Positions 1-64,000 of a stretch of 64,000 nt of DNA are shown in pieces. Position 1 is the stretch's first letter. The number at the start of each line of letters is the position of its first letter. The DNA is from Bifidobacterium sp. ESL0790 (GTDB lineage: Bacteria; Actinomycetota; Actinomycetes; Actinomycetales; Bifidobacteriaceae): assembly GCF_029395435.1 (NCBI RefSeq), contig NZ_CP113915.1:1674001-1738000 (forward strand). Direction: 5' to 3'. Made by a program: the position numbers and the translations under genes. Under the pieces are notes generated by a model. That model saw only the letters and a list, made by a program, of their open reading frames with translations. It searched no databases and had not been told where the DNA came from.

Positions 1-235
1 TCGAAATACAAAGTTCTGGGACGCATTATACGGAACACGAACTACAGCCGCCCGAATAAATGCTGCGACCCAAGCGGATATGAATAGGCAAATATTCGAA
101 ACGGAACGCGACGGCACACCGACGCAGCCCAGCAAGCACCTCAAATCACCGCTATATGCAACGACGCGGATACCGCCGCGAAACCGGCGATACCCGCGTC
201 ACTGCGCTAAACGCATCAGCAAAAGCCAGGTAGAC
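1..235. other. left-edge stretch without a supported gene
   Basis: I see no gene, RNA or clear terminator here. Reading frames that cross it are antisense shadows of folA. It lies downstream of folA, so any transcript end for the thyA-folA unit would fall here, but no convincing hairpin with a T-run was found. Confidence 0.5.
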
Positions 236-904
236 TTAGAGGTTCTTCTTGTAGGTGGCGAAGCGGAAGGCCTCCACACCCTTCTCGTGCTTCTTGGGGC
301 TCATCCAACGCCCGTCGTCCACCACGCTCCAGGCACCGGAACGCAGCATCTCGCCCATGTCGGGCGCGTAGGTGTCGGCGTCGAAACGGCCGCGGATGTA
401 GGTTACATAGGCCTTGTTGGCGAACGGCATGATCTCGCGGAAGATCTGCGCCCCGCCGATCACCCAGATCTCGCTACGGTCCAGGCCGTCGTCGGGAATG
501 GCCTCCTGACGGGCGAAATCGAGCGCCGCCTCGATGTCATTGGCCGTGGTCGCACCGGCGGCCTTGAATTGCGGGTCGCGCGTGACAACGATGTTGTCGC
601 GGTTCGGCAACGGACGGAACTTGGGGTTGAGTGAATCCCAGGTCTTGCGGCCCATGATCACCGGGTGCGAGACGGTGAGCTCCTTGAAACGCCGCATGTC
701 CTCGGCCAAATGCCAAGGCATGCCACCCTGGAATCCCATCGCGTTGGGGCGGCCCTGCATATCGGAGGCGCACACCCAAATCAGATTGACCGAGAAGGTT
801 TTGACGACATCGTCACCCCAGTCCTCGACCACTCGTTGCCCGGCGGATCCGGGCACGGGTTCGTGATAGCCACTGCGACTACTGTCATGCTCCATTTCAT
901 TCAC
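236..904 (-). CDS. folA: dihydrofolate reductase
   Basis: Reduces dihydrofolate to tetrahydrofolate with NADPH and so regenerates the cofactor that thymidylate synthase oxidises. Family features visible: an active-site segment ending GGMPWHLAEDMRRFK, the NADPH-binding stretch VIMGRKTWDSL and the later IWVIGGAQIF. At 222 residues it is longer than the usual 160-180 because about 37 residues precede the catalytic core. An AAGGAG site lies only 3 nt from the ATG at 904 but 8 nt from an in-frame ATG at 895, so 895 may be the true start. It follows thyA by 40 nt on the same strand, which makes a thyA-folA operon likely. Confidence 0.95.
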   Translation of the reverse strand: MNEMEHDSSRSGYHEPVPGSAGQRVVEDWGDDVVKTFSVNLIWVCASDMQGRPNAMGFQGGMPWHLAEDMRRFKELTVSHPVIMGRKTWDSLNPKFRPLPNRDNIVVTRDPQFKAAGATTANDIEAALDFARQEAIPDDGLDRSEIWVIGGAQIFREIMPFANKAYVTYIRGRFDADTYAPDMGEMLRSGAWSVVDDGRWMSPKKHEKGVEAFRFATYKKNL

Positions 905-944
905 TCCTTGAATACGGCATTTGGCACCAAGTCTATCGACCGGT

Positions 945-1814
945 TCAGACGGCCACCGGCGCCTTGATGGACGGGTGATGCTGGTAGTTCAAAATCTCGA
1001 AATCCTCGTACTTATAGTCGAAGATCGAGTCCGCCTTTTCAATCCTGATCTGCGGATACGGATAAGGCTCGCGGCCGAGCTGGGTGAGCACCTGCTCGAT
1101 GTGGTTGTCGTAGACGTGGCAATCGCCGCCGGTCCAAACGAACTCCCCCGGCTCGAGGCCTGTCTGCTGCGCCATCATCAACGTAAGCAGCGAATAGGAC
1201 GCGATGTTGAACGGCACTCCTAGAAACATGTCGCAGGAACGCTGGTAAAGCTGGCATGAAAGCTTGCCATCGGCCACATAGAACTGGAAGAGCGCATGGC
1301 AGGGCGGCAACGCCATTTCCTCGACCTCGGCCGGGTTCCACGCAGTGACGATCATACGGCGTGAGTCCGGATGTGTTTTGATAAGATCCAACACATTGGA
1401 AATCTGGTCGATGGTGCGATTTGGATCATCCTTGGTCGGTGCGGGCCAACTGCGCCACTGCACGCCGTAAACCGGACCCAAGTCACCGTTTTCGTCGGCC
1501 CACTCGTCCCAGATGTGCACGTTGTGCTCCTGCAGCCAGCGCACGTTGCTCGAGCCTTTGAGGAACCACAGCAGCTCGTAGGCGATGCCCTTGAAGAACA
1601 CGGTCTTGGTGGTCAGCAACGGGAAGCTCTTCGACAGGTCGAAGCGCATCTGCTGGCCGAACAGCGAGATCGTGCCCGTGCCGGTGCGGTCAGTCTTGAG
1701 CGTCCCCTCGCGCAGGATCTTGCGTACGAGGTCCTCATAGGGCATCGGGATGTCGGTTTGCGGACGGTCGGGAATCTCGCGACGAATTTCTTCAAGCTGT
1801 TCTTGGTTCAACAT
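945..1814 (-). CDS. thyA: thymidylate synthase
   Basis: Converts dUMP to dTMP using methylene-tetrahydrofolate. The 289-residue protein carries the classical ThyA signatures: [18 protein letters not shown] near the N-terminus, the catalytic-cysteine segment [12 protein letters not shown], the [17 protein letters not shown] block, and a C-terminus ending in IKAPVAV. The frame is open for another 22 codons upstream, but the ATG at 1814 ([13 protein letters not shown]) gives the family length; no strong Shine-Dalgarno site was seen there. folA follows 40 nt downstream, the standard pairing because ThyA produces the dihydrofolate that DHFR recycles. Confidence 0.96.
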
Positions 1815-2025
1815 AACCAACCATTCTAGCAACCCGGGTCGGCCTTGCGCTCGCGACGAATACCATGTCCACCGCACCACCGCATTCGTTTCACCGAGGG
1901 AAAACGCGCCGGATTGGATGTATCCTGTTCGCTCACCAACACCTCGCCCGTACGACGGGGCTTGGGGTTAGATTGGTAGGGATACGCCTTGACACCAGCA
2001 AGGCACAACCGCGAGGAGGTACGCA

Positions 2026-2442
2026 ATGGCGAAGAAACTGTGGGTGGAGCGCAACAAGGACGGCTCCTGGGACGCGTTCAGCGACGAGGGCGCGCACATC
2101 AAGTTCGGGCACGGCAAGGGCCAGTTCAACCCCGGCGACCTGATGAAGGTGGCGCTGGCGGCCTGCGGCGCGCTTTCCAGCCAGATGACCATCGAGAATT
2201 CCCTGGGTGAGGGCAAAGGCGCGAAGATCACCGTCGACGGCGATTACGACCGCGAGGCCGACGGCTACACCGCCTTCCGCGAGCAGGTGGTCGTCGACGC
2301 GCGCAGCGCCGGCATCCACGGCGAGGACGTGGAGAAGCTCAAGGACCGCGTCGCCAAGCATATCGACAAGTCCTGCACGGTGATGCACACCTATGAGGTC
2401 GCCACGCCGGTGAGCATGGAGGTCAAGGTGCTCACCAAGTAA
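2026..2442 (+). CDS. OsmC/Ohr family peroxide-detoxifying protein
   Basis: 138 residues of the OsmC fold. Both family cysteines are present in their usual settings: Cys47 in ALAACGALSSQM and Cys117 in KSCTVMHTY. They form the redox pair that reduces organic hydroperoxides. A strong GAGGAGG site lies just upstream of the ATG. The gene is monocistronic, divergent from thyA, and followed by a hairpin at 2479-2512. The exact subfamily (OsmC, Ohr or YhfA-like) cannot be fixed by eye; the length and the glycine-rich N-terminal half favour an OsmC-like member rather than Ohr. Confidence 0.88.
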   Translation: MAKKLWVERNKDGSWDAFSDEGAHIKFGHGKGQFNPGDLMKVALAACGALSSQMTIENSLGEGKGAKITVDGDYDREADGYTAFREQVVVDARSAGIHGEDVEKLKDRVAKHIDKSCTVMHTYEVATPVSMEVKVLTK

Positions 2443-2478
2443 GGCCGCCTTTCCGCAATATCAAGCGAGCAACAATAG

Positions 2479-2512
2479 GGCCCCGACGTTCGTCATCTTG
2501 AGCGTCGGAGCC
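2479..2512 (+). terminator. hairpin terminator after the OsmC gene
   Basis: GGCCCCGACG pairs with CGTCGGAGCC (one bulge) and is followed by TTACTGTTTT. It lies 37 nt after the stop codon. Confidence 0.6.
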
Positions 2513-2587
2513 TTACTGTTTTGACCGTCGCCTGCTTGCCCGCAGTCACCACATTACTTACTGACACGCGATTCGCGCGGCGTAGCG

Positions 2588-2625
2588 AAAGCCCCGGCAT
2601 CCATCACCGTGGACGCCGGGGCTTT
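2588..2625 (-). terminator. hairpin terminator after the universal stress gene
   Basis: AAAGCCCCGGC and GCCGGGGCTTT form a perfect 11-bp stem with U-rich arms. It lies 34 nt beyond the stop codon of the minus-strand universal stress gene. Confidence 0.75.
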
Positions 2626-2658
2626 GCTATACGTTATGCGTTATGCGCTACCAGTAAA

Positions 2659-3666
2659 TCAGCCCTTGTGCTCCGGGTCGATCGAGGACTCGATGGCCTC
2701 GGCCTGTTCGCTGCCGGCGGTCTCCACCGACACCTTCTCGACGCCGCTGACACCTTCCAGCGTGCCGTCAGAGCGCGACTTCTCGGCCTCGACGTACTTG
2801 CGCGGCACCACGTAGACCGGGCCGGCCGCGTGCTGGATGAGCCCCTGGCTGGTCGAGCCGACGAGCAGGCCAGTGAACCCGCCCTTGCCACGCGAGCCGA
2901 CGACCACGATGTCGTGGTCGTAGCTGGCCTTGGTCAGGGCGCTCACGGCGGACTCGGGAACGATGGTCTTGGTGATCTTGAGATCGGGGTGGGCCTTGCG
3001 AATCGGGGCGATGTCGGACTCCAGATCCTCCATGTAGGAGTCGTAGACGCCGTCCTCGTCGCTGACGCCCTGCAGGCCGGCCACCGCGTCGATGACGTCG
3101 AGCTCGGCGCCACGGTCGGCGGCGAGGTCGGCGGCGATCTGCAACGCCTTGAGTCCCCACTCGCTGGCGTCGATGCCCACGGCGACGCTGGTGATGTTGT
3201 TGTTCAGATGCATCGTCTTGCCGTCGTCGTCGGTGTAGGGCACCACGATGATCGGGCAATAGGCGTAGGCCGGCAGCGACGAGCTGGTGGTGCCGAGCAG
3301 TCGCTCCGCCAGGCCACCCTTGCCGCGGTTGCCAATGACGATCAGATTGTAGTTGCGCGAGAGCTCAACGAAGACCGACGAGGGGTCGCCAGTGACGATG
3401 AGGGTCTGCGCGTCCACGCCCTGCTCATTGGCGATGGCCTTGGCCTTGGAAAGAATCTCCTGGGCGTCGATGTGGGCCGCGTTGTCGTCGCCCATCGACG
3501 TGTATGTGGAATCGAATGACACCGCGGCATAGCTCGGCAGCGAGTACGCGCACACGATCTGCAGGGTGAGCCCCGCGTGCTTGGCGTAGTTCGCGGCCCA
3601 CCATGTCGCCTTGTAGCTGGCTTGCGATCCATCTACGCCCACCAGAATGGCCTTGTCGTTTACCAT
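2659..3666 (-). CDS. tandem-domain universal stress protein
   Basis: 335 residues made of two UspA domains (about 5-150 and 165-315). Each keeps the ATP-binding signature G-2x-G-9x-G-S/T: GNRGKGGLAERLLGTTS in the first and GSRGKGGFTGLLVGSTS in the second. ATP-binding Usp proteins of this kind are usually linked to energy or oxidative stress survival in Actinobacteria. The C-terminal 30 residues are acidic and unconserved in appearance. An AAGGAGG site sits 6 nt before the ATG. The gene stands alone between a terminator and the secreted hydrolase genes. Confidence 0.92.
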   Translation of the reverse strand: MVNDKAILVGVDGSQASYKATWWAANYAKHAGLTLQIVCAYSLPSYAAVSFDSTYTSMGDDNAAHIDAQEILSKAKAIANEQGVDAQTLIVTGDPSSVFVELSRNYNLIVIGNRGKGGLAERLLGTTSSSLPAYAYCPIIVVPYTDDDGKTMHLNNNITSVAVGIDASEWGLKALQIAADLAADRGAELDVIDAVAGLQGVSDEDGVYDSYMEDLESDIAPIRKAHPDLKITKTIVPESAVSALTKASYDHDIVVVGSRGKGGFTGLLVGSTSQGLIQHAAGPVYVVPRKYVEAEKSRSDGTLEGVSGVEKVSVETAGSEQAEAIESSIDPEHKG

Positions 3667-3762
3667 GACTACCTCCTTGAATCAGCGGCACTCAACACCG
3701 CCTCTGTACTAAGAATACCGCGGGTCGGATAACTCGTGTAAGTTTGCGCGCTCAACAAAGCG

Positions 3763-3788
3763 AAACGCGCCCCATTACGGAGCGCGTC
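3763..3788 (-). terminator. probable terminator after the NlpC/P60 gene
   Basis: ACGCGC and GCGCGT arms frame a short loop 20-45 nt beyond the NlpC/P60 stop, and the minus-strand sequence continues TTTCGCTTTGTT. The stem is short, so support is moderate. Confidence 0.45.
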
Positions 3789-3807
3789 ATAGAAAGTTCA
3801 TAAGACC

Positions 3808-4500
3808 TCAGAGCAGACGACGAATCGAATACCCGCCAGGGAAGACCGTGCCCACAGGGCAGATCTGGGTTCCCTGGCCCGGTGACATCGCGTTGACGAC
3901 CATGCCATTGCCGATATAGATGGCGGCGTGATCACCGTTGGCGATGATGTCGCCCGGCATGGCCTGCGAGAGATCGGCGACCGCACGACCCACCCCGGCC
4001 TGGGCGCCGGAGGAATGAGGAAGACTGAAACCGAACTGGGCATAGACGTACTGCACGAAGCCGGAGCAATCCCAACCAGCAGGCGTGTTGCCGCCGTAGA
4101 CGTAGGGAACCTGGCCGACGAACTGCACGGCGAACTTGACGAGCGCGGCGGAGGTCTGGCCGTCGGGAGGCGTGATGGTGAAATCACCCTTGGTCAACGA
4201 CTCACGACTTGCCGAGCGCGAGGCTGCCTGAGCGGCGGCCGCGTCCTTCTCGGACTGGGACTGGGTCTGGGGCACGTCAAGCGATTCGATACCGCCCCAG
4301 CTCGACTGCGCGTCCACACTGGTGGATGTCGATTCCTTGAGCAGGTCTTTCTTGACGGTGTTGACCTTGCGGAACGAGCGCGATGAAGTGACCGGAACAC
4401 TGTCTTCAGTAGTGGCAGAGGCGGTCGAGGAGAATGCGAAGAGCGCCGAACCCACAAGGGCGACAGCCGCGATAGCAGAGCAGGACTTCGTGAATTTCAT
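3808..4500 (-). CDS. secreted NlpC/P60 peptidoglycan hydrolase
   Basis: Probable D,L-endopeptidase acting on cell-wall stem peptides outside the cell. From the ATG at 4500 the 230-residue product has an N-terminal signal peptide (KFTKSCSAIAAVALVGSALF, ending near ASA), a Ser/Gln-rich linker, then an NlpC/P60 domain from about residue 120 with catalytic Cys145 (AGWDCSGFVQYVY) and His191 (NGDHAAIYIGNG). Two adjacent ATGs occur; GGAGG is 1 nt from the one at 4503 and 4 nt from the one at 4500, so 4500 is preferred. It lies 133 nt after the CHAP gene on the same strand. Confidence 0.93.
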   Translation of the reverse strand: MKFTKSCSAIAAVALVGSALFAFSSTASATTEDSVPVTSSRSFRKVNTVKKDLLKESTSTSVDAQSSWGGIESLDVPQTQSQSEKDAAAAQAASRSASRESLTKGDFTITPPDGQTSAALVKFAVQFVGQVPYVYGGNTPAGWDCSGFVQYVYAQFGFSLPHSSGAQAGVGRAVADLSQAMPGDIIANGDHAAIYIGNGMVVNAMSPGQGTQICPVGTVFPGGYSIRRLL

Positions 4501-4588
4501 CATTCCTCCACCATAACAAGCAGACCAAACAAAAAAGGTCAATTGTTTTACATAAATGACACGAAAAATAAGGGGTGTAACTTGAAAA

Positions 4589-4604
4589 GCCCAATATGAT
4601 GGGC
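4589..4604 (-). terminator. short hairpin between the two hydrolase genes
   Basis: On the minus strand GCCCA and TGGGC pair and are followed by TTTT, 30 nt after the CHAP stop codon. It could end part of the CHAP transcript ahead of the NlpC/P60 gene. Confidence 0.5.
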
Positions 4605-4633
4605 GTCACATTATCTTCATGCCGACAGCGAAA

Positions 4634-5584
4634 TCAGTAGTGGATGATTTCGTGCTGGGCGACCTGGGCGGCGGTGTAGGTCTTGGAGTAGGTCTTGCCG
4701 TTCATCACGCTGCCGCACTCCGAGGTCTCGACCGAGCCGTCGGGGTTGATCTTCTCGATGATGGCGACGTGGCCGCAGGTCGGATCCGTGCCGTCCTGGC
4801 CGGGGGCGAAGACCATGATGTCGCCGACATGGCGGGCGGTGTTGTCGACCCAATAGCCGAGGGCCCTGGCCGAGCTGCCCCACATCGCGCCGTTGCCCAT
4901 ATGCGAGCCGGCGGGAAGGCCAAGCTGGTGGCGACGCACGTAGACCCACCAGGTGCACTGGCTGAACTCGTAGGCGTTGCCGGTGTCGCCCGTGTCGTGG
5001 TTGGGGTTGAACCCAGCGGGGAGAAGGCCGGCGTCCTGATCCATCAGGTCGGCCACCTTGGGGTTGTTCGCCGCGGATTTCGACATCATCGCGACATCGA
5101 GGGAAGTATTGGAATCACCGAGGTCCCAGGCACCATAGTTGCTGGTCTGGGCATTGTGGCCGTTGACCTGCGTGCCGTTGAGGGAGGCGCGGTCCTCGGA
5201 GCGCGAGGCGGCGCCGGCGGCCCTGATGTTCGAGGTCGTGGTCGGGTCGGCCACAGCCATGCGCGAGCGGTTGACCCCGCCCAAGGCCATCGCGGCCGTG
5301 GCCGTGGTGCCCACCAAAGCGGCCAACGAGGCCGAGACCACCGCCGCATGACGGCGGCTCTGGGCCTGGCGCTCGATGCGGATGGAACGACGGGTGGGGG
5401 GAATGATCTCGTTGATCTTCTCGGCGACGGCGGCATCAAGCTCGACGACCGCGCCATCTGAGGCCATCGCCTCGGCGCGACGCATAGCTTTCGCAGAGTG
5501 CGCGGCGTGGCTGGACTTCGACATCAACCCTGATATCGACAGACCGCCCAAGCGTCCGTGCGCCTTGTGCGCTGCATGCCCCAT
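4634..5584 (-). CDS. membrane-anchored CHAP-domain peptidoglycan hydrolase
   Basis: 316-residue protein whose C-terminal third is a CHAP amidase/endopeptidase domain with Cys210 (EFSQCTWWVYVRRH) and His272 (TCGHVAIIEKI). A single hydrophobic segment at about residues 79-102 follows an unusually long, basic N-terminus, so it is either an internal signal anchor or a very long leader. The ATG at 5584 has AAGGAG at 8 nt spacing and is chosen over an upstream in-frame ATG at 5653. With the NlpC/P60 gene downstream it forms a cell-wall remodelling pair. Confidence 0.9.
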   Translation of the reverse strand: MGHAAHKAHGRLGGLSISGLMSKSSHAAHSAKAMRRAEAMASDGAVVELDAAVAEKINEIIPPTRRSIRIERQAQSRRHAAVVSASLAALVGTTATAAMALGGVNRSRMAVADPTTTSNIRAAGAASRSEDRASLNGTQVNGHNAQTSNYGAWDLGDSNTSLDVAMMSKSAANNPKVADLMDQDAGLLPAGFNPNHDTGDTGNAYEFSQCTWWVYVRRHQLGLPAGSHMGNGAMWGSSARALGYWVDNTARHVGDIMVFAPGQDGTDPTCGHVAIIEKINPDGSVETSECGSVMNGKTYSKTYTAAQVAQHEIIHY

Positions 5585-5676
5585 ACGTTTAACTCCTTGC
5601 GAATGCCGTCCACATTCTTCAACACTTGATAACAAGTTGGCACGATACCACATGCCAACCGCAACAAACCAAGCAA

Positions 5677-5696
5677 TGTAAGATGCATCACTTACA
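5677..5696. promoter_or_regulatory. palindrome upstream of the CHAP gene
   Basis: TGTAAGATGCATCACTTACA is an imperfect palindrome (TGTAAG arms, GATGC/GCATC core) about 95 nt upstream of the CHAP start. It has the look of an operator; no regulator can be assigned. Confidence 0.3.
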
Positions 5697-5898
5697 ACAG
5701 TCCATTATTCTACCCGACCGGTCGAATTTCCAAAAGGCTCGATTGTGCCGCAACGGCAGCAATAAGGGGAAAACAACGAAACCCCCGGCGTGTCACTTTT
5801 TCACAATTTCAATACAAACTGCAAATGCATTACAGAACGGCTTTCGCCGACGGCTTGACGCATCACATTTCCGCTTCGCGACAACGCTTGACGTCGCC

Positions 5899-7338
5899 CT
5901 AGACCTGCGTGCAGGCGTAGACGAACGACCCCGTCGGCGAGGCCTCCGACCGCCTGCGACCGGCCCGCGTCGGGCTGCCTCCGGCCACGCTGATCGTCAC
6001 CCTGCCATCGCTGGCCGGCACGAAGATGGCGTCGCCCTGGCAAAGCACCCGCTCCTCCTTGGCGCTGGCGCAGGCCACCGAGCCTTCGGTGCAGACGATG
6101 ATGCGCGGGCCGAAATGCCGCGGCGCCCGGCGGCTGACCTGTGGCAGCTCGTCGTAGCGCTGGGTGATCTTCTCCCAGACCGGCCAAGGCCTGCGCCCCG
6201 AGCCCACGCGTCCATAGGCCAGGGCGAACTCGCTGATGCGCGGGCGGTAGAAAACGCGGTTGCCGAACATGGTCCCAAGGTCGGCGAAACGGCTGACGGT
6301 GGGGTTGACGGGCGCGCCGCACGAGCAGTCGAGGCTTTTCATGAAATCGGGGATGTCCTTGCTTTTCACGGTCATCCCGGCGCGCAGCACGTTGTCGGAG
6401 TTGGTCATGATCTCGATGCCGGTGCCGCTGATATAGGCGTGCGGGGTGCCCGCGGCGATGAACACCGAATCGCCCTCCTGCAGCGAGACCGGGTTCATCA
6501 TCAGCAGCGCCAGCACGCTCGGGTCACCCTCGAAGGTCTGGCAGGCGCGCAGGGCGTTGTCGAACGCGAGTGTGGAGCGTGGGTCGGAGACCGTGGCCCG
6601 GGCCTTGCGCAACGCGGGCTCGAGGCCGGTCTCGGAATCGGCGGTGACGGCGGTGTGGAAGGCGCGGAACACCCGTTTGCGCGACTCCGGCCACACCATC
6701 GCGGCGATCGGCATCATGGCGTCGGCCGCCGCAAAATCGGAGGCCTGCGTCACCGACGGCCCTCCCCCGGTGCGCTCGCTCGGCGCCTTGGTCAGCGCGC
6801 GGACCATCCGCTTGGCCACAGGGTGGTCAACCAGCGTGAGGTTGGCCAGCATGAAGGCCGGCGAGGCGAAACCGACGGAGGCCTCGAAGGGCTCAAGTGC
6901 CACCACCATCTCGTTCTTGGCCACGGCGTCCTTGAAGGCGCGGTCGGGGTCCTCAATCGGCCGGCCGAGCGCGGTCTCGAAATTGAAACCGGCGCGCGCC
7001 TCGAAATCGACCGGATGGACCTGCAGCGAAAGCGGGGTGCCCGCCGAGATCACCTTGAGCAGATATGGCAAGACCGGGCCGAAACGCTCGGAACAGCGGG
7101 TGCCCACCATCGCCTCGGGGTCGCTGCGGATGAGGTCGGTCAGGGGCGCGCGCACGCCTCCCCCGAGATCGACCATCGAGGGCCACTGGGCGTGTCCGCT
7201 GAACCACATCTCGGCGATGGGGCCGCTCGCCGGCTCGGCATCGCCCTCGTCAAGTGCTAAAACGTCGGCGAACATGGACTGCAGGCGGGTATGGGAGCCC
7301 CACGCATATCGCTTGACGACCGGATGGATCGGATACAC
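5899..7338 (-). CDS. manA: mannose-6-phosphate isomerase, class I
   Basis: Interconverts fructose-6-phosphate and mannose-6-phosphate, feeding sugar-nucleotide synthesis. The 479-residue sequence has type I isomerase signatures: MYPIHPVVKRYAWGS at the start, GPIAEMWFSGHAQWPS, the zinc-site QVHPVDFEARAG, and AAGTPHAYISGTGIEIM in the C-terminal cupin lobe. A GTG at 7338 preceded by AAAGGAG at 5 nt is the best start; an in-frame ATG at 7413 would add 25 basic residues and lacks a site. The gene stands alone, divergent from the small membrane protein gene at 7499. Confidence 0.93.
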   Translation of the reverse strand: MYPIHPVVKRYAWGSHTRLQSMFADVLALDEGDAEPASGPIAEMWFSGHAQWPSMVDLGGGVRAPLTDLIRSDPEAMVGTRCSERFGPVLPYLLKVISAGTPLSLQVHPVDFEARAGFNFETALGRPIEDPDRAFKDAVAKNEMVVALEPFEASVGFASPAFMLANLTLVDHPVAKRMVRALTKAPSERTGGGPSVTQASDFAAADAMMPIAAMVWPESRKRVFRAFHTAVTADSETGLEPALRKARATVSDPRSTLAFDNALRACQTFEGDPSVLALLMMNPVSLQEGDSVFIAAGTPHAYISGTGIEIMTNSDNVLRAGMTVKSKDIPDFMKSLDCSCGAPVNPTVSRFADLGTMFGNRVFYRPRISEFALAYGRVGSGRRPWPVWEKITQRYDELPQVSRRAPRHFGPRIIVCTEGSVACASAKEERVLCQGDAIFVPASDGRVTISVAGGSPTRAGRRRSEASPTGSFVYACTQV

Positions 7339-7498
7339 GCGCGCTCCTTTCTTGGTGGCTCCGCTGTTGGTTCCTTTGTGGTTCCGTTTGGCGACGATAG
7401 CCCCGACACCCACCGGAAGCGGGGACGCCGGGCCGCGTTCATCGTTCTAAGCCTACAGTCAAGTCCCAAGGTTAGCCCCGGATACTAAAATCGTCGAT

Positions 7499-7756
7499 AT
7501 GAAGCTGACCCCAATCATCAACCCGGACGTATGCAAGCCACCGCCAAAGCCGGTGCGCGTCGACCTGCGCAAAACGTTTGCGATTGTGACCAGCTGGTGG
7601 CTGATCGCTCTGGCCGTCACCGTGGTCCTGCTCATCTGCGGGTTCAAGGTGCTCGAGGCGCTCGTGTTGTGCTCCTCCGGGGTCATCATCGGCGTGTTGC
7701 TGCTTGTCTGGGAGCATTTCGACCGCTGGGACTATCGCAGGCTCGGCGCGGATTAG
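7499..7756 (+). CDS. small two-segment membrane protein (DUF2530-like)
   Basis: 85 residues: a proline-rich cytoplasmic start (KPPPKPVRVDLRKTF), then two hydrophobic helices at about 30-50 and 53-70, and a charged end (EHFDRWDYRRLG). The pattern matches small actinobacterial DUF2530 membrane proteins; this is recognition by pattern only and the function is unknown. It is divergent from manA and 171 nt ahead of phoU on the same strand. Confidence 0.7.
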   Translation: MKLTPIINPDVCKPPPKPVRVDLRKTFAIVTSWWLIALAVTVVLLICGFKVLEALVLCSSGVIIGVLLLVWEHFDRWDYRRLGAD

Positions 7757-7927
7757 TGCCGGTTCCGCAGGTCGTTTGGCTTGCAATTCAGTTCGCAATA
7801 ATTCAATATTCAGTATGTGACATCCGTCATCAACGACGGCCCAAAACGTAACGATATCCAATCAAACCAACCACCGAGACTCCTCCGGGACGACCGACCA
7901 CAGCCCATCACAACGAGACGAGGAACC

Positions 7928-8605
7928 ATGCGAGTCATCTACAACAAGGAACTGGAAGCGGTGGCCGACGACCTGGAGCACATGACGACCAGCGTGCGCG
8001 ACGCCATGCACGGAGCGGGCAAGGCACTGCTCGACGGCGACATGGAAGCGGCGCAGAAGGTCATCGACGGCGACGAGGCCATCGACGAGCTGGAGAAATC
8101 CGTGACCGACCAGTGCGTGCGGCTTCTTGCACAGCAGAGCCCGGTGGCCACGGATTTGCGGGTGGTCGTCGCCACGCTGCGGCTGGCCTCCACCATCGAA
8201 CGTATGGGCGATTTGGCGCAGCATATCGCGCAGACCGCGCATCGAGCCTATCCCGACTCGGCCTTGCCGGACGACGAGAAGACCCGTCGCATTTTCACCA
8301 GCATGCGCGCGCTGCTCGATGTCACCGCCGACCGGCTGCCGGGAATGCTCGCCGACCGCGACACGACCTTGGCCCAGCAGGTGATCGCCGACGACAACAA
8401 ACTCGATGAGCTGCACCAGGAATCCTTCGATCTGGTGCTTGACGACTCCTGGAAGGGCACGAGGCAGCAGCTCATCGACGTGGTGCTGACGGCGCGCTTC
8501 ATGGAGCGGCTTGGCGACCACGCCGTTTCCATCGCCCGCCAGGTGGTCTACATCGTTTCCGGCTTCGACCCCAGCAAAGAGCCCCGCGACCTCGACGAGG
8601 AGTGA
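7928..8605 (+). CDS. phoU: phosphate transport regulator PhoU
   Basis: 225-residue all-helical protein with the two PhoU repeats. The repeated motif appears as DEAIDELEKSVTDQCVRLL and DDNKLDELHQESFDLVL, and each half has the metal-ligand type E/D-xx-D pattern (ASTIERMGDLAQHI and ARFMERLGDHAVSI). PhoU restrains the PhoR kinase and the Pst transporter when phosphate is plentiful. No pst or phoR gene is in this window. The ATG at 7928 has GAGGA at 3-4 nt; the 37 upstream in-frame codons lack PhoU similarity. Confidence 0.93.
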   Translation: MRVIYNKELEAVADDLEHMTTSVRDAMHGAGKALLDGDMEAAQKVIDGDEAIDELEKSVTDQCVRLLAQQSPVATDLRVVVATLRLASTIERMGDLAQHIAQTAHRAYPDSALPDDEKTRRIFTSMRALLDVTADRLPGMLADRDTTLAQQVIADDNKLDELHQESFDLVLDDSWKGTRQQLIDVVLTARFMERLGDHAVSIARQVVYIVSGFDPSKEPRDLDEE

Positions 8606-8618
8606 GCGCAGTCGCTTC

Positions 8619-8706
8619 TGCTGCTAACCGGTCAATCCTGCTCCAAAACGTACGTTTCAGGGGCAAGAAACATACGAAAACCAGCAGGATTGACAGGTTA
8701 GCAGCA
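8619..8706. repeat. 88-bp palindromic dispersed element, copy A
   Basis: Begins TGCTGCTAACCGGTCAATCC and ends with its near-complement (GGATTGACAGGTTAGCAGCA). An inner palindrome, AAACGTACGTTT, lies in the left half. Two further copies of exactly 88 bp occur at 29912-29999 (opposite orientation) and 55748-55835. It sits between the convergent ends of phoU and gpmA. No flanking target duplication is obvious. Confidence 0.85.
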
Positions 8707-8764
8707 GTATTGACCAGCCAAGGACTGCAGCCACCTGCAGGCAGTGGCTTCAGCTGATTCAAAA

Positions 8765-8807
8765 ACAAAAGGGTCCTTACGACACGAAATCGTAAGGACC
8801 CTTTTGT
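8765..8807. terminator. bidirectional terminator between phoU and gpmA
   Basis: Perfect 18-bp arms (ACAAAAGGGTCCTTACGA and its complement) with a 7-nt loop. Both strands end in a U-run, so it can serve gpmA (minus) and phoU (plus). Confidence 0.88.
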
Positions 8808-8821
8808 GAACAACCAGAAAC

Positions 8822-9568
8822 TTACTTCTTGGCCTGGCCCTGTGCGGCGACGGCCGCGGCACCAGCGGCGGCGGCCTCGGGATCGAGGTACTCGCCACGG
8901 GGCTTGATCGGCTTCATATCCTCGTCAAGCTCATAGACCAGCGGAATGCCGGTGGGGATGTTGACCTTGGAGATCTCCTCGTCGGTCAGCCCGTCGAGCA
9001 TCTTGACGATGGCGCGCAGCGAGTTGCCGTGCGCGGCGATCAGGACGGTCTTGCCGCTCTTGAGCTCGGGGACGATGTCGGACTCCCAATAGGGGGTGAC
9101 GCGCGCGACGACGTTGGCCAGGGCCTCGGCCTCGGGCACCGGATCGCCGGCGTAACGCGGGTCGTGGTTCTGCGAGAACTTGTCGTCGGGATCGATATCC
9201 GGCGGCGGGGTGCCGTAGGAACGGCGCCAGATCATGAACTTCTCCTCGCCGTACTTCTCGCGAATCTCGGACTTGTTCTTGCCCTGCAGCGCGCCGTAGT
9301 GACGCTCGTTGAGGCGCCAGCTACGCTTGACGGGGATCCAGAGGCGGTCGGCCTCGTCGAGTGCGTAGTTGGCGGTGTTGATCGCGCGACGCAGCAGTGA
9401 GGTGAAGACGATGTCGGGCAGGACGTTCTTCTCTTTCATGAGATCGCCGCCGTGCTTGGCCTCTTCGACGCCCTTCTCGGTGAGCGGGACGTCCACCCAG
9501 CCAGTGAACTGGTTTGTTTTGTTCCATGCGCTCTGGCCGTGCCGGAGCAATACTAATCTATATGACAT
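8822..9568 (-). CDS. gpmA: 2,3-bisphosphoglycerate-dependent phosphoglycerate mutase
   Basis: Glycolytic interconversion of 3- and 2-phosphoglycerate. The 248 residues carry the histidine-phosphatase motif [12 protein letters not shown] with the phosphorylated His10, the dPGM segment [17 protein letters not shown], and the second active-site histidine in [17 protein letters not shown]. Length and sequence fit the dPGM family closely. The C-terminal 25 residues are Ala/Gly-rich. The gene ends 15 nt before a strong terminator and is monocistronic. Confidence 0.96.
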
Positions 9569-9756
9569 GCTTCAAGTCTAGGCGGTCAATGGGACGGACG
9601 GGCACCAAAATTGTGAGCGTTCACATAGCGTATTGACGCAAACTATACGAAAGCGTCAGGCCACCACGCAAAGCACGATGACAGCCCGACGCTCAAAGCC
9701 CTGCAAGGTCCGTTACCAAGACCTACAAGAACCTCGTAGTGAAACCCCGCAAAGCC

Positions 9757-10788
9757 TTATAAGGCCAACGAAAGCTCCATGAAGATGAAGACGAGCGAGA
9801 ACAGCAGCACGGTCATGCTGCACATCGGCAGGGCCTTGACGAAATTGCCGGCATTGACGCTTTGCACCATGCCGACCATCGCCTTGACGCAGACCGCCGC
9901 GACCAGCAAGGCGAGCACGGTCAGCACGATGCCGACGAGGCTGATGGCCCACGAGCGGCTGATGACCTCGTACAGCGGCACGAAGGCCATGACGATGGTG
10001 ATGGCGAAGGGCACAAGGTAGGTGACGAAGAGGACCGTCTTGGCGTTTTTGTATCCCAGGCGCACACCCAGCGTCATCTTGCCGCTGACCTTGTCCTCGT
10101 CGACGTCGCGCAGGTTGTTGACCATGAGGATGGCGCACGAGAAGAGGCCGCAAAGCACCGCGCCGAGCACGCCTTCGGAGTTGATCTTGCCCGCGAGCAC
10201 GTATTCGGTGCCGAGCACGGCGGCCAGGCCGAAGAAGAGGAAGACGCCGACCTCGCCGTAGCCCGCGTAGCCGTAGGGGTGCTTGCCGCCCACGTAGAAC
10301 CAGCCGGCGAGCAGGCAGAGCACGCCGAGGATGAAGAAACCCCAGTAGCCGGTGATGACGATGGCGGCGATACCTGCCAGGCAAGCGATGAAGGCGTTGA
10401 CGCCGGCGGCGGCCAACACCTGGTGAGGGGTGACGAGGCCGGAGACGGTGAGGCGCTGCGGTTTGGCGGTCTTGGCTTCCGTCTCGCCACGGCCCTCGTC
10501 GGTGCCGCGGATGCCGTCGGAATAGTCGTTGGCGAAGTTGGCGGCGATTTGCAGGAAGAGCGCGACCAGCACGCAGAGCACCGAAAGCAGGGCGAAAACG
10601 GACCATGATGAATCGGGGCCAGGCAGTCCGCCAGCCACGCATCCGGTGGGTTGGGGCGCCACGGCCCCGCAGGTGACCGGCGCCTTCACCAGGCGATATC
10701 CGGCGGCGATGCCCACCAGCACCGGCGCGATTGAGGCCGGCAACGTCTTCGGACGAAGCCCTGAAACCCATAGCGACATATTCTTCAA
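9757..10788 (-). CDS. menA: UbiA-family prenyltransferase, MenA-type
   Basis: Integral membrane prenyltransferase resembling 1,4-dihydroxy-2-naphthoate polyprenyltransferase of menaquinone synthesis. The prenyl-diphosphate/Mg site NFANDYSDGIRGTDEGRG and the second aspartate cluster MVNNLRDVDEDKVSGKM are clear, and eight or so hydrophobic helices follow. Start is uncertain: AGGAG lies 8 nt from a TTG at 10788, touches a GTG at 10797, and an ATG at 10779 is also possible. No other menaquinone gene is near, so the prenyl acceptor is inferred from family. Confidence 0.85.
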   Translation of the reverse strand: MKNMSLWVSGLRPKTLPASIAPVLVGIAAGYRLVKAPVTCGAVAPQPTGCVAGGLPGPDSSWSVFALLSVLCVLVALFLQIAANFANDYSDGIRGTDEGRGETEAKTAKPQRLTVSGLVTPHQVLAAAGVNAFIACLAGIAAIVITGYWGFFILGVLCLLAGWFYVGGKHPYGYAGYGEVGVFLFFGLAAVLGTEYVLAGKINSEGVLGAVLCGLFSCAILMVNNLRDVDEDKVSGKMTLGVRLGYKNAKTVLFVTYLVPFAITIVMAFVPLYEVISRSWAISLVGIVLTVLALLVAAVCVKAMVGMVQSVNAGNFVKALPMCSMTVLLFSLVFIFMELSLAL

Positions 10789-10797
10789 CTGACCCAC

Positions 10798-11247
10798 TCC
10801 TGTACTTGCTGCTTGCTGACTTTCCAGCGGCCTCCGCCAATGTTGAGACTGGCGGGAACCCCCAAGTCACTCGAGTAATTGCCACTGTATGCCACGCAAA
10901 CTACATCGGGCACGGGAACCGGAACGGGCACGAGGCAATCATTGAATTTTTGCGGCAGGTGGCGTTCATCGTGCGAGTTTTTGGGGAACCGTCTGGGATT
11001 TGAGTAGGCAAACGATGATATGTGGATGGCGGCTTATCACGGCATCACACGTTGCACAGAGCCAGATGGGAGGCGATATATCGATATATGAAATGCGATA
11101 TGCAACAAACGACAAACGAAGCGTACTGAGATGTTGTGCACGAACGCAACGTGGGCCCGCCTTCGGTTAGAAGACGAGCCCACGGTTTCCGATTCATGCG
11201 GCGGACTCACGCGATGAGGCGCGAATCACGCAATCAATAACTTGCGC
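10798..11247. other. intergenic region between menA and lysS
   Basis: About 450 bases. Apart from the lysS terminator hairpin at 11150-11184 and presumably the menA promoter near 10800-10950, I see nothing. A short AT-rich run (atatatcgatatatg) lies near 11080. Confidence 0.5.
11150..11184 (-). terminator. probable lysS terminator
   Basis: CGTGGGCTCGTCTTC and GAAGGCGGGCCCACG (minus strand) pair with one or two mismatches, 64 nt after the lysS stop. There is no long U-run, so termination may be inefficient. Confidence 0.55.
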
Positions 11248-12912
11248 TTAGTTGAGCGGCTTGACCAGCGGGAAGGTGATGGTCTCGCGGATGGTCGCGC
11301 CGGTCATGGCGATCAGCAGGCGGTCAATGCCCATGCCCATGCCGCCGGTCGGAGGCATGCCGACGCCGAGCGCCTCGAGGAAGTCCTCGTCGATGTCCAT
11401 CGCCTCGACGTCGCCGGCAAGCGCGTCCTTGGCCTGGTCGACGAAGCGCTGGCGCTGCACCACCGGGTCGTTGAGCTCGGAATAGCCGGTGGCCAGCTCG
11501 AAGCCGCGCACGTAGAGGTCCCACTTCTCCACGACGCCCTTCTTGCTGCGGTGGGCCTTGACCAGCGGGCTGGTCTCCACCGGGAAGTCACGCACGAAGG
11601 TGGGGGTGACGGCGCCGAGATCGGCCTCGTAGAAATGCTCCCAGAGGTGCTCGATGAGCTTACCGTGGTTCTCCACCTCGTCGCGCTCCACGCCGAGCTT
11701 GTCGGCGATCGCGCCAAGGTGCTCCACGGAGGTCTCGGGGGTGATCTCCTCGCCAAGGGATTCGGAGAGGGAATCATACATCGAGATCTGCTTCCATTCG
11801 CCGCCGAAGTCATATTCGCTGCCGTCGAGCAACGTCACCTTGGTGGAGCCGAACGCGTCGATGGCCGACTGCTGGATGAGCTTCTTGGTCAGGGCGGCGA
11901 TGGTGTCGTAGTTGCCGTAGGCCTGGTAGGCCTCGAGCATGGTGAACTCGGGAGCGTGCGTGGCGTCGACGCCCTCGTTGCGGAAGTCGCGGTTGATCTC
12001 GAAGACGCGCTCGATGCCGCCGACCAGGCAGCGCTTGAGGAAGAGCTCCGGGGCGATGCGCAGGAAGAGGTTGATGTCGAAGGCGTTCATGTGGGTGATG
12101 AACGGGCGGGCCGCGGCGCCACCGTGCACCGTCTGGAGCATCGGGGTCTCGACCTCGAGGAAGTCGTCCTTGGCGAACGTGTTGCGCAGCGAGGAGACCA
12201 CCTTGGAGCGGCGGCGGACCATGTCGCGGATCTTGTCGTCGGCGATCATGCCGATATAGGGCTTGCGGGTGCGGGTGTCGTCGGAAAGCTCCTTGTGCAG
12301 CGCAGGGAGCGGCTGGAGCGCCTTGGCGGCGATCTTCCACTCGCTGGCGAAGACGGAGAGCTCGCCGGTCTTCGAGGCGATGACGCGGCCCTTGAGGAAG
12401 AGGTGGTCGCCCAGGTCGACCAGCTGCTTGAAGGACTTCAGCGAATCCGCGCCGATCTCCTTCTTGGAGATCATGCCCTGGATCGTGGTGCCGTCGCCCG
12501 CGGCGAGCTGCACGAAGCACAGGCCGCCGCCGTTGCGCAGGAAGAGCACGCGGCCCGCGATGGCCACCACGTCCTCGGTCTCCTGGCCGGCCTCGAGCTT
12601 GCCGTCATACTTGGCGCGCACCGCCGGAATGGTGTCGGTGACGCCGACGCTGACGGGGTAGGGATTGATGCCATCCTTGAGCATTTGGGCGCGCTTGGCC
12701 ACGCGCATCTGCACCTGCTCGGGATGTCCTTCCGGGCCGAACTGCTTGTTGGTCGGGTCGATGGCGTCGTCGAATGAGGCGCCCCCCTCAATGTTTTTGG
12801 CGATCTGCTCGTCTTGTTCCAAGAGCATCTGAGCATGCTCGATGGTGGACATCTGCTGGCCTTCGGCCTCTTCTTCTTGCCGGTTTTCCCCGGTCTCTTT
12901 GGTTTCACTCAT
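11248..12912 (-). CDS. lysS: lysyl-tRNA synthetase, class II
   Basis: Charges tRNA-Lys. The 554-residue enzyme has an OB-fold anticodon domain (about 90-200, with VAIAGRVLFLRNGG) and the class II catalytic core: motif 2 ERVFEINRDFRNEGVDATH and motif 3 GMGMGIDRLLIAMTG. About 60 extra N-terminal residues, rich in Glu and Gln, precede the core; such extensions occur in actinobacterial LysS. The Shine-Dalgarno before the ATG is weak (GTGAAG). Monocistronic, reading away from the tRNA-Pro gene. Confidence 0.96.
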   Translation of the reverse strand: MSETKETGENRQEEEAEGQQMSTIEHAQMLLEQDEQIAKNIEGGASFDDAIDPTNKQFGPEGHPEQVQMRVAKRAQMLKDGINPYPVSVGVTDTIPAVRAKYDGKLEAGQETEDVVAIAGRVLFLRNGGGLCFVQLAAGDGTTIQGMISKKEIGADSLKSFKQLVDLGDHLFLKGRVIASKTGELSVFASEWKIAAKALQPLPALHKELSDDTRTRKPYIGMIADDKIRDMVRRRSKVVSSLRNTFAKDDFLEVETPMLQTVHGGAAARPFITHMNAFDINLFLRIAPELFLKRCLVGGIERVFEINRDFRNEGVDATHAPEFTMLEAYQAYGNYDTIAALTKKLIQQSAIDAFGSTKVTLLDGSEYDFGGEWKQISMYDSLSESLGEEITPETSVEHLGAIADKLGVERDEVENHGKLIEHLWEHFYEADLGAVTPTFVRDFPVETSPLVKAHRSKKGVVEKWDLYVRGFELATGYSELNDPVVQRQRFVDQAKDALAGDVEAMDIDEDFLEALGVGMPPTGGMGMGIDRLLIAMTGATIRETITFPLVKPLN

Positions 12913-13253
12913 ACTTCACGAGTGTACCGAGCAGCCCCGATACAGGAGGCCGGGGTTCCTTATCTCGGAAGGATAATCATAGGTAGGGTTCGGTGAGATT
13001 TTCGGAAGGCGGATTTGCGGTTGGCTCGTACGGGACGGACGCGGACTTTGCGCGAGGCACGTCACGGAACGCGTGCGGGAGACGTGCGGGAGACGTGCAG
13101 GGCATTGTCGCGTCAGGAAGTTGACGCCACCCTCCCCCGCAAGCCGCGATATCACGCCGAAAACTATAACTGCAATACAAATAAGGACCTGCCTCCCGAC
13201 ACGCATGGTGGACTCGTCCCCAGGTTGGTTGTATGATGATTGCTGTTGTTCAT
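12913..13253. other. intergenic region between lysS and tRNA-Pro
   Basis: 341 bases with no supported gene. It must hold the divergent lysS and tRNA-Pro promoters. A small tandem repeat, GTGCGGGAGAC twice, lies near 13073-13095. Confidence 0.4.
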
Positions 13254-13330
<77 letters not shown>

Positions 13331-13334
13331 ACTT

Positions 13335-13361
13335 GAAACCCCTTGATTTTCGAGGGGTTTC
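13335..13361 (+). terminator. terminator after tRNA-Pro
   Basis: GAAACCCC and GGGGTTTC form an 8-bp stem immediately after the CCA end. Confidence 0.75.
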
Positions 13362-13805
13362 GTCATGTCAGGAACAATGTTCCCGTCTTGTGTCTGCCGA
13401 AAAGTGGGATATAGGCCATTCCATGGTGTTTGGTGTCGTTACGACGTCACTACGTTATTGCGTCACCGCACCACCATCGCGATGCCGTTGCCCCGCAGCG
13501 TCACCCTATACAACGCGTCTAGTCCGCCTAGCCTGTCCGCCAAATCGTTCGAGCGTGAGTTGAGTTTCACGAATCGGTAGCTATATAGCAGCTATATATA
13601 GGTAACGCCTGGAGGTATACGCAGGCCGAATTTGGTGAGCATACGCCGTGAGGAAAGAAGTAGTATGCCTGACCTACAATCGCTACGCTTCACAAAACAC
13701 TTTGGCGACGCGTGCGGATTTGACACGGACGGGCAACACCACGGCCATAACCGCAAAGAGCCACAATAACCATAAATTCACCATATTATCCATAAAGGAA
13801 CGAAC
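13362..13805. other. intergenic region upstream of the MFS gene
   Basis: About 440 bases without a convincing gene. A self-complementary AT-rich stretch, agctatatagcagctatatat, lies near 13579-13600, and base composition is lower in GC than the neighbours towards 13800, consistent with a promoter zone for the MFS gene. Confidence 0.4.
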
Positions 13806-14993
13806 TTGAAAAAGAGTCTGCTCGCGCTTGCAGCCGGGGCATTCACCTTCGGCGCCGCCGAATTCGTGATGATGGGCATCCTCCCCCAGGCCGCCCACAC
13901 CATGCACGTCTCCATCCCCACCGCCGGAAACTTCATCTCGGCCTACGCCATCGGGGTGTGCGTGGGCGCGCTGATGCTCGTCTTCGGGCGCAAGGCCGGA
14001 CCGAAGCAGCTCATCATCGCTTTCATGGTCATCGCGCTGGCCGGCAACGCCTTCAGCGCGCTCTCGACGAACGCGCCGCTGCTGATCGCCGCACGCTTCA
14101 TCTCGGGCCTACCGCACGGGGCGTTCTTCGGCACGTCGGCGCTCATCGCCAAAACGGTGGCGAAGCCGGGCAAGGAGGCCCAGGCGGTCTCGCTGACCGT
14201 CACCGGGCAGACCGTCGCCAACATGCTGGGCGTGCCGGCGGGCACCCTCATCGCCGAACACCTCTCGTGGCGTCTGGCGTTCCTCATCCTCGCCGGGGTG
14301 GCCGCGCTGACGATCGTACTGGTGCTCGCTTGGGTGCCGCAGATCACACCGGTGAAGGACACTGGCATCATCGGCCAGTTCCGCTTCCTTGGCAAGCCCG
14401 GGCCGTGGCTGATCCTGGCGGCGGTGTTCACCGGCAACACCGGGATTTTCAGCTGGTGGAGCTATGTGTCGCCGTGGCTGCAGCGCGTGGGCGGCTATTC
14501 CTCCGGCATGGTGCCGCTGTTGATGATGCTCGCCGGGTTCGCCATGGTGGTCGGCGGACTTGCGGGAGGCCAGCTCACCGATCATTGGCGTACCGCCGGC
14601 ACCGCTGGGCTTGGACAGCTCTTCTCCGTCATCGGCCTCGCCTTGGTCTTCCTTGTGCCCGGCAACCGGGTGAGCACGGCGATCCTCACCTTCGTGGTCG
14701 CCTTCGCACTCTTCTTCATCTCCACCCCGCAGCAACTGCTGCTCGCCGAGGCGGGCAAGGGCGGCGGCGAGCTCATCGGCGGCGCGGCGGTGCAGATGGC
14801 CTTCAACCTCGGCAACGCCGTGGGATCGATGGTCGGCGGGTCGATGCTGACGATTTCGGATATGGACTACCACTACCCCGCGCTGGGTGGCGTGCCGTTC
14901 GCCGTTGTGGCCGTGGCACTGCTGGCGGTCTATTCGCTGCGTTATGAGACCCATACCGACGCGCTTGAGCGTTTGCAGCCGGTGGAGGTCTGA
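13806..14993 (+). CDS. MFS transporter, sugar-efflux/drug-efflux type
   Basis: 395-residue twelve-helix permease of the major facilitator superfamily. The family-typical first helix (AAGAFTFGAAEFVMMGILPQ) and the loop 2-3 region (FGRKAGPKQLI), plus LPHGAFFGTSALIAKTVA, resemble the AraJ/YdhP/PbuE group of putative exporters. The start is a TTG at 13806 with AAAGGA at 6 nt; the protein begins MKKSLLALAAG. The substrate cannot be told. No regulator is adjacent. It reads toward the hydrolase gene but they are 173 nt apart. Confidence 0.9.
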   Translation: MKKSLLALAAGAFTFGAAEFVMMGILPQAAHTMHVSIPTAGNFISAYAIGVCVGALMLVFGRKAGPKQLIIAFMVIALAGNAFSALSTNAPLLIAARFISGLPHGAFFGTSALIAKTVAKPGKEAQAVSLTVTGQTVANMLGVPAGTLIAEHLSWRLAFLILAGVAALTIVLVLAWVPQITPVKDTGIIGQFRFLGKPGPWLILAAVFTGNTGIFSWWSYVSPWLQRVGGYSSGMVPLLMMLAGFAMVVGGLAGGQLTDHWRTAGTAGLGQLFSVIGLALVFLVPGNRVSTAILTFVVAFALFFISTPQQLLLAEAGKGGGELIGGAAVQMAFNLGNAVGSMVGGSMLTISDMDYHYPALGGVPFAVVAVALLAVYSLRYETHTDALERLQPVEV

Positions 14994-15166
14994 GACGGGC
15001 GCCGATGAGCTGGACAGGGCTGAGCTGGAAGAAGCACGGACATGGAATGAATATGGACGAAAAGGATGTATCTGCTTTCGTTCGTATTCAGCCGGATTCC
15101 GCAACGTCCGACCAGATTCAGCAAAGGAAGAATTGAAGATGGCGAAGTCAGGGACGGCGCATTAGA

Positions 15167-17050
15167 GTGACTCGCATGCGATTGTTCAAGCGCCTGATTC
15201 CTCCGACCGCCATATTCGTGGCGTTGCTGGCGGTTTTCGCGACGCTGGGAGCCGCGATGACGCCGGATTGGCAGGCGGAACCGTTGCGGGAACACGTCTC
15301 CGTTGCCTCGTCGCAAACGACCATCCAGGCACGTGACGTTTCGAGCCCGCAGGAAGGCACTTACCAGGTTTCGACGACTTCGATGCGTATTCGGCTGACT
15401 GACAAGGTGACCATCAATGCGGTCGTTCGCTCCCCGCTCGGGGCACCGGGCAAACGGCCGGCGGTGCTGTTCATCCACGGGGCGGGCACCGGCAAGGCCA
15501 ACGAGGTCTATGGCGACATCGCCTCGGCCATGAGCTCGGCCGGCATCGTCACGCTCGTGCCCGACAAACGACTCGACACCTATGGCACCTTCCACCGCGA
15601 CTATTACGCGATGGCGCGAGATTACTTGGTCTCGCTCAACACCTTGCGGGCGCTGCCCAACGTCGACGCCTCCAAAGCGGGCATCTATGCCGAGTCAGAG
15701 GGCACGTGGGTCTGCGAGGCGATGGCCGGCGACGACCACGCCATACCCTTCATGATTCTGACTTCTCCCCCGGCGGTCTCCGGACGGCACCAGATGGCGA
15801 TGGCCGGCAACTCCTATCTGGCGGCGGTTGGCGCTCCACCAAGGCTTCGGCACGCTGTGGATTCGTTCGTCAGCTTGGATTTCGCGCCAATCGGACCTAA
15901 TTATGCGGACTTCCCCGCCGACCGCTATCTCGACCGCCTGAGTATGCCGTTGCTGGTCAACTACGGCACCGACGATCTGGCCATGCCCATCGAGCAAGGC
16001 GCGCAAGACATCGCCACGGCGGCCAAGGGTGTAGGAAACAGCAATGTGACCGTGCGCTATTACCAAGCCAATCATCAGATGCGTGTGGGAGCCTACACAT
16101 CGAAGCCCGGTTTGCCGCTTGAGCAGCATTACACGCACGACCTTGAGGACTGGACCAACGCCGTGGCCTCGGGAGCCTCGGCCTCCGACTGGACGACGCC
16201 GAAAGTCGCCGGAACGCAGCCGCGCCAACGCTTTGCCGTCCCCACCACGATCAGACCAGGCCTCATCTCGACTCTTCCGGCGCTGCTGGTTTTGCTCGTC
16301 TTGGTGTTTCTTTGCCCGCTGGTGGCGGGAATCTGGGCAATCGGCATCGCGATTGGCAATGCATGGGCCCGGCATCGCACTGGCGAATCTGGGACGAACA
16401 GGCTCGGAACAGACGGTGACGCATACTGTGCCGGATACGATGACCACAATGATGTTCAGCACCATAACAGCGAGCGCCACCATCTTCGGCTTCCGCATAA
16501 ACTCGCCGTCGCGCTAGGCGCCAACGGTTTCATGTCAGTCGCCGGTGTCGTCTCGTTCGCCGCGTATGTGGTCATGGCGGCACGAGACGCATTGAGCCTG
16601 ACATACCAGAGCACCCCACTCACTGTCGGTTGGATTGTGCTGCGTCTCATACCGCTTGTCGATATCGCGTTGCTCACCTGGCTGATCTTGAGCCTGTGGC
16701 GCACACTCCGTCACCGCACCTCGCCGGACATCGCTTCTGCAGCGGAGTCTACGTCTGGTTACGTTTCCAGCAGCACGGATCAGGCATGGTTCTCTACAAG
16801 CAATTCCGCGTCTAGGCATGAACAAGGGGACGGCGACCCCACTTTCAAGCCCACCGGGTTCCCAGAAAACAGTTCCATGTTTAGGTATGAACACCGCAAC
16901 TACGAACACGAGAATCACAACCGCGGCGAAATCGTCAAGCCGAAAGACGCAACATTCGGTTTCTCCAGAACAGCCGTCATCGTGCTGTGCGCGCTTGGAT
17001 CTCTCCTGTCGCTGACGTTGATGGCGTTCTTCGGACTGCTCACTTACTGA
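15167..17050 (+). CDS. membrane-anchored alpha/beta hydrolase
   Basis: 627 residues. An N-terminal hydrophobic helix (about 10-30) exports or anchors an alpha/beta hydrolase domain (about 75-340): oxyanion region FIHGAGTGKANEV, nucleophile elbow YAESEGTW with Ser177 (Ala replaces the usual first Gly), Asp269/270 in NYGTDDLAMP and His303 in YQANHQMRVG. The C-terminal half adds at least four more hydrophobic helices split by His/Asn/Ser-rich linkers, which is unusual for this fold. GTG at 15167 or ATG at 15176 may start translation; neither has a clear site. Substrate unknown; an acyl or peptide ester at the membrane is a guess. Confidence 0.82.
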   Translation: MTRMRLFKRLIPPTAIFVALLAVFATLGAAMTPDWQAEPLREHVSVASSQTTIQARDVSSPQEGTYQVSTTSMRIRLTDKVTINAVVRSPLGAPGKRPAVLFIHGAGTGKANEVYGDIASAMSSAGIVTLVPDKRLDTYGTFHRDYYAMARDYLVSLNTLRALPNVDASKAGIYAESEGTWVCEAMAGDDHAIPFMILTSPPAVSGRHQMAMAGNSYLAAVGAPPRLRHAVDSFVSLDFAPIGPNYADFPADRYLDRLSMPLLVNYGTDDLAMPIEQGAQDIATAAKGVGNSNVTVRYYQANHQMRVGAYTSKPGLPLEQHYTHDLEDWTNAVASGASASDWTTPKVAGTQPRQRFAVPTTIRPGLISTLPALLVLLVLVFLCPLVAGIWAIGIAIGNAWARHRTGESGTNRLGTDGDAYCAGYDDHNDVQHHNSERHHLRLPHKLAVALGANGFMSVAGVVSFAAYVVMAARDALSLTYQSTPLTVGWIVLRLIPLVDIALLTWLILSLWRTLRHRTSPDIASAAESTSGYVSSSTDQAWFSTSNSASRHEQGDGDPTFKPTGFPENSSMFRYEHRNYEHENHNRGEIVKPKDATFGFSRTAVIVLCALGSLLSLTLMAFFGLLTY

Positions 17051-17111
17051 CCCGAGATGCACACATCCCCACTGTTTAATTTTTCCTATCTCTCATACCC
17101 AAACCCCTTTC

Positions 17112-17197
17112 TCATATCCAGACCCCTTCTGAATACTTCAGTGAGTTTGCCGATGGTGATTTCGCAATCTCTCCTATCCATACCTCCTCTGAATACG
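17112..17197. repeat. pair of 25-bp degenerate direct repeats
   Basis: TCATATCCAGACCCCTTCTG (from 17112) recurs as CCTATCCATACCTCCTCTG (from 17173), each followed by AATACKTC. It lies between the convergent hydrolase and PspC-cluster ends. Confidence 0.45.
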
Positions 17198-17205
17198 TCT
17201 GTTTA

Positions 17206-18174
17206 TCAATTGGACCTTTGCCGATGAGACCGAATCGCTGACGCCAACCCCCACACGCCGGCAACCAAGATCAGCAGGCCACCCAACACCGCCAGCACCA
17301 AGGCCGCCAACGCGCGCGGGTCGGTGCCGCCCATACTCGGCAGCAGGGGAATCGGGAACCAGATGCCGACGATGAGAGCAACCACGCCGAGAAACAGCGG
17401 CAACAAACTGAGCAAAATGGTCATTCCGCTCAAACCGGTGGGTTGCGGGGACGGCTCCCACACGGGTTGCCCAGGCACATCACGTGGCACGTGGATGTAC
17501 GACCCGGAACCTTGCCCGTCCACGAAATAACCCGGACTGGAATTGCTAGCGGCTTGATCATAACTTGCAGTATTTTGATAGTCCTCTGGATGTTCCTGCT
17601 CGCTTGAGGTATTCCGCGAACCATCCGACGCATCCCAATACTGGTTCGCGTCTCCGTTGATGTCATCTCCGGCAACGCTTGCTTGGCTATTATCCGCATT
17701 ACCGATACTCGGGTTATCAGGACCCAAACCAGCAGTACCGGAATTGACAGCGTCCAGATTATCTACATCAGGATTACCGATATCAGAATTATCAGGACCC
17801 AGCTTAGTTGTACCTAAACTGTCGGCATCCCGGTTGGCAGTACCCGGATTACCAATATCAGGATTAGCGCTACCCAGCTTAGTTGTGCCCGAATTGGCGG
17901 TATCCCGATTGTCGGCATCCAGATTGGCAGCCACCGCTTCATCGGCCGCCCCTATTGCCTCATCAGACGAATCCGTCGGCTCCCCCGTCACTATCTTCAC
18001 TTCGGCAGTCACCGTATCTGCGTCAAACTGCCCGGGTTCGGCACCTTGGTTTTCGGATTGGCCGAGATCAACGGCATCAACCTCGGCTTCAGTAGCATTG
18101 TCAGTCATACCATCTGGCTCATTGCCATCCCCGATATTGGCTACGTTGTTTTCCTTGTTTGGCATGTCGCTCAT
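17206..18174 (-). CDS. Asn-periodic membrane protein of the PspC cluster
   Basis: 322 residues of unrecognised family. Residues 1-80 are acidic. About 83-162 form a 5-residue-period low-complexity tract in which Asn falls at 84, 89, 94, 104, 109, 114, 129, 134, 139, 144, 154 and 159 (units such as ANPDI, GNPGT, DNSDI). The C-terminal 90 residues hold two or three hydrophobic helices (LLSLLPLFLGVVALIVGIWF and ALVLAVLGGLLILVAGVWGL). Its ATG overlaps the stop of the PspC gene by 4 nt (ATGA), so translation is probably coupled, which implies a shared role in envelope stress. Function unknown. Confidence 0.75.
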   Translation of the reverse strand: MSDMPNKENNVANIGDGNEPDGMTDNATEAEVDAVDLGQSENQGAEPGQFDADTVTAEVKIVTGEPTDSSDEAIGAADEAVAANLDADNRDTANSGTTKLGSANPDIGNPGTANRDADSLGTTKLGPDNSDIGNPDVDNLDAVNSGTAGLGPDNPSIGNADNSQASVAGDDINGDANQYWDASDGSRNTSSEQEHPEDYQNTASYDQAASNSSPGYFVDGQGSGSYIHVPRDVPGQPVWEPSPQPTGLSGMTILLSLLPLFLGVVALIVGIWFPIPLLPSMGGTDPRALAALVLAVLGGLLILVAGVWGLASAIRSHRQRSN

Positions 18175-20426
18175 TTGACCTGCTCCTTGCTGAACCGCGC
18201 ATACGTCGGCACGGTGCTTTCTTTCGGATATTGCACCGTCACTCGCCCTTCGACGATATAGGGTGCGTCAATGGTGAGCTCAGGACCACCTTTCGGCATC
18301 TTGGCATGGTTATTCGAGAAGAACCACTCATAGTCTTTGGATGAACTGATACCGTGTTGGAATTCAAGGCGGCTATAGCTGTTCCCTCCTACACCAATCT
18401 GGGAACCACGACCGATGGCGACATAACCACTGCCCAATGATTTGGTGCCAGTGGCCAAATCGTCGCCAAGCCATGCCCCCATACCGAAACTGCCGTCACA
18501 GAAGCCAAAGCAGAACCTGTCACCCTGACCACCATCATTCTCGCTGCTGTAATAGTCGTTGTCTTCATCATCGGTATCGTCATCCTCATCAGAATCGCAA
18601 CCGAAACTTTCGTCATATTCACTGCCATCACTGGATTTGGCATGCCTGTGCGTGCAGGAGACCGGCAGTGTGGAAGCCGAGCGATTCAAGAACCCATGCA
18701 GACCACTTGGCTCGGTCAAGGCACTCTGCTCGTTCGCGCCATCAATGGACGAGGCGGATTCAACATTAGCGCCTCGAGTATCTTGCCTCATGAACCAAGA
18801 GGATTGAGAAGAGACATTCGGTTCCTCTGGTTTGTCGGGTTTAGTGGGCTCCGCAGGAGTACTTGGTTTAGAGGTCTTCGCATCGGCATGTCGTTTCTGG
18901 GCCTCAGCACGTATGTCGGCATTCGTGCCATGACTGAGTCGGTAGGAGCAACCAGCAGGCAATGTGACATATACCGTCGATTGCTGCACCGTCAGATCGA
19001 TGCGGCCAGTCGGGCAGCCGGACTGGACCTTGCTGCCGTCGTTCAACTCGACCTCATGAGTACCGTTGGCTGCCTGATACTCGCTCATATCGATGTTGAC
19101 GACATCGTTGTCAAGGCGATTCCCTTTGAACGCCATTCCTTGGTTCAGCTGCGAGAGCTGAGTCTTGTCGCTGCCATCAAGCGCTTTGAAACCGGTCACG
19201 TTCACGCTTTGGTAAGAGGTGTCCACACGGTTCATATCGCTGAGTACATAGGAATAGCCGATGTCGGAGCTGATAAGCGTGACGGCCACGATGGCCGCGA
19301 TCCACATCAATGGATGCAACCCTCCAGCACGCCTGCCCGTCATGCCAAGCAAGGCGATGACGACGCCGAGCGCCAACAGCACACCCGCAATCCAGATGGT
19401 GCCCATCTTGAAGATGGATCCGAGATAGCCGCCCTCGCTCACACACACAATCGCGACGATGGCACCGGAAAGGATGATGGCGCCCAGCATGAACAGGACA
19501 AGAACGAACCCAGCCGGCTTGCGACGGACACGCTTCTTCGCACGCACCCCAGCGACAGCTTGAGGATATGGTTGCGGCTGTTGGTACGCAGGATCATATG
19601 GTTCAGCCATATAGGTAGGAGGCTCACCAAGCCCATCCGCGGTGCGATCAGCTGACCAATTGAATGAATTGGCACCGTCATTCACTGGTCGCGGAGCACC
19701 ACTTCCTTGCACGTCTTCCCTAACTGTATCGCTGGAGACGCGAAAGGACTGATCTCTCGATCCTTCATCGGATTGACCCCGGAACGCTTCCGACCGAGCC
19801 TCACCCCCGCCAAAATTCGTAGCATTGGTGTTGAAGGTGTTGGCGTCTGGCATGGGCGGCTGCCAGCCCCCTCCCTGAGGCGGATTAGGGCCATAGGGAC
19901 CAGCTGAGGGCTGATTGGGCGCTCCCCGTCCTCCGGTTCCGGCCCCACCATTGTGATCTTGCACGCGGTGTTGCAGGCTGTTGACCATGACCAACAGCAC
20001 ACCGACGGCAATCACCGCCAGCAACACCCCAATGCCGGGCGAGGCAAAGGCGATGAGGATGAAGATGATGGGCCCCAGCAACGACCACTGCCAGTGACCA
20101 TATGCCAGCTCCTCACCGGAAATCCTGCCATCTCGGCAATCGGGCAGCAACACCCATCCGGCCGCGTAGAAGGCCGCCCCGAAGCCAAACACCAAGGTGG
20201 ATGCCGCCACAATCGCCCGCACAAAGATCGGACTGAGGCCATAGCGCACCGCGATGCCGTCGCACACGCCAGCAATCCATCGGTTGTTGCCGCGCATCAA
20301 CCCGCTGGAGCGAATCCAAGCGAAGAAATGGTCGATCTTCTCATGCCTTGGAGGCACCGGACCTTGACCGCCCTGGTAATTTTGCGGGCCTGGCGCGGCC
20401 CCCGCATACATGTTGTCGTTGTTCAT
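18171..20426 (-). CDS. PspC-domain membrane protein, LiaF/toastrack-like
   Basis: 751 residues from the ATG at 20426. An N-terminal PspC domain (about 35-95, SGLMRGNNRWIAGVCDGIAV) is followed by a hydrophobic pair, a Gly/Pro/Asn-rich linker, three or four more membrane helices (about 315-410), and a long extracellular C-terminal region with Asp/Glu-rich insertions (DEDDDTDDEDNDYY). The part after the helices may be a LiaF-like toastrack fold, by analogy with PspC proteins paired with LiaS-type kinases. It is divergent from exactly such a kinase and shares the 20462-20490 operator region. The upstream codons to 20561 are not counted because they overlap the divergent promoter. Confidence 0.8.
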   Translation of the reverse strand: MNNDNMYAGAAPGPQNYQGGQGPVPPRHEKIDHFFAWIRSSGLMRGNNRWIAGVCDGIAVRYGLSPIFVRAIVAASTLVFGFGAAFYAAGWVLLPDCRDGRISGEELAYGHWQWSLLGPIIFILIAFASPGIGVLLAVIAVGVLLVMVNSLQHRVQDHNGGAGTGGRGAPNQPSAGPYGPNPPQGGGWQPPMPDANTFNTNATNFGGGEARSEAFRGQSDEGSRDQSFRVSSDTVREDVQGSGAPRPVNDGANSFNWSADRTADGLGEPPTYMAEPYDPAYQQPQPYPQAVAGVRAKKRVRRKPAGFVLVLFMLGAIILSGAIVAIVCVSEGGYLGSIFKMGTIWIAGVLLALGVVIALLGMTGRRAGGLHPLMWIAAIVAVTLISSDIGYSYVLSDMNRVDTSYQSVNVTGFKALDGSDKTQLSQLNQGMAFKGNRLDNDVVNIDMSEYQAANGTHEVELNDGSKVQSGCPTGRIDLTVQQSTVYVTLPAGCSYRLSHGTNADIRAEAQKRHADAKTSKPSTPAEPTKPDKPEEPNVSSQSSWFMRQDTRGANVESASSIDGANEQSALTEPSGLHGFLNRSASTLPVSCTHRHAKSSDGSEYDESFGCDSDEDDDTDDEDNDYYSSENDGGQGDRFCFGFCDGSFGMGAWLGDDLATGTKSLGSGYVAIGRGSQIGVGGNSYSRLEFQHGISSSKDYEWFFSNNHAKMPKGGPELTIDAPYIVEGRVTVQYPKESTVPTYARFSKEQVK

Positions 20427-20461
20427 AGTGCCATTACACCATGCCGACACTCGCGAAAGGG

Positions 20462-20490
20462 TCAGGGAACACCCTGATTCAACCCTGATT
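20462..20490. promoter_or_regulatory. candidate response-regulator operator between divergent PspC genes
   Basis: TCAGGGAACACCCTGA is a palindrome with 6-bp arms at 20462-20477. CCCTGATT then repeats at 20472-20479 and 20483-20490, an 11-bp (one helical turn) spacing. It lies 36 nt from the PspC gene start and 16-49 nt from the kinase start, so one regulator could control both directions. Binding by the adjacent LuxR-type regulator is inferred. Confidence 0.5.
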
Positions 20491-20505
20491 TTTCGACGAA
20501 TACCC

Positions 20506-22200
20506 ATGAACATGTCAGATTTCGGGCACAATGGAAGCATGAGACCAACAAACCGATCCACGCGAGGGCAACAGCCGGGGCAACCGTACCCCGACTCGTC
20601 AGCCCGTGGATACGGCTATGGCCCCAATGGCCACTCCTCAAACGAATACGGCCGTTATGGTTATCAAGGAAACAACTACCCAGGGCAATCCGCGTTCCCC
20701 GCTCCCGTTCGTCAACGGCTGCCGCTGCTCAGGCCGAAAAACAAGCGTATGCTCTGCGGGGTGTGCCGGGGATTGAGCCTGCATCTGGGCATCCCGGTAG
20801 CGGTCATCCGAATGGCGTTCATCGCCCTGACCTTCCTGTTCGGCTCAGGCATCGCCGCCTATATCTTCTTGTGGGTGTTCGTGCCAGCGGGCGATCCGGT
20901 GGCCGTCTACCAAGCCCAACAGCAAGCCAGTCAGGGGCCGCTCGCCCGTGGCAATCTGGCCTATCCTGGAGCGAACCAAGACTTCTATGGTGGCAACGCC
21001 GGTTACCAAAACGGCGCGGATATCGGAAGCTCCAACTCTAACATCGTGAATCCCGCAGCTGAAGCAGGAATTGACAACCATCAAGACGAGCGACGATGTA
21101 AAAGAGAGGAGAAGGGCAATCGTCAGCAATACGGACACCCTGAGAACACTCCTCAGAATTCGTCGGCGGATGCAGGCGCTGATGACGGCATCGGCTCGTT
21201 TGAGGATATCGGCCAGGCCCTGAAACGAGCCTCGAAACCCTCGTTAATCGCATTGGCCGGGTTGGCCCTTGTTATTCTCGCCATCTTGCTGACGGCCAGT
21301 CCTATTCCCGCCGACCTCACCGTTGGCGTGCTCATGGCGTTGTGCGGCATCGGTGTGGCATGGCTCAAGATGAACGCGGCGCGTGGCCAGCTGCCCTATC
21401 TGATAGCGGGCATCATCCTCTTGGCCGCCGGCTATATCGTCTGCACGGATTCCACGACATTCCAATTCCACCTTCCGTTCTCCGCAATGGTGGCGGGACT
21501 GGCGCTTCTTGCGGGTGTGGGCGTGGCGTTGGTGCCATTGGGCAACAAGCTCACCCAGGATCTCGGCCGCGAGCGCGCGCTGAAGGAACGCGAGGAGGAG
21601 CGGGCCGACATGACGGCCCACCTGCATGATGGCGTCTTGCAAACCCTCGCCCTCATCCAGCTGCACAGCGACGAGCCACAGACCGTTTTCACCCTGGCCC
21701 GTGGTCAGGAGCGGGAATTACGTCGTTGGCTCTATCAGGACCGCACCCCACCGGATCGCTCGGTGAGCGCAGGCCTCCACGAGATTGCCGCGCGTATCGA
21801 GGATGAGTATCGCAAGCCCATTGAGGTGGTGGCGGTGGGCGACGCACGACCCAGCGCCCAGACCGACGCCTTGCTCAACGCCAGCGAGCAGGCCATGCTC
21901 AACGCCGTCCAACATGGCGGCGAACCCATTTCCGTCTATTGCGAGACGGGCGGGAAACTGGTCGAGGTCTTCGTGCGTGACCATGGTGACGGATTCGACG
22001 TCGATGCCATCCCCGAAGACAGGCTTGGCATCCGCGAATCAATCATGGGGCGCATCAAACGTCGAGGCGGCTCCGTCGAAATCGTTTCACGGCCCCAATG
22101 GGGCACCGAAGTGCGCATGCATATGCCAATCTCGCAGGAGCATTGTGCCGCAGATGACATAATGGCAAGTGAGAGGGGAACTGGAGACGCAGATGAATGA
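20506..22200 (+). CDS. PspC-domain sensor histidine kinase (LiaS/NarL-class)
   Basis: Envelope-stress kinase of 564 residues (553 if ATG 20539 is used). It has a Gly/Tyr/Asn-rich start, a PspC domain at about 76-130 (NKRMLCGVCRGLSLHLG), a linker, four or so membrane helices at about 247-345, a HisKA_3 dimerisation helix with His374 (AHLHDGVLQTLALIQL), and an HATPase domain (SEQAMLNAVQHG, VRDHGDGFDVD, RRGGSVEIVSRPQWGTEVRM). A PspC sensor fused to a NarL-class kinase is the actinobacterial arrangement for membrane or antibiotic stress. Its stop overlaps the regulator gene start by 8 nt. Confidence 0.9.
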   Translation: MNMSDFGHNGSMRPTNRSTRGQQPGQPYPDSSARGYGYGPNGHSSNEYGRYGYQGNNYPGQSAFPAPVRQRLPLLRPKNKRMLCGVCRGLSLHLGIPVAVIRMAFIALTFLFGSGIAAYIFLWVFVPAGDPVAVYQAQQQASQGPLARGNLAYPGANQDFYGGNAGYQNGADIGSSNSNIVNPAAEAGIDNHQDERRCKREEKGNRQQYGHPENTPQNSSADAGADDGIGSFEDIGQALKRASKPSLIALAGLALVILAILLTASPIPADLTVGVLMALCGIGVAWLKMNAARGQLPYLIAGIILLAAGYIVCTDSTTFQFHLPFSAMVAGLALLAGVGVALVPLGNKLTQDLGRERALKEREEERADMTAHLHDGVLQTLALIQLHSDEPQTVFTLARGQERELRRWLYQDRTPPDRSVSAGLHEIAARIEDEYRKPIEVVAVGDARPSAQTDALLNASEQAMLNAVQHGGEPISVYCETGGKLVEVFVRDHGDGFDVDAIPEDRLGIRESIMGRIKRRGGSVEIVSRPQWGTEVRMHMPISQEHCAADDIMASERGTGDADE

Positions 22201-23032
22201 CGAGGCGAATACGGGGCTGCTGGGTGCCAAGCAGTCTGACATCAAGGTATCGGATATGGCCGAATCCGCCATATCAGCAACCAGCTCAGGCAAGTACGGT
22301 TCGAGAAGCACAGGAAAGACCAGCGCTCCCCGGACGTTCACGGCCCAACCTGATTCCCATCAACCCGATACGGCAAAATCGGACCATCACGATATTCGCA
22401 TCGCTGTGATCGACGACCACGAGATGTTCCGCGCGGGCGTCATCACGACCCTGAGTCCTTATTTCGCCATCGTCGGGCAAGCCCCCGATGTGGAGGGTTC
22501 GGTGGCGATGATCGCCAACACCAAGCCCGATGTCGTGCTGCTCGATGTGCATGTGCCTGGCGGCGAAGGTGGAGGCGGCGCCGAGATACTGGCGAAATCG
22601 CAGCCGCTCTCCCCCGATTCCGCGTTCCTCGCCCTTTCCGTCTCGGATTCGCCGAAGGACGTAGGTGCCGTCATCCGCGCCGGAGCACGAGGCTATGTCA
22701 CCAAGACCATCAGCGGCGACGACCTCATATCCTCGATTATCCAGGTCAACGAGGGCTACGCCGTCTTCTCACCGAAACTGGCTGGCTTCGTGCTCTCGAC
22801 CTTCCAAGGCACCGAGCCGGCCCAGCACGATGATGAGCTTGACAAGCTCTCCACCCGTGAACAGGAGGTCATGCGTCTCATCGCGCGCGGTTACACCTAT
22901 AAGGAAATCGCCGCCGAACTATTCATTTCCGTCAAGACCGTCGAGACCCACGTCAGTGCCGTGCTACGCAAGCTCCAGCTCTCCAACCGCACCGAGCTGA
23001 CCCGCTGGGCCGCCGACCGAAGAATCGTGTGA
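22193..23032 (+). CDS. LuxR/NarL-family response regulator
   Basis: 279 residues: an unusual Ser/Thr/Asp-rich N-terminal extension of about 66, a receiver domain (about 67-190) with acidic pocket IDDHE and phospho-acceptor Asp118 (DVVLLDVHVPGG), and a LuxR DNA-binding domain (LSTREQEVMRLIARGYTYKE to SNRTELTRWA). It is partner of the preceding kinase: the ATG at 22193 lies inside the kinase stop (ATGAATGA) with GGAG at 6 nt, giving translational coupling. The likely target is the operator between the divergent PspC genes. Confidence 0.92.
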   Translation: MNDEANTGLLGAKQSDIKVSDMAESAISATSSGKYGSRSTGKTSAPRTFTAQPDSHQPDTAKSDHHDIRIAVIDDHEMFRAGVITTLSPYFAIVGQAPDVEGSVAMIANTKPDVVLLDVHVPGGEGGGGAEILAKSQPLSPDSAFLALSVSDSPKDVGAVIRAGARGYVTKTISGDDLISSIIQVNEGYAVFSPKLAGFVLSTFQGTEPAQHDDELDKLSTREQEVMRLIARGYTYKEIAAELFISVKTVETHVSAVLRKLQLSNRTELTRWAADRRIV

Positions 23033-23362
23033 GAACGTAAAAGTTCAAAGCATTCGGAGTCCCAAATCGGCAACCATATTCCGTTCAGTGCTATCATTTT
23101 CCGATATGAGCGAGATGAGAAGCAACGAAGCGGTGATCCCGATCAGGGCGTGAAATGGCTTATCAAAAGAACGACATGAACCGAGCCGAGGGTGGCCCAG
23201 ACGTGATAACGCCGACCGAAAAGGACAATGCCGGCGACGGACAAAGGTGGTCCGTTATCAACGATCCCACCCTCCCGCAACGCAAGATTGGTGGCACAGA
23301 CCAGTGACAGCCGACACCACGAAAGACGGCACCATCGAATCCAATGTCAGGAGAACAAACCC
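23033..23362. other. gap between the response regulator and the membrane protein gene
   Basis: 330 bases. The only candidate content is a 50-codon frame at 23155-23307, listed separately. No terminator is obvious. Confidence 0.4.
23155..23307 (+). CDS. possible 50-residue protein
   Basis: An ATG-started frame encoding 50 hydrophilic residues (begins MAYQKNDMNRAEGG, contains RWSVINDPTLPQRKIGG). The codons use G/C at third positions about as often as neighbouring genes, and it lies just upstream of, and codirectional with, the next gene. The only possible ribosome site is a weak GGG. It matches no family I recognise, so it may be chance. Confidence 0.25.
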   Translation: MAYQKNDMNRAEGGPDVITPTEKDNAGDGQRWSVINDPTLPQRKIGGTDQ

Positions 23363-23956
23363 ATGAAGGAAGACACCAAATCCAGGCTCATATCATTCTG
23401 GCAGCGCGCCTTCATCACCACAGTAGCCGTCATCGCCGCCCTGGCGCTCCTGTTCGTCGGGCTTATGGTATGGGTGGGGCACGAATTCGACAAGGGTATG
23501 GAACCTCCCCCGCATGAGCCGTTCATCTCCACCTACCGGCGGCACGCCGACATCGTCACCCAGACCGACAGCCTGTTCCTCGACCACCGGTGGGACGTGC
23601 AGAAGGCCCTGCAGGGCCACGGCCCCGACATCAAAGCCGACACCGTCGCCGGCCAGATGGACAACACAACCGGCATGATCACCGTCAAAGCCAACGGCTA
23701 CAAGCTTATATTCTCGCGGCCGGACTCCGATGCAGATGAGCGACGCAGCATCAGAGTCAGCATGTACAGGAGCGACGAAACCGCACCCGCCATGTCCGTC
23801 AACATCAGTGTTTACGCGCATGGCACCGCCATCGACGCGAACGAGAAACCCGACGTTGAAAGGAGACTCGGCCTGACCGAGCAGCAGGCCGAGGATATGG
23901 CCACGCAAATGGTTCGTCTGGTGCTCGACACCGCCGCGAAAAACTGGCCGAAATGA
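23363..23956 (+). CDS. membrane-anchored protein of unknown function
   Basis: 197 residues from an ATG with AGGAG at 9 nt. One N-terminal helix (about 13-37, FITTVAVIAALALLFVGLMVWVG by position) anchors a soluble, apparently extracellular domain of about 155 residues with no motif I recognise. The domain alternates polar and hydrophobic residues in a beta-rich manner (GMITVKANGYKLIFSRPDS). It follows the PspC two-component genes on the same strand, so an envelope role is possible but only by position. Confidence 0.7.
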   Translation: MKEDTKSRLISFWQRAFITTVAVIAALALLFVGLMVWVGHEFDKGMEPPPHEPFISTYRRHADIVTQTDSLFLDHRWDVQKALQGHGPDIKADTVAGQMDNTTGMITVKANGYKLIFSRPDSDADERRSIRVSMYRSDETAPAMSVNISVYAHGTAIDANEKPDVERRLGLTEQQAEDMATQMVRLVLDTAAKNWPK

Positions 23957-24218
23957 ACCAACAATCACCAGTGATGTCGCCGCAAACTGGCCCCAATAAC
24001 CTTTCCGAATCTTCCGCCAGTCTTAACCATTTGCATCGGCCGTCACCAAGCCGGCAAGCTGTTCCCGTCATTCCTCCGTATAGGCTTCGGACTGGCATCA
24101 GATTCATTCGAACGAAGATTGAGCGGGATTCTTTAAGACTTCCTCGCCGTCGTGCAATTGACGCGAAAACGAGAAATGGGTTCCGGATAGGCTTAGTATC
24201 CAGAACCCATTTGCAAAG

Positions 24219-24303
24219 CGGACAGAGCGAGATTCGAACTCGCGGAGGGTTGCCCCTCAACGGTTTTCAAGACCGTCTCTTTAGACCGCTCAGACATCTG
24301 TCC
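24219..24303 (-). tRNA. tRNA-Ser (TGA)
   Basis: 85-nt class II tRNA. Acceptor GGACAGA pairs with TCTGTCC, discriminator G. The anticodon stem ACGGT/ACCGT holds loop CTTGAAA, anticodon TGA (codon TCA). A long variable arm (GAGGGGCAACCCTC) and T-arm GAGTTCGAATCTC are present. CCA is not encoded. It lies on the same strand as serS and the serine-type permease, 320 nt downstream of serS. Confidence 0.95.
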
Positions 24304-24625
24304 ATGAGGCGCATCCGGCTGACACCGAAATGCGCGACTGATGAATTATAGCAACCGCCCGCAGACAGCAGGCGCGTCGCCCTACCAGCGATTATTCAGC
24401 AATTGCATCATAAGCAAGCCTCCAGCAAGCACCAAATGGCTCAACAATGGCGAAACTATAGAGACGCGCCATAAACAAGCCGCTGACCAAGCCCAAGCGG
24501 CTTGAAAATGGCGGAATGACGGAAAGCGCCATAGACGGGCCGCTGAACGATTGTCAGCGAGCTTGTTTATGGCGCTTTTGAACGATGAGAACCCGATGCG
24601 GGGCTACGCTACGCGACGGAAGCCG
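24304..24625. other. gap between tRNA-Ser and serS
   Basis: 322 bases with no gene. The right two thirds hold the inverted-repeat structure at 24466-24575; the left part should carry the tRNA promoter. Confidence 0.5.
24466..24575. repeat. 110-bp inverted repeat downstream of serS
   Basis: GCGCCATAAACAAGCCGCTGA at the left end is matched by TCAGCGAGCTTGTTTATGGC plus GC at the right (one bulged base). A third, direct copy of the left arm, GCGCCATAGACGGGCCGCTGA, lies at 24526-24546. It may act as the serS terminator or be a small repetitive element. Confidence 0.7.
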
Positions 24626-25912
24626 TCACGCCTCCCACTTGGTGGGCTCAATGACCTCGCGGCCGCCCATGTAGGGGCGCATGGCCTTCGGAATCTCGAT
24701 GGAGCCATCCTTCTGCTGATGGTTCTCGAGGATGGCGACGAGCCAACGCGTGGTGGCCAGCGTGCCGTTCAGCGTGGAGACCGGGCGGGTGGATCCGTCC
24801 TCGGTGCGCTCACGAATGTTGAGACGACGGGCCTGGTACTCGGTGCAGTTCGAGGTGGACGTGAGCTCGCGGTAGCGGCCCTGCGTCGGCACCCAAGCCT
24901 CGTTGTCGAACTTGCGCGCGGCGGAGGAGCCGAGATCGCCGGCGGCGGTGTCGATGGTGCGGTAGGGCACCTCGACCTTGGCCAGCATCTGCTCCTCCAT
25001 GCCGAGCAGCTGCTTGTGCATCTCGCGGGATTCCTCCTGCTTGCAATAGACGAACATCTCCACTTTGTCAAACTGGTGGACGCGGATGATACCAGAAGTG
25101 TCCTTGCCCGCGGCACCGGCCTCGCGACGGTAGCAGCTCGACCAGCCACAATACTTCAGGGGGCCATCGCCAAGGTCGAGAATCTCGTCCTCGTGCATAC
25201 CGGCCAGCGGCACCTCGGAGGTGCCCACCAAATACTGGTCGTCAGGTTCGCGCAAACGATAGATCTCGTCGGCGTGAGAGTTCAAGAAGCCGGTTCCGGC
25301 CATGACCTCGGGGCGCACGAGCGTCGGCGTGATCGCCAAGGTGAAGCCGTTCGCTTCGGCCTGGTCGACGGCCATGGTGAGCATCGCGATCTGCATGCGG
25401 GCCACGGCGCCGCGCAGGAAGTAGAAACGCGAGCCGGAGACCTTGACGCCACGGCGCATGTCGATGCCGGCCACGCCCACACCGAGCGTGAGATGGTCCT
25501 TGGGCTCGAAGCCCTCGGCCTTGAAGTCGCGCGGCGTGCCGACCTTCTGCACCACCACGTAGTCGTCCTCGCCACCTTCGGGAGCCTCGGGCTCGACGAT
25601 GTTGGAGAACTGCCACATGGCCTTGGTGTAGGCCTCGGAGGCGTCGTCGGAGACCTTCTTGTATTCGGCGACCTTGTTGGCCAGGTCCTTGGTCTGCGCA
25701 ATCAGCGCGGCCTTCTCATCGGGCGCGGCCTGGGCGACCTTCTTGCCCATGGCCTTCTGGCTGGCGCGCGCCTCCTCATACGACTTCAGCGCGGAACGGC
25801 GGGTCTCGTCCTGCTTCAGGACCTCGTCGACCAGTTCGACGGATTCGCCTCGCTTGCGCTGAGATTCGCGCACGACATCGGGATGTTCACGGATAAATTG
25901 GATATCAAGCAT
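24626..25912 (-). CDS. serS: seryl-tRNA synthetase
   Basis: Charges tRNA-Ser. The 428-residue protein opens with the long helical tRNA-binding arm (MLDIQFIREHPDVVRESQRK, coiled coil to about 110) and continues with the class II core: TSEVPLAGMHEDE, motif 2 CGWSSCYRREAGAAGKD with IIRVHQFDKVEMF, and motif 3 STLNGTLATTRWLVAILENH. Length is normal. One of its substrates, tRNA-Ser(TGA), is encoded just downstream, and a serine/threonine-type permease gene lies just upstream on the same strand. Confidence 0.97.
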   Translation of the reverse strand: MLDIQFIREHPDVVRESQRKRGESVELVDEVLKQDETRRSALKSYEEARASQKAMGKKVAQAAPDEKAALIAQTKDLANKVAEYKKVSDDASEAYTKAMWQFSNIVEPEAPEGGEDDYVVVQKVGTPRDFKAEGFEPKDHLTLGVGVAGIDMRRGVKVSGSRFYFLRGAVARMQIAMLTMAVDQAEANGFTLAITPTLVRPEVMAGTGFLNSHADEIYRLREPDDQYLVGTSEVPLAGMHEDEILDLGDGPLKYCGWSSCYRREAGAAGKDTSGIIRVHQFDKVEMFVYCKQEESREMHKQLLGMEEQMLAKVEVPYRTIDTAAGDLGSSAARKFDNEAWVPTQGRYRELTSTSNCTEYQARRLNIRERTEDGSTRPVSTLNGTLATTRWLVAILENHQQKDGSIEIPKAMRPYMGGREVIEPTKWEA

Positions 25913-26027
25913 GTCTATAAGCCTACTTGTCTAAAGGGACACCCTCGTGGTGCCCGACCCGGCCGACGCCCACGCGGTATCGGCTATTTTCCGGCCTTGG
26001 TGTTGGACTTGGCCTTGGCTTTGAGCC

Positions 26028-27371
26028 TCAGAACAGCGCAATGATGTTGTAGAAGATGGCGCTCACCGCGATCACGCCGACCACGACGATGAACACGTTG
26101 CTGATCTTGTGAGAGTATTTCTTGAGCGCCGGCACCTTGTGGACGCCGTACATCGGCAGCAGCAGGAGCACGAAGGCGATAAGCGGGCCGGCCATGGTCT
26201 CGATCATGCCAATGGCAGAGGGATTGGCCCAGGCCACCAGCCAGCAGGCGAGGAACATGAAGACGCTGACGGCCACGCGCAGCGGCTTGCGCTCGATGAC
26301 CACATGACGGGTGTGCGCCACCTTGCGGATGATGCCGCCGAGCCCCTCCTCGACGCCGAGGTAGTGGCCGAGGAACGCCTTGAAGATGCAGACGAACGCG
26401 GTGATCGAGGCGATCCACGAGATGGCCGGGGTGCCCATCATGTTGGCCAGGTAGCTCAGGATGGAGACGTTCTGCGCCTTGGCCTTCACCAAATCGCCAG
26501 GCGTCAGGGCGAGGTCGCTGCTCAGCACGAAGAAGAGCACGACGGTGACCATCATGGGCTCGCCGACCTTCAAGATCTTGCCGATCTTGGCGTCCGCGTT
26601 CTCGCCATAGCGCCCGCGCACGTGCACGGAGAACGAGGAGATGATGGCGGAATGGTCGAACGTGAGCACGATGACCGGCATCAAGAGCCACAGCGCGAAG
26701 ATCAGCTGCCCGAAATCGAAGCCGCCGGAAGCGTTGCGCGGCACGCTGGTGAGCATCGACGGGTTCCAGCGCGGGATGAGGTAGAGCGCGAAAATCACCA
26801 GAACGGCGATGACCGGCCATGTCATCCAGCTCATCACGCGGGTGACCACCCCGGCGCCGCAGACCACAATCAGAATCAGCGCGGCGATCAGCACCAGGGA
26901 AAGCAGCCAGCGGTGCGGGGCCGACATGTGCAGCTGGTTGACGATGAAGCTTTCGGCAGTGTTGGTGATCGAGACCGAATACATCAAGAGGATGACCAGC
27001 ACCTCGATGAAGTAGATGATGGTGAAGACCATGCCGAAGCCGAAGCCGAAATGCTGCTCGACCACGTCGGTGATGTCGTCGCCGGGGTTCTTGGCCGAAA
27101 GCACGAAGCGGCACATCGCCCGGTGCGCGAAATAGGCCAGCGGATAGGCGACGGCCAGCATGAGCAGGATGCCGATGATGCCCGCACCGCCAGCGTCGAT
27201 GGGCAGGAAGAGCACGCCCGCGCCGATCGCCGTGCCGAAAAGGCTCAGCATCCATCTGATGTCACGGCCGTGCCATTTGAGCGCCTCGGCCCTGCCGCCG
27301 CTGGTCGACTGGCTCACATCCACCCGCTCGCCGCCGGCCGGTTTCGTTGAGACATCCGGTTTTGTCGTCAT
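26028..27371 (-). CDS. HAAAP-family amino acid permease, serine/threonine type
   Basis: 447 residues, eleven hydrophobic helices. The first helix region (RWMLSLFGTAIGAGVLFLPI, then AGGAGIIGILLML) is characteristic of SdaC/TdcC-type proton-amino acid symporters. Asp/Glu-poor loops and the motif NPGDDITDVVEQHFG fit the family. The ATG at 27371 has AAAGGGAAAG at about 10 nt. Position next to serS and tRNA-Ser supports serine as substrate, but this is context only. A 10-bp tandem repeat lies 40-85 nt upstream of the start. Confidence 0.88.
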   Translation of the reverse strand: MTTKPDVSTKPAGGERVDVSQSTSGGRAEALKWHGRDIRWMLSLFGTAIGAGVLFLPIDAGGAGIIGILLMLAVAYPLAYFAHRAMCRFVLSAKNPGDDITDVVEQHFGFGFGMVFTIIYFIEVLVILLMYSVSITNTAESFIVNQLHMSAPHRWLLSLVLIAALILIVVCGAGVVTRVMSWMTWPVIAVLVIFALYLIPRWNPSMLTSVPRNASGGFDFGQLIFALWLLMPVIVLTFDHSAIISSFSVHVRGRYGENADAKIGKILKVGEPMMVTVVLFFVLSSDLALTPGDLVKAKAQNVSILSYLANMMGTPAISWIASITAFVCIFKAFLGHYLGVEEGLGGIIRKVAHTRHVVIERKPLRVAVSVFMFLACWLVAWANPSAIGMIETMAGPLIAFVLLLLPMYGVHKVPALKKYSHKISNVFIVVVGVIAVSAIFYNIIALF

Positions 27372-27410
27372 GACAATGCCACTTTCCCTTTTGTTTTTAT
27401 TTGATTGTTG

Positions 27411-27456
27411 TGCTTTGTTGTGCTTTGTTGTGCTTTGTTGTGCTTTGTTGTGCTTG
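27411..27456. repeat. 10-bp tandem repeat upstream of the permease
   Basis: TGCTTTGTTG occurs four times in perfect register (27411-27450), flanked by partial copies. It lies 40-85 nt upstream of the permease ATG on the minus strand, within its likely promoter or leader. Confidence 0.9.
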
Positions 27457-27968
27457 TTTGGTTGCGATTCACGATTATCACCGATGATTGTTGCGTCGGC
27501 AAGACGGTTTCCGTAACATTGTCCGCGATATTCGCCACTATTCCCTAAAACGATTGACGGTAATCCTTGGGATTCTTCGGCGGTCTCCTGAACGGACTTT
27601 CCGGAAATAAGCGTCAGCGACGCGAACTAATGTCGAGCCACGAGCCGGAACCGGTGCAACGGCTGGAAGACGACCACGAACGCGATCGACCCGACTGGTC
27701 GAGAATGCCCAGAACCGGCATCGACTCATCGACGCGCAACACACCGATGGCGCGGCGGTCGAGAGTTCGCAGGTTGAGCATGGTTTTGAGGATAACTTTG
27801 CCGCGCAACCCTCGCAAACAGGGTGACACATTGTGAGACAGGCCCGCGAAAACCGATGGCACCGCAAACCATTCACGCCGGAAAAGACGCGGGGCGACGC
27901 GTGTAGGATTCGTTCATTTTTGCACCTTTGTAAGGCATGTCGTCGAGAAAGCGCGACACAATAAAGAC
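27457..27968. other. divergent intergenic region, permease to lipid kinase
   Basis: About 510 bases. Short frames occur on both strands (for example an 89-codon plus-strand frame from 27567), but none has a ribosome site or a recognisable product. I see no gene. Confidence 0.4.
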
Positions 27969-29066
27969 ATGTCTGGTACTGTGCTCATCGTCATCGCCGC
28001 GATCATCTGCCTCATTGTCGTGGCGGTCGTGGCGCTGCTGGCCTGGCGCGCCTACAAGCGCCGCAAGCGTGTGGAGAAGCTCAACGAACGCGACGACGAC
28101 CAGGTGAGATACGCCTTCATCGTCAACCCCTCGAAGCCCCAGGCCGACAAATCGCGGAGGCACATCGAGGAGTTCTGCCACGCCCGCGGCATCAAAGACA
28201 TCGAGTTCATCGAAACCACGCTGGAGCACGACGGACGCGCCTGCGCATTGGACGCTCTGGACCACGGCGCCGACGTGCTGGTGGCGGTGGGAGGCGACGG
28301 CACCGTGCGCACCGTGGCGAGCGCCATCAGCGGCACCGGCCACACGCTGGGCATCGTGCCAATCGGCACCGGCAACCTCTTCGCGCGCAACATGGGCATC
28401 CCCATCGACGACATCGACGCGGCGCTCACCGTGGCCATCTCGCGTGGCGAGCGCATGGTCGACATGGGGCGCATGGCCCTGCTGGACCGCGACGACCAGA
28501 CCCACGCCCACGCCTTCCTCATCATCGCGGGCATCGGCTTCGACGCCGACATGATCGAGGACACGGACCCGGAGCTCAAGAAGAACATCAGCTGGCTGGC
28601 CTATTTCGCCGGGGCCATGAAGCATCTCTTCGCGCCGAAATACCGCGGCACCATCACCATCACCAGCCCCGACGGCACCGCCCGCACCATCACCAACGTG
28701 CATTTCCGCACGATGATGGCGGGCAATTGCGGCCAGATTCCGATGTTCTCACTGATGCCCGACGCCTCCTTCGACGACGGCCTGCTCGATTTCGAGATCA
28801 TCGACACCTCCGGCGGCATCCTCGGCTGGGCCAACCTCTTCGGCGACGTGATGCACCAGACCATCACCGGCAAGGCGCAGCAAAGCCCCATCTCCACCAA
28901 CTCGACCATGGACCAGATCCAGGGCACGCAGGCCGAGGTGCGGCTCGAGAAGCCGGCGCTGGCCGAGGTGGACGGCGACATGCTCGGCGAATCGAGCCAC
29001 ATCCGTTTCAGCATCGAGCCGAAGTCGCTGTGCGTGCGCGTGCCGTCGAAAGAGGCCATCAGCTAA
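27969..29066 (+). CDS. diacylglycerol/lipid kinase family protein
   Basis: 365 residues. An N-terminal membrane helix (TVLIVIAAIICLIVVAVVAL) and basic patch (AYKRRKRVEKL) precede a DAGK catalytic domain from about residue 45: nucleotide-binding VAVGGDGTVRTVASA, then TLGIVPIGTGNLFARNMGI, and the YegS/BmrU-like C-terminal half. It probably phosphorylates diacylglycerol or a related lipid at the membrane, returning it to phospholipid synthesis. Monocistronic with a terminator at 29132-29166. Confidence 0.9.
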   Translation: MSGTVLIVIAAIICLIVVAVVALLAWRAYKRRKRVEKLNERDDDQVRYAFIVNPSKPQADKSRRHIEEFCHARGIKDIEFIETTLEHDGRACALDALDHGADVLVAVGGDGTVRTVASAISGTGHTLGIVPIGTGNLFARNMGIPIDDIDAALTVAISRGERMVDMGRMALLDRDDQTHAHAFLIIAGIGFDADMIEDTDPELKKNISWLAYFAGAMKHLFAPKYRGTITITSPDGTARTITNVHFRTMMAGNCGQIPMFSLMPDASFDDGLLDFEIIDTSGGILGWANLFGDVMHQTITGKAQQSPISTNSTMDQIQGTQAEVRLEKPALAEVDGDMLGESSHIRFSIEPKSLCVRVPSKEAIS

Positions 29067-29131
29067 GGGCTCTAGGGGCCTGCCAGAGCCGGTCAGTAAT
29101 CAGCTGGCGCTCAATTCGCAATCGGTTCGGT

Positions 29132-29166
29132 GGCGAAACGGCTCAATTATTGAAAGTCGTTTCGCC
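29132..29166 (+). terminator. terminator after the lipid kinase gene
   Basis: GGCGAAACG and CGTTTCGCC form a perfect 9-bp stem 66 nt after the stop, followed by a T-rich run (TTATTACCTTATTATTT). Confidence 0.65.
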
Positions 29167-29196
29167 TTATTACCTTATTATTTCGCGCGTTTCGCC

Positions 29197-29832
29197 CTAT
29201 TTCGCATACCCCGTCAACTCAAGCCTGCCCTTGACATACTCGCCGATATACACCGCCTTCGTGCCGTCAAAGCCCTGCTTCTTCACTTCCCCATCGAGCC
29301 AATCCTCGTCATGGCCGATGGCGTCGAGCACGTCGGCCGAGACCTGCCCGTCGACGATCAGCGGCATGCGCAGCGACTCCTCGCCATATTGAATGACCGT
29401 AAGCTGGCCGCTCTGCTCGAAGTAGGCCTTGCGCACCTTGGAGATCTCGTAGACGCCTTGCGAGCGCAGCTTGAGCATGAGGTCGTTGGCCGAGACGCCG
29501 GCGCGCATGCAGGTGGCGACGTCCACCTTGCCGCCCGAGATCAGCACGACCGGGCCGCCGTCGATGACCTTCTTGACGAACCGGTTGTGCTCCTTGGCGA
29601 ACTTGATGATCATGCACAACAGCGTCCAGGTGATGAGCACGAAGAGGAAGTCGAGCACGGTGATCTGCTCGTTGTAAATCACGCCGCCGATGATGGCGCC
29701 GAGCACGTAGTTCTGGATCTGGTCCATGGCGCTGGTGGGCGCGAGGTTGGATTTGCCGAAGAGGTTGATGTGGACGATGAGGAAGACGATGCCCACGACG
29801 AGTTTGATGACGAGTGTTGTGCTGATGAGCAT
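29197..29832 (-). CDS. DUF421 (YetF-like) membrane protein
   Basis: 211 residues: two or three N-terminal helices (LVIKLVVGIVFLIVHINLFG and the ITVLDFLFVLITWTLLCMII region) and a cytoplasmic YetF-type domain (DGGPVVLISGGKVDVATCMR, AYFEQSGQLTVIQYGEESLR). The family is widespread in Firmicutes and Actinobacteria with unproven function, some members being linked to spore or stress phenotypes. It lies 206 nt downstream of the DUF3290 gene on the same strand; these two families commonly occur side by side. Confidence 0.88.
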   Translation of the reverse strand: MLISTTLVIKLVVGIVFLIVHINLFGKSNLAPTSAMDQIQNYVLGAIIGGVIYNEQITVLDFLFVLITWTLLCMIIKFAKEHNRFVKKVIDGGPVVLISGGKVDVATCMRAGVSANDLMLKLRSQGVYEISKVRKAYFEQSGQLTVIQYGEESLRMPLIVDGQVSADVLDAIGHDEDWLDGEVKKQGFDGTKAVYIGEYVKGRLELTGYAK

Positions 29833-29911
29833 GATGAAAGTCCTTATCTACTTATACTTGCAATCACGATAATCAAAATTGGATGGTTGTATCGGCCGAA
29901 TACGTGGTTCC

Positions 29912-29999
29912 TGCTGCTAACCGGTCAATCCTGCTGGTTTTCGTATATTTAGGACCGCCGAAACGTACGTTTTCCAGCTCGATTGACCGGTTAGCAGCA
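29912..29999. repeat. 88-bp palindromic dispersed element, copy B
   Basis: Reverse-oriented relative to copies A and C: its complement aligns with both across all 88 positions. Here the terminal arms are perfect for 18 bp (TGCTGCTAACCGGTCAAT). It separates the DUF3290 gene from the DUF421 gene, so it would be transcribed if they form one unit. Confidence 0.85.
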
Positions 30000-30037
30000 G
30001 CATCCCGTGGCGCGGCCGCGGCTGGCATGATCCTCAC

Positions 30038-30478
30038 TCACTGCTCCACTTTGATGTCGGTGAGCATGTGGGTCTCGGTGAGACGGTAGGCGGTGTAGTC
30101 CGTGTTGAGTGTCACCGTGTAGTATTTCTTGCCGATCTTGACGATGACGTCCTGGTTCAGGTATTTCGAGTTGACCAGAACGTCCTTCTGCGAGACGTGT
30201 TTCTCCTTGGCGACGTGCTGCACGAAGCTGACCATCTGCTCGCTTTTGGCGCTGGCCGTCTCACTTTGCCGGTATTGCGTGTAGCCGCCGCCGAAGACCA
30301 GCGCCACCAGCAGCAGCGCGATGATGCCGAGGTCGCGGTATTTGGTCTTGAGCCGGTGACGCAGGTAGAGCACGGTGAACGCCACCAGCGCCACGCACAG
30401 CGCGATGATGACGGAGAAACGGATGAGTTGGTTGATGCCGTGCTGGTTTTGCAGGTAATCGATGCCGTAGAAGGTCAT
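30038..30478 (-). CDS. DUF3290 family membrane protein
   Basis: 146 residues starting at an ATG with GAGG at 6 nt (the open frame runs back to 30649 but without similarity). Two membrane helices (about 16-35 and 45-62) precede a soluble domain (SEQMVSFVQHVAKEKHVSQK, VIVKIGKKYYTVTLNTD). The layout matches DUF3290, a partner of DUF421 proteins in Gram-positive bacteria. Function unknown. The neighbouring DUF421 gene downstream supports the assignment. Confidence 0.85.
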   Translation of the reverse strand: MTFYGIDYLQNQHGINQLIRFSVIIALCVALVAFTVLYLRHRLKTKYRDLGIIALLLVALVFGGGYTQYRQSETASAKSEQMVSFVQHVAKEKHVSQKDVLVNSKYLNQDVIVKIGKKYYTVTLNTDYTAYRLTETHMLTDIKVEQ

Positions 30479-30785
30479 GGAGTGCCTCGAACTGTTGGGT
30501 TGCGGAATTCTCTCGTGTTCCATCGTAGAATCGCGCCGATACCACGGGCCTGTTTGGCGCTGATAGAAAAATTTATATGACATTTTCCAGCGCTTTAACC
30601 GAAAAGGCACCACGCCGCCAAGCCCCAACCCGCACGATTCGCTTCGCATTCCCAGCCGTCGCCACTGCCACCGCCAGCACCATCACGGCTCGTCGGCCCC
30701 ACCTCATCCGCCGCTCATGGTGTGGAAGCTGTCGGCAACTTCGCAAAGCCGCACCTTCATGGCCCCGACGTGGCACAATGGAGAT
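30479..30785. other. divergent promoter region between DUF3290 and pgm
   Basis: 307 bases with no gene. It should hold both divergent promoters; AT-rich sequence (aaaaatttatatgacattttcc) near 30567-30590 is the best promoter candidate. Confidence 0.4.
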
Positions 30786-32462
30786 ATGGTAGCAACAAAT
30801 GCGGGCAAACCCGCCACACAGAAGGACCTCATCGACGTTGACGAGGTCATCGGTAAGTATTACGACAACGTCCCCGACCCGGCCGACCCGGCGCAACGCG
30901 TCTCCTTCGGCACCTCGGGGCACCGCGGCTCATCGCTCAAGACCTCGTTCAACGAGGCGCATATCGTCGCGATCTCGCAGGCCATCGCGGAATACCGCAA
31001 GAAGGCGGGCGTCACCGGACCGCTTTATCTCGGACGTGACACCCACGCGCTTTCGGAACCGGCGATGAAGACCGCGATTGAGGTTCTGGTCGCCAATGGC
31101 GTGACTGTGCGCATCGATTCGCGCGATGACTTCGTGCCCACGCCTGTTATCTCACATGCGATTTTGACCCATAACCGCGCCGCCGACGGCTCACAGCGTT
31201 TCGAGGGCGACGGACTTGCCGACGGCATCGTCGTGACGCCTTCGCACAACCCGCCCACCGACGGCGGCTTCAAGTACGACCCGGTCACCGGCGGCCCGGC
31301 CCCGGCCGAGGCGACCGAAGCCATCGCCAACCGCGCCAACGAGCTGCTCGGCTCGTTCCACGACGTTAAGCGCGTGCCCTACGACGAGGCCATCAAGTCT
31401 CCGCTGGTGGAACGCTTCGACTATCGCGACCACTATGTTTCCGACCTCGGCGACGTCATCGACTTCGACCTCATCCGCTCCTCCGGCGTGAGGCTTGGCA
31501 TCGATCCGCTCGGCGGCGCTTCCGTGAATTACTGGCCGCTGATTAATGAGAAGTACGGATTGAATATCGGTGTGGTCCGCCCCGACGTGGACCCGACCTG
31601 GCGGTTCATGACCATCGACCACGATGGCAAGATACGCATGGACCCGAGCTCGCAGTATGCGATGAAAGGCCTCGTGGACGAACTCAACGGCGGCGCGTGG
31701 AGCAAGTACGATCTCGTCGGCGGCACCGACCCCGACGCCGACCGCCACGGCATCGTCTGCCCCGACTGGGGTGTGATGAACCCGAACCACTACCTCGCCG
31801 TGTGCATCGCCTATCTCTTCGGCGGCGCGCGCCCCGGCTGGCCCAAGGGCACCGGCGTGGGCAAGACGCTCGTCTCGTCCTCGCTGATTGACCGCGTGGC
31901 CGCTTCCATCAACGCGCCGCTGGTCGAGGTGCCGGTCGGCTTCAAGTGGTTCGTTGATCCGCTCTTCACCGGCAAGGTCGCGTTCGGCGGCGAAGAAAGC
32001 TCCGGCATGAGTTTCTTGCGTCGCGACGGCCGCGTGTGGACCACCGACAAGGACGGCATCATCCCCGACCTGCTGGCAGCGGAAATCACCGCGAAGACCG
32101 GCAAGAACCCGGCGCAGCTCCATCAGGAGCAGGTCGCCAAGTTCGGCGAAAGCTGGTACAAGCGCGTCGATACGCCGACCACGCTCGAGCAGAAGCAGAA
32201 GTTCGCAGGCCTCTCCCCCGAATCCGTCTCTGCCACCACGCTGGCCGGCGAGGACATCACCGCCAAACTCACCCGTGCACCCGGCAACGACGCACCCATC
32301 GGCGGCATCAAGGTGACCACCAAGAACAACTGGTTCGCCGCCCGCCCCTCCGGCACCGAGAACATCTACAAGATCTACGCCGAGTCGTTCGTCTCCCCAG
32401 AGGCGCTCGACCAGGTCTTGGATGAGGCCACCGACGTGGTCGATAAGGCGCTCGGCGAATAA
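30786..32462 (+). CDS. pgm: phosphoglucomutase, alpha-D-glucose-specific
   Basis: Interconverts glucose-1-phosphate and glucose-6-phosphate, linking glycogen and sugar-nucleotide synthesis to central metabolism. The 558-residue protein has the family landmarks: [11 protein letters not shown] near the N-terminus, the catalytic phosphoserine loop [11 protein letters not shown], the metal loop TDPDADRHG, and the sugar-binding [10 protein letters not shown] and phosphate-binding [14 protein letters not shown]. The ATG at 30786 gives the normal length; the site (GGAG, 2-3 nt) is close. Monocistronic. Confidence 0.96.
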
Positions 32463-32481
32463 TTCTCTATAGGAACACTGC

Positions 32482-32551
32482 ACAAGTCGGTAGATAGAAA
32501 AACAGGAATGGCGAAATTCCGCGATTCCCAAAAACCTATCTACCGACTTGT
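32482..32551. repeat. 16-bp-arm palindrome downstream of pgm
   Basis: ACAAGTCGGTAGATAG at 32482-32497 is perfectly complementary to 32536-32551. The 38-nt centre contains its own palindrome (GGAAT...ATTCC). It begins 19 nt after the pgm stop, so it may terminate pgm, though the downstream T-run is interrupted by G. Confidence 0.75.
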
Positions 32552-32619
32552 TGTTTGTTGCAGCCCAAATCTGATTCAAGTTTAAAAATATTTTTTAACT
32601 TATCGATTTCTCACCCAAA

Positions 32620-32681
32620 TATAAAACGCACTTTACATTTACCCAAATTAGGGCAAAAGTATAAAACGCATTTTACATTTA
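32620..32681. promoter_or_regulatory. 22-bp direct repeats upstream of the RNase HI gene
   Basis: TATAAAACGCACTTTACATT (plus TA) at 32620-32641 recurs with one change at 32660-32681, a 40-bp period. The AT-rich block lies 70-130 nt upstream of the RNase H gene and may hold its promoter or regulator sites. Confidence 0.5.
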
Positions 32682-32751
32682 TCTGAAAATCCAATAAAAG
32701 CAGAACTGGTTCCTCTTTTCAATTTCGCCGGCAAAACGTAGGCTGGGAGCT

Positions 32752-34542
32752 ATGACTATCACGGTTTCTACGGACGGCAGCGCACTCGGCAACCCCAACG
32801 GGCCCATGGGTTGGGCTTGGGCGGATCACGCGTCGAACGCGGCGCGGACGCCCGGCCACCAGCATGACGGCGACAGCGACGCGGGCGGCGCCACCAACGG
32901 CACCAATCAGATCGGCGAGCTGTGCGCGGTGCTCGAGGCGCTGCGGGCGCACCGCGGGGCCGAGCCACTGACCATCGAGACGGACTCGCAGTACGCCATC
33001 AACTGCTCCACCAAGTGGGTGCACGGCTGGAAGAAAAACGGCTGGAAGAACTCGCAGAAGAAGCCGGTGAAGAACGCGCCGCTCATCAAGGCAATCGACG
33101 CCGAGATCGGCCGCCGCGAAGGGCCGGTGAGGTTCGTGTGGGTCAAAGGGCACAACGGCAACCCAGGCAACGAGAAGGTCGACGACCTCGCCCACACCTA
33201 CTCCGGCGACGCGCGCAGCGGGGTGAAAGACGGCTATTTGCCGCTTGAGGGCTGGCAATCGCTGCTCGCCTCGGCCTACGCGAAAGGTGTGGATATTCCG
33301 GCCGACGCGAAGATGCTGATTGACGGCAAGATTACCGAGGAGCAATATCATCTCGGGCGCGGAGCGAACTCGGGTGATGACGCTGACGATGACTGGAACG
33401 ATGAGGACGATTACGGCGAGAATGATGGCGCGGATTACGGTGCGGATAATGACGCGGGATTGAGTCGTAGCGCCGACAATCATGACAACCAGAATGACAA
33501 CGACGGCCGCCACAGCGATGACAACGCTAGTGGCAATCATCGTGAAAACGGTTCGGCACATCGGCCGTCACTCGCCGAACGACTGTCGGAACCGGAGGAT
33601 GTGCCGGAATACGATTTCGGCTCGCGCAAGCCGATCGTGGCCCATCACCGCGCTGCTGAAAACGACGAGGCTTCCGCCGGTGAATCCTATGACGACGCGG
33701 ATTGGGTGAGCCAGTCGAAGGACTTGGACGATTCGAACCGACCGGGCCATACAGTTGCGGCGAATCGTTCGGACATGACGTCACGTACCAAAGATTCCAA
33801 CGATTCCAACAATCCCAACGATCTGGAAACGCTTGTACCACCAGAAACGGCAGCCGATACAAGCGCTTTCGACCAATATCAAAACCTGGACGGTTCCATA
33901 GAACCAGTCGATTCGGAAGATTCAACTGATTCAGCCCATTCAGCCGATTCGGAAGACTCAGACGAGTCCGAGGAATCAGCCGGCCTGAACAACGCGGCAG
34001 GGACCGCGGAATCAAGCCACTCCGATGAGCACCGTGGATTCGATAATTCGGATAACACCCGGAAGCAAGACGGTTCAGCCGATTCGGACGAATCTGACGA
34101 GTCCGCCAATCTGGCCAATTCTGACGAGCGCGGCGACTCGGCCAATTCCAACGAATCCCATGACGGCGATACGTCAACCGACTCATCGCGACCAAACGAT
34201 TCAAGTGAATCAGCCAGCTCGGCCGAGACAATCACATCGCGTGGCAATGCAACCAGCAACGCGGGAGCCTCCCACAACCCAGTAACGCAACCCGACAACC
34301 CAGCAACGCAACCCGACAAGCCACAACCTCGCCCGCAGCAGCCAACCTACCTGCCCAGCGGCCTGACGGTGAATGGCACGTTATGCTTCTCCCCCGCCCC
34401 GTGCACGAGTCCGACCTTCGACGGCAAGCCGCGCCGCATCCGTGGCGTCATCGCCATCGATGGCTACGTGGCCGGCGACGGCGCGATCACCCTGAACGGG
34501 GCCCCGTTCCTGATCGCCAACAACCGGCGGAGCGATAACTAA
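32752..34542 (+). CDS. RNase HI with long Ser/Asp-rich tail and C-terminal domain
   Basis: 596 residues, about four times a normal RNase HI. Residues 1-150 are the RNase H fold with catalytic acidic residues Asp8 (STDGSALGNPNG), Glu57 (NQIGELCAVLEAL), Asp78 (IETDSQYAI) and Asp144 or 145 (EKVDDLAH), plus the conserved His134 (VKGHNGNPGNE). It should cleave RNA in RNA-DNA hybrids. Residues about 205-525 are low complexity, rich in Asp, Ser, Asn and Glu. The last 70 residues (PSGLTVNGTLCFSPAPC, RRIRGVIAIDGYVAG) look folded and match nothing I know. No signal peptide is visible. Confidence 0.88.
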   Translation: MTITVSTDGSALGNPNGPMGWAWADHASNAARTPGHQHDGDSDAGGATNGTNQIGELCAVLEALRAHRGAEPLTIETDSQYAINCSTKWVHGWKKNGWKNSQKKPVKNAPLIKAIDAEIGRREGPVRFVWVKGHNGNPGNEKVDDLAHTYSGDARSGVKDGYLPLEGWQSLLASAYAKGVDIPADAKMLIDGKITEEQYHLGRGANSGDDADDDWNDEDDYGENDGADYGADNDAGLSRSADNHDNQNDNDGRHSDDNASGNHRENGSAHRPSLAERLSEPEDVPEYDFGSRKPIVAHHRAAENDEASAGESYDDADWVSQSKDLDDSNRPGHTVAANRSDMTSRTKDSNDSNNPNDLETLVPPETAADTSAFDQYQNLDGSIEPVDSEDSTDSAHSADSEDSDESEESAGLNNAAGTAESSHSDEHRGFDNSDNTRKQDGSADSDESDESANLANSDERGDSANSNESHDGDTSTDSSRPNDSSESASSAETITSRGNATSNAGASHNPVTQPDNPATQPDKPQPRPQQPTYLPSGLTVNGTLCFSPAPCTSPTFDGKPRRIRGVIAIDGYVAGDGAITLNGAPFLIANNRRSDN

Positions 34543-34715
34543 TAATCCCCACAAAAACCGCGGAATACCAACCATCCGGAACCATATAAAGACACTCGGA
34601 ACTTCACGTCGTTCACCTCGACGCAAAGCCTCGCCGAAAGTATTGCAACCCCGATAGTATGGCAACGGAAGCCCGCCACGGGTTGGCCGGGCAAAGCGCT
34701 TAACAAAGGAGCAAG

Positions 34716-35414
34716 ATGGATAAGCAAGAGCAAGACGCGCTGAAAAAGGCGGCCGGCATCGAAGGCGCCAAGTTCATCAAAGACGGCATGATCGCGGGCC
34801 TCGGCACCGGTTCGACCGTGCGGTTCCTGGTCGATGAGCTCGGCCGCCGCACGCAAGAGGAGGGCCTCAAGTTCACGGGCGTCACCACCTCGCGCCGCAC
34901 CGCCAAGCAGGCCGAAGGCTACGGCATCAAGATCGTCGACATCGATGACGTGGACCACATCGACCTGACCATCGACGGCGCCGACGAGGTGGACAGCAAC
35001 TTCAACGGCATCAAGGGCGGCGGCGCGGCGCTGCTCTGGGAGAAGATCGTCAACGAGAACTCGAACTACAACATCTGGATCGTCGACGAGTCCAAGGTGG
35101 TCGACACCATCGGCCGGTTCCCGCTGCCCGTCGAGGTCATCCCGTTCGGCTCGCGCCACGTCATCGACAAATTCGAGGCGAAGGGCTACAAGCCCGTGCT
35201 GCGCAAGAACGTGGACGGCACCGAGGTGCGCACCGACGAGAACAACTTCATCGTCGACCTGCATCTGGAGCGCATCGACCACCCGGAGGAGCTGGCCGAG
35301 GACCTCATCAACACGGTCGGCGTCGTGGAGCACGGCCTCTTCCTCAACCGCGTCGACAAGGTGATCGTCGGCAACCCGAACGGCCCGCGCGTACTCACCG
35401 TCTCCGAGGAGTAA
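34716..35414 (+). CDS. rpiA: ribose-5-phosphate isomerase A
   Basis: Interconverts ribose-5-phosphate and ribulose-5-phosphate, needed in the bifidobacterial pentose/fructose-6-phosphate shunt and for nucleotides. The 232 residues contain the RpiA substrate loop GLGTGSTVRFLVDEL, the catalytic DLTIDGADEVD with general-base aspartates, and KGGGAALLWEKIV with the active-site lysine/glutamate. An AAAGGAG site is 5 nt before the ATG. It is followed by the large palindromic array rather than by another gene. Confidence 0.95.
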   Translation: MDKQEQDALKKAAGIEGAKFIKDGMIAGLGTGSTVRFLVDELGRRTQEEGLKFTGVTTSRRTAKQAEGYGIKIVDIDDVDHIDLTIDGADEVDSNFNGIKGGGAALLWEKIVNENSNYNIWIVDESKVVDTIGRFPLPVEVIPFGSRHVIDKFEAKGYKPVLRKNVDGTEVRTDENNFIVDLHLERIDHPEELAEDLINTVGVVEHGLFLNRVDKVIVGNPNGPRVLTVSEE

Positions 35415-35556
35415 TCCAGGGAGTAAGGTGCTGGGATTGGTCGCTTGATCGCCTGGTTAATCGGTTGACCAGATCGCGTTGGCCAGCCTTCACGTACGAA
35501 ACCGGTACACGGCTTGATTCACAAGCCCGTACCGGTTCTTTTGTATCCACTACCCC

Positions 35557-36245
35557 ATTGCGTTTGCGACGCCAACACCCCACTAAGCGTCACATCTGCA
35601 ATATGACAGAAAAATGGTTGCGTTTGCGACGGTAACACCTCAATTAGCGTCACAAACGCAACTCACAACCGTTGCCCAGTTGCATTCGTGACACTAAACC
35701 CATCTTCTGCGTCACATCCGCAACCAACACAGTTGCGTTTGCGACGCCAACGCCCCACTTTGCGTCGCATCTGCAATGTGGCAAAGAAAAACGGTTGCGT
35801 TTGCGACACCAACACCTCAATTAGCGTCACAAACGCAACAATTACCGTTAGCTGGTCGCATTCATGCACTACATCCACTGTTTGCGTCGCAAACGTAACC
35901 CACACCATCGGCCAGTTGCATTCGTGACACTAAACACATCTTCTGCGTCACATCCGAAACCAATACAGTTGCGTTTGCGACGCCAACACCTCACTAAGCG
36001 TCACGTCCGCAACACAACAGTTACATTCGTGACGCTAATGCCCCACTTTGCGCACATCTGCAACCCACACAATTAGTCGGTTGCGTTCGCGACGGTAACA
36101 ACCCACTTTGCGTCGCATCTGCAACTCAATCGACCCGTTGCGTTTGCGACGCCAACACCCCACTTAGCGTCACAACTGCAATGTGACAAAGAAAATGGTT
36201 GCGTTTGCGACGCTATAACTGCAATTAGCGTCACAAACGCAACCA
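35557..36245. repeat. array of about twelve 46-bp palindromic units
   Basis: Each unit has a left arm like GTTGCGTTTGCGACGCCAAC, a 10-14-nt centre and a right arm like AGCGTCACAAACGCAAC, so each can fold on itself. Left arms start near 35558, 35616, 35679, 35731, 35794, 35854, 35914, 35967, 36021, 36080, 36137 and 36198: a period of 52-63 bp. Units 3 and 7 are nearly identical, and the spacer after unit 1 resembles those after 4 and 11, which suggests block duplication. It fills the gap between convergent rpiA and tpx; no gene lies inside. Confidence 0.88.
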
Positions 36246-36349
36246 TTGGGGTCGGCTGGGCTAGACTAACCGTCCGGGCCGACCAAACCCCGACAAGCCG
36301 ACCAGCCCCCCCCAACAGACCGACCAACAATCCGGCTGGAATCTGGCTG

Positions 36350-36853
36350 TCAGAGCGACTCGACGGCCTTTCGGACGGCGTCGTAGTCGGGCTCGTCGTG
36401 AATCTCGGCGACCTGCTGGGTGTAGGCCACCTTGCCGTCCGCGTCGATGACCACGACCGCGCGCGAAAGCAGGCCGCGCATGCCACCGTCGGCGATGGTC
36501 ACGCCGTAGTCCTCGCCGAACGAGGAGCGGAAGACGGAGCCAGTGACGACGTTCTCGATGCCCTCGGCGCCGCAGAAGCGGGCCTGGGCGAACGGCAGGT
36601 CCTTGGAGACGCAGACCACGGTGACGCCGTCCAGGTCCTCGGCCATCTTGTTGAACTTGCGCACCGACATCGAGCAGGTGGCCGTGTCGAGCGAGGGGAA
36701 GATGTTGAGGATGACCTTGCGGCCGGCGAACTTGTCGAGGCCGAAGTCGTTGAGATCGCCATCGGCGATGGAGAAGGCCGGGGCCGCAGAGCCGACGGCG
36801 GGGAGATTTCCTACGGTGCGAGTGGGCGCACCACCCAAAGTAATTTGTGCCAT
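36350..36853 (-). CDS. tpx: thiol peroxidase, atypical 2-Cys peroxiredoxin
   Basis: Reduces hydrogen peroxide and alkyl hydroperoxides, taking electrons from thioredoxin. 167 residues, the normal Tpx length, with the peroxidatic Cys60 in the family motif LDTATCSMSVRKFN and the resolving Cys94 in QARFCGAEGIENV. N-terminal GNLPAVGSAAPAFSI is typical. The Shine-Dalgarno before the ATG is weak. The gene stands alone, with palindromic repeats on its downstream side and other repeats upstream. Confidence 0.95.
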   Translation of the reverse strand: MAQITLGGAPTRTVGNLPAVGSAAPAFSIADGDLNDFGLDKFAGRKVILNIFPSLDTATCSMSVRKFNKMAEDLDGVTVVCVSKDLPFAQARFCGAEGIENVVTGSVFRSSFGEDYGVTIADGGMRGLLSRAVVVIDADGKVAYTQQVAEIHDEPDYDAVRKAVESL

Positions 36854-37309
36854 ATAGCCATGGTGTCACAGCGCGCCGTGAAACACCACCGTTTTGCGCC
36901 CACCGGCGATAAATTACACGACTTCGACGGCGGGAAACGAATACAAAGCCGTACAGAATTATCCGATGTATGCCGCCGAAACCGGTTAACGGCAGAAAAC
37001 GAATAATTCTGACGCAAACTATATCCAAAATCTGCCATCGAAGGATTGAGGCGGCAAGCGGTACCACCACCTACGCCGGCACCACCAATATGCCGGGATA
37101 CCGGCCAGAATGTGTGTCTGCTTTGGGTTATAGGCCAGAAAACGTGTCTGTTTTTGGAGGTGTGGGGTGTTGTTTCGTATGGCCTGACTGGTGTTTGAGA
37201 TACAGGGGCCGCAATCTCGGGGTCGGCCAGAATATGCCGCCGCCACACCCGTCAACGCGCATAACAAAAGCCCGGAACCTTGCGATCCCGGGCCTCTAAG
37301 CGTTAAGAA
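36854..37309. other. repeat-containing gap between tpx and the bS22 gene
   Basis: No gene seen. A palindrome framed by GGCAGA and TCTGCC lies at 36991-37036. GGCCAGAA repeats at 37103 and 37133 (30-bp period: GGCCAGAATGTGTGTCTGC and GGCCAGAAAACGTGTCTGT), with a third partial copy near 37221. The bS22 terminator is at 37269-37295. Confidence 0.6.
37269..37295 (-). terminator. terminator after the bS22 gene
   Basis: Minus strand GGCCCGGG and CCGGGCT arms followed by TTTTGTT, 15 nt after the bS22 stop codon. Confidence 0.75.
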
Positions 37310-37399
37310 CTACTTGCGCTGATGACGAGTCTTACGCAGCAGTTTGCGGTGCTTCTTCTTGCTCATCCGCTTGCGGCGCTTCTTGATGACGGAACCCAT
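37310..37399 (-). CDS. 30S ribosomal protein bS22-like (AURKAIP1/COX24 domain)
   Basis: A 29-residue, extremely basic protein: it begins [19 protein letters not shown] and ends RKTRHQRK. This matches the short actinobacterial AURKAIP1/COX24-domain proteins, one of which was identified as the extra small-subunit protein bS22 in mycobacterial ribosomes. The ATG has GGAGG at 6 nt and the gene ends in a good terminator, so it looks like a real single-gene unit. It is too small for most gene finders. A ribosomal role here is by similarity. Confidence 0.9.
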
Positions 37400-37515
37400 C
37401 TGAAGCCTCCATTCCTTGACTGTAAGTGTGCAACTTGCCCAATGATACACTGCCAAGCCGACTTAAAACGCCATCGACCGACAAAACCAACTCACCGAAA
37501 CCGAGCGCGCCCGGC

Positions 37516-38124
37516 TCAGAGCGGGAACTTCTGGTAGAAGCGCAGCACCGAATCCTTCGGACCGGTGGCTTGGAAGACGACGCTGTCGTTGCGCCAGATC
37601 GCCGTGGCCTCCTTGCCCTTCTTGTCGGTGGTCTTGACCATATAGCTGCCCGTGGCGTTGCCGGAGACCTTCACGTCGCCGCTGGCCACGTCCTCGCCGT
37701 TGAGCGCCTTGACCAACGCGTCGTACTGGCCGTTCGCGCCGTCGCCGCTGGGCCACTGCGCCACCTTGAGGCTGACGTTCTTGGCCGAGTCGCCGGTGGA
37801 ATAGGTCAACGTGTATTCCTCGAGCGGGGAGGCGGAGGTCCAGTCCGCGCTGGGCCCGGCGTCGATGCGGGCGAAGTTGAGCACGCTGTCGGGCATGGCC
37901 TTGAGCAGCGCCGAGGCGTCCTGCGGAAGGTCTTTGGCCTTGATGCTCGGCGTGGTGGGCTGCGACTTGGAGGATTGCGCCTGTTGGTCGCGCGAACCGT
38001 TGTGGTTCATCGCCCAACCAGGCCAGACGAAAGCGGAGAGCAGCACCAGTGCAATCACCACCGCCGCACTGACGATGACCGCGATGAGCTTGCCGTGGGA
38101 GGAGGATTTTTGAACGTTTGACAT
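37516..38124 (-). CDS. membrane-anchored protein of unknown function
   Basis: 202 residues from ATG 38124. A short cytoplasmic start (MSNVQKSSSHGK), one helix (LIAVIVSAAVVIALVLLSAF), a Ser/Gln/Lys linker, then a soluble extracellular domain of about 135 residues ending FYQKFPL. The domain resembles no family I can name; it has a beta-sheet look (EEYTLTYSTGDSAKNVSLKV, SYMVKTTDKKGKEATAIW). The codons between 38226 and 38124 are excluded because they add no plausible sequence. No Shine-Dalgarno was found, so it may be translated from a leaderless transcript. Confidence 0.75.
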   Translation of the reverse strand: MSNVQKSSSHGKLIAVIVSAAVVIALVLLSAFVWPGWAMNHNGSRDQQAQSSKSQPTTPSIKAKDLPQDASALLKAMPDSVLNFARIDAGPSADWTSASPLEEYTLTYSTGDSAKNVSLKVAQWPSGDGANGQYDALVKALNGEDVASGDVKVSGNATGSYMVKTTDKKGKEATAIWRNDSVVFQATGPKDSVLRFYQKFPL

Positions 38125-38290
38125 AGTAGTGATTATTTCACACTGGGCTGACGCTTGACCACCTTGCAACATGGCCGTTGCGCGGGTGTCGAAGTGCATT
38201 ACGGGGCGGCTGGATTTGCCATGCACCTTATAGCCATATATCTAGTTAATAGGTATGTTAAGCTCCGACTTTTGCGCTTTATACCGAAAG

Positions 38291-38376
38291 GACGCACACC
38301 CAAATCCATGGTTACCAAAAGATACCATGGAAATACGTACGGTATCTTTTGGTAACCACCCTTTTGGGTGTGCGTC
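38291..38376. repeat. 86-bp near-perfect palindrome upstream of radA
   Basis: GACGCACACCCAAA (38291-38304) pairs perfectly with 38363-38376, and GGTTACCAAAAGATACC (38310-38326) with 38341-38357. The two stems are separated by a 5/5-nt internal loop, and the apex is 14 nt. It ends 131 nt before the radA start. It could be a cruciform, a strong RNA hairpin or the remnant of a small inverted-repeat element. Confidence 0.88.
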
Positions 38377-38507
38377 GTCGGCGCCAAGAGGTTTGCCGTC
38401 GATTCCGAACGTCCGATTTTCGCCGCTGTCCATATATATCCGCGTATATCCATGCATATCCACAAGACGACTTGCCTTTGTCAGCCAAACTCGGTAGCGT
38501 CGGCCTC

Positions 38508-39932
38508 ATGGCAAAGAATTCGACACAGTATGTCTGCTCGGAGTGCGGCTGGAACGGCGTGAAATGGTATGGCCGCTGCCCTGAATGCGGCCAATGGGGC
38601 ACGGTCGAGGAGTTCCACGAGGCACGCCCCGCCACGGCGAGCCGCACGGCAGCGCCCGGGCGCACCTCACGCACCCAAGCCAGTTCCGGCGTGGTGGCCG
38701 GCAGCGCCGCGGCCAAGCCGATCACCGAGATCTCCACCGAAAGCACCACGCGCATCCCCACCGGTTTCGAGGAGTTCGACCGTGTGCTCGGCGGTGGCAT
38801 CGTGCCGGGTTCGGTGGTGCTGGTAGCGGGCGAGCCGGGCATCGGCAAATCGACCCTGCTCTTGGAGACGGCCGGCAATGTGGCACGGAACCATCCCAAG
38901 AAATCCGTCCTTTATATCTCCGGCGAGGAATCGCAGGCGCAGGTGCGTATGCGAGCCTCCCGCATCAACGCGCTCGAGGAGAACCTGTTGCTCGCCGCCA
39001 CCACCGACCTCGCCACGGTCCTGGCCTTGATCGAGCAGGAGAAGCCAAGCCTCGCCATCGTCGATTCGGCGCAGACCATCGTCTCGCAGGACGTCGATGG
39101 CATCTCCGGCGGCTCCACGCAGGTGCGCGAAGTGGCCAGCGCCCTGATCGACACCGCCAAAACGCTTGACATCCCGGTGATGCTGGTCGGCCACGTCACC
39201 AAGGACGGCTCCATCGCCGGCCCGCGCACGCTCGAGCACCTGGTGGACGTGGTCTGCCAGTTCGAGGGCGACTCGCAGACGGCGCTGCGCATGCTCCACG
39301 CGGCCAAGAACCGCTTCGGCCCCACCGACGAGGTGGGCTGCTTCGACATGAGCGGCGAGGGCATCGAGGAGGTCACCGACCCCTCGGGCCTCTTCCTCTC
39401 CACCGAGGACGCGCCAGTTGAGGGCACCTGCGTCACGTTCACGCTCGACGGCCACCGCAGCCTGCCGATCGAGGTGCAGGCGCTGGTGACCAAATCCGTG
39501 CTGCCCACCCCGCGCCGCAACACCAACGGCATCGATTCCAACAGGCTCGCCATGCTTTCGGCCGTGCTCTACCGTCACGGGCGCGTGAACCTCCTGGCCA
39601 ACGACCTCTACGTCTCCACCATCGCCGGCGGACTCGCCAAGGAGCCCTCGTGCGACCTGGCCATCGTGGCCGCCCTGGCCAGCGCCGCCACCAGCAAGCC
39701 CATCCCCCGCACCACCTGCGCCATGGGCGAGATCAGCCTCACCGGCCAGGTGCGCCCCGTCCCCCAGCTCTCCCACCGTCTGAACGAGGCCGCGCGTCTG
39801 GGCTTCACCCGCGCCGTGGTGCCCGCCCATCGCGGCCGCCGCGCCATCAAGGCGGTCAAAGGTTTGCAGATCGTGGAGGTCTCGTCCCTGCGCGATGCCC
39901 TTGACGCGATGGGAGTCTCGAAGGGCCGGTAG
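38508..39932 (+). CDS. radA: DNA repair protein RadA
   Basis: RecA-like helicase that promotes branch migration in recombinational repair. 474 residues: a four-cysteine zinc finger (Cys10, 13, 24, 27 in CSECGWNGVKWYGRCPECG), a RecA core with Walker A AGEPGIGKSTLLLE, the RadA signature AAKNRFGPTDEVGCFDM, and a C-terminal Lon-like domain (SCDLAIVAALASAATSKPIP, PAHRGRRAIKAVKG). ATG 38508 is set by the zinc finger; the frame stays open upstream through the palindrome. No clear ribosome site. Confidence 0.95.
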   Translation: MAKNSTQYVCSECGWNGVKWYGRCPECGQWGTVEEFHEARPATASRTAAPGRTSRTQASSGVVAGSAAAKPITEISTESTTRIPTGFEEFDRVLGGGIVPGSVVLVAGEPGIGKSTLLLETAGNVARNHPKKSVLYISGEESQAQVRMRASRINALEENLLLAATTDLATVLALIEQEKPSLAIVDSAQTIVSQDVDGISGGSTQVREVASALIDTAKTLDIPVMLVGHVTKDGSIAGPRTLEHLVDVVCQFEGDSQTALRMLHAAKNRFGPTDEVGCFDMSGEGIEEVTDPSGLFLSTEDAPVEGTCVTFTLDGHRSLPIEVQALVTKSVLPTPRRNTNGIDSNRLAMLSAVLYRHGRVNLLANDLYVSTIAGGLAKEPSCDLAIVAALASAATSKPIPRTTCAMGEISLTGQVRPVPQLSHRLNEAARLGFTRAVVPAHRGRRAIKAVKGLQIVEVSSLRDALDAMGVSKGR

Positions 39933-40011
39933 CGGCAAACGGTTTCTCGGCGCTGGGCAAAGAAGACAGCGAGCAAGGCAACGACGCCTGAAATCCACCA
40001 TTCCGAAGTTA

Positions 40012-40116
40012 TTTGTAATACATTTTGTGATAAAATTAGTTATTTTATATTTTTTATCTAATTAACTGAGCATTTGTGATACAAAATGCTATTATTTTTA
40101 TATAGTATTACAAATC
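40012..40116. promoter_or_regulatory. AT-rich promoter region with palindromes upstream of surface protein 1
   Basis: ATTTGTAATAC (40012-40022) and its complement GTATTACAAAT (40106-40116) flank the region, and GCATTTGTGATACAAAATGC (40071-40090) is a palindrome between them. The stretch is far more AT-rich than its surroundings. Related boxes (TTGTATTACA, TTGCATTACAA) occur upstream of the second surface-protein gene, suggesting a shared regulator. Confidence 0.5.
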
Positions 40117-40190
40117 CACCGCAAGAGTGGATACAAACACCTCTCCCGTCCCTGGATGAAGACGGCAATCCATACAGGGAGGGATTCGCA

Positions 40191-43067
40191 TTGAGAAGCG
40201 ACACGAACAACAAGCTCATCAAAACGGCGATCGCGCTGCTCGCGGCCACGGCGATGCTGGCGGCCCCGCAGCTCGCCAGCGCGGCGACACCGCCGGTCTC
40301 ACCGCAGGTTGATGGCAGCACGGCCGCGCCCACGCAGCAAGGCGACTCGAGCCAGGCAACCGGCGAGCAGTCTGGTACGCAAACCCCAAGCAAGGATGAG
40401 CCCAGTGCTGCTCCCGCTCCAGCGTCGAAGCCCGAGACTTCACAACAGACCGACACACACCAGCAACTCGGTTCGGCCCCGCAGTCACCAGTCTCAGCTT
40501 CCGATTCGACACTTGCGCAAAGCAACCAACCAACCGTAGGTCCGCAAAGCAGTTGCAACGACTCAGGAATCACACCTTGGGGCACCAATGCCTACTGGCA
40601 TGTAGACTCTGACTGTGTGCTGCACTTTGGCGCAGTTGATACCTCCCAGCCGGCAACCCTAGGTGTAACCAGCCGAATAAGCTATGGCGAGGTGCATAGA
40701 GTGCTTCCTTGGTTTGACTGGTCTTATCACGTGCAGAAAGTAAAATTCGACTCTGCTGTCCAAGCCGCAACCAGATCAGCCTGCCTGTTTGGCGAGCTTC
40801 GAAATGTTACCGAAATTCAAAATCTAAATTTACTTGACACTAAAAATGCCACCAACCTGAAAGAGATGTTCGATGAAGACAATAAGCTGACCAGCCTAGA
40901 CCTCAGCAACTTCGACACCAGCAACGTCACCAGCATGGACAGCATGTTCGCCGACACCTGGGGGTTAACCAACCTGGACCTCAGCAACTTCAACACCAGC
41001 AAGGTCACCAACATGGGCGGCATGTTCTACGACGACTGGGGGCTGCGTAGCCTAGATATCAGCAGTTTCGATACCAGTAACGTCACAAGTATGAGTTGGG
41101 AGTTCGACGCCGATCACTTGCTTACTTTTATCCGTCTTGGGAAAGACACGACAATCAAACCCCATAATGAGCTCCCAAGTGCCATATGGACCAGCGAAGA
41201 TGGCATCTCAGGAGATCCAAGCACTGACCCCACTCCTTTCGGTACACGGTCGAAAGCCATGTGGTATAGCAAAGTTTCCATCGCGTATCTCTTCGACGGC
41301 AATGGCGCTTCGGGTGGAACTCCCGTCCCGCTGGCAGTATCTGGCAGCACATACACGGCACCAGACCGCAACTCGTTGGAAAAGACCGGTTATGAATTCT
41401 TGGGCTGGTCGGCCTCATCCGAGGCGACGGAACCCACATACCACCAAGGTGACCCTCTTACCGAATACAGCGGCAACACAGTGAGGCTATACGCGGTATG
41501 GAAAATCATTCCAGTGGCAAACATGACGGATATTACAGCGCCCAAATCCTCCGAGGGACTGAATGTAGACAACAACTCTGAAGTGACGATTACGGGGACC
41601 CTGACACCTGCCTCAGGAGCCGACGACGTATCGGTGAGCCTGCTCCCCTCTGGCAGCACCAGCGCGACTCCGTCCGACGGCAAACAAGGGACGACGACGT
41701 TCAACATGAGCGCGAACACATGGTCCGCCACGTTCCACGCCTCTGATTTCACCGACACGGCCGCCGACACAACCGGCACGGGCGTCGACTACGTCATCCG
41801 CGCCCGCCTGCACAACAGCGATGGCGACTCGGCCTACACCTACAAGACCGTGCACGTCGACATGACCGCGCCGTCGCCGAGCAACCTGGTCTCGGACCAT
41901 CAGAAAGTCACCGGAACGGCCATGTCCGCGAAGGACGGGCTGAGCGGGGTGACGCCGGCCGCCGAGCAGAACACGACCGTCACCATCACCTGGCTCGACA
42001 AGGACGGCGACGCGATCACGGCCGATACGCCGAGCGTGGTGACCAGCGCCGCCGACGGCACGTTCGAGGCGAACTGGCCGACCGACCGCAAGGCCGTGAA
42101 AGCCGGCGTGCAGGCCAAAGACACGACCGGCAACACCAGCGCCACGACCACACTGGACCTTGGCCGCCCGGCCGACCCGGATTCCACGATCAGCCCCGAA
42201 GCTCCCACCGCAACGGCGGGCGTTACCCCGACGGGCCAAGTCAGCGTGACGGGCACCGTCAGCGGCACCCACGCGGGAGACAGCGTGATCGTTCGCCTCC
42301 TGCCCTCCGGCAAGACCGCCACCGACGCCGAGGCCGGGCAAGGCATCCTCGCCGACAGCCCGACCCTCGACACCTCGACCGGCGCATGGACGGCAGACTT
42401 CCCCAACTCGGCGTTCGCCGATGAGATCGGAACCGGTACCGAGCACACGTTCTGCGCCAAGCTCCACACCGACCACAACGGTGACTCGGCCTATACCTGC
42501 CAGCAGCATAACGTCGACATGGTCGCGCCTGTGGCCACCCAGGTCACGTTCACCGCGCCCGCCGGCTCCGCGAGCGGCATGGTGACCGGCAAGGTCCTCT
42601 CCTCCGCCGACGAGACGGCCCAGCCGCACCGCGCCGCCGAGGGGCATGTGACGCTGACGCTCGCCTGGTTCGACGCCGACGGGCAGCCATTGACGACGCC
42701 GGGTACGCTCAGCCGTGGCGGCACGCCGTTGACCACGACCGCCACCAGCCAGACCGACGGCACCTTCAGCGCCGAATGGCCCGCGAGCGTGCGGCTCGGC
42801 TACTACGTCACCGTCACCGCGCGGGACGGCGCCGGCAACACCAGCGCCCCCACCAGCATGATGCGCCTCGGCACACCCGCCTCCTATCAGCCTCAAGGCA
42901 GCTCAGGCCGCGGCTCCGGCAGCAACAGCGCGAACGGGAACGGCCCGAATCGGAATGGTCGCCTCTCCTCCACCGGCGCGGCCATCGCCGGGACCGCCAT
43001 GGTGGCGATCCTGATGGCGGGCATTGGCTTGGTACTCAACCGCTCCAAGGCCCATATGAGCAAATAG
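40191..43067 (+). CDS. large cell-wall surface protein with BspA repeats and Ig-like domains
   Basis: 958 residues from a TTG with GGGAGG at 8 nt. Order: signal peptide (KTAIALLAATAMLAAPQLASA), Ser/Thr/Gln-rich linker, BspA-type DUF285 leucine-rich repeats at about 207-314 (LTSLDLSNFDTSNVTSMDSM), an InlB/Flg_new B-repeat at about 364-440 (YLFDGNGASGG to LYAVWK), at least three Ig-like units at about 447-890 (NTSATTTLDLGRP closes one), a Gly/Ser/Asn linker, then LSSTG at 925, a hydrophobic helix and a basic tail. This is a sortase-type anchor with a non-canonical motif. Probable adhesin. Third-codon GC rises sharply from the LRR part to the Ig part. Confidence 0.9.
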   Translation: MRSDTNNKLIKTAIALLAATAMLAAPQLASAATPPVSPQVDGSTAAPTQQGDSSQATGEQSGTQTPSKDEPSAAPAPASKPETSQQTDTHQQLGSAPQSPVSASDSTLAQSNQPTVGPQSSCNDSGITPWGTNAYWHVDSDCVLHFGAVDTSQPATLGVTSRISYGEVHRVLPWFDWSYHVQKVKFDSAVQAATRSACLFGELRNVTEIQNLNLLDTKNATNLKEMFDEDNKLTSLDLSNFDTSNVTSMDSMFADTWGLTNLDLSNFNTSKVTNMGGMFYDDWGLRSLDISSFDTSNVTSMSWEFDADHLLTFIRLGKDTTIKPHNELPSAIWTSEDGISGDPSTDPTPFGTRSKAMWYSKVSIAYLFDGNGASGGTPVPLAVSGSTYTAPDRNSLEKTGYEFLGWSASSEATEPTYHQGDPLTEYSGNTVRLYAVWKIIPVANMTDITAPKSSEGLNVDNNSEVTITGTLTPASGADDVSVSLLPSGSTSATPSDGKQGTTTFNMSANTWSATFHASDFTDTAADTTGTGVDYVIRARLHNSDGDSAYTYKTVHVDMTAPSPSNLVSDHQKVTGTAMSAKDGLSGVTPAAEQNTTVTITWLDKDGDAITADTPSVVTSAADGTFEANWPTDRKAVKAGVQAKDTTGNTSATTTLDLGRPADPDSTISPEAPTATAGVTPTGQVSVTGTVSGTHAGDSVIVRLLPSGKTATDAEAGQGILADSPTLDTSTGAWTADFPNSAFADEIGTGTEHTFCAKLHTDHNGDSAYTCQQHNVDMVAPVATQVTFTAPAGSASGMVTGKVLSSADETAQPHRAAEGHVTLTLAWFDADGQPLTTPGTLSRGGTPLTTTATSQTDGTFSAEWPASVRLGYYVTVTARDGAGNTSAPTSMMRLGTPASYQPQGSSGRGSGSNSANGNGPNRNGRLSSTGAAIAGTAMVAILMAGIGLVLNRSKAHMSK

Positions 43068-43087
43068 AAATAGCCGATAATTCAATA

Positions 43088-43134
43088 TAAAAGGTGAGGG
43101 TCCACGAGTTATCTCCATGGCCCCTCACCTTTTA
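43088..43134 (+). terminator. terminator after surface protein 1
   Basis: TAAAAGGTGAGGG and CCCTCACCTTTTA form a perfect 13-bp stem with a U-rich 3' arm, 20 nt after the stop. Confidence 0.85.
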
Positions 43135-43363
43135 TCAATCGTCTTTGCCGTCGTCCATTTCGTGTTGCCATTGCCCTCGTCTACGTCATTGCGTATCCGA
43201 AATATCCTGGTACCAGATTTACGTATCGACGCCATCCACGCCACCTCCGCGACGCGACCTCGGATCCATCGGTACCGCAATCCAATTACCATTGAATCCT
43301 GTGATTGAGGCTTGGGACGACCCCGCGCTTCCACCCGAACAAAAGACGAAGGACGGCAGAACA

Positions 43364-43933
43364 ATGAGCGTTGCATTTGAGGATATGAGCGAGTACGCAC
43401 AGCGTGTGGTGACGGCGCTGGGTCTCGAGGAACATCCCGAAGGCGGATGGTACCGGCAGACCTGGCTGAGCGAACAGGCCGCGGCGGGCGTGGCGACACG
43501 GCAGGGCACGGAAGCCGACCCCAAGGCGTTGAAGGCGATGAAGGCCACCGAAGGCCGTCCGCTGGCCTCGCTGATTTACTTCCTGCTGGCCGAGGGCGAC
43601 GCGAGCGCCTGGCACAAGGTAGATGCCACGGAGATCTGGCTCTGGCACGGCCCGGCCACCGTCGGCCTTGAGCTGGGCGGCTACGGCGACGCCCCGGCCG
43701 ACGAGGACGGACGCACGCTCTACGCGCTCGGGCAGGGCCTCGCCCCGGCGAATCCAGCACAGGCAGACGCGGCACAGCCAGAAGCCGCAACGCCCGACGC
43801 ATCATCGGCGCCCATCGGCCAGGTGGTCATCCCCGAAGGCTGCTGGCAGCGCACAGTGCCCGGCAAGGGAGACGCGCTGGTCTCCTGCGTGGTGAGCCCC
43901 GGATTCACCTTCGACGGCTTCACCCTCGAGTAA
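43364..43933 (+). CDS. cupin_5 (DUF985) family protein
   Basis: 189 residues with the DUF985 cupin pattern: GLEEHPEGGWYRQTW, ASLIYFLLAEGDASAWHKVD with a metal-type His, EIWLWHGPATVGLEL, and the C-terminal VIPEGCWQRTVPGKGDALVS and SPGFTFDGFTLE. The family is structurally a double-stranded beta-helix, sometimes described as sugar-epimerase-like, without settled function. An Ala/Pro/Asp-rich insert at about 125-155 is unusual. ATG 43364 has AAGGA at about 10 nt. It sits between the two surface-protein genes but shows no sign of cotranscription with the first, which has its own terminator. Confidence 0.88.
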   Translation: MSVAFEDMSEYAQRVVTALGLEEHPEGGWYRQTWLSEQAAAGVATRQGTEADPKALKAMKATEGRPLASLIYFLLAEGDASAWHKVDATEIWLWHGPATVGLELGGYGDAPADEDGRTLYALGQGLAPANPAQADAAQPEAATPDASSAPIGQVVIPEGCWQRTVPGKGDALVSCVVSPGFTFDGFTLE

Positions 43934-44191
43934 GAAACGAAGCCAAACCGAAGTCGAGCAAACAACGGCGGCAAAGTGCACGGAATCGTCTTGACGTGCG
44001 TTTCGCCGTCATGAGTGTCTAGTATCAAAAACCACTTAATCGTAGTCTCAAAGAAGAGTGCTGTAGCGATTCAAATCATGGCATTCGATAATCAGACCAA
44101 TGAACCAGCGACGGCATAATCGCAAAACCTTTCACAGAAAAATAGTCAATTCGACACCCAATGTGAATTATTTCCGCCACATCTTATATGG

Positions 44192-44218
44192 TTGTATTAC
44201 ATGTGAATTGCATTACAA
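44192..44218 (+). promoter_or_regulatory. TTGTATTACA-type boxes upstream of surface protein 2
   Basis: TTGTATTACA at 44192 and TTGCATTACAA at 44209, 17 nt apart, about 65-90 nt before the start codon. They resemble the ATTTGTAATAC/GTATTACAAAT boxes before surface protein 1. The rest of the 349-base gap from 43934 shows nothing else. Confidence 0.4.
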
Positions 44219-44282
44219 AAGACAGCGCCATGTCTTAATGACCACATGCATGCTCCAGAAGAGCGGAGAGGAAACAAGGACA

Positions 44283-46388
44283 ATGGGAAAACAGCAAGCC
44301 CATACCATCGTACGCATCTCGGTCGCGCTGTTCGCCGCGGCGGCCACCATCCTGGCCCCGCAAATGGCCAGCGCGGCCACACCGGTCAGCGGCATGTCAC
44401 CGTCGGCAACTGTGAACGCTCAACCGGGCAATGCCGACAAAACAGGCAATGAATCCAACACACAATCCGGCAAAAACAACACACCGAACGACGCCACGAC
44501 CCAATCCACAGCAAAGACCCCTGCGCCGACCACAGGCATCACGCCAAAATCCGCGACGCTCGGTTCGCCCGATTCCGCCATGAAACGAGGCGCCAGCCCG
44601 TCCGTCGGCCCGCAGTTTGAATGCCCCGATTCGGGTCAGCAGCCTTGGGGCAACAATGCTTATTGGCATCTCGATACCTCCTGCACATTCCATCTAGGCA
44701 CTCTGAACCAGGCCCTGGGTATCGGAACTTTGGCTGCAACTTCTTCCTATGAGGATTTGCCCTGGCACCCTACTTATAGCAACGTCGCCCTTCAGGTGAC
44801 CATCGATTCAGAAGTCAAGGCCAATGAGAATAGCGCCTTTCTATTTCTTGAAATGATCCAAGCCACCAAATACAACAATATGAACCTTCTGGATACCAGC
44901 AATGTCATCAACATGAACAACATGTTTCAAACCAACAGTGCCCTCACCAATCTGGATTTGTCCTCCTGGGACATGAGCAAGGTCACCAACACATCATATA
45001 TGTTCACCGCTGACGGTTCGCTAACAAGTATCGACTTATCTAATCTGGACACCAGCGTAAGCACAATCAGCAATGCCTACGCCATGTTCGACAACGGCGT
45101 GAAGATGATTCGTCTGAGCGCAGCAGGAAACCTATCGTCACTGACTAACGTTGCAGGCGATGATGTAAACGGCCCGTTCCCGTGGTCAGGCACTCCTATA
45201 ACTTGGTCGAATGAGGACGGCACTTGGAGCGGCCCACGCAGTTCCATTCACCCGGTGGGACGCACGCAGTGGTACGGCAGAATAGGATATGTGTTCGACG
45301 GCAACGGCGCCACACAAGGAGAGAAACCGCCTTTCATGATCATTCCAGGTTATAACGATCCAGCATTGACGGCACCATCCCAGAACACATTAGAAAAAAC
45401 CGGTTACAGCTTCAAAGGTTGGGCGACCTCGCCGACGGCGACAACACCTGACTACGCAGAAGGCGCTACGCTTCCGGACACGACCACCAGAAACGTTCTC
45501 TACGCCGTATGGAAGCGGGCCGTTCCCAAACCGGGCATCAATGGCGCGGATGCTCCCAAATCTTTGGAAGGCAATGCGGTCTCACCTTCTGACACCGTGA
45601 CGGTGAGCGGCGATCTGGCGGGCGCCACCGATATTGACGGCATGTCCATAAAACTCTTGCCCGCCGGCAGCACCAGTGAGACGGAAGGCGACGGAACCGC
45701 CGCCGCGACCACCACCTTCGACACCTCCCGCAACACGTGGTCGGCGACGTTCCCCGTATCGGCTTTCACCAATATCGCCGCCGATTCCAACGGCACCGGA
45801 GTCGACTATGTCGTCCGAGCGAAATCGCTTAACGGCGTGGATGTCTCTCCCTATACCTTCAAGACCGTGCATGTCGACATGATTGCCCCGGCGATAAAAG
45901 ATAATAGTCTCGCTTCCGCGTCGGGGAAGGTGACCGGCAAGGCGATGAGCGCCAAGAGCGGGCTGACCGGCGTCACCCCCGCGGCCGAGGGCGGCGACAC
46001 GGCCACCATCACCTGGCTCGACAGCGCCGGCAACGCCATCACGGCTGACACCCCGACCAGCGTGCAAAGCAGCAGCGTCGCTGGCCATATCGGTGCGTTC
46101 GAAGCGAACTGGCCTGCTGACCCACAGGCCGTCAAAGCCAAGGTACAAGTCAAGGACGCGACCGGTAACACCAGCGCCATCAGCCCCCTTGAGCTCGACA
46201 GGCCGGCGCCAAGCGAGTCCTCTGCCCCCGGCCAGGGAGCCTCCAACGGCCCCGGTGCCAATGGCGCGAACCCGAACGGACGCCTCTCCTCCACCGGTGT
46301 GGTCATCGCCGGCATCACCACGGCGGCGATCCTGGCGGCCGGTATCGCCCTGGTGCTCAGCCGTTCCAAGGCGCGCATGCGCAAGTAA
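44283..46388 (+). CDS. cell-wall surface protein, paralogue of the 40-kb protein
   Basis: 701 residues. Same plan as the upstream paralogue: signal peptide (TIVRISVALFAAAATILAPQ), Ser/Thr linker with the shared motif PWGNNAYWHLDTSC, DUF285 repeats at about 196-276 (LTNLDLSSWDMSKVTNTSYM), an InlB B-repeat at about 334-413 (YVFDGNGATQGE to VLYAVWK), fewer Ig-like units at about 419-640, then LSSTG at 668, a hydrophobic helix and SRSKARMRK. The LRR part carries fewer repeats than its sister. Start ATG 44283 has AAGGA close by; the upstream 61 codons lack a leader function. Probably a duplicated adhesin. Confidence 0.9.
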   Translation: MGKQQAHTIVRISVALFAAAATILAPQMASAATPVSGMSPSATVNAQPGNADKTGNESNTQSGKNNTPNDATTQSTAKTPAPTTGITPKSATLGSPDSAMKRGASPSVGPQFECPDSGQQPWGNNAYWHLDTSCTFHLGTLNQALGIGTLAATSSYEDLPWHPTYSNVALQVTIDSEVKANENSAFLFLEMIQATKYNNMNLLDTSNVINMNNMFQTNSALTNLDLSSWDMSKVTNTSYMFTADGSLTSIDLSNLDTSVSTISNAYAMFDNGVKMIRLSAAGNLSSLTNVAGDDVNGPFPWSGTPITWSNEDGTWSGPRSSIHPVGRTQWYGRIGYVFDGNGATQGEKPPFMIIPGYNDPALTAPSQNTLEKTGYSFKGWATSPTATTPDYAEGATLPDTTTRNVLYAVWKRAVPKPGINGADAPKSLEGNAVSPSDTVTVSGDLAGATDIDGMSIKLLPAGSTSETEGDGTAAATTTFDTSRNTWSATFPVSAFTNIAADSNGTGVDYVVRAKSLNGVDVSPYTFKTVHVDMIAPAIKDNSLASASGKVTGKAMSAKSGLTGVTPAAEGGDTATITWLDSAGNAITADTPTSVQSSSVAGHIGAFEANWPADPQAVKAKVQVKDATGNTSAISPLELDRPAPSESSAPGQGASNGPGANGANPNGRLSSTGVVIAGITTAAILAAGIALVLSRSKARMRK

Positions 46389-46412
46389 GATGAGGCTGCA
46401 TCCGATCAATCA

Positions 46413-46455
46413 ATAAGGCGGGGCCCACGGAAATGATTCGTGGGTCCCGCCTTAT
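46413..46455 (+). terminator. terminator after surface protein 2
   Basis: ATAAGGCGGGGCCCACG and CGTGGGTCCCGCCTTAT pair along 17 positions (one G-T type mismatch) 25 nt after the stop. Confidence 0.85.
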
Positions 46456-46628
46456 ATACTTGCTTATTTTTTTAGAACAGTCTCGGCATGAATTGTTCCG
46501 ACGCCGGCAACACCATCAACGCCGGCAACTCCATCAACGTCATTAACGCGAAGGCAACAAACGGCGATCACCAATCGTCCGCAGCGAAAGCGACCCTGCC
46601 GAAACCGACGGCACCAAAGCAGCCGCCA

Positions 46629-47825
46629 TCACTCTTTGGCGGTGATCTCGAGCGTCTGGTCGGCGTAGTCCTTCATCGCGGCCGTAAGCTCCTCGGTGCC
46701 GCTGAACTTGACCTGCGAGCGCAGGAACGAGGAGAACTCCACACGCACGCGATGGCCGTAGAGTTCCAGCCAGTCGTCGGTGACCGCGTAGGGCTCGATC
46801 ACCCGCGCGTCCACGCCCGTCTCGTCGGAGTAAGTCGGCTTGGTGCCGATGGAGATCGCCGCCGGCCAACGCCACTGCGACCCCTCGGCCATGCGCATGC
46901 GGTCGCGCGTGAAGTTGCGTTCCTCGTCGGCCGGGCCCAGGTCGATGAGCCAACCCGCATAGACGCCGTCGACCGGCACATAGCCCTCGACGCGCTCGGC
47001 CAGGTTCGCCGTCGGGAAGCCCATCTCACGCCCCCGCTGCTCGCCGTGCACCACCGTGCCCTCCACGGCGTGACGGTAGCCCAGGATGTCGTTGGCCTCG
47101 CGCACGCAGCCATGCGCGAGCAGATAGCGCACATTCGACGAGCTCCACACCCGCACGTTCCTGCCTTGGCGCTCCTTGCTCCAGGCGCGCAGCTCGGCCT
47201 TGCCCATCGCCTTGCGCGGATCCTCGGGGTCGCCCAAGTGGTCGGTCGGCGGGGCCAACGGCTCAATCTTGGCCGGCACGCGCGTATAGCCGGGGCCACG
47301 GTCGTCCACCACGTCGAGCTCGAAGACGCCGGTGGCCAGCGAAAGGTTCTTGATGGCCTTGATGTCGCCGGTCTTACCCGCGCCCATGGTGGCGTCGCTG
47401 CCCAAAACGAGCGTGCGCATGCCGAGCTTGCCGACCAGCTGGCCCAGGAAGAAGCGGAACGATTTGGAGGCGAACGCCAAGTCGTAGCGCACCACGAGCA
47501 CGTGGTCGACGCCCATCGCATCGAACTCACGCAGGCGCTGGTCCACCGAGGTGAGCGCCTTGGCGTCGTAGAAGTCGGCCGGCACGGGCATGTCGTCGTG
47601 CGCGTGCGCGTAGGCGTGGACGAGCGCCGGACGCGGATCGAACATGATGACCACGGAGAACGACTTGGTCGCCTTCGCCAGCTCGATGACGCGGCGCACC
47701 ACGGCCTGGTGCCCGCGATGCAGCCCGTCGAAGGTGCCGACGGTGACCACGGCCTTCTTGTCGCGGCTCAGCAGGGGCCAGTCGACCAGTCCGGTGGTGT
47801 CGGGTGTCAATCTCGTGATGTTCAT
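46629..47825 (-). CDS. ribF: bifunctional riboflavin kinase/FAD synthetase
   Basis: Makes FMN and then FAD from riboflavin. 398 residues, longer than the usual 310-340. The N-terminal FAD synthetase half has VTVGTFDGLHRGHQAVVRRV and the SSSNVRYLLAHGCVREAND block; the C-terminal kinase half has GREMGFPTANLAERVEGYVP and ends in the helix EELTAAMKDYADQTLEI. An insertion around residues 180-240 (TRVPAKIEPLAPPTDHLGDP) accounts for the extra length. AAAGGA lies 5 nt before ATG 47825. It follows truB on the same strand, the usual neighbourhood. Confidence 0.95.
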   Translation of the reverse strand: MNITRLTPDTTGLVDWPLLSRDKKAVVTVGTFDGLHRGHQAVVRRVIELAKATKSFSVVIMFDPRPALVHAYAHAHDDMPVPADFYDAKALTSVDQRLREFDAMGVDHVLVVRYDLAFASKSFRFFLGQLVGKLGMRTLVLGSDATMGAGKTGDIKAIKNLSLATGVFELDVVDDRGPGYTRVPAKIEPLAPPTDHLGDPEDPRKAMGKAELRAWSKERQGRNVRVWSSSNVRYLLAHGCVREANDILGYRHAVEGTVVHGEQRGREMGFPTANLAERVEGYVPVDGVYAGWLIDLGPADEERNFTRDRMRMAEGSQWRWPAAISIGTKPTYSDETGVDARVIEPYAVTDDWLELYGHRVRVEFSSFLRSQVKFSGTEELTAAMKDYADQTLEITAKE

Positions 47826-48049
47826 CGAAGTCCTTTGTTTATCAACCAGCACACCATGTTACCAGTTACGCTTGCGCGAGGGAATAGCGACGATGCCGCC
47901 CTGTGCGAAGTCACACAGGAAGGGTCGAACGGCCTTGGGCGGGAAAGTTGCGGCTTTGGTAACCGTTCTTACGGATCTAGTTTTCGGCGATATGCCCACA
48001 CAATGATATTGGCGATATTGAGATGCTGAAAATATTACCGCCGCTTTAT

Positions 48050-49246
48050 CTACGATTCTGCGGGAAAGACCAGGACGGACTTGAGCTCGTGGTCGTTCGC
48101 GGGCTCCGCGATGCCCACCACCTCACCGGTCTGCGGAACGTATGCGGCGGCGGTCGGCGCGGTGTCCGGAAGCGAGCCTTCAATCCTACGCCCGAAACGC
48201 AAGTCGGCGGCGTCGTTCTCACTGATCTCGATGGTCGTCATGGTGCGCTTCGCCGCCTCCAGCATGGGCAGGGCGCGCTGCAGCAGCTCGTCGCGGTTGA
48301 CGTCGAGCACGGCCTTGTTGAGCGTGACCTCCTCGCCTTGGCGATTGGTGAAGGTGTGCGGCATGGCGTGCGCGGTGACGACCTTGGATTCATTGACATC
48401 GAACCTGCCGACCCTGGTGCGGCGCAGACGCGTGAGATAACCGCCCACGCCCAGCAGACGCCCCAAATCCCGCCCGAGAGAACGGATATAGGTGCCGGTG
48501 GAGCAACTGATGCGCACGTCCACGTCGACCACTGAGGTGACGCTTCTCACGGCGTCGACGCTTTGGATTTCATTACCGTCGCCGTCTTTGTCGCTTCCAC
48601 CAAGCTCAACCTCGACATTACGGGCCTCGAGCACGCTGAATTCGCTGATGGTGACCTTGCGGGCCTCGAGCTTGACCTCCTTGCCCTGGCGCGCGAGCTC
48701 GTAGGCGTGATGGCCGTTGACGCGCACGGCGGAATAGACGCTGGGCACCTGCTCGATGTCGCCGGTCAGGTGCTCGGCGATGGCCTGCTCGATTTGATTG
48801 ACCGTGAGCTCGCGGGAAACTCGAGGTCCGTTCTGCCCGCCGTGTTCGTCATGTTCATAATGTTCGTCATATCCGTGGCCCATACCCTGCCCTGCGGAAG
48901 CCGCCGGACCCGTGGAAGCAGCACGGCTATCGGAGCCATCCTCCAACCGCACCGAGGCGACGGTCGAAATCTCGCCTTCGGAATCATCGGTCGTGCTGGT
49001 CTGCCCGAGCCGGATGGTGGCCTCGTAGGTCTTGGTGTGGTCGACGATGTAATTGAGCAGGCGCGTGCCGTGGCCGAATCCGACCACCAAGACGCCCGAG
49101 GCCTGCGGGTCGAGCGTGCCGGCATGGCCCACGCGGCGCATGTGCAGCGCCCCGCGCACGGCCGCCACCACGTCGTGGCTGGTGACGCCCAGCGGCTTGT
49201 CGACCACCAGCAGGCCCGAGGCCTCGGTCTTGCCCTGTTTCGCCAT
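48050..49246 (-). CDS. truB: tRNA pseudouridine-55 synthase
   Basis: Forms pseudouridine 55 in the T-loop of tRNAs. 398 residues with catalytic Asp46 (RVGHAGTLDPQASGVLVVGF), substrate motif KTYEATIRLG, and the tRNA-binding STGTYIRSLGRDLGRLLGVG. Two insertions enlarge it: a His/Gly/Glu/Asp-rich stretch at about 98-142 (GHGYDEHYEHDEHGGQ) and an acidic one near 220-245. ATG 49246 is preceded by GGGGAAG. Part of the infB-rbfA-truB-ribF direction set. Confidence 0.94.
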   Translation of the reverse strand: MAKQGKTEASGLLVVDKPLGVTSHDVVAAVRGALHMRRVGHAGTLDPQASGVLVVGFGHGTRLLNYIVDHTKTYEATIRLGQTSTTDDSEGEISTVASVRLEDGSDSRAASTGPAASAGQGMGHGYDEHYEHDEHGGQNGPRVSRELTVNQIEQAIAEHLTGDIEQVPSVYSAVRVNGHHAYELARQGKEVKLEARKVTISEFSVLEARNVEVELGGSDKDGDGNEIQSVDAVRSVTSVVDVDVRISCSTGTYIRSLGRDLGRLLGVGGYLTRLRRTRVGRFDVNESKVVTAHAMPHTFTNRQGEEVTLNKAVLDVNRDELLQRALPMLEAAKRTMTTIEISENDAADLRFGRRIEGSLPDTAPTAAAYVPQTGEVVGIAEPANDHELKSVLVFPAES

Positions 49247-49328
49247 ATCTTCCCCAATAATCGAAAAGTAATCGAAATCGGGAGCCGGCCTTTGGCAAGC
49301 CGCCCCCCCCAATATGTTCTTCTTCAGT

Positions 49329-49370
49329 ACGTTGCCCGCAGAAACGTTGTCCGCAGAAACGTTGCCTGCC
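49329..49370. repeat. 15-bp tandem repeat between rbfA and truB
   Basis: ACGTTGCCCGCAGAA, ACGTTGTCCGCAGAA and ACGTTGCCTGCC are in register at 49329, 49344 and 49359. A run of eight C residues lies just before, near 49303-49310. Confidence 0.75.
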
Positions 49371-49437
49371 TATCCACGGCTATACGAACACAACGACACC
49401 ACAACGTGCGCGGTTTGACCCACGATATACGCGGGCG

Positions 49438-49926
49438 CTACTCCTCAATCCCCGACTCGACGCCATCTTCGAAATCGGCGGCGGTCTTCTTCTTGCGCGG
49501 CTCGACATACGGGTCCTCGCCGCCGGCGTATTGGGCGGTGGCGCGGGACTTCTCCAGCTCCTCGTCACGCTTGTGGGCCACCGTCAGGATGTCCTCAATC
49601 TCGTGGGCCTCGCTCGGCACCTCGTCGTAGACGAACTGCAGCTGCGGGGTCAGGCGCAGCCCGGCCTTCTGCCCGACCAGCGAGCGCAGGCGGCCGGTGG
49701 CCTGCTTGAGGGCCTGTTGCGCGCGCTTGCGCTCCCCCTGGGCCTTGCCCTCCTGGCCGAGCTGGGTCCAGTAGACCCGCGCGATCTGCAGGTCGCCGGT
49801 CACGCGAACATCGGTGATGGTGACACCCTGCAGGCGCTTGTCGTGCAATGTGCGCTCCATCGACGAGGCGATGACGCGCTGGATCAGGGCCGCGATGCGC
49901 GCGGCGCGTGGATTGGTTCCTGCCAT
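49438..49926 (-). CDS. rbfA: ribosome-binding factor A
   Basis: Binds the 30S subunit and assists 16S rRNA 5'-end maturation and cold adaptation. 162 residues: the family start TNPRAARIAALIQRVIASSM, the KH-like core (GVTITDVRVTGDLQIARVYW), the helix RLRSLVGQKAGLRLTPQLQF and an acidic, disordered tail. ATG 49926 has AAGGA at 6-7 nt. It is downstream of infB but separated by 337 nt holding a repeat array. Confidence 0.94.
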   Translation of the reverse strand: MAGTNPRAARIAALIQRVIASSMERTLHDKRLQGVTITDVRVTGDLQIARVYWTQLGQEGKAQGERKRAQQALKQATGRLRSLVGQKAGLRLTPQLQFVYDEVPSEAHEIEDILTVAHKRDEELEKSRATAQYAGGEDPYVEPRKKKTAADFEDGVESGIEE

Positions 49927-50263
49927 AACGTTTCCTTGATATATAACCGTTTCATAATAAGGATATCCGCGAATCCATATATTGCCTAGACCCGCACATC
50001 CCAATGAAGAAACGGACCCTTGACCAACGAATAGTCCGTTCCTTCACACCAACACACTCTACCTGTTACGAAACGGAATCTTACGAAGCCCCACAGTCCG
50101 TTTCGTCACAGGACCACACCCGACCTGTCACGAAACGGAACCCTAAAAGATGTCACAGTCCGTTCCGTCACATGACCAGAGCCCAATGGTCACCAAACAA
50201 AATCAGCGACTGCCATCTGCCGCGAGATGACGCTGCAGGTGACAATCGCTGGGGGGTCGGATG
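49927..50263. repeat. three-unit palindromic array between infB and rbfA
   Basis: CCTGTTACGAAACGGA ... TCCGTTTCGTCACAGG (50062-50112) and CCTGTCACGAAACGGA ... TCCGTTCCGTCACATG (50124-50174) repeat at a 62-bp period; a diverged first unit (GAAACGGA ... TCCGTTCC) lies at 50010-50045. Read in the other phase, AGTCCGTTTCGTCAC ... GTCACGAAACGGAAC parallels the arms of the rpiA-tpx array. No gene is visible in the 337 bases. Confidence 0.8.
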
Positions 50264-53116
50264 TCACGCCTTCTTGGAGTCGGCCTTGGGGCCTTTGCCG
50301 GCATCCTTGGCGTCGCCGGACTTGTCGTCCTTCGACGAGGGCTTGACGTCCTTGCGCTCGATCTCCTTCATCTCGAAGGTCTCGATGATGTCGCCTTCCT
50401 GGATGTCGTTGAAGTTGCCGAGGTTGATACCAGCCTCGTAGCCTTCCTTGACGGACTGCACGTCGTCCTTGAAACGACGCAGCGAGGAGATCTCCAGGTC
50501 GTTGACCGTGGTGACGCCGTTGCGCAGGATGCGCGCCTTGGTGCCACGCTTGACCTCGCCGTCCTGGACCATGACGCCGGCGATGTTGCCGAACTTGGAG
50601 GAACGGAAGATCTGGCGGATCTCGGAATGGGAGGTGGTGACCTCTTCGTATTCCGGCTTGAGCATGCCCTTGAGCGCGGCCTCGATGTCCTCGATGGCCT
50701 TGTAGATGACGGAGTAGTACTTGATCTCCACACCCTCGCGATCGGCGAGGTCGGCGACCTGGCGGTTCGGGCGGACGTTGAAGCCGATGATGACGGCCTT
50801 GTCGACGCTCGCGAGGTTGACGTCGTTCTGGGTGATCGCGCCGACACCGCGGTGGATGACCTGGATGCCGACCTCGTCGGACACCTCGATCTTCATCAGG
50901 GAGTCTTCCAGCGCCTCGACGGAACCGGAGGAATCGCCCTTGATGACGATGTTGAGCATGTCGACCTCGGACTTGGCGAACTGCTCCTTCAAGCTCTCGA
51001 GCGAGACGACCTTGCGGCGCTTGGCCAGCTGGGCCGCGCGTTCGGAGGCCTGACGCTTCTCGGCGATCTGGCGGGCGGTGCGGTCGTCGGGGGCGACCAG
51101 GAAGAGATCGCCGGCGCTCGGCACGCTGGTGAGGCCCAGGACCTGCACAGGTGTGGAGGGCAAGGCCTCCTTCATCTGCTTGCCGTTCTCGTCGAGCATC
51201 GCACGCACACGGCCATAGGAGGTGCCGGCCACGATAGCGTCGCCCACATGGAGTGTGCCCTGCTGCACCAGCACGGTCGCCACGGCGCCACGGCCCTTGT
51301 CGAGCCTGGCCTCGACGGTCGCGCCACGCGCGTCCATGTCCGGGTTGGCCTTGAGGTCGAGCGACGCGTCGGCGGTCAGGAGGATCGCCTCGAGCAGCTT
51401 GTCGACGTTGGTGCCGAGCTTCGCGGAGATGTCGACGAACATGGTGTCGCCGCCGTACTCCTCGGGGACGAGGCCAAACTCGGTGAGCTGGCCGCGCACC
51501 TTGTCGGGGTTCGCGCCCTCGACATCGATCTTGTTGACCGCCACGACGATCGGCACATGGGCCGCCTGCGCGTGGTTGATGGCCTCGACCGTCTGCGGCA
51601 TCACGCCGTCATCAGCCGCGACGACCAGCACCGCGATGTCGGTGAGCTCGGCGCCGCGGGCACGCATGGCGGTGAACGCCTCGTGGCCAGGGGTGTCGAG
51701 GAAGGTGATCTTGCGCTTCTGGTCCTCCAGGTCGACCGTCACCTGATAGGCGCCGATGCGCTGGGTGATGCCGCCGGCCTCGCGTGCGGAGACGTTGGTC
51801 TTGCGGATGGTGTCGAGCAGGCGGGTCTTGCCGTGGTCGACGTGGCCCATGACGGTGACCACCGGGGGACGCGGCTTGAGGTCCTTGTCGTCCTGCAGCT
51901 CTTCCTCGTCGAGGTTGATGTCGAACTGCTGGAGGATCTCCTTGTCCTCCTCCTCGGCGGAGACGATCTTGATGTTCCAGCCGATCTCCTCGCCCAGGAT
52001 CTGGAAGGTGGTCTCGTCCAGGGACTGGGTGGCCGTGGCCATCTCGCCCAGGTGGAACATCACCGTCACCAACGCGGCGGGATTGACGTTGATCTTCTCG
52101 GCGAGGTCGGCCAACGTGGCGCCTTGGCGCAGCTTGATGGTCTGGCCGTTGCCGGTCGGGATGCGCACGCCGCCGATGGTAGGAGCCTTGATCTCCTGGA
52201 AATCACGACGTTTCGCGAGCCTGTTCTTACGGGCCTTGGAGGACTTGCCGCCCTGACGCCCGAAAGCGCCCGCGGTGCCGCCACGACGGCCGCCACGCGA
52301 CGGACCGTGCGAGGGGCCTCCCTGGAAACCGCCACCGGCACCGCCGCCGAAGCGGTTGCCACCGGTGTGCCCGGCGCCGCCCTGGCCTTGGCCCGGACGG
52401 TTGTGGCCCCACTGGCCCGGACGAGCGCCCTGACCCTGGCCCTGACGCCCATTGCGGAAACCGCCACGTGCGCCGCCGCGACCGCCACCACGGCCATGGC
52501 CGTTGTTGACCGTCGGACGCGCCATCGGATGCGGGCGCGGAATGCCGCTGGGCATGGGCACATGCATGCCCTGCTTGCGGCTGAACGGATTGTTGCCCGG
52601 ACGGGGCGTGGAGCCATTGTGCTGGCCCGGAGTGGGGGTGTGCGGATGCGGCGCGCCGCCCTGGTTGCGCGACTGGCCGCCCGAAGGCCTCATGCCCCCG
52701 GCGTTACCGCCATTGCCGTGCTGGCGCTGGTCCTGGCCACCACGCGGCCCCGGCATCGCGCCGGAACGACGCTGCTGGCCGTCATGACGCCCATTGTGCC
52801 CTTGCCCGGTGTGGCCCGGCTGCCCAGGCCTGGCCGATGAGAATGCCGGCTGCTGGCGCGACCCCGGCTTTGGGGCGGAACCAGAATGCTGGCGGTTGCC
52901 GGAACCCTTTGAGCCTCCATTGCCCGACTTGCCCTCGGCGTTGCCCGCGTCCCCGCCCTGCTTGGGAAAGGCGGCGCGAAGCTTGCGAACCACCGGCGCC
53001 TCGACGGTGGATGAGGCGGATTTGACGAACTCGCCCATGTCTTTGAGCTTGTTCAATACCGTCTTGCTGCTTACGCCAAACTCCTTGGCGAGTTCATATA
53101 CGCGCTGTTTTGCCAC
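50264..53116 (-). CDS. infB: translation initiation factor IF-2
   Basis: GTPase that delivers initiator tRNA to the 30S subunit. 950 residues: an IF2_N domain ([20 protein letters not shown]), a long Gly/Arg/Pro/Gln-rich disordered region at about 55-300, the second IF2_N-like segment ([20 protein letters not shown]), the GTPase domain with G1 [20 protein letters not shown] and NKID, and beta-barrel domains to the C-terminus, which is Lys/Asp-rich. The start is GTG with AGGAG at 8 nt. It follows nusA by 187 nt. Confidence 0.96.
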
Positions 53117-53303
53117 TCAGTTTTCTCCTAATGTTGCGGCCACGCGTATATGCGCGCGGTCAATGTATTTTGCCGGCGAGCTTACCCAGACTCATCGTGC
53201 GACCATGATCGTGTTACCTCGTCTCCATTCCGTCGCGCGGGCAGACTGTGAGCCCGCGCTCGGATTACCGTGCCCCAGCATACTCGTGACGCTGGATTGC
53301 GAA

Positions 53304-54350
53304 TCACTGCTCTTTCGGCGCCTCGGAGGCCTGCGCGGCCTGTTGCGCGGCGTGCGCCTCGCTGGACTCGATGCCGATCTTCCAACCGGTCAGTTTCGCG
53401 GCGAGACGGGCGTTCTGGCCCTCCTTGCCGATGGCGAGCGAGAGCTGGTCGTCGTGGATGAAGGCGATGGCCGTCTTGTTCTTCTCGCTGACGATGTTGA
53501 CGCCTGTGGCCACGGCCGGCGAAAGCGCGGAGCCGACGAACTTCGCCGGATCCTTCGACCAGTCGACGATGTCGATCTTCTCGTTGCCAAGGTTCTCCAT
53601 CACGGCGCGCACGCGAGCGCCGCCGGGGCCGATCAGCGCGCCCTTGGGGTTGATGCCGTCGGTGTTGGCGCGCACCGCGATCTTGGTGCGGGCGCCGGCC
53701 TCACGCGCGATGGCCATGATCGAGACGGCTCCGGAGACCAGCTCCGGCACCTCACGCTCGAAGAGCCTGCGCACCAGTTCGGGGTGCGAGCGGGAGACGA
53801 CGATCTCGGGGCCCTTCAGGCCGCGGCCGACGGTCACCACATAGACGCGCAGACGGTCGCCGTGGCGGTAATGCTCGCCCGGCACCTGCTCGCGCTTGGG
53901 GAGGATGGCCTCGACGTCGCCCACCTTGACGTGCACGTTGGCCGGGTCCTTGGCGTCCTGCTGGATGACGCCGGTGATGAGCTTTCCCTTCTGGCCGGCG
54001 AAGGCGCCGAGCACGCGCTCGTCCTCCGCGTCACGGAAGAGCTGGCGGATGACCTGCCGGGCCGTGGACGCGGCGAGACGGCCGAAATCATGCGGGGTGT
54101 CGTCATATTCCTCGCCCAGCTCCGGGCGCGGGTGCGGGTCCTCCTCGGTGGGCTCGACGGGCTTCTCGTCACGGGCCCAGATGGTGAAGGTGCCGGCGCG
54201 CTCGTCGAGTTCGACGCGGGCGTGCTTGGCCGCATGTGGAGTTTTGCTGTACGCGAGGAGCAATGCCTCGGAAAGTGCGTCATCCAAAGTCTGGGAATCG
54301 ATGCCCTGCTCGGACGCGAGTTGATGAATACCTGTCAGGTCTAGTTCCAT
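53304..54350 (-). CDS. nusA: transcription termination/antitermination factor NusA
   Basis: Binds RNA polymerase and nascent RNA to modulate pausing, termination and antitermination. 348 residues: NusA N-terminal domain (LDDALSEALLLAYSKTPHAA), S1 domain around 125-195 (ITGVIQQDAKDPANVHVKVG), and two KH domains (GPGGARVRAVMENLGNEKID and LAIGKEGQNARLAAKLTGWK). It ends soon after KH2, the short actinobacterial form without C-terminal acidic repeats. AGGAGG lies 10 nt before the ATG. No rimP or ylxR gene is adjacent, unlike many genomes. Confidence 0.95.
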   Translation of the reverse strand: MELDLTGIHQLASEQGIDSQTLDDALSEALLLAYSKTPHAAKHARVELDERAGTFTIWARDEKPVEPTEEDPHPRPELGEEYDDTPHDFGRLAASTARQVIRQLFRDAEDERVLGAFAGQKGKLITGVIQQDAKDPANVHVKVGDVEAILPKREQVPGEHYRHGDRLRVYVVTVGRGLKGPEIVVSRSHPELVRRLFEREVPELVSGAVSIMAIAREAGARTKIAVRANTDGINPKGALIGPGGARVRAVMENLGNEKIDIVDWSKDPAKFVGSALSPAVATGVNIVSEKNKTAIAFIHDDQLSLAIGKEGQNARLAAKLTGWKIGIESSEAHAAQQAAQASEAPKEQ

Positions 54351-54447
54351 GGTCGCAAGACCTCCTATATGAAGTTATGTAGCGAATAAAATAATCTACC
54401 GAGCGCTCTGCCCATTTAGTCACAATCAGACGTTATTCTAGTGGTTT

Positions 54448-55395
54448 ATGCAGACACGTAACCCACTTTTCTCTTTGCGCAATTTCCACCATCACCGTGC
54501 CTGCAAAGGGCTTCTCGCGGCGCTGTTGATAACGCCTTTGGCCGCTTGCACGGCACCCACGATCCAGACCACGCCGACGCAGGCCGGCCCGTGTGAGACT
54601 GCTTACACCGCAGCCTCGCAGGCCCAGGCGCACGCCGCCCCGGGCAACCCGCTCCCCGTGCGTTATTTCTCGGCCGGCAACGCCTCGCTTGGCTGGAGCG
54701 AGGCCGCCGCGCAATGCCCCTCGCAATTCGACATGGACACCATGCGTGCCGCGCAGGCGCGTTGGACGCAGGCCACCATGGCTCCCCTGTTCGGTTTCGC
54801 CGCGCCGGGCGCCGACGCCGAGACGATGAACCTCGACAACGTCGTGGCGCTCAACATCGACGACGAGGCCCTGAATGGCGTCGCGCTGGCGGAGGACCGC
54901 GCGGGATTCGAGGTGCAGGTGCTCACCGCGCGAGGCAGCGACGGGGCCAGCCTGCTGTTGAGCGACAACCACCATTCCGTGGCGTCCAGGCTCATCTCGC
55001 TGAGGCAGGGGCTGGGCGAGACGAATGGCGCGAATAAGACGTCAGGTTCCGACGGTTCTTCTGGCACTGCTGGCGCTGGTGGCACTGCTGACGCGTCCGG
55101 AGGCAATGTTTCCGCCGACCCGCGTCAAAAGGTATATGACGTCACGAACCTCATCAACAACCCGCAGATCATCGACGACCCATCCACCGGATTGCGCGCC
55201 CCCACGATGGCGGTCGTGGAGATGAACTGCGCAAGGGAGTCGGTGGACGCCGTGGCCAAGACCCACCCCTCGGCCTCCACCAAGCGCAACGCCACCGACA
55301 AGTCATTGGCAGCGCTCAGTGACCTCGCGGCCTCCCGCGCCTACTACGCGCTCACCCTAGGCTACCCCGCCTTCGACGAGGCCCTGTTCAAGTAG
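54448..55395 (+). CDS. lipoprotein of unknown function
   Basis: 315 residues. A basic start, a hydrophobic stretch (GLLAALLITPLAACTAP) and lipobox LAAC predict lipid attachment to the cysteine at residue 34 and an extracellular location. The mature part is Ala-rich with a Gly/Ser/Thr-rich insert at about 192-225 and a C-terminal region (YDVTNLINNPQIIDDPSTG) without recognised family. No ribosome site precedes the ATG, so translation may be leaderless. It reads divergently from nusA and toward a bidirectional hairpin at 55443-55476. Confidence 0.75.
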   Translation: MQTRNPLFSLRNFHHHRACKGLLAALLITPLAACTAPTIQTTPTQAGPCETAYTAASQAQAHAAPGNPLPVRYFSAGNASLGWSEAAAQCPSQFDMDTMRAAQARWTQATMAPLFGFAAPGADAETMNLDNVVALNIDDEALNGVALAEDRAGFEVQVLTARGSDGASLLLSDNHHSVASRLISLRQGLGETNGANKTSGSDGSSGTAGAGGTADASGGNVSADPRQKVYDVTNLINNPQIIDDPSTGLRAPTMAVVEMNCARESVDAVAKTHPSASTKRNATDKSLAALSDLAASRAYYALTLGYPAFDEALFK

Positions 55396-55442
55396 TAGAG
55401 ACACCGTCCAAGTAATGGCGACACCGCCACGACGATAAAAGA

Positions 55443-55476
55443 AAAGACCTTCGGAGGTGGAATTCCAAAGGTCTTT
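55443..55476. terminator. hairpin between the lipoprotein gene and tRNA-Ser
   Basis: AAAGACCTT and AAGGTCTTT form a 9-bp stem extended by GGA/TCC. It lies 47 nt after the lipoprotein stop and 3 nt beyond the minus-strand tRNA-Ser, so it can end both. Confidence 0.75.
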
Positions 55477-55478
55477 CG

Positions 55479-55563
55479 CGGATGAGGCGAGATTCGAACT
55501 CGCGGAGGATTTCTCCTCACACGCTTTCGAGGCGTGCTCCTTAGACCGCTCGGACACTCATCC
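55479..55563 (-). tRNA. tRNA-Ser (CGA)
   Basis: 85-nt class II tRNA. Acceptor GGATGAG pairs with CTCATCC (discriminator G). Anticodon stem CACGC/GCGTG holds loop CTCGAAA, anticodon CGA (codon TCG). Long variable arm GAGGAGAAATCCTC and T-arm GAGTTCGAATCTC are present. CCA is not encoded. Confidence 0.95.
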
Positions 55564-55747
55564 ATCCGCTGCGCGAAACGCAACTTTTCAAGTATAAGGC
55601 AACCCGCCAACCACCGCAACCGGGCGTGGCGCACCTCGCCAATCCAATATTGCTGATCACATTACGAAAACACCAGACCAATCACACCGTTGCGCAACCA
55701 CACCGCCTCCACTTCTAACACCACTTATACCAACAGCGACACCTTAC

Positions 55748-55835
55748 TGCTGCGAACCGGTCAATCCTGCTGGGAAACGTACGTTCTGACGTGCAAAAAC
55801 ATACGAAAACCAGCAGGATTTACAGGTTAGCAGCA
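55748..55835. repeat. 88-bp palindromic dispersed element, copy C
   Basis: Same orientation as copy A, with outer ends TGCTGCGAACCGGTCAATCC and GGATTTACAGGTTAGCAGCA and the inner AAACGTACGTT. Lies between tRNA-Ser(CGA) and the 3' end of truA, 23 nt from the truA stop. Confidence 0.85.
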
Positions 55836-55858
55836 GTTAGCCAGACGGCAAAACTGGG

Positions 55859-57133
55859 TCAACTTGTTTGATCGGGCAACGTGCGGCGGGCGCGGATGGC
55901 CTGGGCACGGGTGGCCAGCTCGTCGTCGGCGGGGTACGCGATGTGCTCGAGGGTGAGGCCGCGGGCGGCGATGGGGCCGGTGGAACCTTCGCGCACCGGC
56001 TCGCGCATCTTCCCGGCGAACCAGTCCAGCGTCTTGCGGTGACGGCCGACCTGCACGCAGCCGTTGACCAGCGAGCGCACCATGTTGTGGGCGAAGGCGT
56101 CGGCCACGATGGTGAAGCACAGCAGCCCCGACTCCAAAGCGGGCACGGCATAGCCCACCTGCTCAGCCTCTGCACTCAAAGCGGCATTCCGACCAGTGGA
56201 CTCCGCACCATATTCGACTTGAGGACGTGATGGATTGACACCATCGCGTGAACCAGAATCATTGACCTCTGTGATATTCGCCGAGGAACTTTCCAGCCAA
56301 GACACCCCCGCATTCCCACTCACGAGAGCATCGTTCACGTGCCCAACTTCTGTACCCGACAAGGTATCGCTGCCCGCGGCACCTTTGCCATATTCATCTT
56401 GCGAATGCGCCGAAGCAATGCCATCTGAAACAGCACCATCCGAAGCATTGAAGCCATTAACCACTGAGGCATTACCCGACATACCTTCCAAACATGACGA
56501 GCTCGAATCATGGCTCACAAAAGTGTCGCCGTACATACCCATCAACGGAACCCTGCGCCACAGCGCACTTTTCACCTCGCGGATGGTCGTGCCACCGGGG
56601 TTCGGCGTGGCGAACGATCCGAAATCATGCAAGCCGATCGTCATCGCCGCCGCCTCGTTCATCGCCTTGATGTCGAGCTCGTCCTCCACATCCAGTACGA
56701 AGCCACGCATCCTGGGATCCTTGGGCCGCGCTCCGTCGCAGATACGATAGACGTAGGTACGCTCCAAGGCCGAAAACCGTGCGTCAAAACCGTTCGGCGC
56801 CTCACACACCCCAAGCAAGGCAATATCATCGGGCAACGCGTGGTTCAACCGACGACGCAGCGCCTCCACCGCGGGCACTTCCATGTGCCCCACGCAACGC
56901 TCGAGCGTCCGCTCCCCCACGTCCAGATGGCAGACCTGGTGCGAAGCGTGCACGCCAGTGTCGGTGCGGCCGGCGACGGTCAAGCGCAACGGTTCCTCGG
57001 CGTTGTCAACTGGCACACGCAACACGGTGTGCAAGGCGGTCTCCATCTCGCCCTGCACGGTGCGCAGCCCAGGTTGCCTCGCCCAGCCGTGGAAGCCGCC
57101 GCCGTCATATGCCAAGTCAATTCGTAATCTCAT
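55859..57133 (-). CDS. truA: tRNA pseudouridine synthase A with a 135-residue insertion
   Basis: Modifies uridines 38-40 in the tRNA anticodon arm. 424 residues against the usual 250-300. The N-terminal half has LAYDGGGFHGWARQPGLRTV and catalytic Asp58 in AGRTDTGVHASHQV; the core continues to REVKSALWRRVPLMG near 199. Residues about 200-335 are a Ser/Gly/Asn/Asp-rich insertion, after which the last TruA motif resumes (LLCFTIVADAFAHNMVRSLV). ATG 57133 gives the normal N-terminus. It is downstream of rplQ on the same strand, the usual order. Confidence 0.92.
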   Translation of the reverse strand: MRLRIDLAYDGGGFHGWARQPGLRTVQGEMETALHTVLRVPVDNAEEPLRLTVAGRTDTGVHASHQVCHLDVGERTLERCVGHMEVPAVEALRRRLNHALPDDIALLGVCEAPNGFDARFSALERTYVYRICDGARPKDPRMRGFVLDVEDELDIKAMNEAAAMTIGLHDFGSFATPNPGGTTIREVKSALWRRVPLMGMYGDTFVSHDSSSSCLEGMSGNASVVNGFNASDGAVSDGIASAHSQDEYGKGAAGSDTLSGTEVGHVNDALVSGNAGVSWLESSSANITEVNDSGSRDGVNPSRPQVEYGAESTGRNAALSAEAEQVGYAVPALESGLLCFTIVADAFAHNMVRSLVNGCVQVGRHRKTLDWFAGKMREPVREGSTGPIAARGLTLEHIAYPADDELATRAQAIRARRTLPDQTS

Positions 57134-57187
57134 CGTTGCCAGTATACGTTCCGGGATGCCTCGCGCTTGATCGGGCAACCACCGGCT

Positions 57188-57332
57188 CAGTCTGCTTGTC
57201 GCCGCGCGCTTCACCAACAACGCGTCCAAAAGCAGAAAACGCACGTCCAAAATCTGCTTACCGACGCAACCATGACGGCACCAGCGTCCGCAGGCAGAAA
57301 ACACAAATCAGAAATCTGCTTACCGACGCAAA
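57188..57332. repeat. 62-bp-period repeats between truA and rplQ
   Basis: AGCAGAAAACGCACGTCC...TCTGCTTACCGACGCAAC at 57231-57270 recurs as GGCAGAAAACACAAATC...TCTGCTTACCGACGCAAAC at 57293-57332. A degenerate third TCTGCTTGTCGCCGCG is at 57191, so TCTGCTT falls at 57191, 57253 and 57315, exactly 62 bp apart. Each unit is framed by GCAGA/TCTGC. No gene lies in this 295-base gap. Confidence 0.75.
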
Positions 57333-57366
57333 CTCGCGCTGCCGCCACCCATGGCCCGCATACGCA

Positions 57367-57398
57367 AGAAGGCCGGAGACTTGCATCTCCGACCTTCT
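57367..57398 (-). terminator. terminator after rplQ
   Basis: AGAAGGTCGGAGA and TCTCCGGCCTTCT (minus strand) form a 13-bp stem with one mismatch, 31 nt beyond the rplQ stop. It marks the end of the ribosomal operon before truA. Confidence 0.8.
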
Positions 57399-57428
57399 GT
57401 ATCCAGAAACCTAGCGAATCCTAGAGAC

Positions 57429-58106
57429 TCACTTGTCTTCCTTCTCGGCCTTCTTGGCGGGAGCCTTCTTGGCAGCCGTCTTCTTGGCGGCGGGCTTCTT
57501 GGCCTTCTTCTCGGCCTTCTCGGCGTCCTTGGCTTCGGCCTTCTTGACCTCGGCCTTGTCCTCGGCGACGTCGGCGTTGACCTGGGTCTCCTTGGCGGCC
57601 TCGGACTCAACCGCCTTGTCGGTGGTGGTCTTCGCGGTCTTGGCTTCGGACTCTTCGACCTTCGCCTCGGCCTTCTCGACCTCGGCCTTGTCGGCGGCGA
57701 CCGCGGCGCTGGCCTCGGCCTCCTTGACGACGGACTCCTTGGCGCTCACAGGCTCGGTGACGAGCTCGATGATGGCGCGCGGAGCGTTGTTGCCCTTGGC
57801 CGGAGCGATCTTGACGATGCGGGTGTAGCCACCCTCACGCTGCTGCATCTGCTCGGCGATCTCGGTGAAGAGCTTGTGCACGATCGACTTGTTGCGGATG
57901 ACTCGCATCACGCGACGACGATGGGCCAGGTCACCCTTCTTGGCGAAGGTGATGAGGCGCTCGGCCACCGGGCGCAGGCGCTTGGCCTTCGGCAGGGTGG
58001 TGACGATGCGGCCATGCTCGAACAGGCTGGTCGCCATGTTCGCGAGCATCAAACGCTCATGTGCAGGGCTCGACGCGAGATGCGGCCCTTTTCTAGGTGT
58101 AGGCAT
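57429..58106 (-). CDS. rplQ: 50S ribosomal protein L17 with long Lys/Ala/Glu tail
   Basis: 225 residues, of which about 1-120 are the conserved L17 ([60 protein letters not shown]). The remaining hundred are a low-complexity tail rich in Ala, Lys and Glu that ends in histone H1-like repeats ([20 protein letters not shown]). Comparable, shorter extensions are known in Actinobacteria. AAGGAG lies 6 nt before the ATG. Last gene of the spc/alpha ribosomal run, before a terminator. Confidence 0.95.
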
Positions 58107-58198
58107 TATTACTCCTTAACGCCCCGGTTTTACACCGTTCAGGTGGGCATACGCCCGAACATCCGAACGGCGACCGAAGCTTAAAATGAAGTTGGCGC

Positions 58199-59194
58199 TC
58201 ACTCGTCCTCAGGCGAGAAGAAGGTGCCACCCTCAAGGTTGTTGGTATCGAAGCCGAGCGGCGAGGCCTTCAGCGAGAGACCCATGCTTTCGAGCTTCTC
58301 CTTGACCTCATCGATTGACTTCATACCGAAATTGCGAATGTCGAGCAGATCCTGCTCGGTGTGGGAGACGAGCTCGCCAACGGTGTGGATGCCCTCGCGC
58401 TTCAGGCAGTTGTAGCTGCGCTGCGTGAGGTTCAATTCCTCGATCGGAATTGCCATCTCCGGGTTGACTTCCTCCTCGACCGGCGCGGGGCCGACCTCGA
58501 CACCCTCCGCCTGCGTGTTGAGCTCGCGGCACAGGCCGAAGAGCTCGACGAGCGTGGAGCCAGCGGACGCGACCGCATCACGGGGCGAAATCGCCGGCTT
58601 GGTCTCCACGTCAAGGATGAGCTTGTCGAAATCGGTACGCTGTTCAACACGCGTGGCCTCGACCTTGTAGCTCACCTTGAGCACAGGGGAATAAATGGAA
58701 TCGACCGGGATGCGGCCGATCTCGTCGTTGTCCTGCTTGTTCATCTGAGCGGGAACGTATCCACGGCCACGCTCCACGGTGAACTCGATCTCGAGCTCGC
58801 CGTCATCGGCCAGGGTCGCGATATGCATATCGGGATTGGCGATGGTGACGCCGGCGGGAGGAGTGATGTCCCCCGCGGTAGCCTCGCCCTTGCCGCTTTT
58901 ACGCAGATACATGACAACCGGCTCGTCGTATTCGCTGGTGAGCACGATGCCCTTGACGTTGAGCAGGATCTCGGTGACATCCTCCTCGACACCCTGCAGA
59001 GTGGTGAACTCGTGCAAGGCACCGGAGATACGCACCGAAGTCACTGCCGCGCCCGGGATGGAACTCAACAGGGTACGACGCAGCGAATTGCCAAGCGTGT
59101 AGCCGAAACCTGGCTCCAGAGGCTCAATGACGAAACGAGAACGCTGAGGGCTCAGCGATTCCTCGGTAAGTGTCGGACGCTGTGCAATAAGCAC
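58199..59194 (-). CDS. rpoA: DNA-directed RNA polymerase subunit alpha
   Basis: 331 residues. The N-terminal dimerisation domain carries [20 protein letters not shown] and [15 protein letters not shown]; the C-terminal domain that contacts UP elements and activators has [20 protein letters not shown] and the [14 protein letters not shown] helix. The best start is GTG at 59194 with AAAGGA at 8 nt (protein [13 protein letters not shown]); the frame extends 12 codons upstream. Between rpsK and rplQ, the standard order. Confidence 0.96.
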
Positions 59195-59278
59195 TGTGGT
59201 TATCCTTTCAGCTTCTGATCCGTGGTGCACTCACTGGATCATAAGCGGGTTGGACTTGAATGGATTTATTAGAGTGCT

Positions 59279-59677
59279 TCAGACGCGGCGGCGCTTCGGG
59301 GGGCGCACACCGTTATGGGCCTGCGGGGTGACGTCGGTGATCGAACCGACCTCGAGGCCTGCGGACTGCAGGGAGCGGATGGCGGTCTCACGACCGGAAC
59401 CCGGGCCCTTGACGAACACGTCGACCTTCTTGACGCCGTGCTCCTGCGCCTTGCGGGCGGCGGACTCAGCGGCCATGCCTGCGGCGTAGGGAGTGGACTT
59501 ACGAGAGCCCTTGAAACCGACATCGCCACCGGAGGCCCAGGCCACAACGGCGCCCGAGGGATCGGTGATCGAGATGATCGTGTTGTTGAATGTTGACTTG
59601 ATATGAGCCTGACCAACCGGCACCGATTTGCGGTCCCGGCGACGCGGCTTACGCGCGGCTTGCTTAGGAGCTGCCAT
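59279..59677 (-). CDS. rpsK: 30S ribosomal protein S11
   Basis: 132 residues ending in the invariant basic tail RPPKRRRV. Core motifs [20 protein letters not shown] and [20 protein letters not shown] are those of uS11, which lines the mRNA exit platform. ATG 59677 ([14 protein letters not shown]) is chosen because upstream codons add no S11 sequence. Follows rpsM on the same strand. Confidence 0.97.
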
Positions 59678-59775
59678 TGATCCTCGTTTCCTTATAACGA
59701 ATTGATTACATGCGCCAGCAAGAGCATGGGACTTCACGAATGGCCGTGAGGTTCCGTCCCTCTTGCGTCCGCTAC

Positions 59776-60153
59776 TTACTTAACGGCCTTTTTCTTTCCG
59801 GCGACCGTGCGCTTCGGGCCCTTGCGGGTGCGGGCGTTGGTCTTGGTGCGCTGACCACGCACGGGCAAGCCGTGACGGTGGCGCTGGCCTTGGTAGCAGT
59901 TGATCTGAATCTTGCGACGGATATCCGCGTCGACCTCACGACGGAGGTCGCCTTCAATCTTGTAGTTTGCCTCAAGATAGTCACGCAGCGTAATAAGCTG
60001 CTCGTCGCTCAGATCCTTGACGCGCGTATCCGGGTTCACACCGGTCGCGGCAAGCGTTTCCTTCGCGCGAGTACGGCCGACACCAAAGATATAGGTGAGG
60101 GCGATCTCGATGCGCTTCTCATTGGGGATGTCGACTCCGGCAAGACGTGCCAT
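59776..60153 (-). CDS. rpsM: 30S ribosomal protein S13
   Basis: 125 residues, full uS13: [20 protein letters not shown] at the start, the helix-two-turn-helix [14 protein letters not shown], and the basic [20 protein letters not shown] that contacts the P-site tRNA and L5. GAAGGA lies upstream of the ATG. It is followed by rpsK and preceded by rpmJ. Confidence 0.97.
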
Positions 60154-60279
60154 TGCGATTCCTTCTATGTTCCGTAGGTTTGTACCGAGTCATCCGGTCT
60201 CCCGGCTCGGGCCTACGTACCCGAGGTTCAGCCTTTCGGCTGCGACTCAATACCTTTTATCTGGTCGGAGGTTTTCCGC

Positions 60280-60393
60280 TCAGCCTTGGCGCTGCTTGTG
60301 GCGCGGGTTGGAGCAGATCACCATGACGCGACCGTGACGACGGATCACGCGGCAATTCTCGCAGATCCTCTTCACACTAGGGCTGACCTTCAT
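60280..60393 (-). CDS. rpmJ: 50S ribosomal protein L36
   Basis: A 37-residue protein beginning [20 protein letters not shown] and ending NPRHKQRQG. The zinc-ribbon Cys-Cys-Cys-His pattern (C11, C14, C27 and H32) is present, so this is the zinc-binding form of bL36. It lies between infA and rpsM exactly as expected, and is too short for most open-frame scans. Confidence 0.96.
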
Positions 60394-60413
60394 GGTTTTC
60401 CTTTGCTTGTACC

Positions 60414-60632
60414 TTACTTATAACGGTACGTAATACGTCCGCGGTTCAGATCGTAGGGGCTCATCTCAAGGACCACGCGATCCTGCGGCAGAATGCGGAT
60501 GTAGTTCTTGCGCATCTTGCCGGAGATTGTGGCCAACACGATATGTTTGTTCTCGAGTTCAACGCGGAACATCGCGTTCGGCAGTGCTTCCACCACCTGA
60601 CCTTCGACTTCAATCACACCGTCTTTTGCCAT
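60414..60632 (-). CDS. infA: translation initiation factor IF-1
   Basis: 72-residue OB-fold protein ([40 protein letters not shown], ending GRITYRYK) that occupies the ribosomal A site during initiation. An in-frame ATG three codons upstream (60641) has a competing AAAGGA site, so the N-terminus could be MRLMAKDG, but the 72-residue form is the family norm. 21 nt before rpmJ. Confidence 0.96.
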
Positions 60633-60705
60633 GAGCCTCATTCCATCCTTTTGCGGATATTACATTATGACGTGCCCTAAGACACGCCAACTTATGACTA
60701 TACAG

Positions 60706-60756
60706 CAAGAGGCGACCAAACCAGCAACACGGCGTGTTGCGTTCTGTCGCCTCTTG
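60706..60756 (-). terminator. hairpin between adk and infA
   Basis: CAAGAGGCGAC and GTCGCCTCTTG form an 11-bp stem that encloses a second perfect hairpin (GCAACAC/GTGTTGC). It lies 60 nt after the adk stop and so separates the secY-adk transcript from infA-rplQ. Confidence 0.75.
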
Positions 60757-60815
60757 TGGTATATGACGCGGATTACACAGTGGCTTTCGCGCCGTGCGTT
60801 CCGCATTCGTTTCGA

Positions 60816-61376
60816 CTAGCCGAGCTTGTCGATGATCGCCTTCGAGATCTCGTCGATGTCGCCGTCGCCGTCGACCGCGACCAGGCAGCCACGGTCCTTG
60901 TAGGTGTCGAGCAACGGGGCGGTCTGCTCGTCGTAGGTCTTGAGACGCTGGGCGATGGCCTCGGCGTTGTCGTCGGCGCGGCCCTCCTCCTCGGCGCGCT
61001 TGGCGATGCGCTTCATCAGCACGTCGCGGTCGGCGTCGAGGGCGACCACGTGGTCGAGCGGGGTGCCGAGCTCCTCAAGCATCTTGTCGAGCGCCTCGAC
61101 CTGGGCGGCGTTGCGCGGGTAGCCGTCGAGGATCCAGCCGTTCTTGGCGTCGTCCATGGCCAGACGGTCCTTGACGATCTTGTTGGTCAGCTCGTCGGGC
61201 ACCAGCTGGCCCTTGTCGGTGTAGCCCTTGGCCTCGAGGCCGAGCGGGGTGTTGTTCTTCATGTTGTAGCGGAAGATGTCGCCGGTGGAGATGTGCGGGA
61301 TGCCATAGTGCTCCGCCAGCTTCTTGGCCTGGGTTCCCTTGCCCACTCCCTGCGGGCCCATGATCAAAAGACGCAT
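60816..61376 (-). CDS. adk: adenylate kinase
   Basis: Interconverts ATP + AMP and 2 ADP. 186 residues, the short form without a LID zinc domain, as in many Actinobacteria. P-loop GPQGVGKGTQAKKLA, AMP-binding GIPHISTGDIFRYNM, the signature NGWILDGYPRNAAQVEALD and the short LID (AKRAEEEGRADDNAEAI) are visible. It is downstream of secY, separated by the hairpin at 61527-61572. Confidence 0.96.
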   Translation of the reverse strand: MRLLIMGPQGVGKGTQAKKLAEHYGIPHISTGDIFRYNMKNNTPLGLEAKGYTDKGQLVPDELTNKIVKDRLAMDDAKNGWILDGYPRNAAQVEALDKMLEELGTPLDHVVALDADRDVLMKRIAKRAEEEGRADDNAEAIAQRLKTYDEQTAPLLDTYKDRGCLVAVDGDGDIDEISKAIIDKLG

Positions 61377-61526
61377 AAGATTGTTCTTCCTTCAATAGGT
61401 GATTTGGTCTTCAGAACCAAGTATAAAGCCCCATTCGAACCAATTCATCCACTTCCCCAATCGAACTGGACCAAACCGTTTACTCGTGTACGTTTTCTAT
61501 CGCTGAGTTGCTGTGAGCGATGGAAA

Positions 61527-61572
61527 ATGCCCAGTGACTTGATTGGGGATTACCAATCGGGGCACTGGGCAT
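61527..61572 (-). terminator. hairpin between secY and adk
   Basis: ATGCCCAGTG and CACTGGGCAT give a perfect 10-bp stem, with an inner ATTGG/CCAAT stem in the loop. It lies 47 nt after the secY stop; without a clear T-run it may attenuate rather than stop transcription. Confidence 0.6.
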
Positions 61573-61618
61573 AGATAAATGATAGGGGCACGGGTATCAA
61601 ACGATGGGTTTGATGGAC

Positions 61619-62953
61619 TCACTCGCCTTCTTTGTGGTCGCCTTCCAGAAGGAAGCCGGTGTATTGGAACTGCTCGGTCTGGGCCTTGGCCTGGCGCAGG
61701 GTGTCGAGGCCGACGCCCGCGATAATCAGGATCGTGGTGCCACCGAACGGCAGCTTGTTGTTGAGCTTCAGCGCCATGATGAGCACCGTCGGAATCAACG
61801 CGACGAAGAGCAGATAGACGGCGCCAACCGTGTTGAGCCTGTTCATCACATAGGTGAGGTAACGGCTCGTGGCGTTGCCTGCGCGGATGCCGGGGATGAA
61901 GCCACCATACTGCTTCATGTTGTCGGCGGTCTCGTCGGGGTTGAAGGTGATGGAAGTATAGAAGAAGCAGAAGAACACGATCATGATCGAGTAGAGCACG
62001 ATGTACCAGACGGACGTCGTGTTCGCCAGGTTGGTGTTAATCCACTTGACCCACTTCTGGTCGGTCTTGCCGAACTGCGCGATAAGCGTCGGGATGGCGA
62101 GGATCGAGGAGGCGAAGATGGGCGGGATGACGCCGGACATGTTGATCTTGAGCGGCAGGTAGGTGGAGGAGCCACCATACATCTTGCGGCCGATCATACG
62201 GCGGGTATATTGCACCGGGATACGGCGCTGCGCGAGCTCGACGAAGTCGACGAAGATGAGGATGACGATCAGCACGCCGGTGACGATGCCGAACTTGGTC
62301 CAGTCGCCGTTCTTGCCGTTGGTGCCCCAACCGATCTCCCAGAGCTGCGGCAGGAAGCCGGAGCAGATGGACATGAAGATCAGGACGGACATGCCTTGGC
62401 CGATGCCCTTGTCGGTGATCAACTCGGCCATCCACATAATCAGGCCCGTGCCGCCGGTCATGATGAGGACCATGACCACGAGGTTCCACACGGAGCCGTC
62501 GGGGATGACCTGGCCGCACTGGTAATTGAACAACGCGCCGGAACGTGCGGTGACCAGGATGGTGGTCGACTGCAGAATCGCCAGGCCGATGGTGAGGTAA
62601 CGGGTGTACTGGGTGAGCTTGGTCTCGCCGGACTGGCCCTCCTTGTGCAGCGCCTCGAAACGAGGGATGACCACACGCAGCAGCTGGATGACGATGGACG
62701 CGGTGATGTAGGGCATGACGCCGAGCGCGAAGATCGACAGCTGGAGCATGGCGCCGCCGGAGAAGAGGTTGACCAGACCCACGAAGTTCTCCTGGGTGGT
62801 CTTCATGGTGCCGACGCACTGCTGCACGACCTTGTAGTCCACGCCCGGGGTGGGTATGAACGACCCGATGCGGTAGATGATGATCATGCCGAGCACGAAG
62901 AGGATCTTATGGCGAAGTTCCTTCGTCTTCAGGGCCTGGATTAACGTCCTCAC
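61619..62953 (-). CDS. secY: preprotein translocase subunit SecY
   Basis: Channel-forming subunit of the Sec translocon, 444 residues with ten membrane helices. Motifs: MRTLIQALKTKELRHKILFV at the start, the plug-containing first loop, ALGVMPYITASIVIQLLRVV, and the cytoplasmic loop GRKMYGGSSTYLPLKINMSG. It starts at a GTG (62953). Lies between rplO and adk in the spc-operon order. Confidence 0.97.
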   Translation of the reverse strand: MRTLIQALKTKELRHKILFVLGMIIIYRIGSFIPTPGVDYKVVQQCVGTMKTTQENFVGLVNLFSGGAMLQLSIFALGVMPYITASIVIQLLRVVIPRFEALHKEGQSGETKLTQYTRYLTIGLAILQSTTILVTARSGALFNYQCGQVIPDGSVWNLVVMVLIMTGGTGLIMWMAELITDKGIGQGMSVLIFMSICSGFLPQLWEIGWGTNGKNGDWTKFGIVTGVLIVILIFVDFVELAQRRIPVQYTRRMIGRKMYGGSSTYLPLKINMSGVIPPIFASSILAIPTLIAQFGKTDQKWVKWINTNLANTTSVWYIVLYSIMIVFFCFFYTSITFNPDETADNMKQYGGFIPGIRAGNATSRYLTYVMNRLNTVGAVYLLFVALIPTVLIMALKLNNKLPFGGTTILIIAGVGLDTLRQAKAQTEQFQYTGFLLEGDHKEGE

Positions 62954-63076
62954 CTAGATTTCCTTCCCTATTCGGCACAGCGGATGTACCGACACAAACA
63001 CACACTAACCAGTAACACTAGCCTAAAGTATCTACAGCTACCACCATGGCGAACACGCTGCAATGGCCCGGATATG

Positions 63077-63109
63077 ATTGTGGCCCTCCCCAACAGGAAG
63101 AGCCACAAT
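63077..63109 (-). terminator. hairpin between rplO and secY
   Basis: ATTGTGGC and GCCACAAT form a perfect 8-bp stem, 43 nt after the rplO stop. With about 200 nt between the two genes, it may act as an attenuator ahead of secY. Confidence 0.5.
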
Positions 63110-63151
63110 TGATTAAAACCACAACCTGATTACTCTAAAAGCAACCAGATA

Positions 63152-63613
63152 TCAGTCCTCGGAAATCGAGCCGCCAGCGGCTTCGATCTTGCTGCGGGCC
63201 GACGCGGAGGCCTTCACACCCTTGAGGGTGAAGGCGACCTTGGTCTCGCCGTCGCCGAGCACCTTGACGGGGTAGCCCTCGCGGACCGCTCCCTTCTTGA
63301 CCAAATCGGCCACGGTGACCTCTCCGCCCTTCGGGAAGAGCTTGGAGAGTGCGGAGACGTTGACGACCTGGAACTCCTTCTTGAAGGGGCTCTTGAAGCC
63401 GCGCAGCTTGGGCAGGCGCATGTAGAGCGGCAGCTGGCCACCCTCGAAGCCGGGACGGACCTGGTAACGCTTCAACGTGCCCTTGGCGCCACGACCTGCG
63501 GTCTTGCCCTTGGAGCCCTCACCACGGCCGACGCGGGTGCGGCTCTTTTTGGAGCCGGGCGCCGGACGCAGATCGTGCATCTGCAAAATAGTGTTCTCTT
63601 TTTGTTCTGCCAT
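63152..63613 (-). CDS. rplO: 50S ribosomal protein L15
   Basis: 153 residues of uL15: [20 protein letters not shown] with the Gly/Lys-rich [18 protein letters not shown] that threads into 23S r[23 protein letters not shown], and a C-terminal domain with [23 protein letters not shown] is 7 nt before the ATG, which is 2 nt after the rpmD stop codon. Confidence 0.97.
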
Positions 63614-63615
63614 TG

Positions 63616-63795
63616 TCAGACCTCCTCAACCGTGACCAGGTTGCGAACGGCATTGACCAAGCCGCGGGTTTCCGGGGTATCTTCGCGAACAACCGACTGG
63701 CCGATCTTGTGCAGGCCAAGGGTGCGAACGGTGTCGCGCTGCTTGGGCTTGCGGTTGACCAGACCATGGTGCAACGTGATCTTCAAATCAGCCAT
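63616..63795 (-). CDS. rpmD: 50S ribosomal protein L30
   Basis: 59 residues of uL30 ([40 protein letters not shown], ending RNLVTVEEV). The ATG at 63795 overlaps the rpsE stop (TGATG), so translation is coupled. A GTG one codon upstream is possible but not needed. Confidence 0.97.
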
Positions 63796-64000
63796 CACTC
63801 ACCATCCTTCGCTTGTTCCTGCTTCGCCTTGGCGTCCTCGCGGGCTTTGCGGGCCTCGGCGATGCCTTCGGCGCGCTGGCGGAGCAATGTATCGGGGGCG
63901 ACTTCCTCGACCGTCAGACCACGACGGGCCGCGATCTCCTCGGGCTCCTCGAGCTGCTTCAAACCATCCACGGTGGCGCGAACCACGTTGACCGCGGTCG
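63795..64000 (-). CDS. rpsE: 30S ribosomal protein S5, C-terminal part
   Basis: Only the last 67 or so residues are in the window; the gene runs off the right edge. [20 protein letters not shown] and [14 protein letters not shown] are the uS5 C-terminal signature, followed by an Ala/Lys/Glu-rich tail ([18 protein letters not shown]). uS5 helps control decoding accuracy. Its stop codon overlaps the start of rpmD. Confidence 0.95.

Follow-up and report, generated by a model that had tools for sequence, protein, structure and literature searches.

What is the run of imperfect palindromes that lies between rpiA and tpx in Bifidobacterium sp. ESL0790, and what might it do? The DNA analysed here (the window) is 64,000 nucleotides long. 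A sequence-only reading of it described about twelve palindromic units of about 46 bp between these two convergent genes. Four possible roles were offered: a transcription barrier, an RNA structure array, a protein-binding array, and a target for a repeat-associated transposase. We find that the array is one member of a genome-wide family, which that reading missed.

The array in the window

The array contains 12 units, each made of two inverted half-sites (Table 1), and the earlier description of the locus holds. The units are imperfect palindromes of about 46 bp, and their start-to-start distance is 52 to 62 bp. The half-site pattern TTGCNTNTGYGACG, with at most one mismatch, has 19 matches in the window, of which 17 fall inside the array. 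The mean in 100 shuffles was 1.08 and the maximum was 4, so chance is excluded for the window array.

Growth by block duplication had also been proposed, and the alignment confirms the duplication. Positions 35668-35776 and 35904-36012 (units 3-4 and 7-8) are 88% identical over 109 nt. The spacers that follow units 1, 4, and 11, which were said to repeat, are visibly similar. A lack of unit periodicity, or a match to a known repeat family, would count against an array of this kind. The periodicity is strong. A search of the window against Rfam 15 placed only two tRNAs above the gathering score, and the array had no RNA family match.

Table 1. Features of the array and its surroundings (positions in the window)
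Feature	Position	Strand	Remark
rpiA, ribose-5-phosphate isomerase A	34716..35414	+	Left neighbor of the array
Hairpin and short T-run 3' of rpiA	35500..35544	+	Read by eye as rpiA's own terminator; no call in the consensus scan
Whole array	35557..36243	.	12 units of two inverted half-sites
Unit 1	35557..35602	+	
Unit 2	35617..35662	+	Core pairs through; T-rich tail on minus strand
Unit 3	35679..35724	+	Within the duplicated 109-nt block
Unit 4	35732..35777	+	Almost wholly within the duplicated block
Unit 5	35794..35839	+	Core pairs through; terminator-like on minus strand
Unit 6	35854..35899	+	Degenerate left half-site
Unit 7	35915..35960	+	Second copy of the block of unit 3
Unit 8	35968..36013	+	
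Unit 9	36020..36064	+	Right half-site one base short
Unit 10	36080..36125	+	
Unit 11	36137..36182	+	
Unit 12	36198..36243	+	Highest symmetry; terminator-like on minus strand; encountered first by tpx transcription
tpx, thiol peroxidase	36350..36853	-	Right neighbor of the array, convergent with rpiA

Other repeats were also seen in the window. A second array family occupies 50033..50178 (no strand assigned), between rbfA-like and infB-like genes (named by eye). Its half-site is approximately GTCCGTTTCRTSACAG and its period is about 62 bp. The layout is similar, and the letters are different. It is outside the count of 23 arrays given below. Further GTCCGTTTCRTSACAG arrays were found in the same genome at C1:2062.2k, 2172.5k, and 2193.9k. 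Positions 27405-27455 contain five perfect copies of the 10-bp sequence TTGTTGTGCT, a candidate slippage switch. This repeat precedes the start codon of an amino-acid-permease-like open reading frame (26028-27371, minus strand) by 34 bp.

Genome-wide family and half-site geometry

We refer to the genome of the window as G000 and to the Bifidobacterium relatives compared with it by other G numbers. With the array DNA as the query, 57 matching places were retrieved from G000, itself included. A covariance model search of G000 gave at least 147 matches, both strands included. G000 contains at least 23 arrays with 175 units and 341 half-sites in arrays; because 150 of 1,635 covariance candidates were scored, 23 is a floor. 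One arm is weak in some of the 175 units. A half-site matrix was trained on the same loci that it scanned and was used at a score of at least 11 with no spacing rule. It found 344 half-sites in G000, 341 of them inside the 23 arrays. Strict-pattern matches were almost confined to the arrays: 114 of 117 in forward and 108 of 110 in reverse orientation. Two more in each orientation belong to isolated units at 409.3k and 909.6k, which do not form arrays and are outside the count, and one forward match was not located.

The half-site consensus is GTTGC-RWWY-GYGACGC, followed inward by an A-rich WAA. The left-arm blocks TTGC, G, and GACG are 90.5% identical between arrays. The 4-bp core RWWY varies freely, and the two arms of a unit often differ there.

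Within a unit, the inverted half-sites are separated by exactly 30 bp in 164 of 166 pairs, and the other two pairs are at 29 and 31 bp. The central unit columns 19-26 carry only 0.10-0.43 bits of information. Adjacent half-sites alternate in direction in all but 5 of 318 steps. Four of these exceptions are steps of 60 bp or more, which look as if the partner half-site had scored too low. From one unit to the next, 107 of 147 half-site distances measure 30-33 bp. Nineteen, from 6 of the 23 arrays, measure 20-24 bp, about one helical turn less. Another 10 cases are off phase at 35-38 bp, and 11 have other values. With the 31/32 mode removed, 35 of 52 distances lie no more than 2 bp from 21 + n x 10.5 bp (chance, 42%; p = 3e-4). 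The unit periods in G000 are 61-62 or 51-53 bp.

Chromosomal position

The dnaA gene is found at the end of the contig in G000, G139, and G140; in G028 its position is 1.892 Mb. Arrays are concentrated in the origin half of the chromosome in G000 (19 of 23; KS p = 1e-4), G140 (14 of 17; p = 0.005), G139 (11 of 14; p = 0.004), and G028 (4 of 4; p = 0.03, with only four arrays). When neighboring arrays were merged, the bias was weaker (p = 0.007, 0.024, 0.018, and 0.07, respectively). No array was found in G000 between 0.393 and 1.348 Mb, where the single units at 409.3k and 909.6k lie. The flanks of the origin, 20 kb each way, contain no strict-pattern half-site on either strand.

For this test, the array positions of the relatives were entered by hand. 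It left out 7 of 34 pattern-match places in G140, 5 of 25 in G139, and 8 of 13 in G028. All 20 were inspected; they lie in open frames of 161-533 amino acids, and none is array-like. A weak place at 2157k in G028 is also outside the test.

The arrays are not parS. The site TGTTTCACGTGAAACA is absent from them, and its 14-bp core was found in only one (L049) of 156 loci. That lone parS-like core (L049:4281-4294; G000 C1:393.78k) is inside an ABC-F-like gene, with an array some 0.9 kb away. A dense parS cluster is present at L157:8349-14834, with 11 matches (10 perfect and 1 with one mismatch) in 6.5 kb. It surrounds parAB-like genes (named by eye) and is separate from the arrays.

Relatives and shared loci

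The strict pattern was found in 5 of 99 genomes, G000 included. A stricter pattern matched one record in a genome-contig collection from which G000 is possibly left out, and it had zero matches in viral contigs. A looser inner-motif pattern matched 45 of 112 genomes of the genus, mostly a few times each, and its reversed control gave 0-3 matches. Counts stand out in G000 (81), G140 (23), and G139 (11). The count is 5 in G028 and G071, where arrays were confirmed by sequence, and also in G059 and G144, which are known from counts alone.

The unit finder used for the relatives imposed the 30-bp pair spacing, so the unit-to-unit period is their only independent spacing measure. Among unit-to-unit distances below 80 bp, 49 of 52 in G140 are 62 bp and 32 of 35 in G139 are 51 bp. 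The two periods differ by one helical turn. The outer halves are TTGC in G139 and G028 and mostly GGAGG-type in G140, which also contains two TTGC-type arrays (61k and 1745k).

For seven G000 arrays, tblastn placed both flanking genes next to an array place in one or more other species. The SDR-dps locus is shared with G139 and G140, the GH32-permease locus with G140 and G028, and the rpiA-tpx locus with G140 and G071. The aldo/keto reductase-nitroreductase locus is shared with G071 and with G140, where 46 amino acids of one neighbor are inside the fetched stretch. The 2009k array is shared with G139, and G028 has a weak unit only. The two prs arrays are shared with G140. At these loci the flanking genes are constant and the outer half-site or the period changes. 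The G140 outer halves are GGAGG/GGCGG/GGCAC-like at five loci where those of G000 are TTGC (SDR-dps, aldo/keto reductase-nitroreductase, GH32-permease, rpiA-tpx, and prs). The G139 array at SDR-dps has 51-bp steps.

Some of these places carry no array in other relatives. The SDR-dps locus is array-free in G028 (156 bp with a hairpin), G004, and G015, and the rpiA-tpx gap is short, as judged by eye, in G004, G033, G076, and G028. The SDR-dps locus of G033 contains three units of an unrelated palindrome, TTTGTAGC / GCTACAAA, with a period of 60-61 bp (L150:542-670), and TTGC arrays are absent. Further palindromic intergenic families of a relative were seen at L089:2211-2299 and L063:1019-1160 (CGGCAGAAAATGGACA-like; GGCCGTTTTCTTGCAT-like).

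Gene context

All 175 units in the 23 arrays lie between called genes. Intergenic placement was judged by codon-usage gene calls, which miss some genes. The flanking genes are convergent at 9 arrays, co-directional at 12, and divergent at 2. Compared with 64 baseline gaps of more than 100 bp, for which the gene calls are incomplete (52% coding), the orientations did not differ significantly (p = 0.43 and 0.22), and convergent enrichment was not significant. The divergent starts of ftsY and a tetR-family gene flank one array.

A link to one neighboring gene family was rejected. A Pfam scan of all 41 called flanking genes gave no common family; most are housekeeping, transport, enzyme, and surface genes, and four have no Pfam match at 1e-5. 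A gene of 321 amino acids (L061:3484-4449, minus strand; G000 C1:2053.3-2054.2k) separates the two arrays of the prs locus. It has no Pfam or NCBIfam match. It has 67 database matches, itself included; the matches listed by name come from Bifidobacterium, and some are labeled AbiEi-antitoxin or CTP-synthase. The prs locus of G140 contains a 53% identical counterpart of this AbiEi-like gene, also between two arrays, and that of G139 contains a piece that is 61% identical, beside an array. We see no reason to take its product as the array binder.

Repeats resembling DUF285 surface proteins were noted by eye in the window at 40886-41086. At L056 (G000 C1:1905000-1923900), three genes contain Pfam DUF285, and four arrays lie in a 13-kb stretch around them.

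Arm pairing

The sequence-only reading held that the arms change in step and so keep pairing. This was not borne out. In the 12 window units, 79.5% of cells are paired, compared with 79.7% after the letters of the 3' arm were shuffled. The covariation score is 0.093, compared with 0.095 shuffled, so these arms show no covariation. Predicted folds of the window have unbroken pairing across the outer ten positions in units 2, 5, and 12 only.

Across the genome, arm-arm matches (2,009 of 2,800) are fewer than in global shuffles (2,056 +/- 16). Shuffling within arrays gave 1,992 +/- 10 over 16 positions, a slight excess for the real arms (p = 0.049). At core positions 5-7 there are 213 matches, compared with 199 +/- 6 (p = 0.011). 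Fully pairable (identical) cores occur in 31 of 175 units, compared with 23.2 +/- 2.7 in within-array shuffles (p = 0.0035). This core excess counts against purely independent arms. It may stem from unit duplication, because removal of near-duplicate units left 1,598 matches compared with 1,584 +/- 10 (16 positions; p = 0.09). Hairpins kept by pairing were rejected, or at least set back, by the absent covariation in the window and the genome.

When standard pairs including G-U were counted, RNA from the leading strand paired better (2,352 of 2,800) than RNA from the other strand (2,097). In 20 of the 23 arrays, the loops are richer in G+T on the leading strand, and the degenerate R/Y positions are skewed likewise. 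Better pairing on the leading strand thus needs no selection on RNA, since the same skew is found in unpaired loops. Unit orientation was dropped as a signal because the loop skew tracks the leading strand.

Interpretation

Among the four roles proposed, a protein-binding array fits best, with a putative binder. It does so because of the conserved half-site sequence, the 30-bp geometry, the steps of about one turn, and the origin-side distribution. We put the probability at roughly 45% that the 23 intergenic arrays, with their helix-matched spacing, are bound by a putative sequence-specific protein and serve to mark, or bring together, the origin side of the chromosome. One protomer would occupy each half-site and would touch TTGC and GACG about one turn apart, across the AT-rich core. 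Each unit would take a pair of protomers about three turns apart, and successive units would continue on about the same helix face. An array filled from one face could form a long, one-sided nucleoprotein filament or cluster. Filled arrays would then mark or gather the origin side. Binding may be cooperative, and its output would probably be chromosome organization or the timing of division or segregation rather than local gene control.

Several findings weigh against protein binding of this kind. They are the slight within-array arm agreement, the excess of pairable cores, the terminator-like units 2, 5, and 12, the off-phase distances of 35-38 bp (10 of 147), the weaker origin bias of merged arrays, the array-free loci in relatives, and the parAB-like genes and parS cluster that are already present.

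If the arrays are protein-bound, they would be a chromosome-scale addressing system; the literature searched gave none for the genus. The species-specific outer half-sites and the one-turn change in pitch at shared loci would then be a natural experiment on the joint change of a binder and hundreds of its sites. It is a bolder and unlikely proposal that the arrays are a new class of chromosome-organizing element, with an outer sequence (TTGC to GGAGG) and a pitch (62 to 51 bp) rewritten genome-wide from one species to the next, in step with a co-evolving putative binder.

A non-autonomous mobile or self-homogenizing repeat of the REP/BIME/REPIN kind is the main alternative, and a somewhat improbable one. 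Its spacing would be inherited from the copied template, and the species versions would arise by turnover. The family has more than 100 copies, is extragenic, and lies mostly behind gene 3' ends. The window array contains a block duplication, the versions differ by species, and relatives have array-free sites. REPs too are extragenic and clustered; they are found downstream of genes, and their sequences are often specific to a species (PMC3733652). BIMEs are described as regularly spaced REPs in alternating orientation (PMC2817692).

The enzyme that such a repeat might use was not found. A Y1_Tnp transposase was detected in none of eight genomes (G000 and seven relatives), compared with 5 of 14 control genomes, and the 41 flanking genes share no enzyme family. 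The role as a transposase target is not supported in its REP/RAYT form, since no IS200/IS605-type (Y1_Tnp) transposase that could mobilize a REP was found in these eight genomes. In Stenotrophomonas BIMEs, the lengths between REPs vary much and the palindromes keep pairing (PMC2817692), whereas here the spacing is rigid and the arms do not stay complementary. Inheritance by itself would also be expected to leave indels in spacers with near-random central bases. CGTC-tagged REPs have an unpaired CGTC tag, a stem starting with AT, and a loop of 4-5 (PMC3733652). By inspection, CGTC in the arrays is followed by RC-RWWY-GCAA, or in G140 by RC-(AT-rich)-CCTCC, and by no stem. If the arrays are a mobile repeat, they would form a REP-like family in which no RAYT was detected. 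The repeat system is real and structured, is seen in a few Bifidobacterium genomes in a REP/BIME-like setting, and fails the transposase and pairing features tested.

We consider it distinctly unlikely that the arrays are RNA hairpins that terminate, insulate, or stabilize mRNA at transcript 3' ends, with the window array as a tpx terminator block. Units 2, 5, and 12, read on the minus strand, each combine a stem of 15-16 standard pairs with a T-rich tail after it, and tpx transcription would run into unit 12 before the others. Their tails derive from the similar spacers after units 1, 4, and 11. Genome-wide, 21 of 23 arrays adjoin the 3' end of at least one neighbor (the exceptions are at 202k and 2054k), leading-strand RNA pairs better, and pairable cores are in excess within arrays. 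Against this, T-rich tails are rare across the genome (17 of 350 unit-strands). They occur on 6 of 62 well-paired unit-strands, compared with 11 of 288 others (p = 0.09). A consensus terminator scan gave 2 sites in the region, compared with 1.8 +/- 1.2 expected by chance; of units 2, 5, and 12 it called unit 5 only. The window arms do not covary, and the strand difference in pairing accompanies a G+T skew common to unpaired loops. The tetR-ftsY array sits between gene starts, the gene-pair orientations do not differ significantly from a rough baseline, and linker differences of about 10 bp are not expected of RNA.

The transcription barrier of the sequence-only reading thus has local support on the tpx strand, at units 2, 5, and 12. 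It is opposed by the genome-wide rarity of tails and by the array between divergent starts. The RNA structure array is weakened as a general hairpin reading because the arms do not covary. Terminator use is plausible for the window array and does not explain the family. Besides any protein binding, the three units may terminate transcription on the tpx strand.

A guide-RNA or CRISPR-like array with fixed-length spacers is very improbable: the units are regular with variable stretches of fixed length, and the relatives of TIGR include palindromic stem-loop arrays (PMC12045711), but no Nop-domain match was found among the 41 flanking genes, the 23 arrays are dispersed rather than one locus beside a tas gene, the unit is about 61 bp and not 36 nt, and viral contigs lack the strict pattern.

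Comparison with known systems

We found no report of these arrays in the open-licence literature searched, as far as its available text goes. The arrays resemble ParB-parS in having palindromic sites on the origin side, and their sequence differs from parS. Plasmid centromere and iteron arrays such as sopC contain tandem fixed-length repeats, each with a palindrome for a DNA-binding protein. The arrays described here are instead chromosomal, are dispersed in 23 copies, and have no partition gene among the scanned flanks. Paired boxes of the NrdR type consist of two sites separated by an integral number of helical turns. The arrays differ from these in sequence, in forming long arrays, and in their 3' location.

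REP and BIME elements are alike in being extragenic, high-copy palindromic units with regular alternating spacing, mostly on gene 3' sides and often species-specific (PMC2817692, PMC3733652). The arrays differ in that no RAYT was found, the arms are not kept complementary, and the geometry is a rigid 30 bp with periods of 51 or 62 bp. The array element is a bipartite half-site, and the REP is a stem with a loop of 4-5 nt.

Noc (NBS) and SlmA (SBS) bind palindromic sites that are spread over the chromosome, are missing from the terminus, and can carry information on chromosome position (PMC4331003). These are about 70 discrete sites for a known protein (PMC4331003), compared with long tandem arrays for a putative binder here. 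The arrays share with them palindromic sites that are depleted from the terminus, in four genomes (G028 with four arrays, and G000 with the lone unit at 909.6k).
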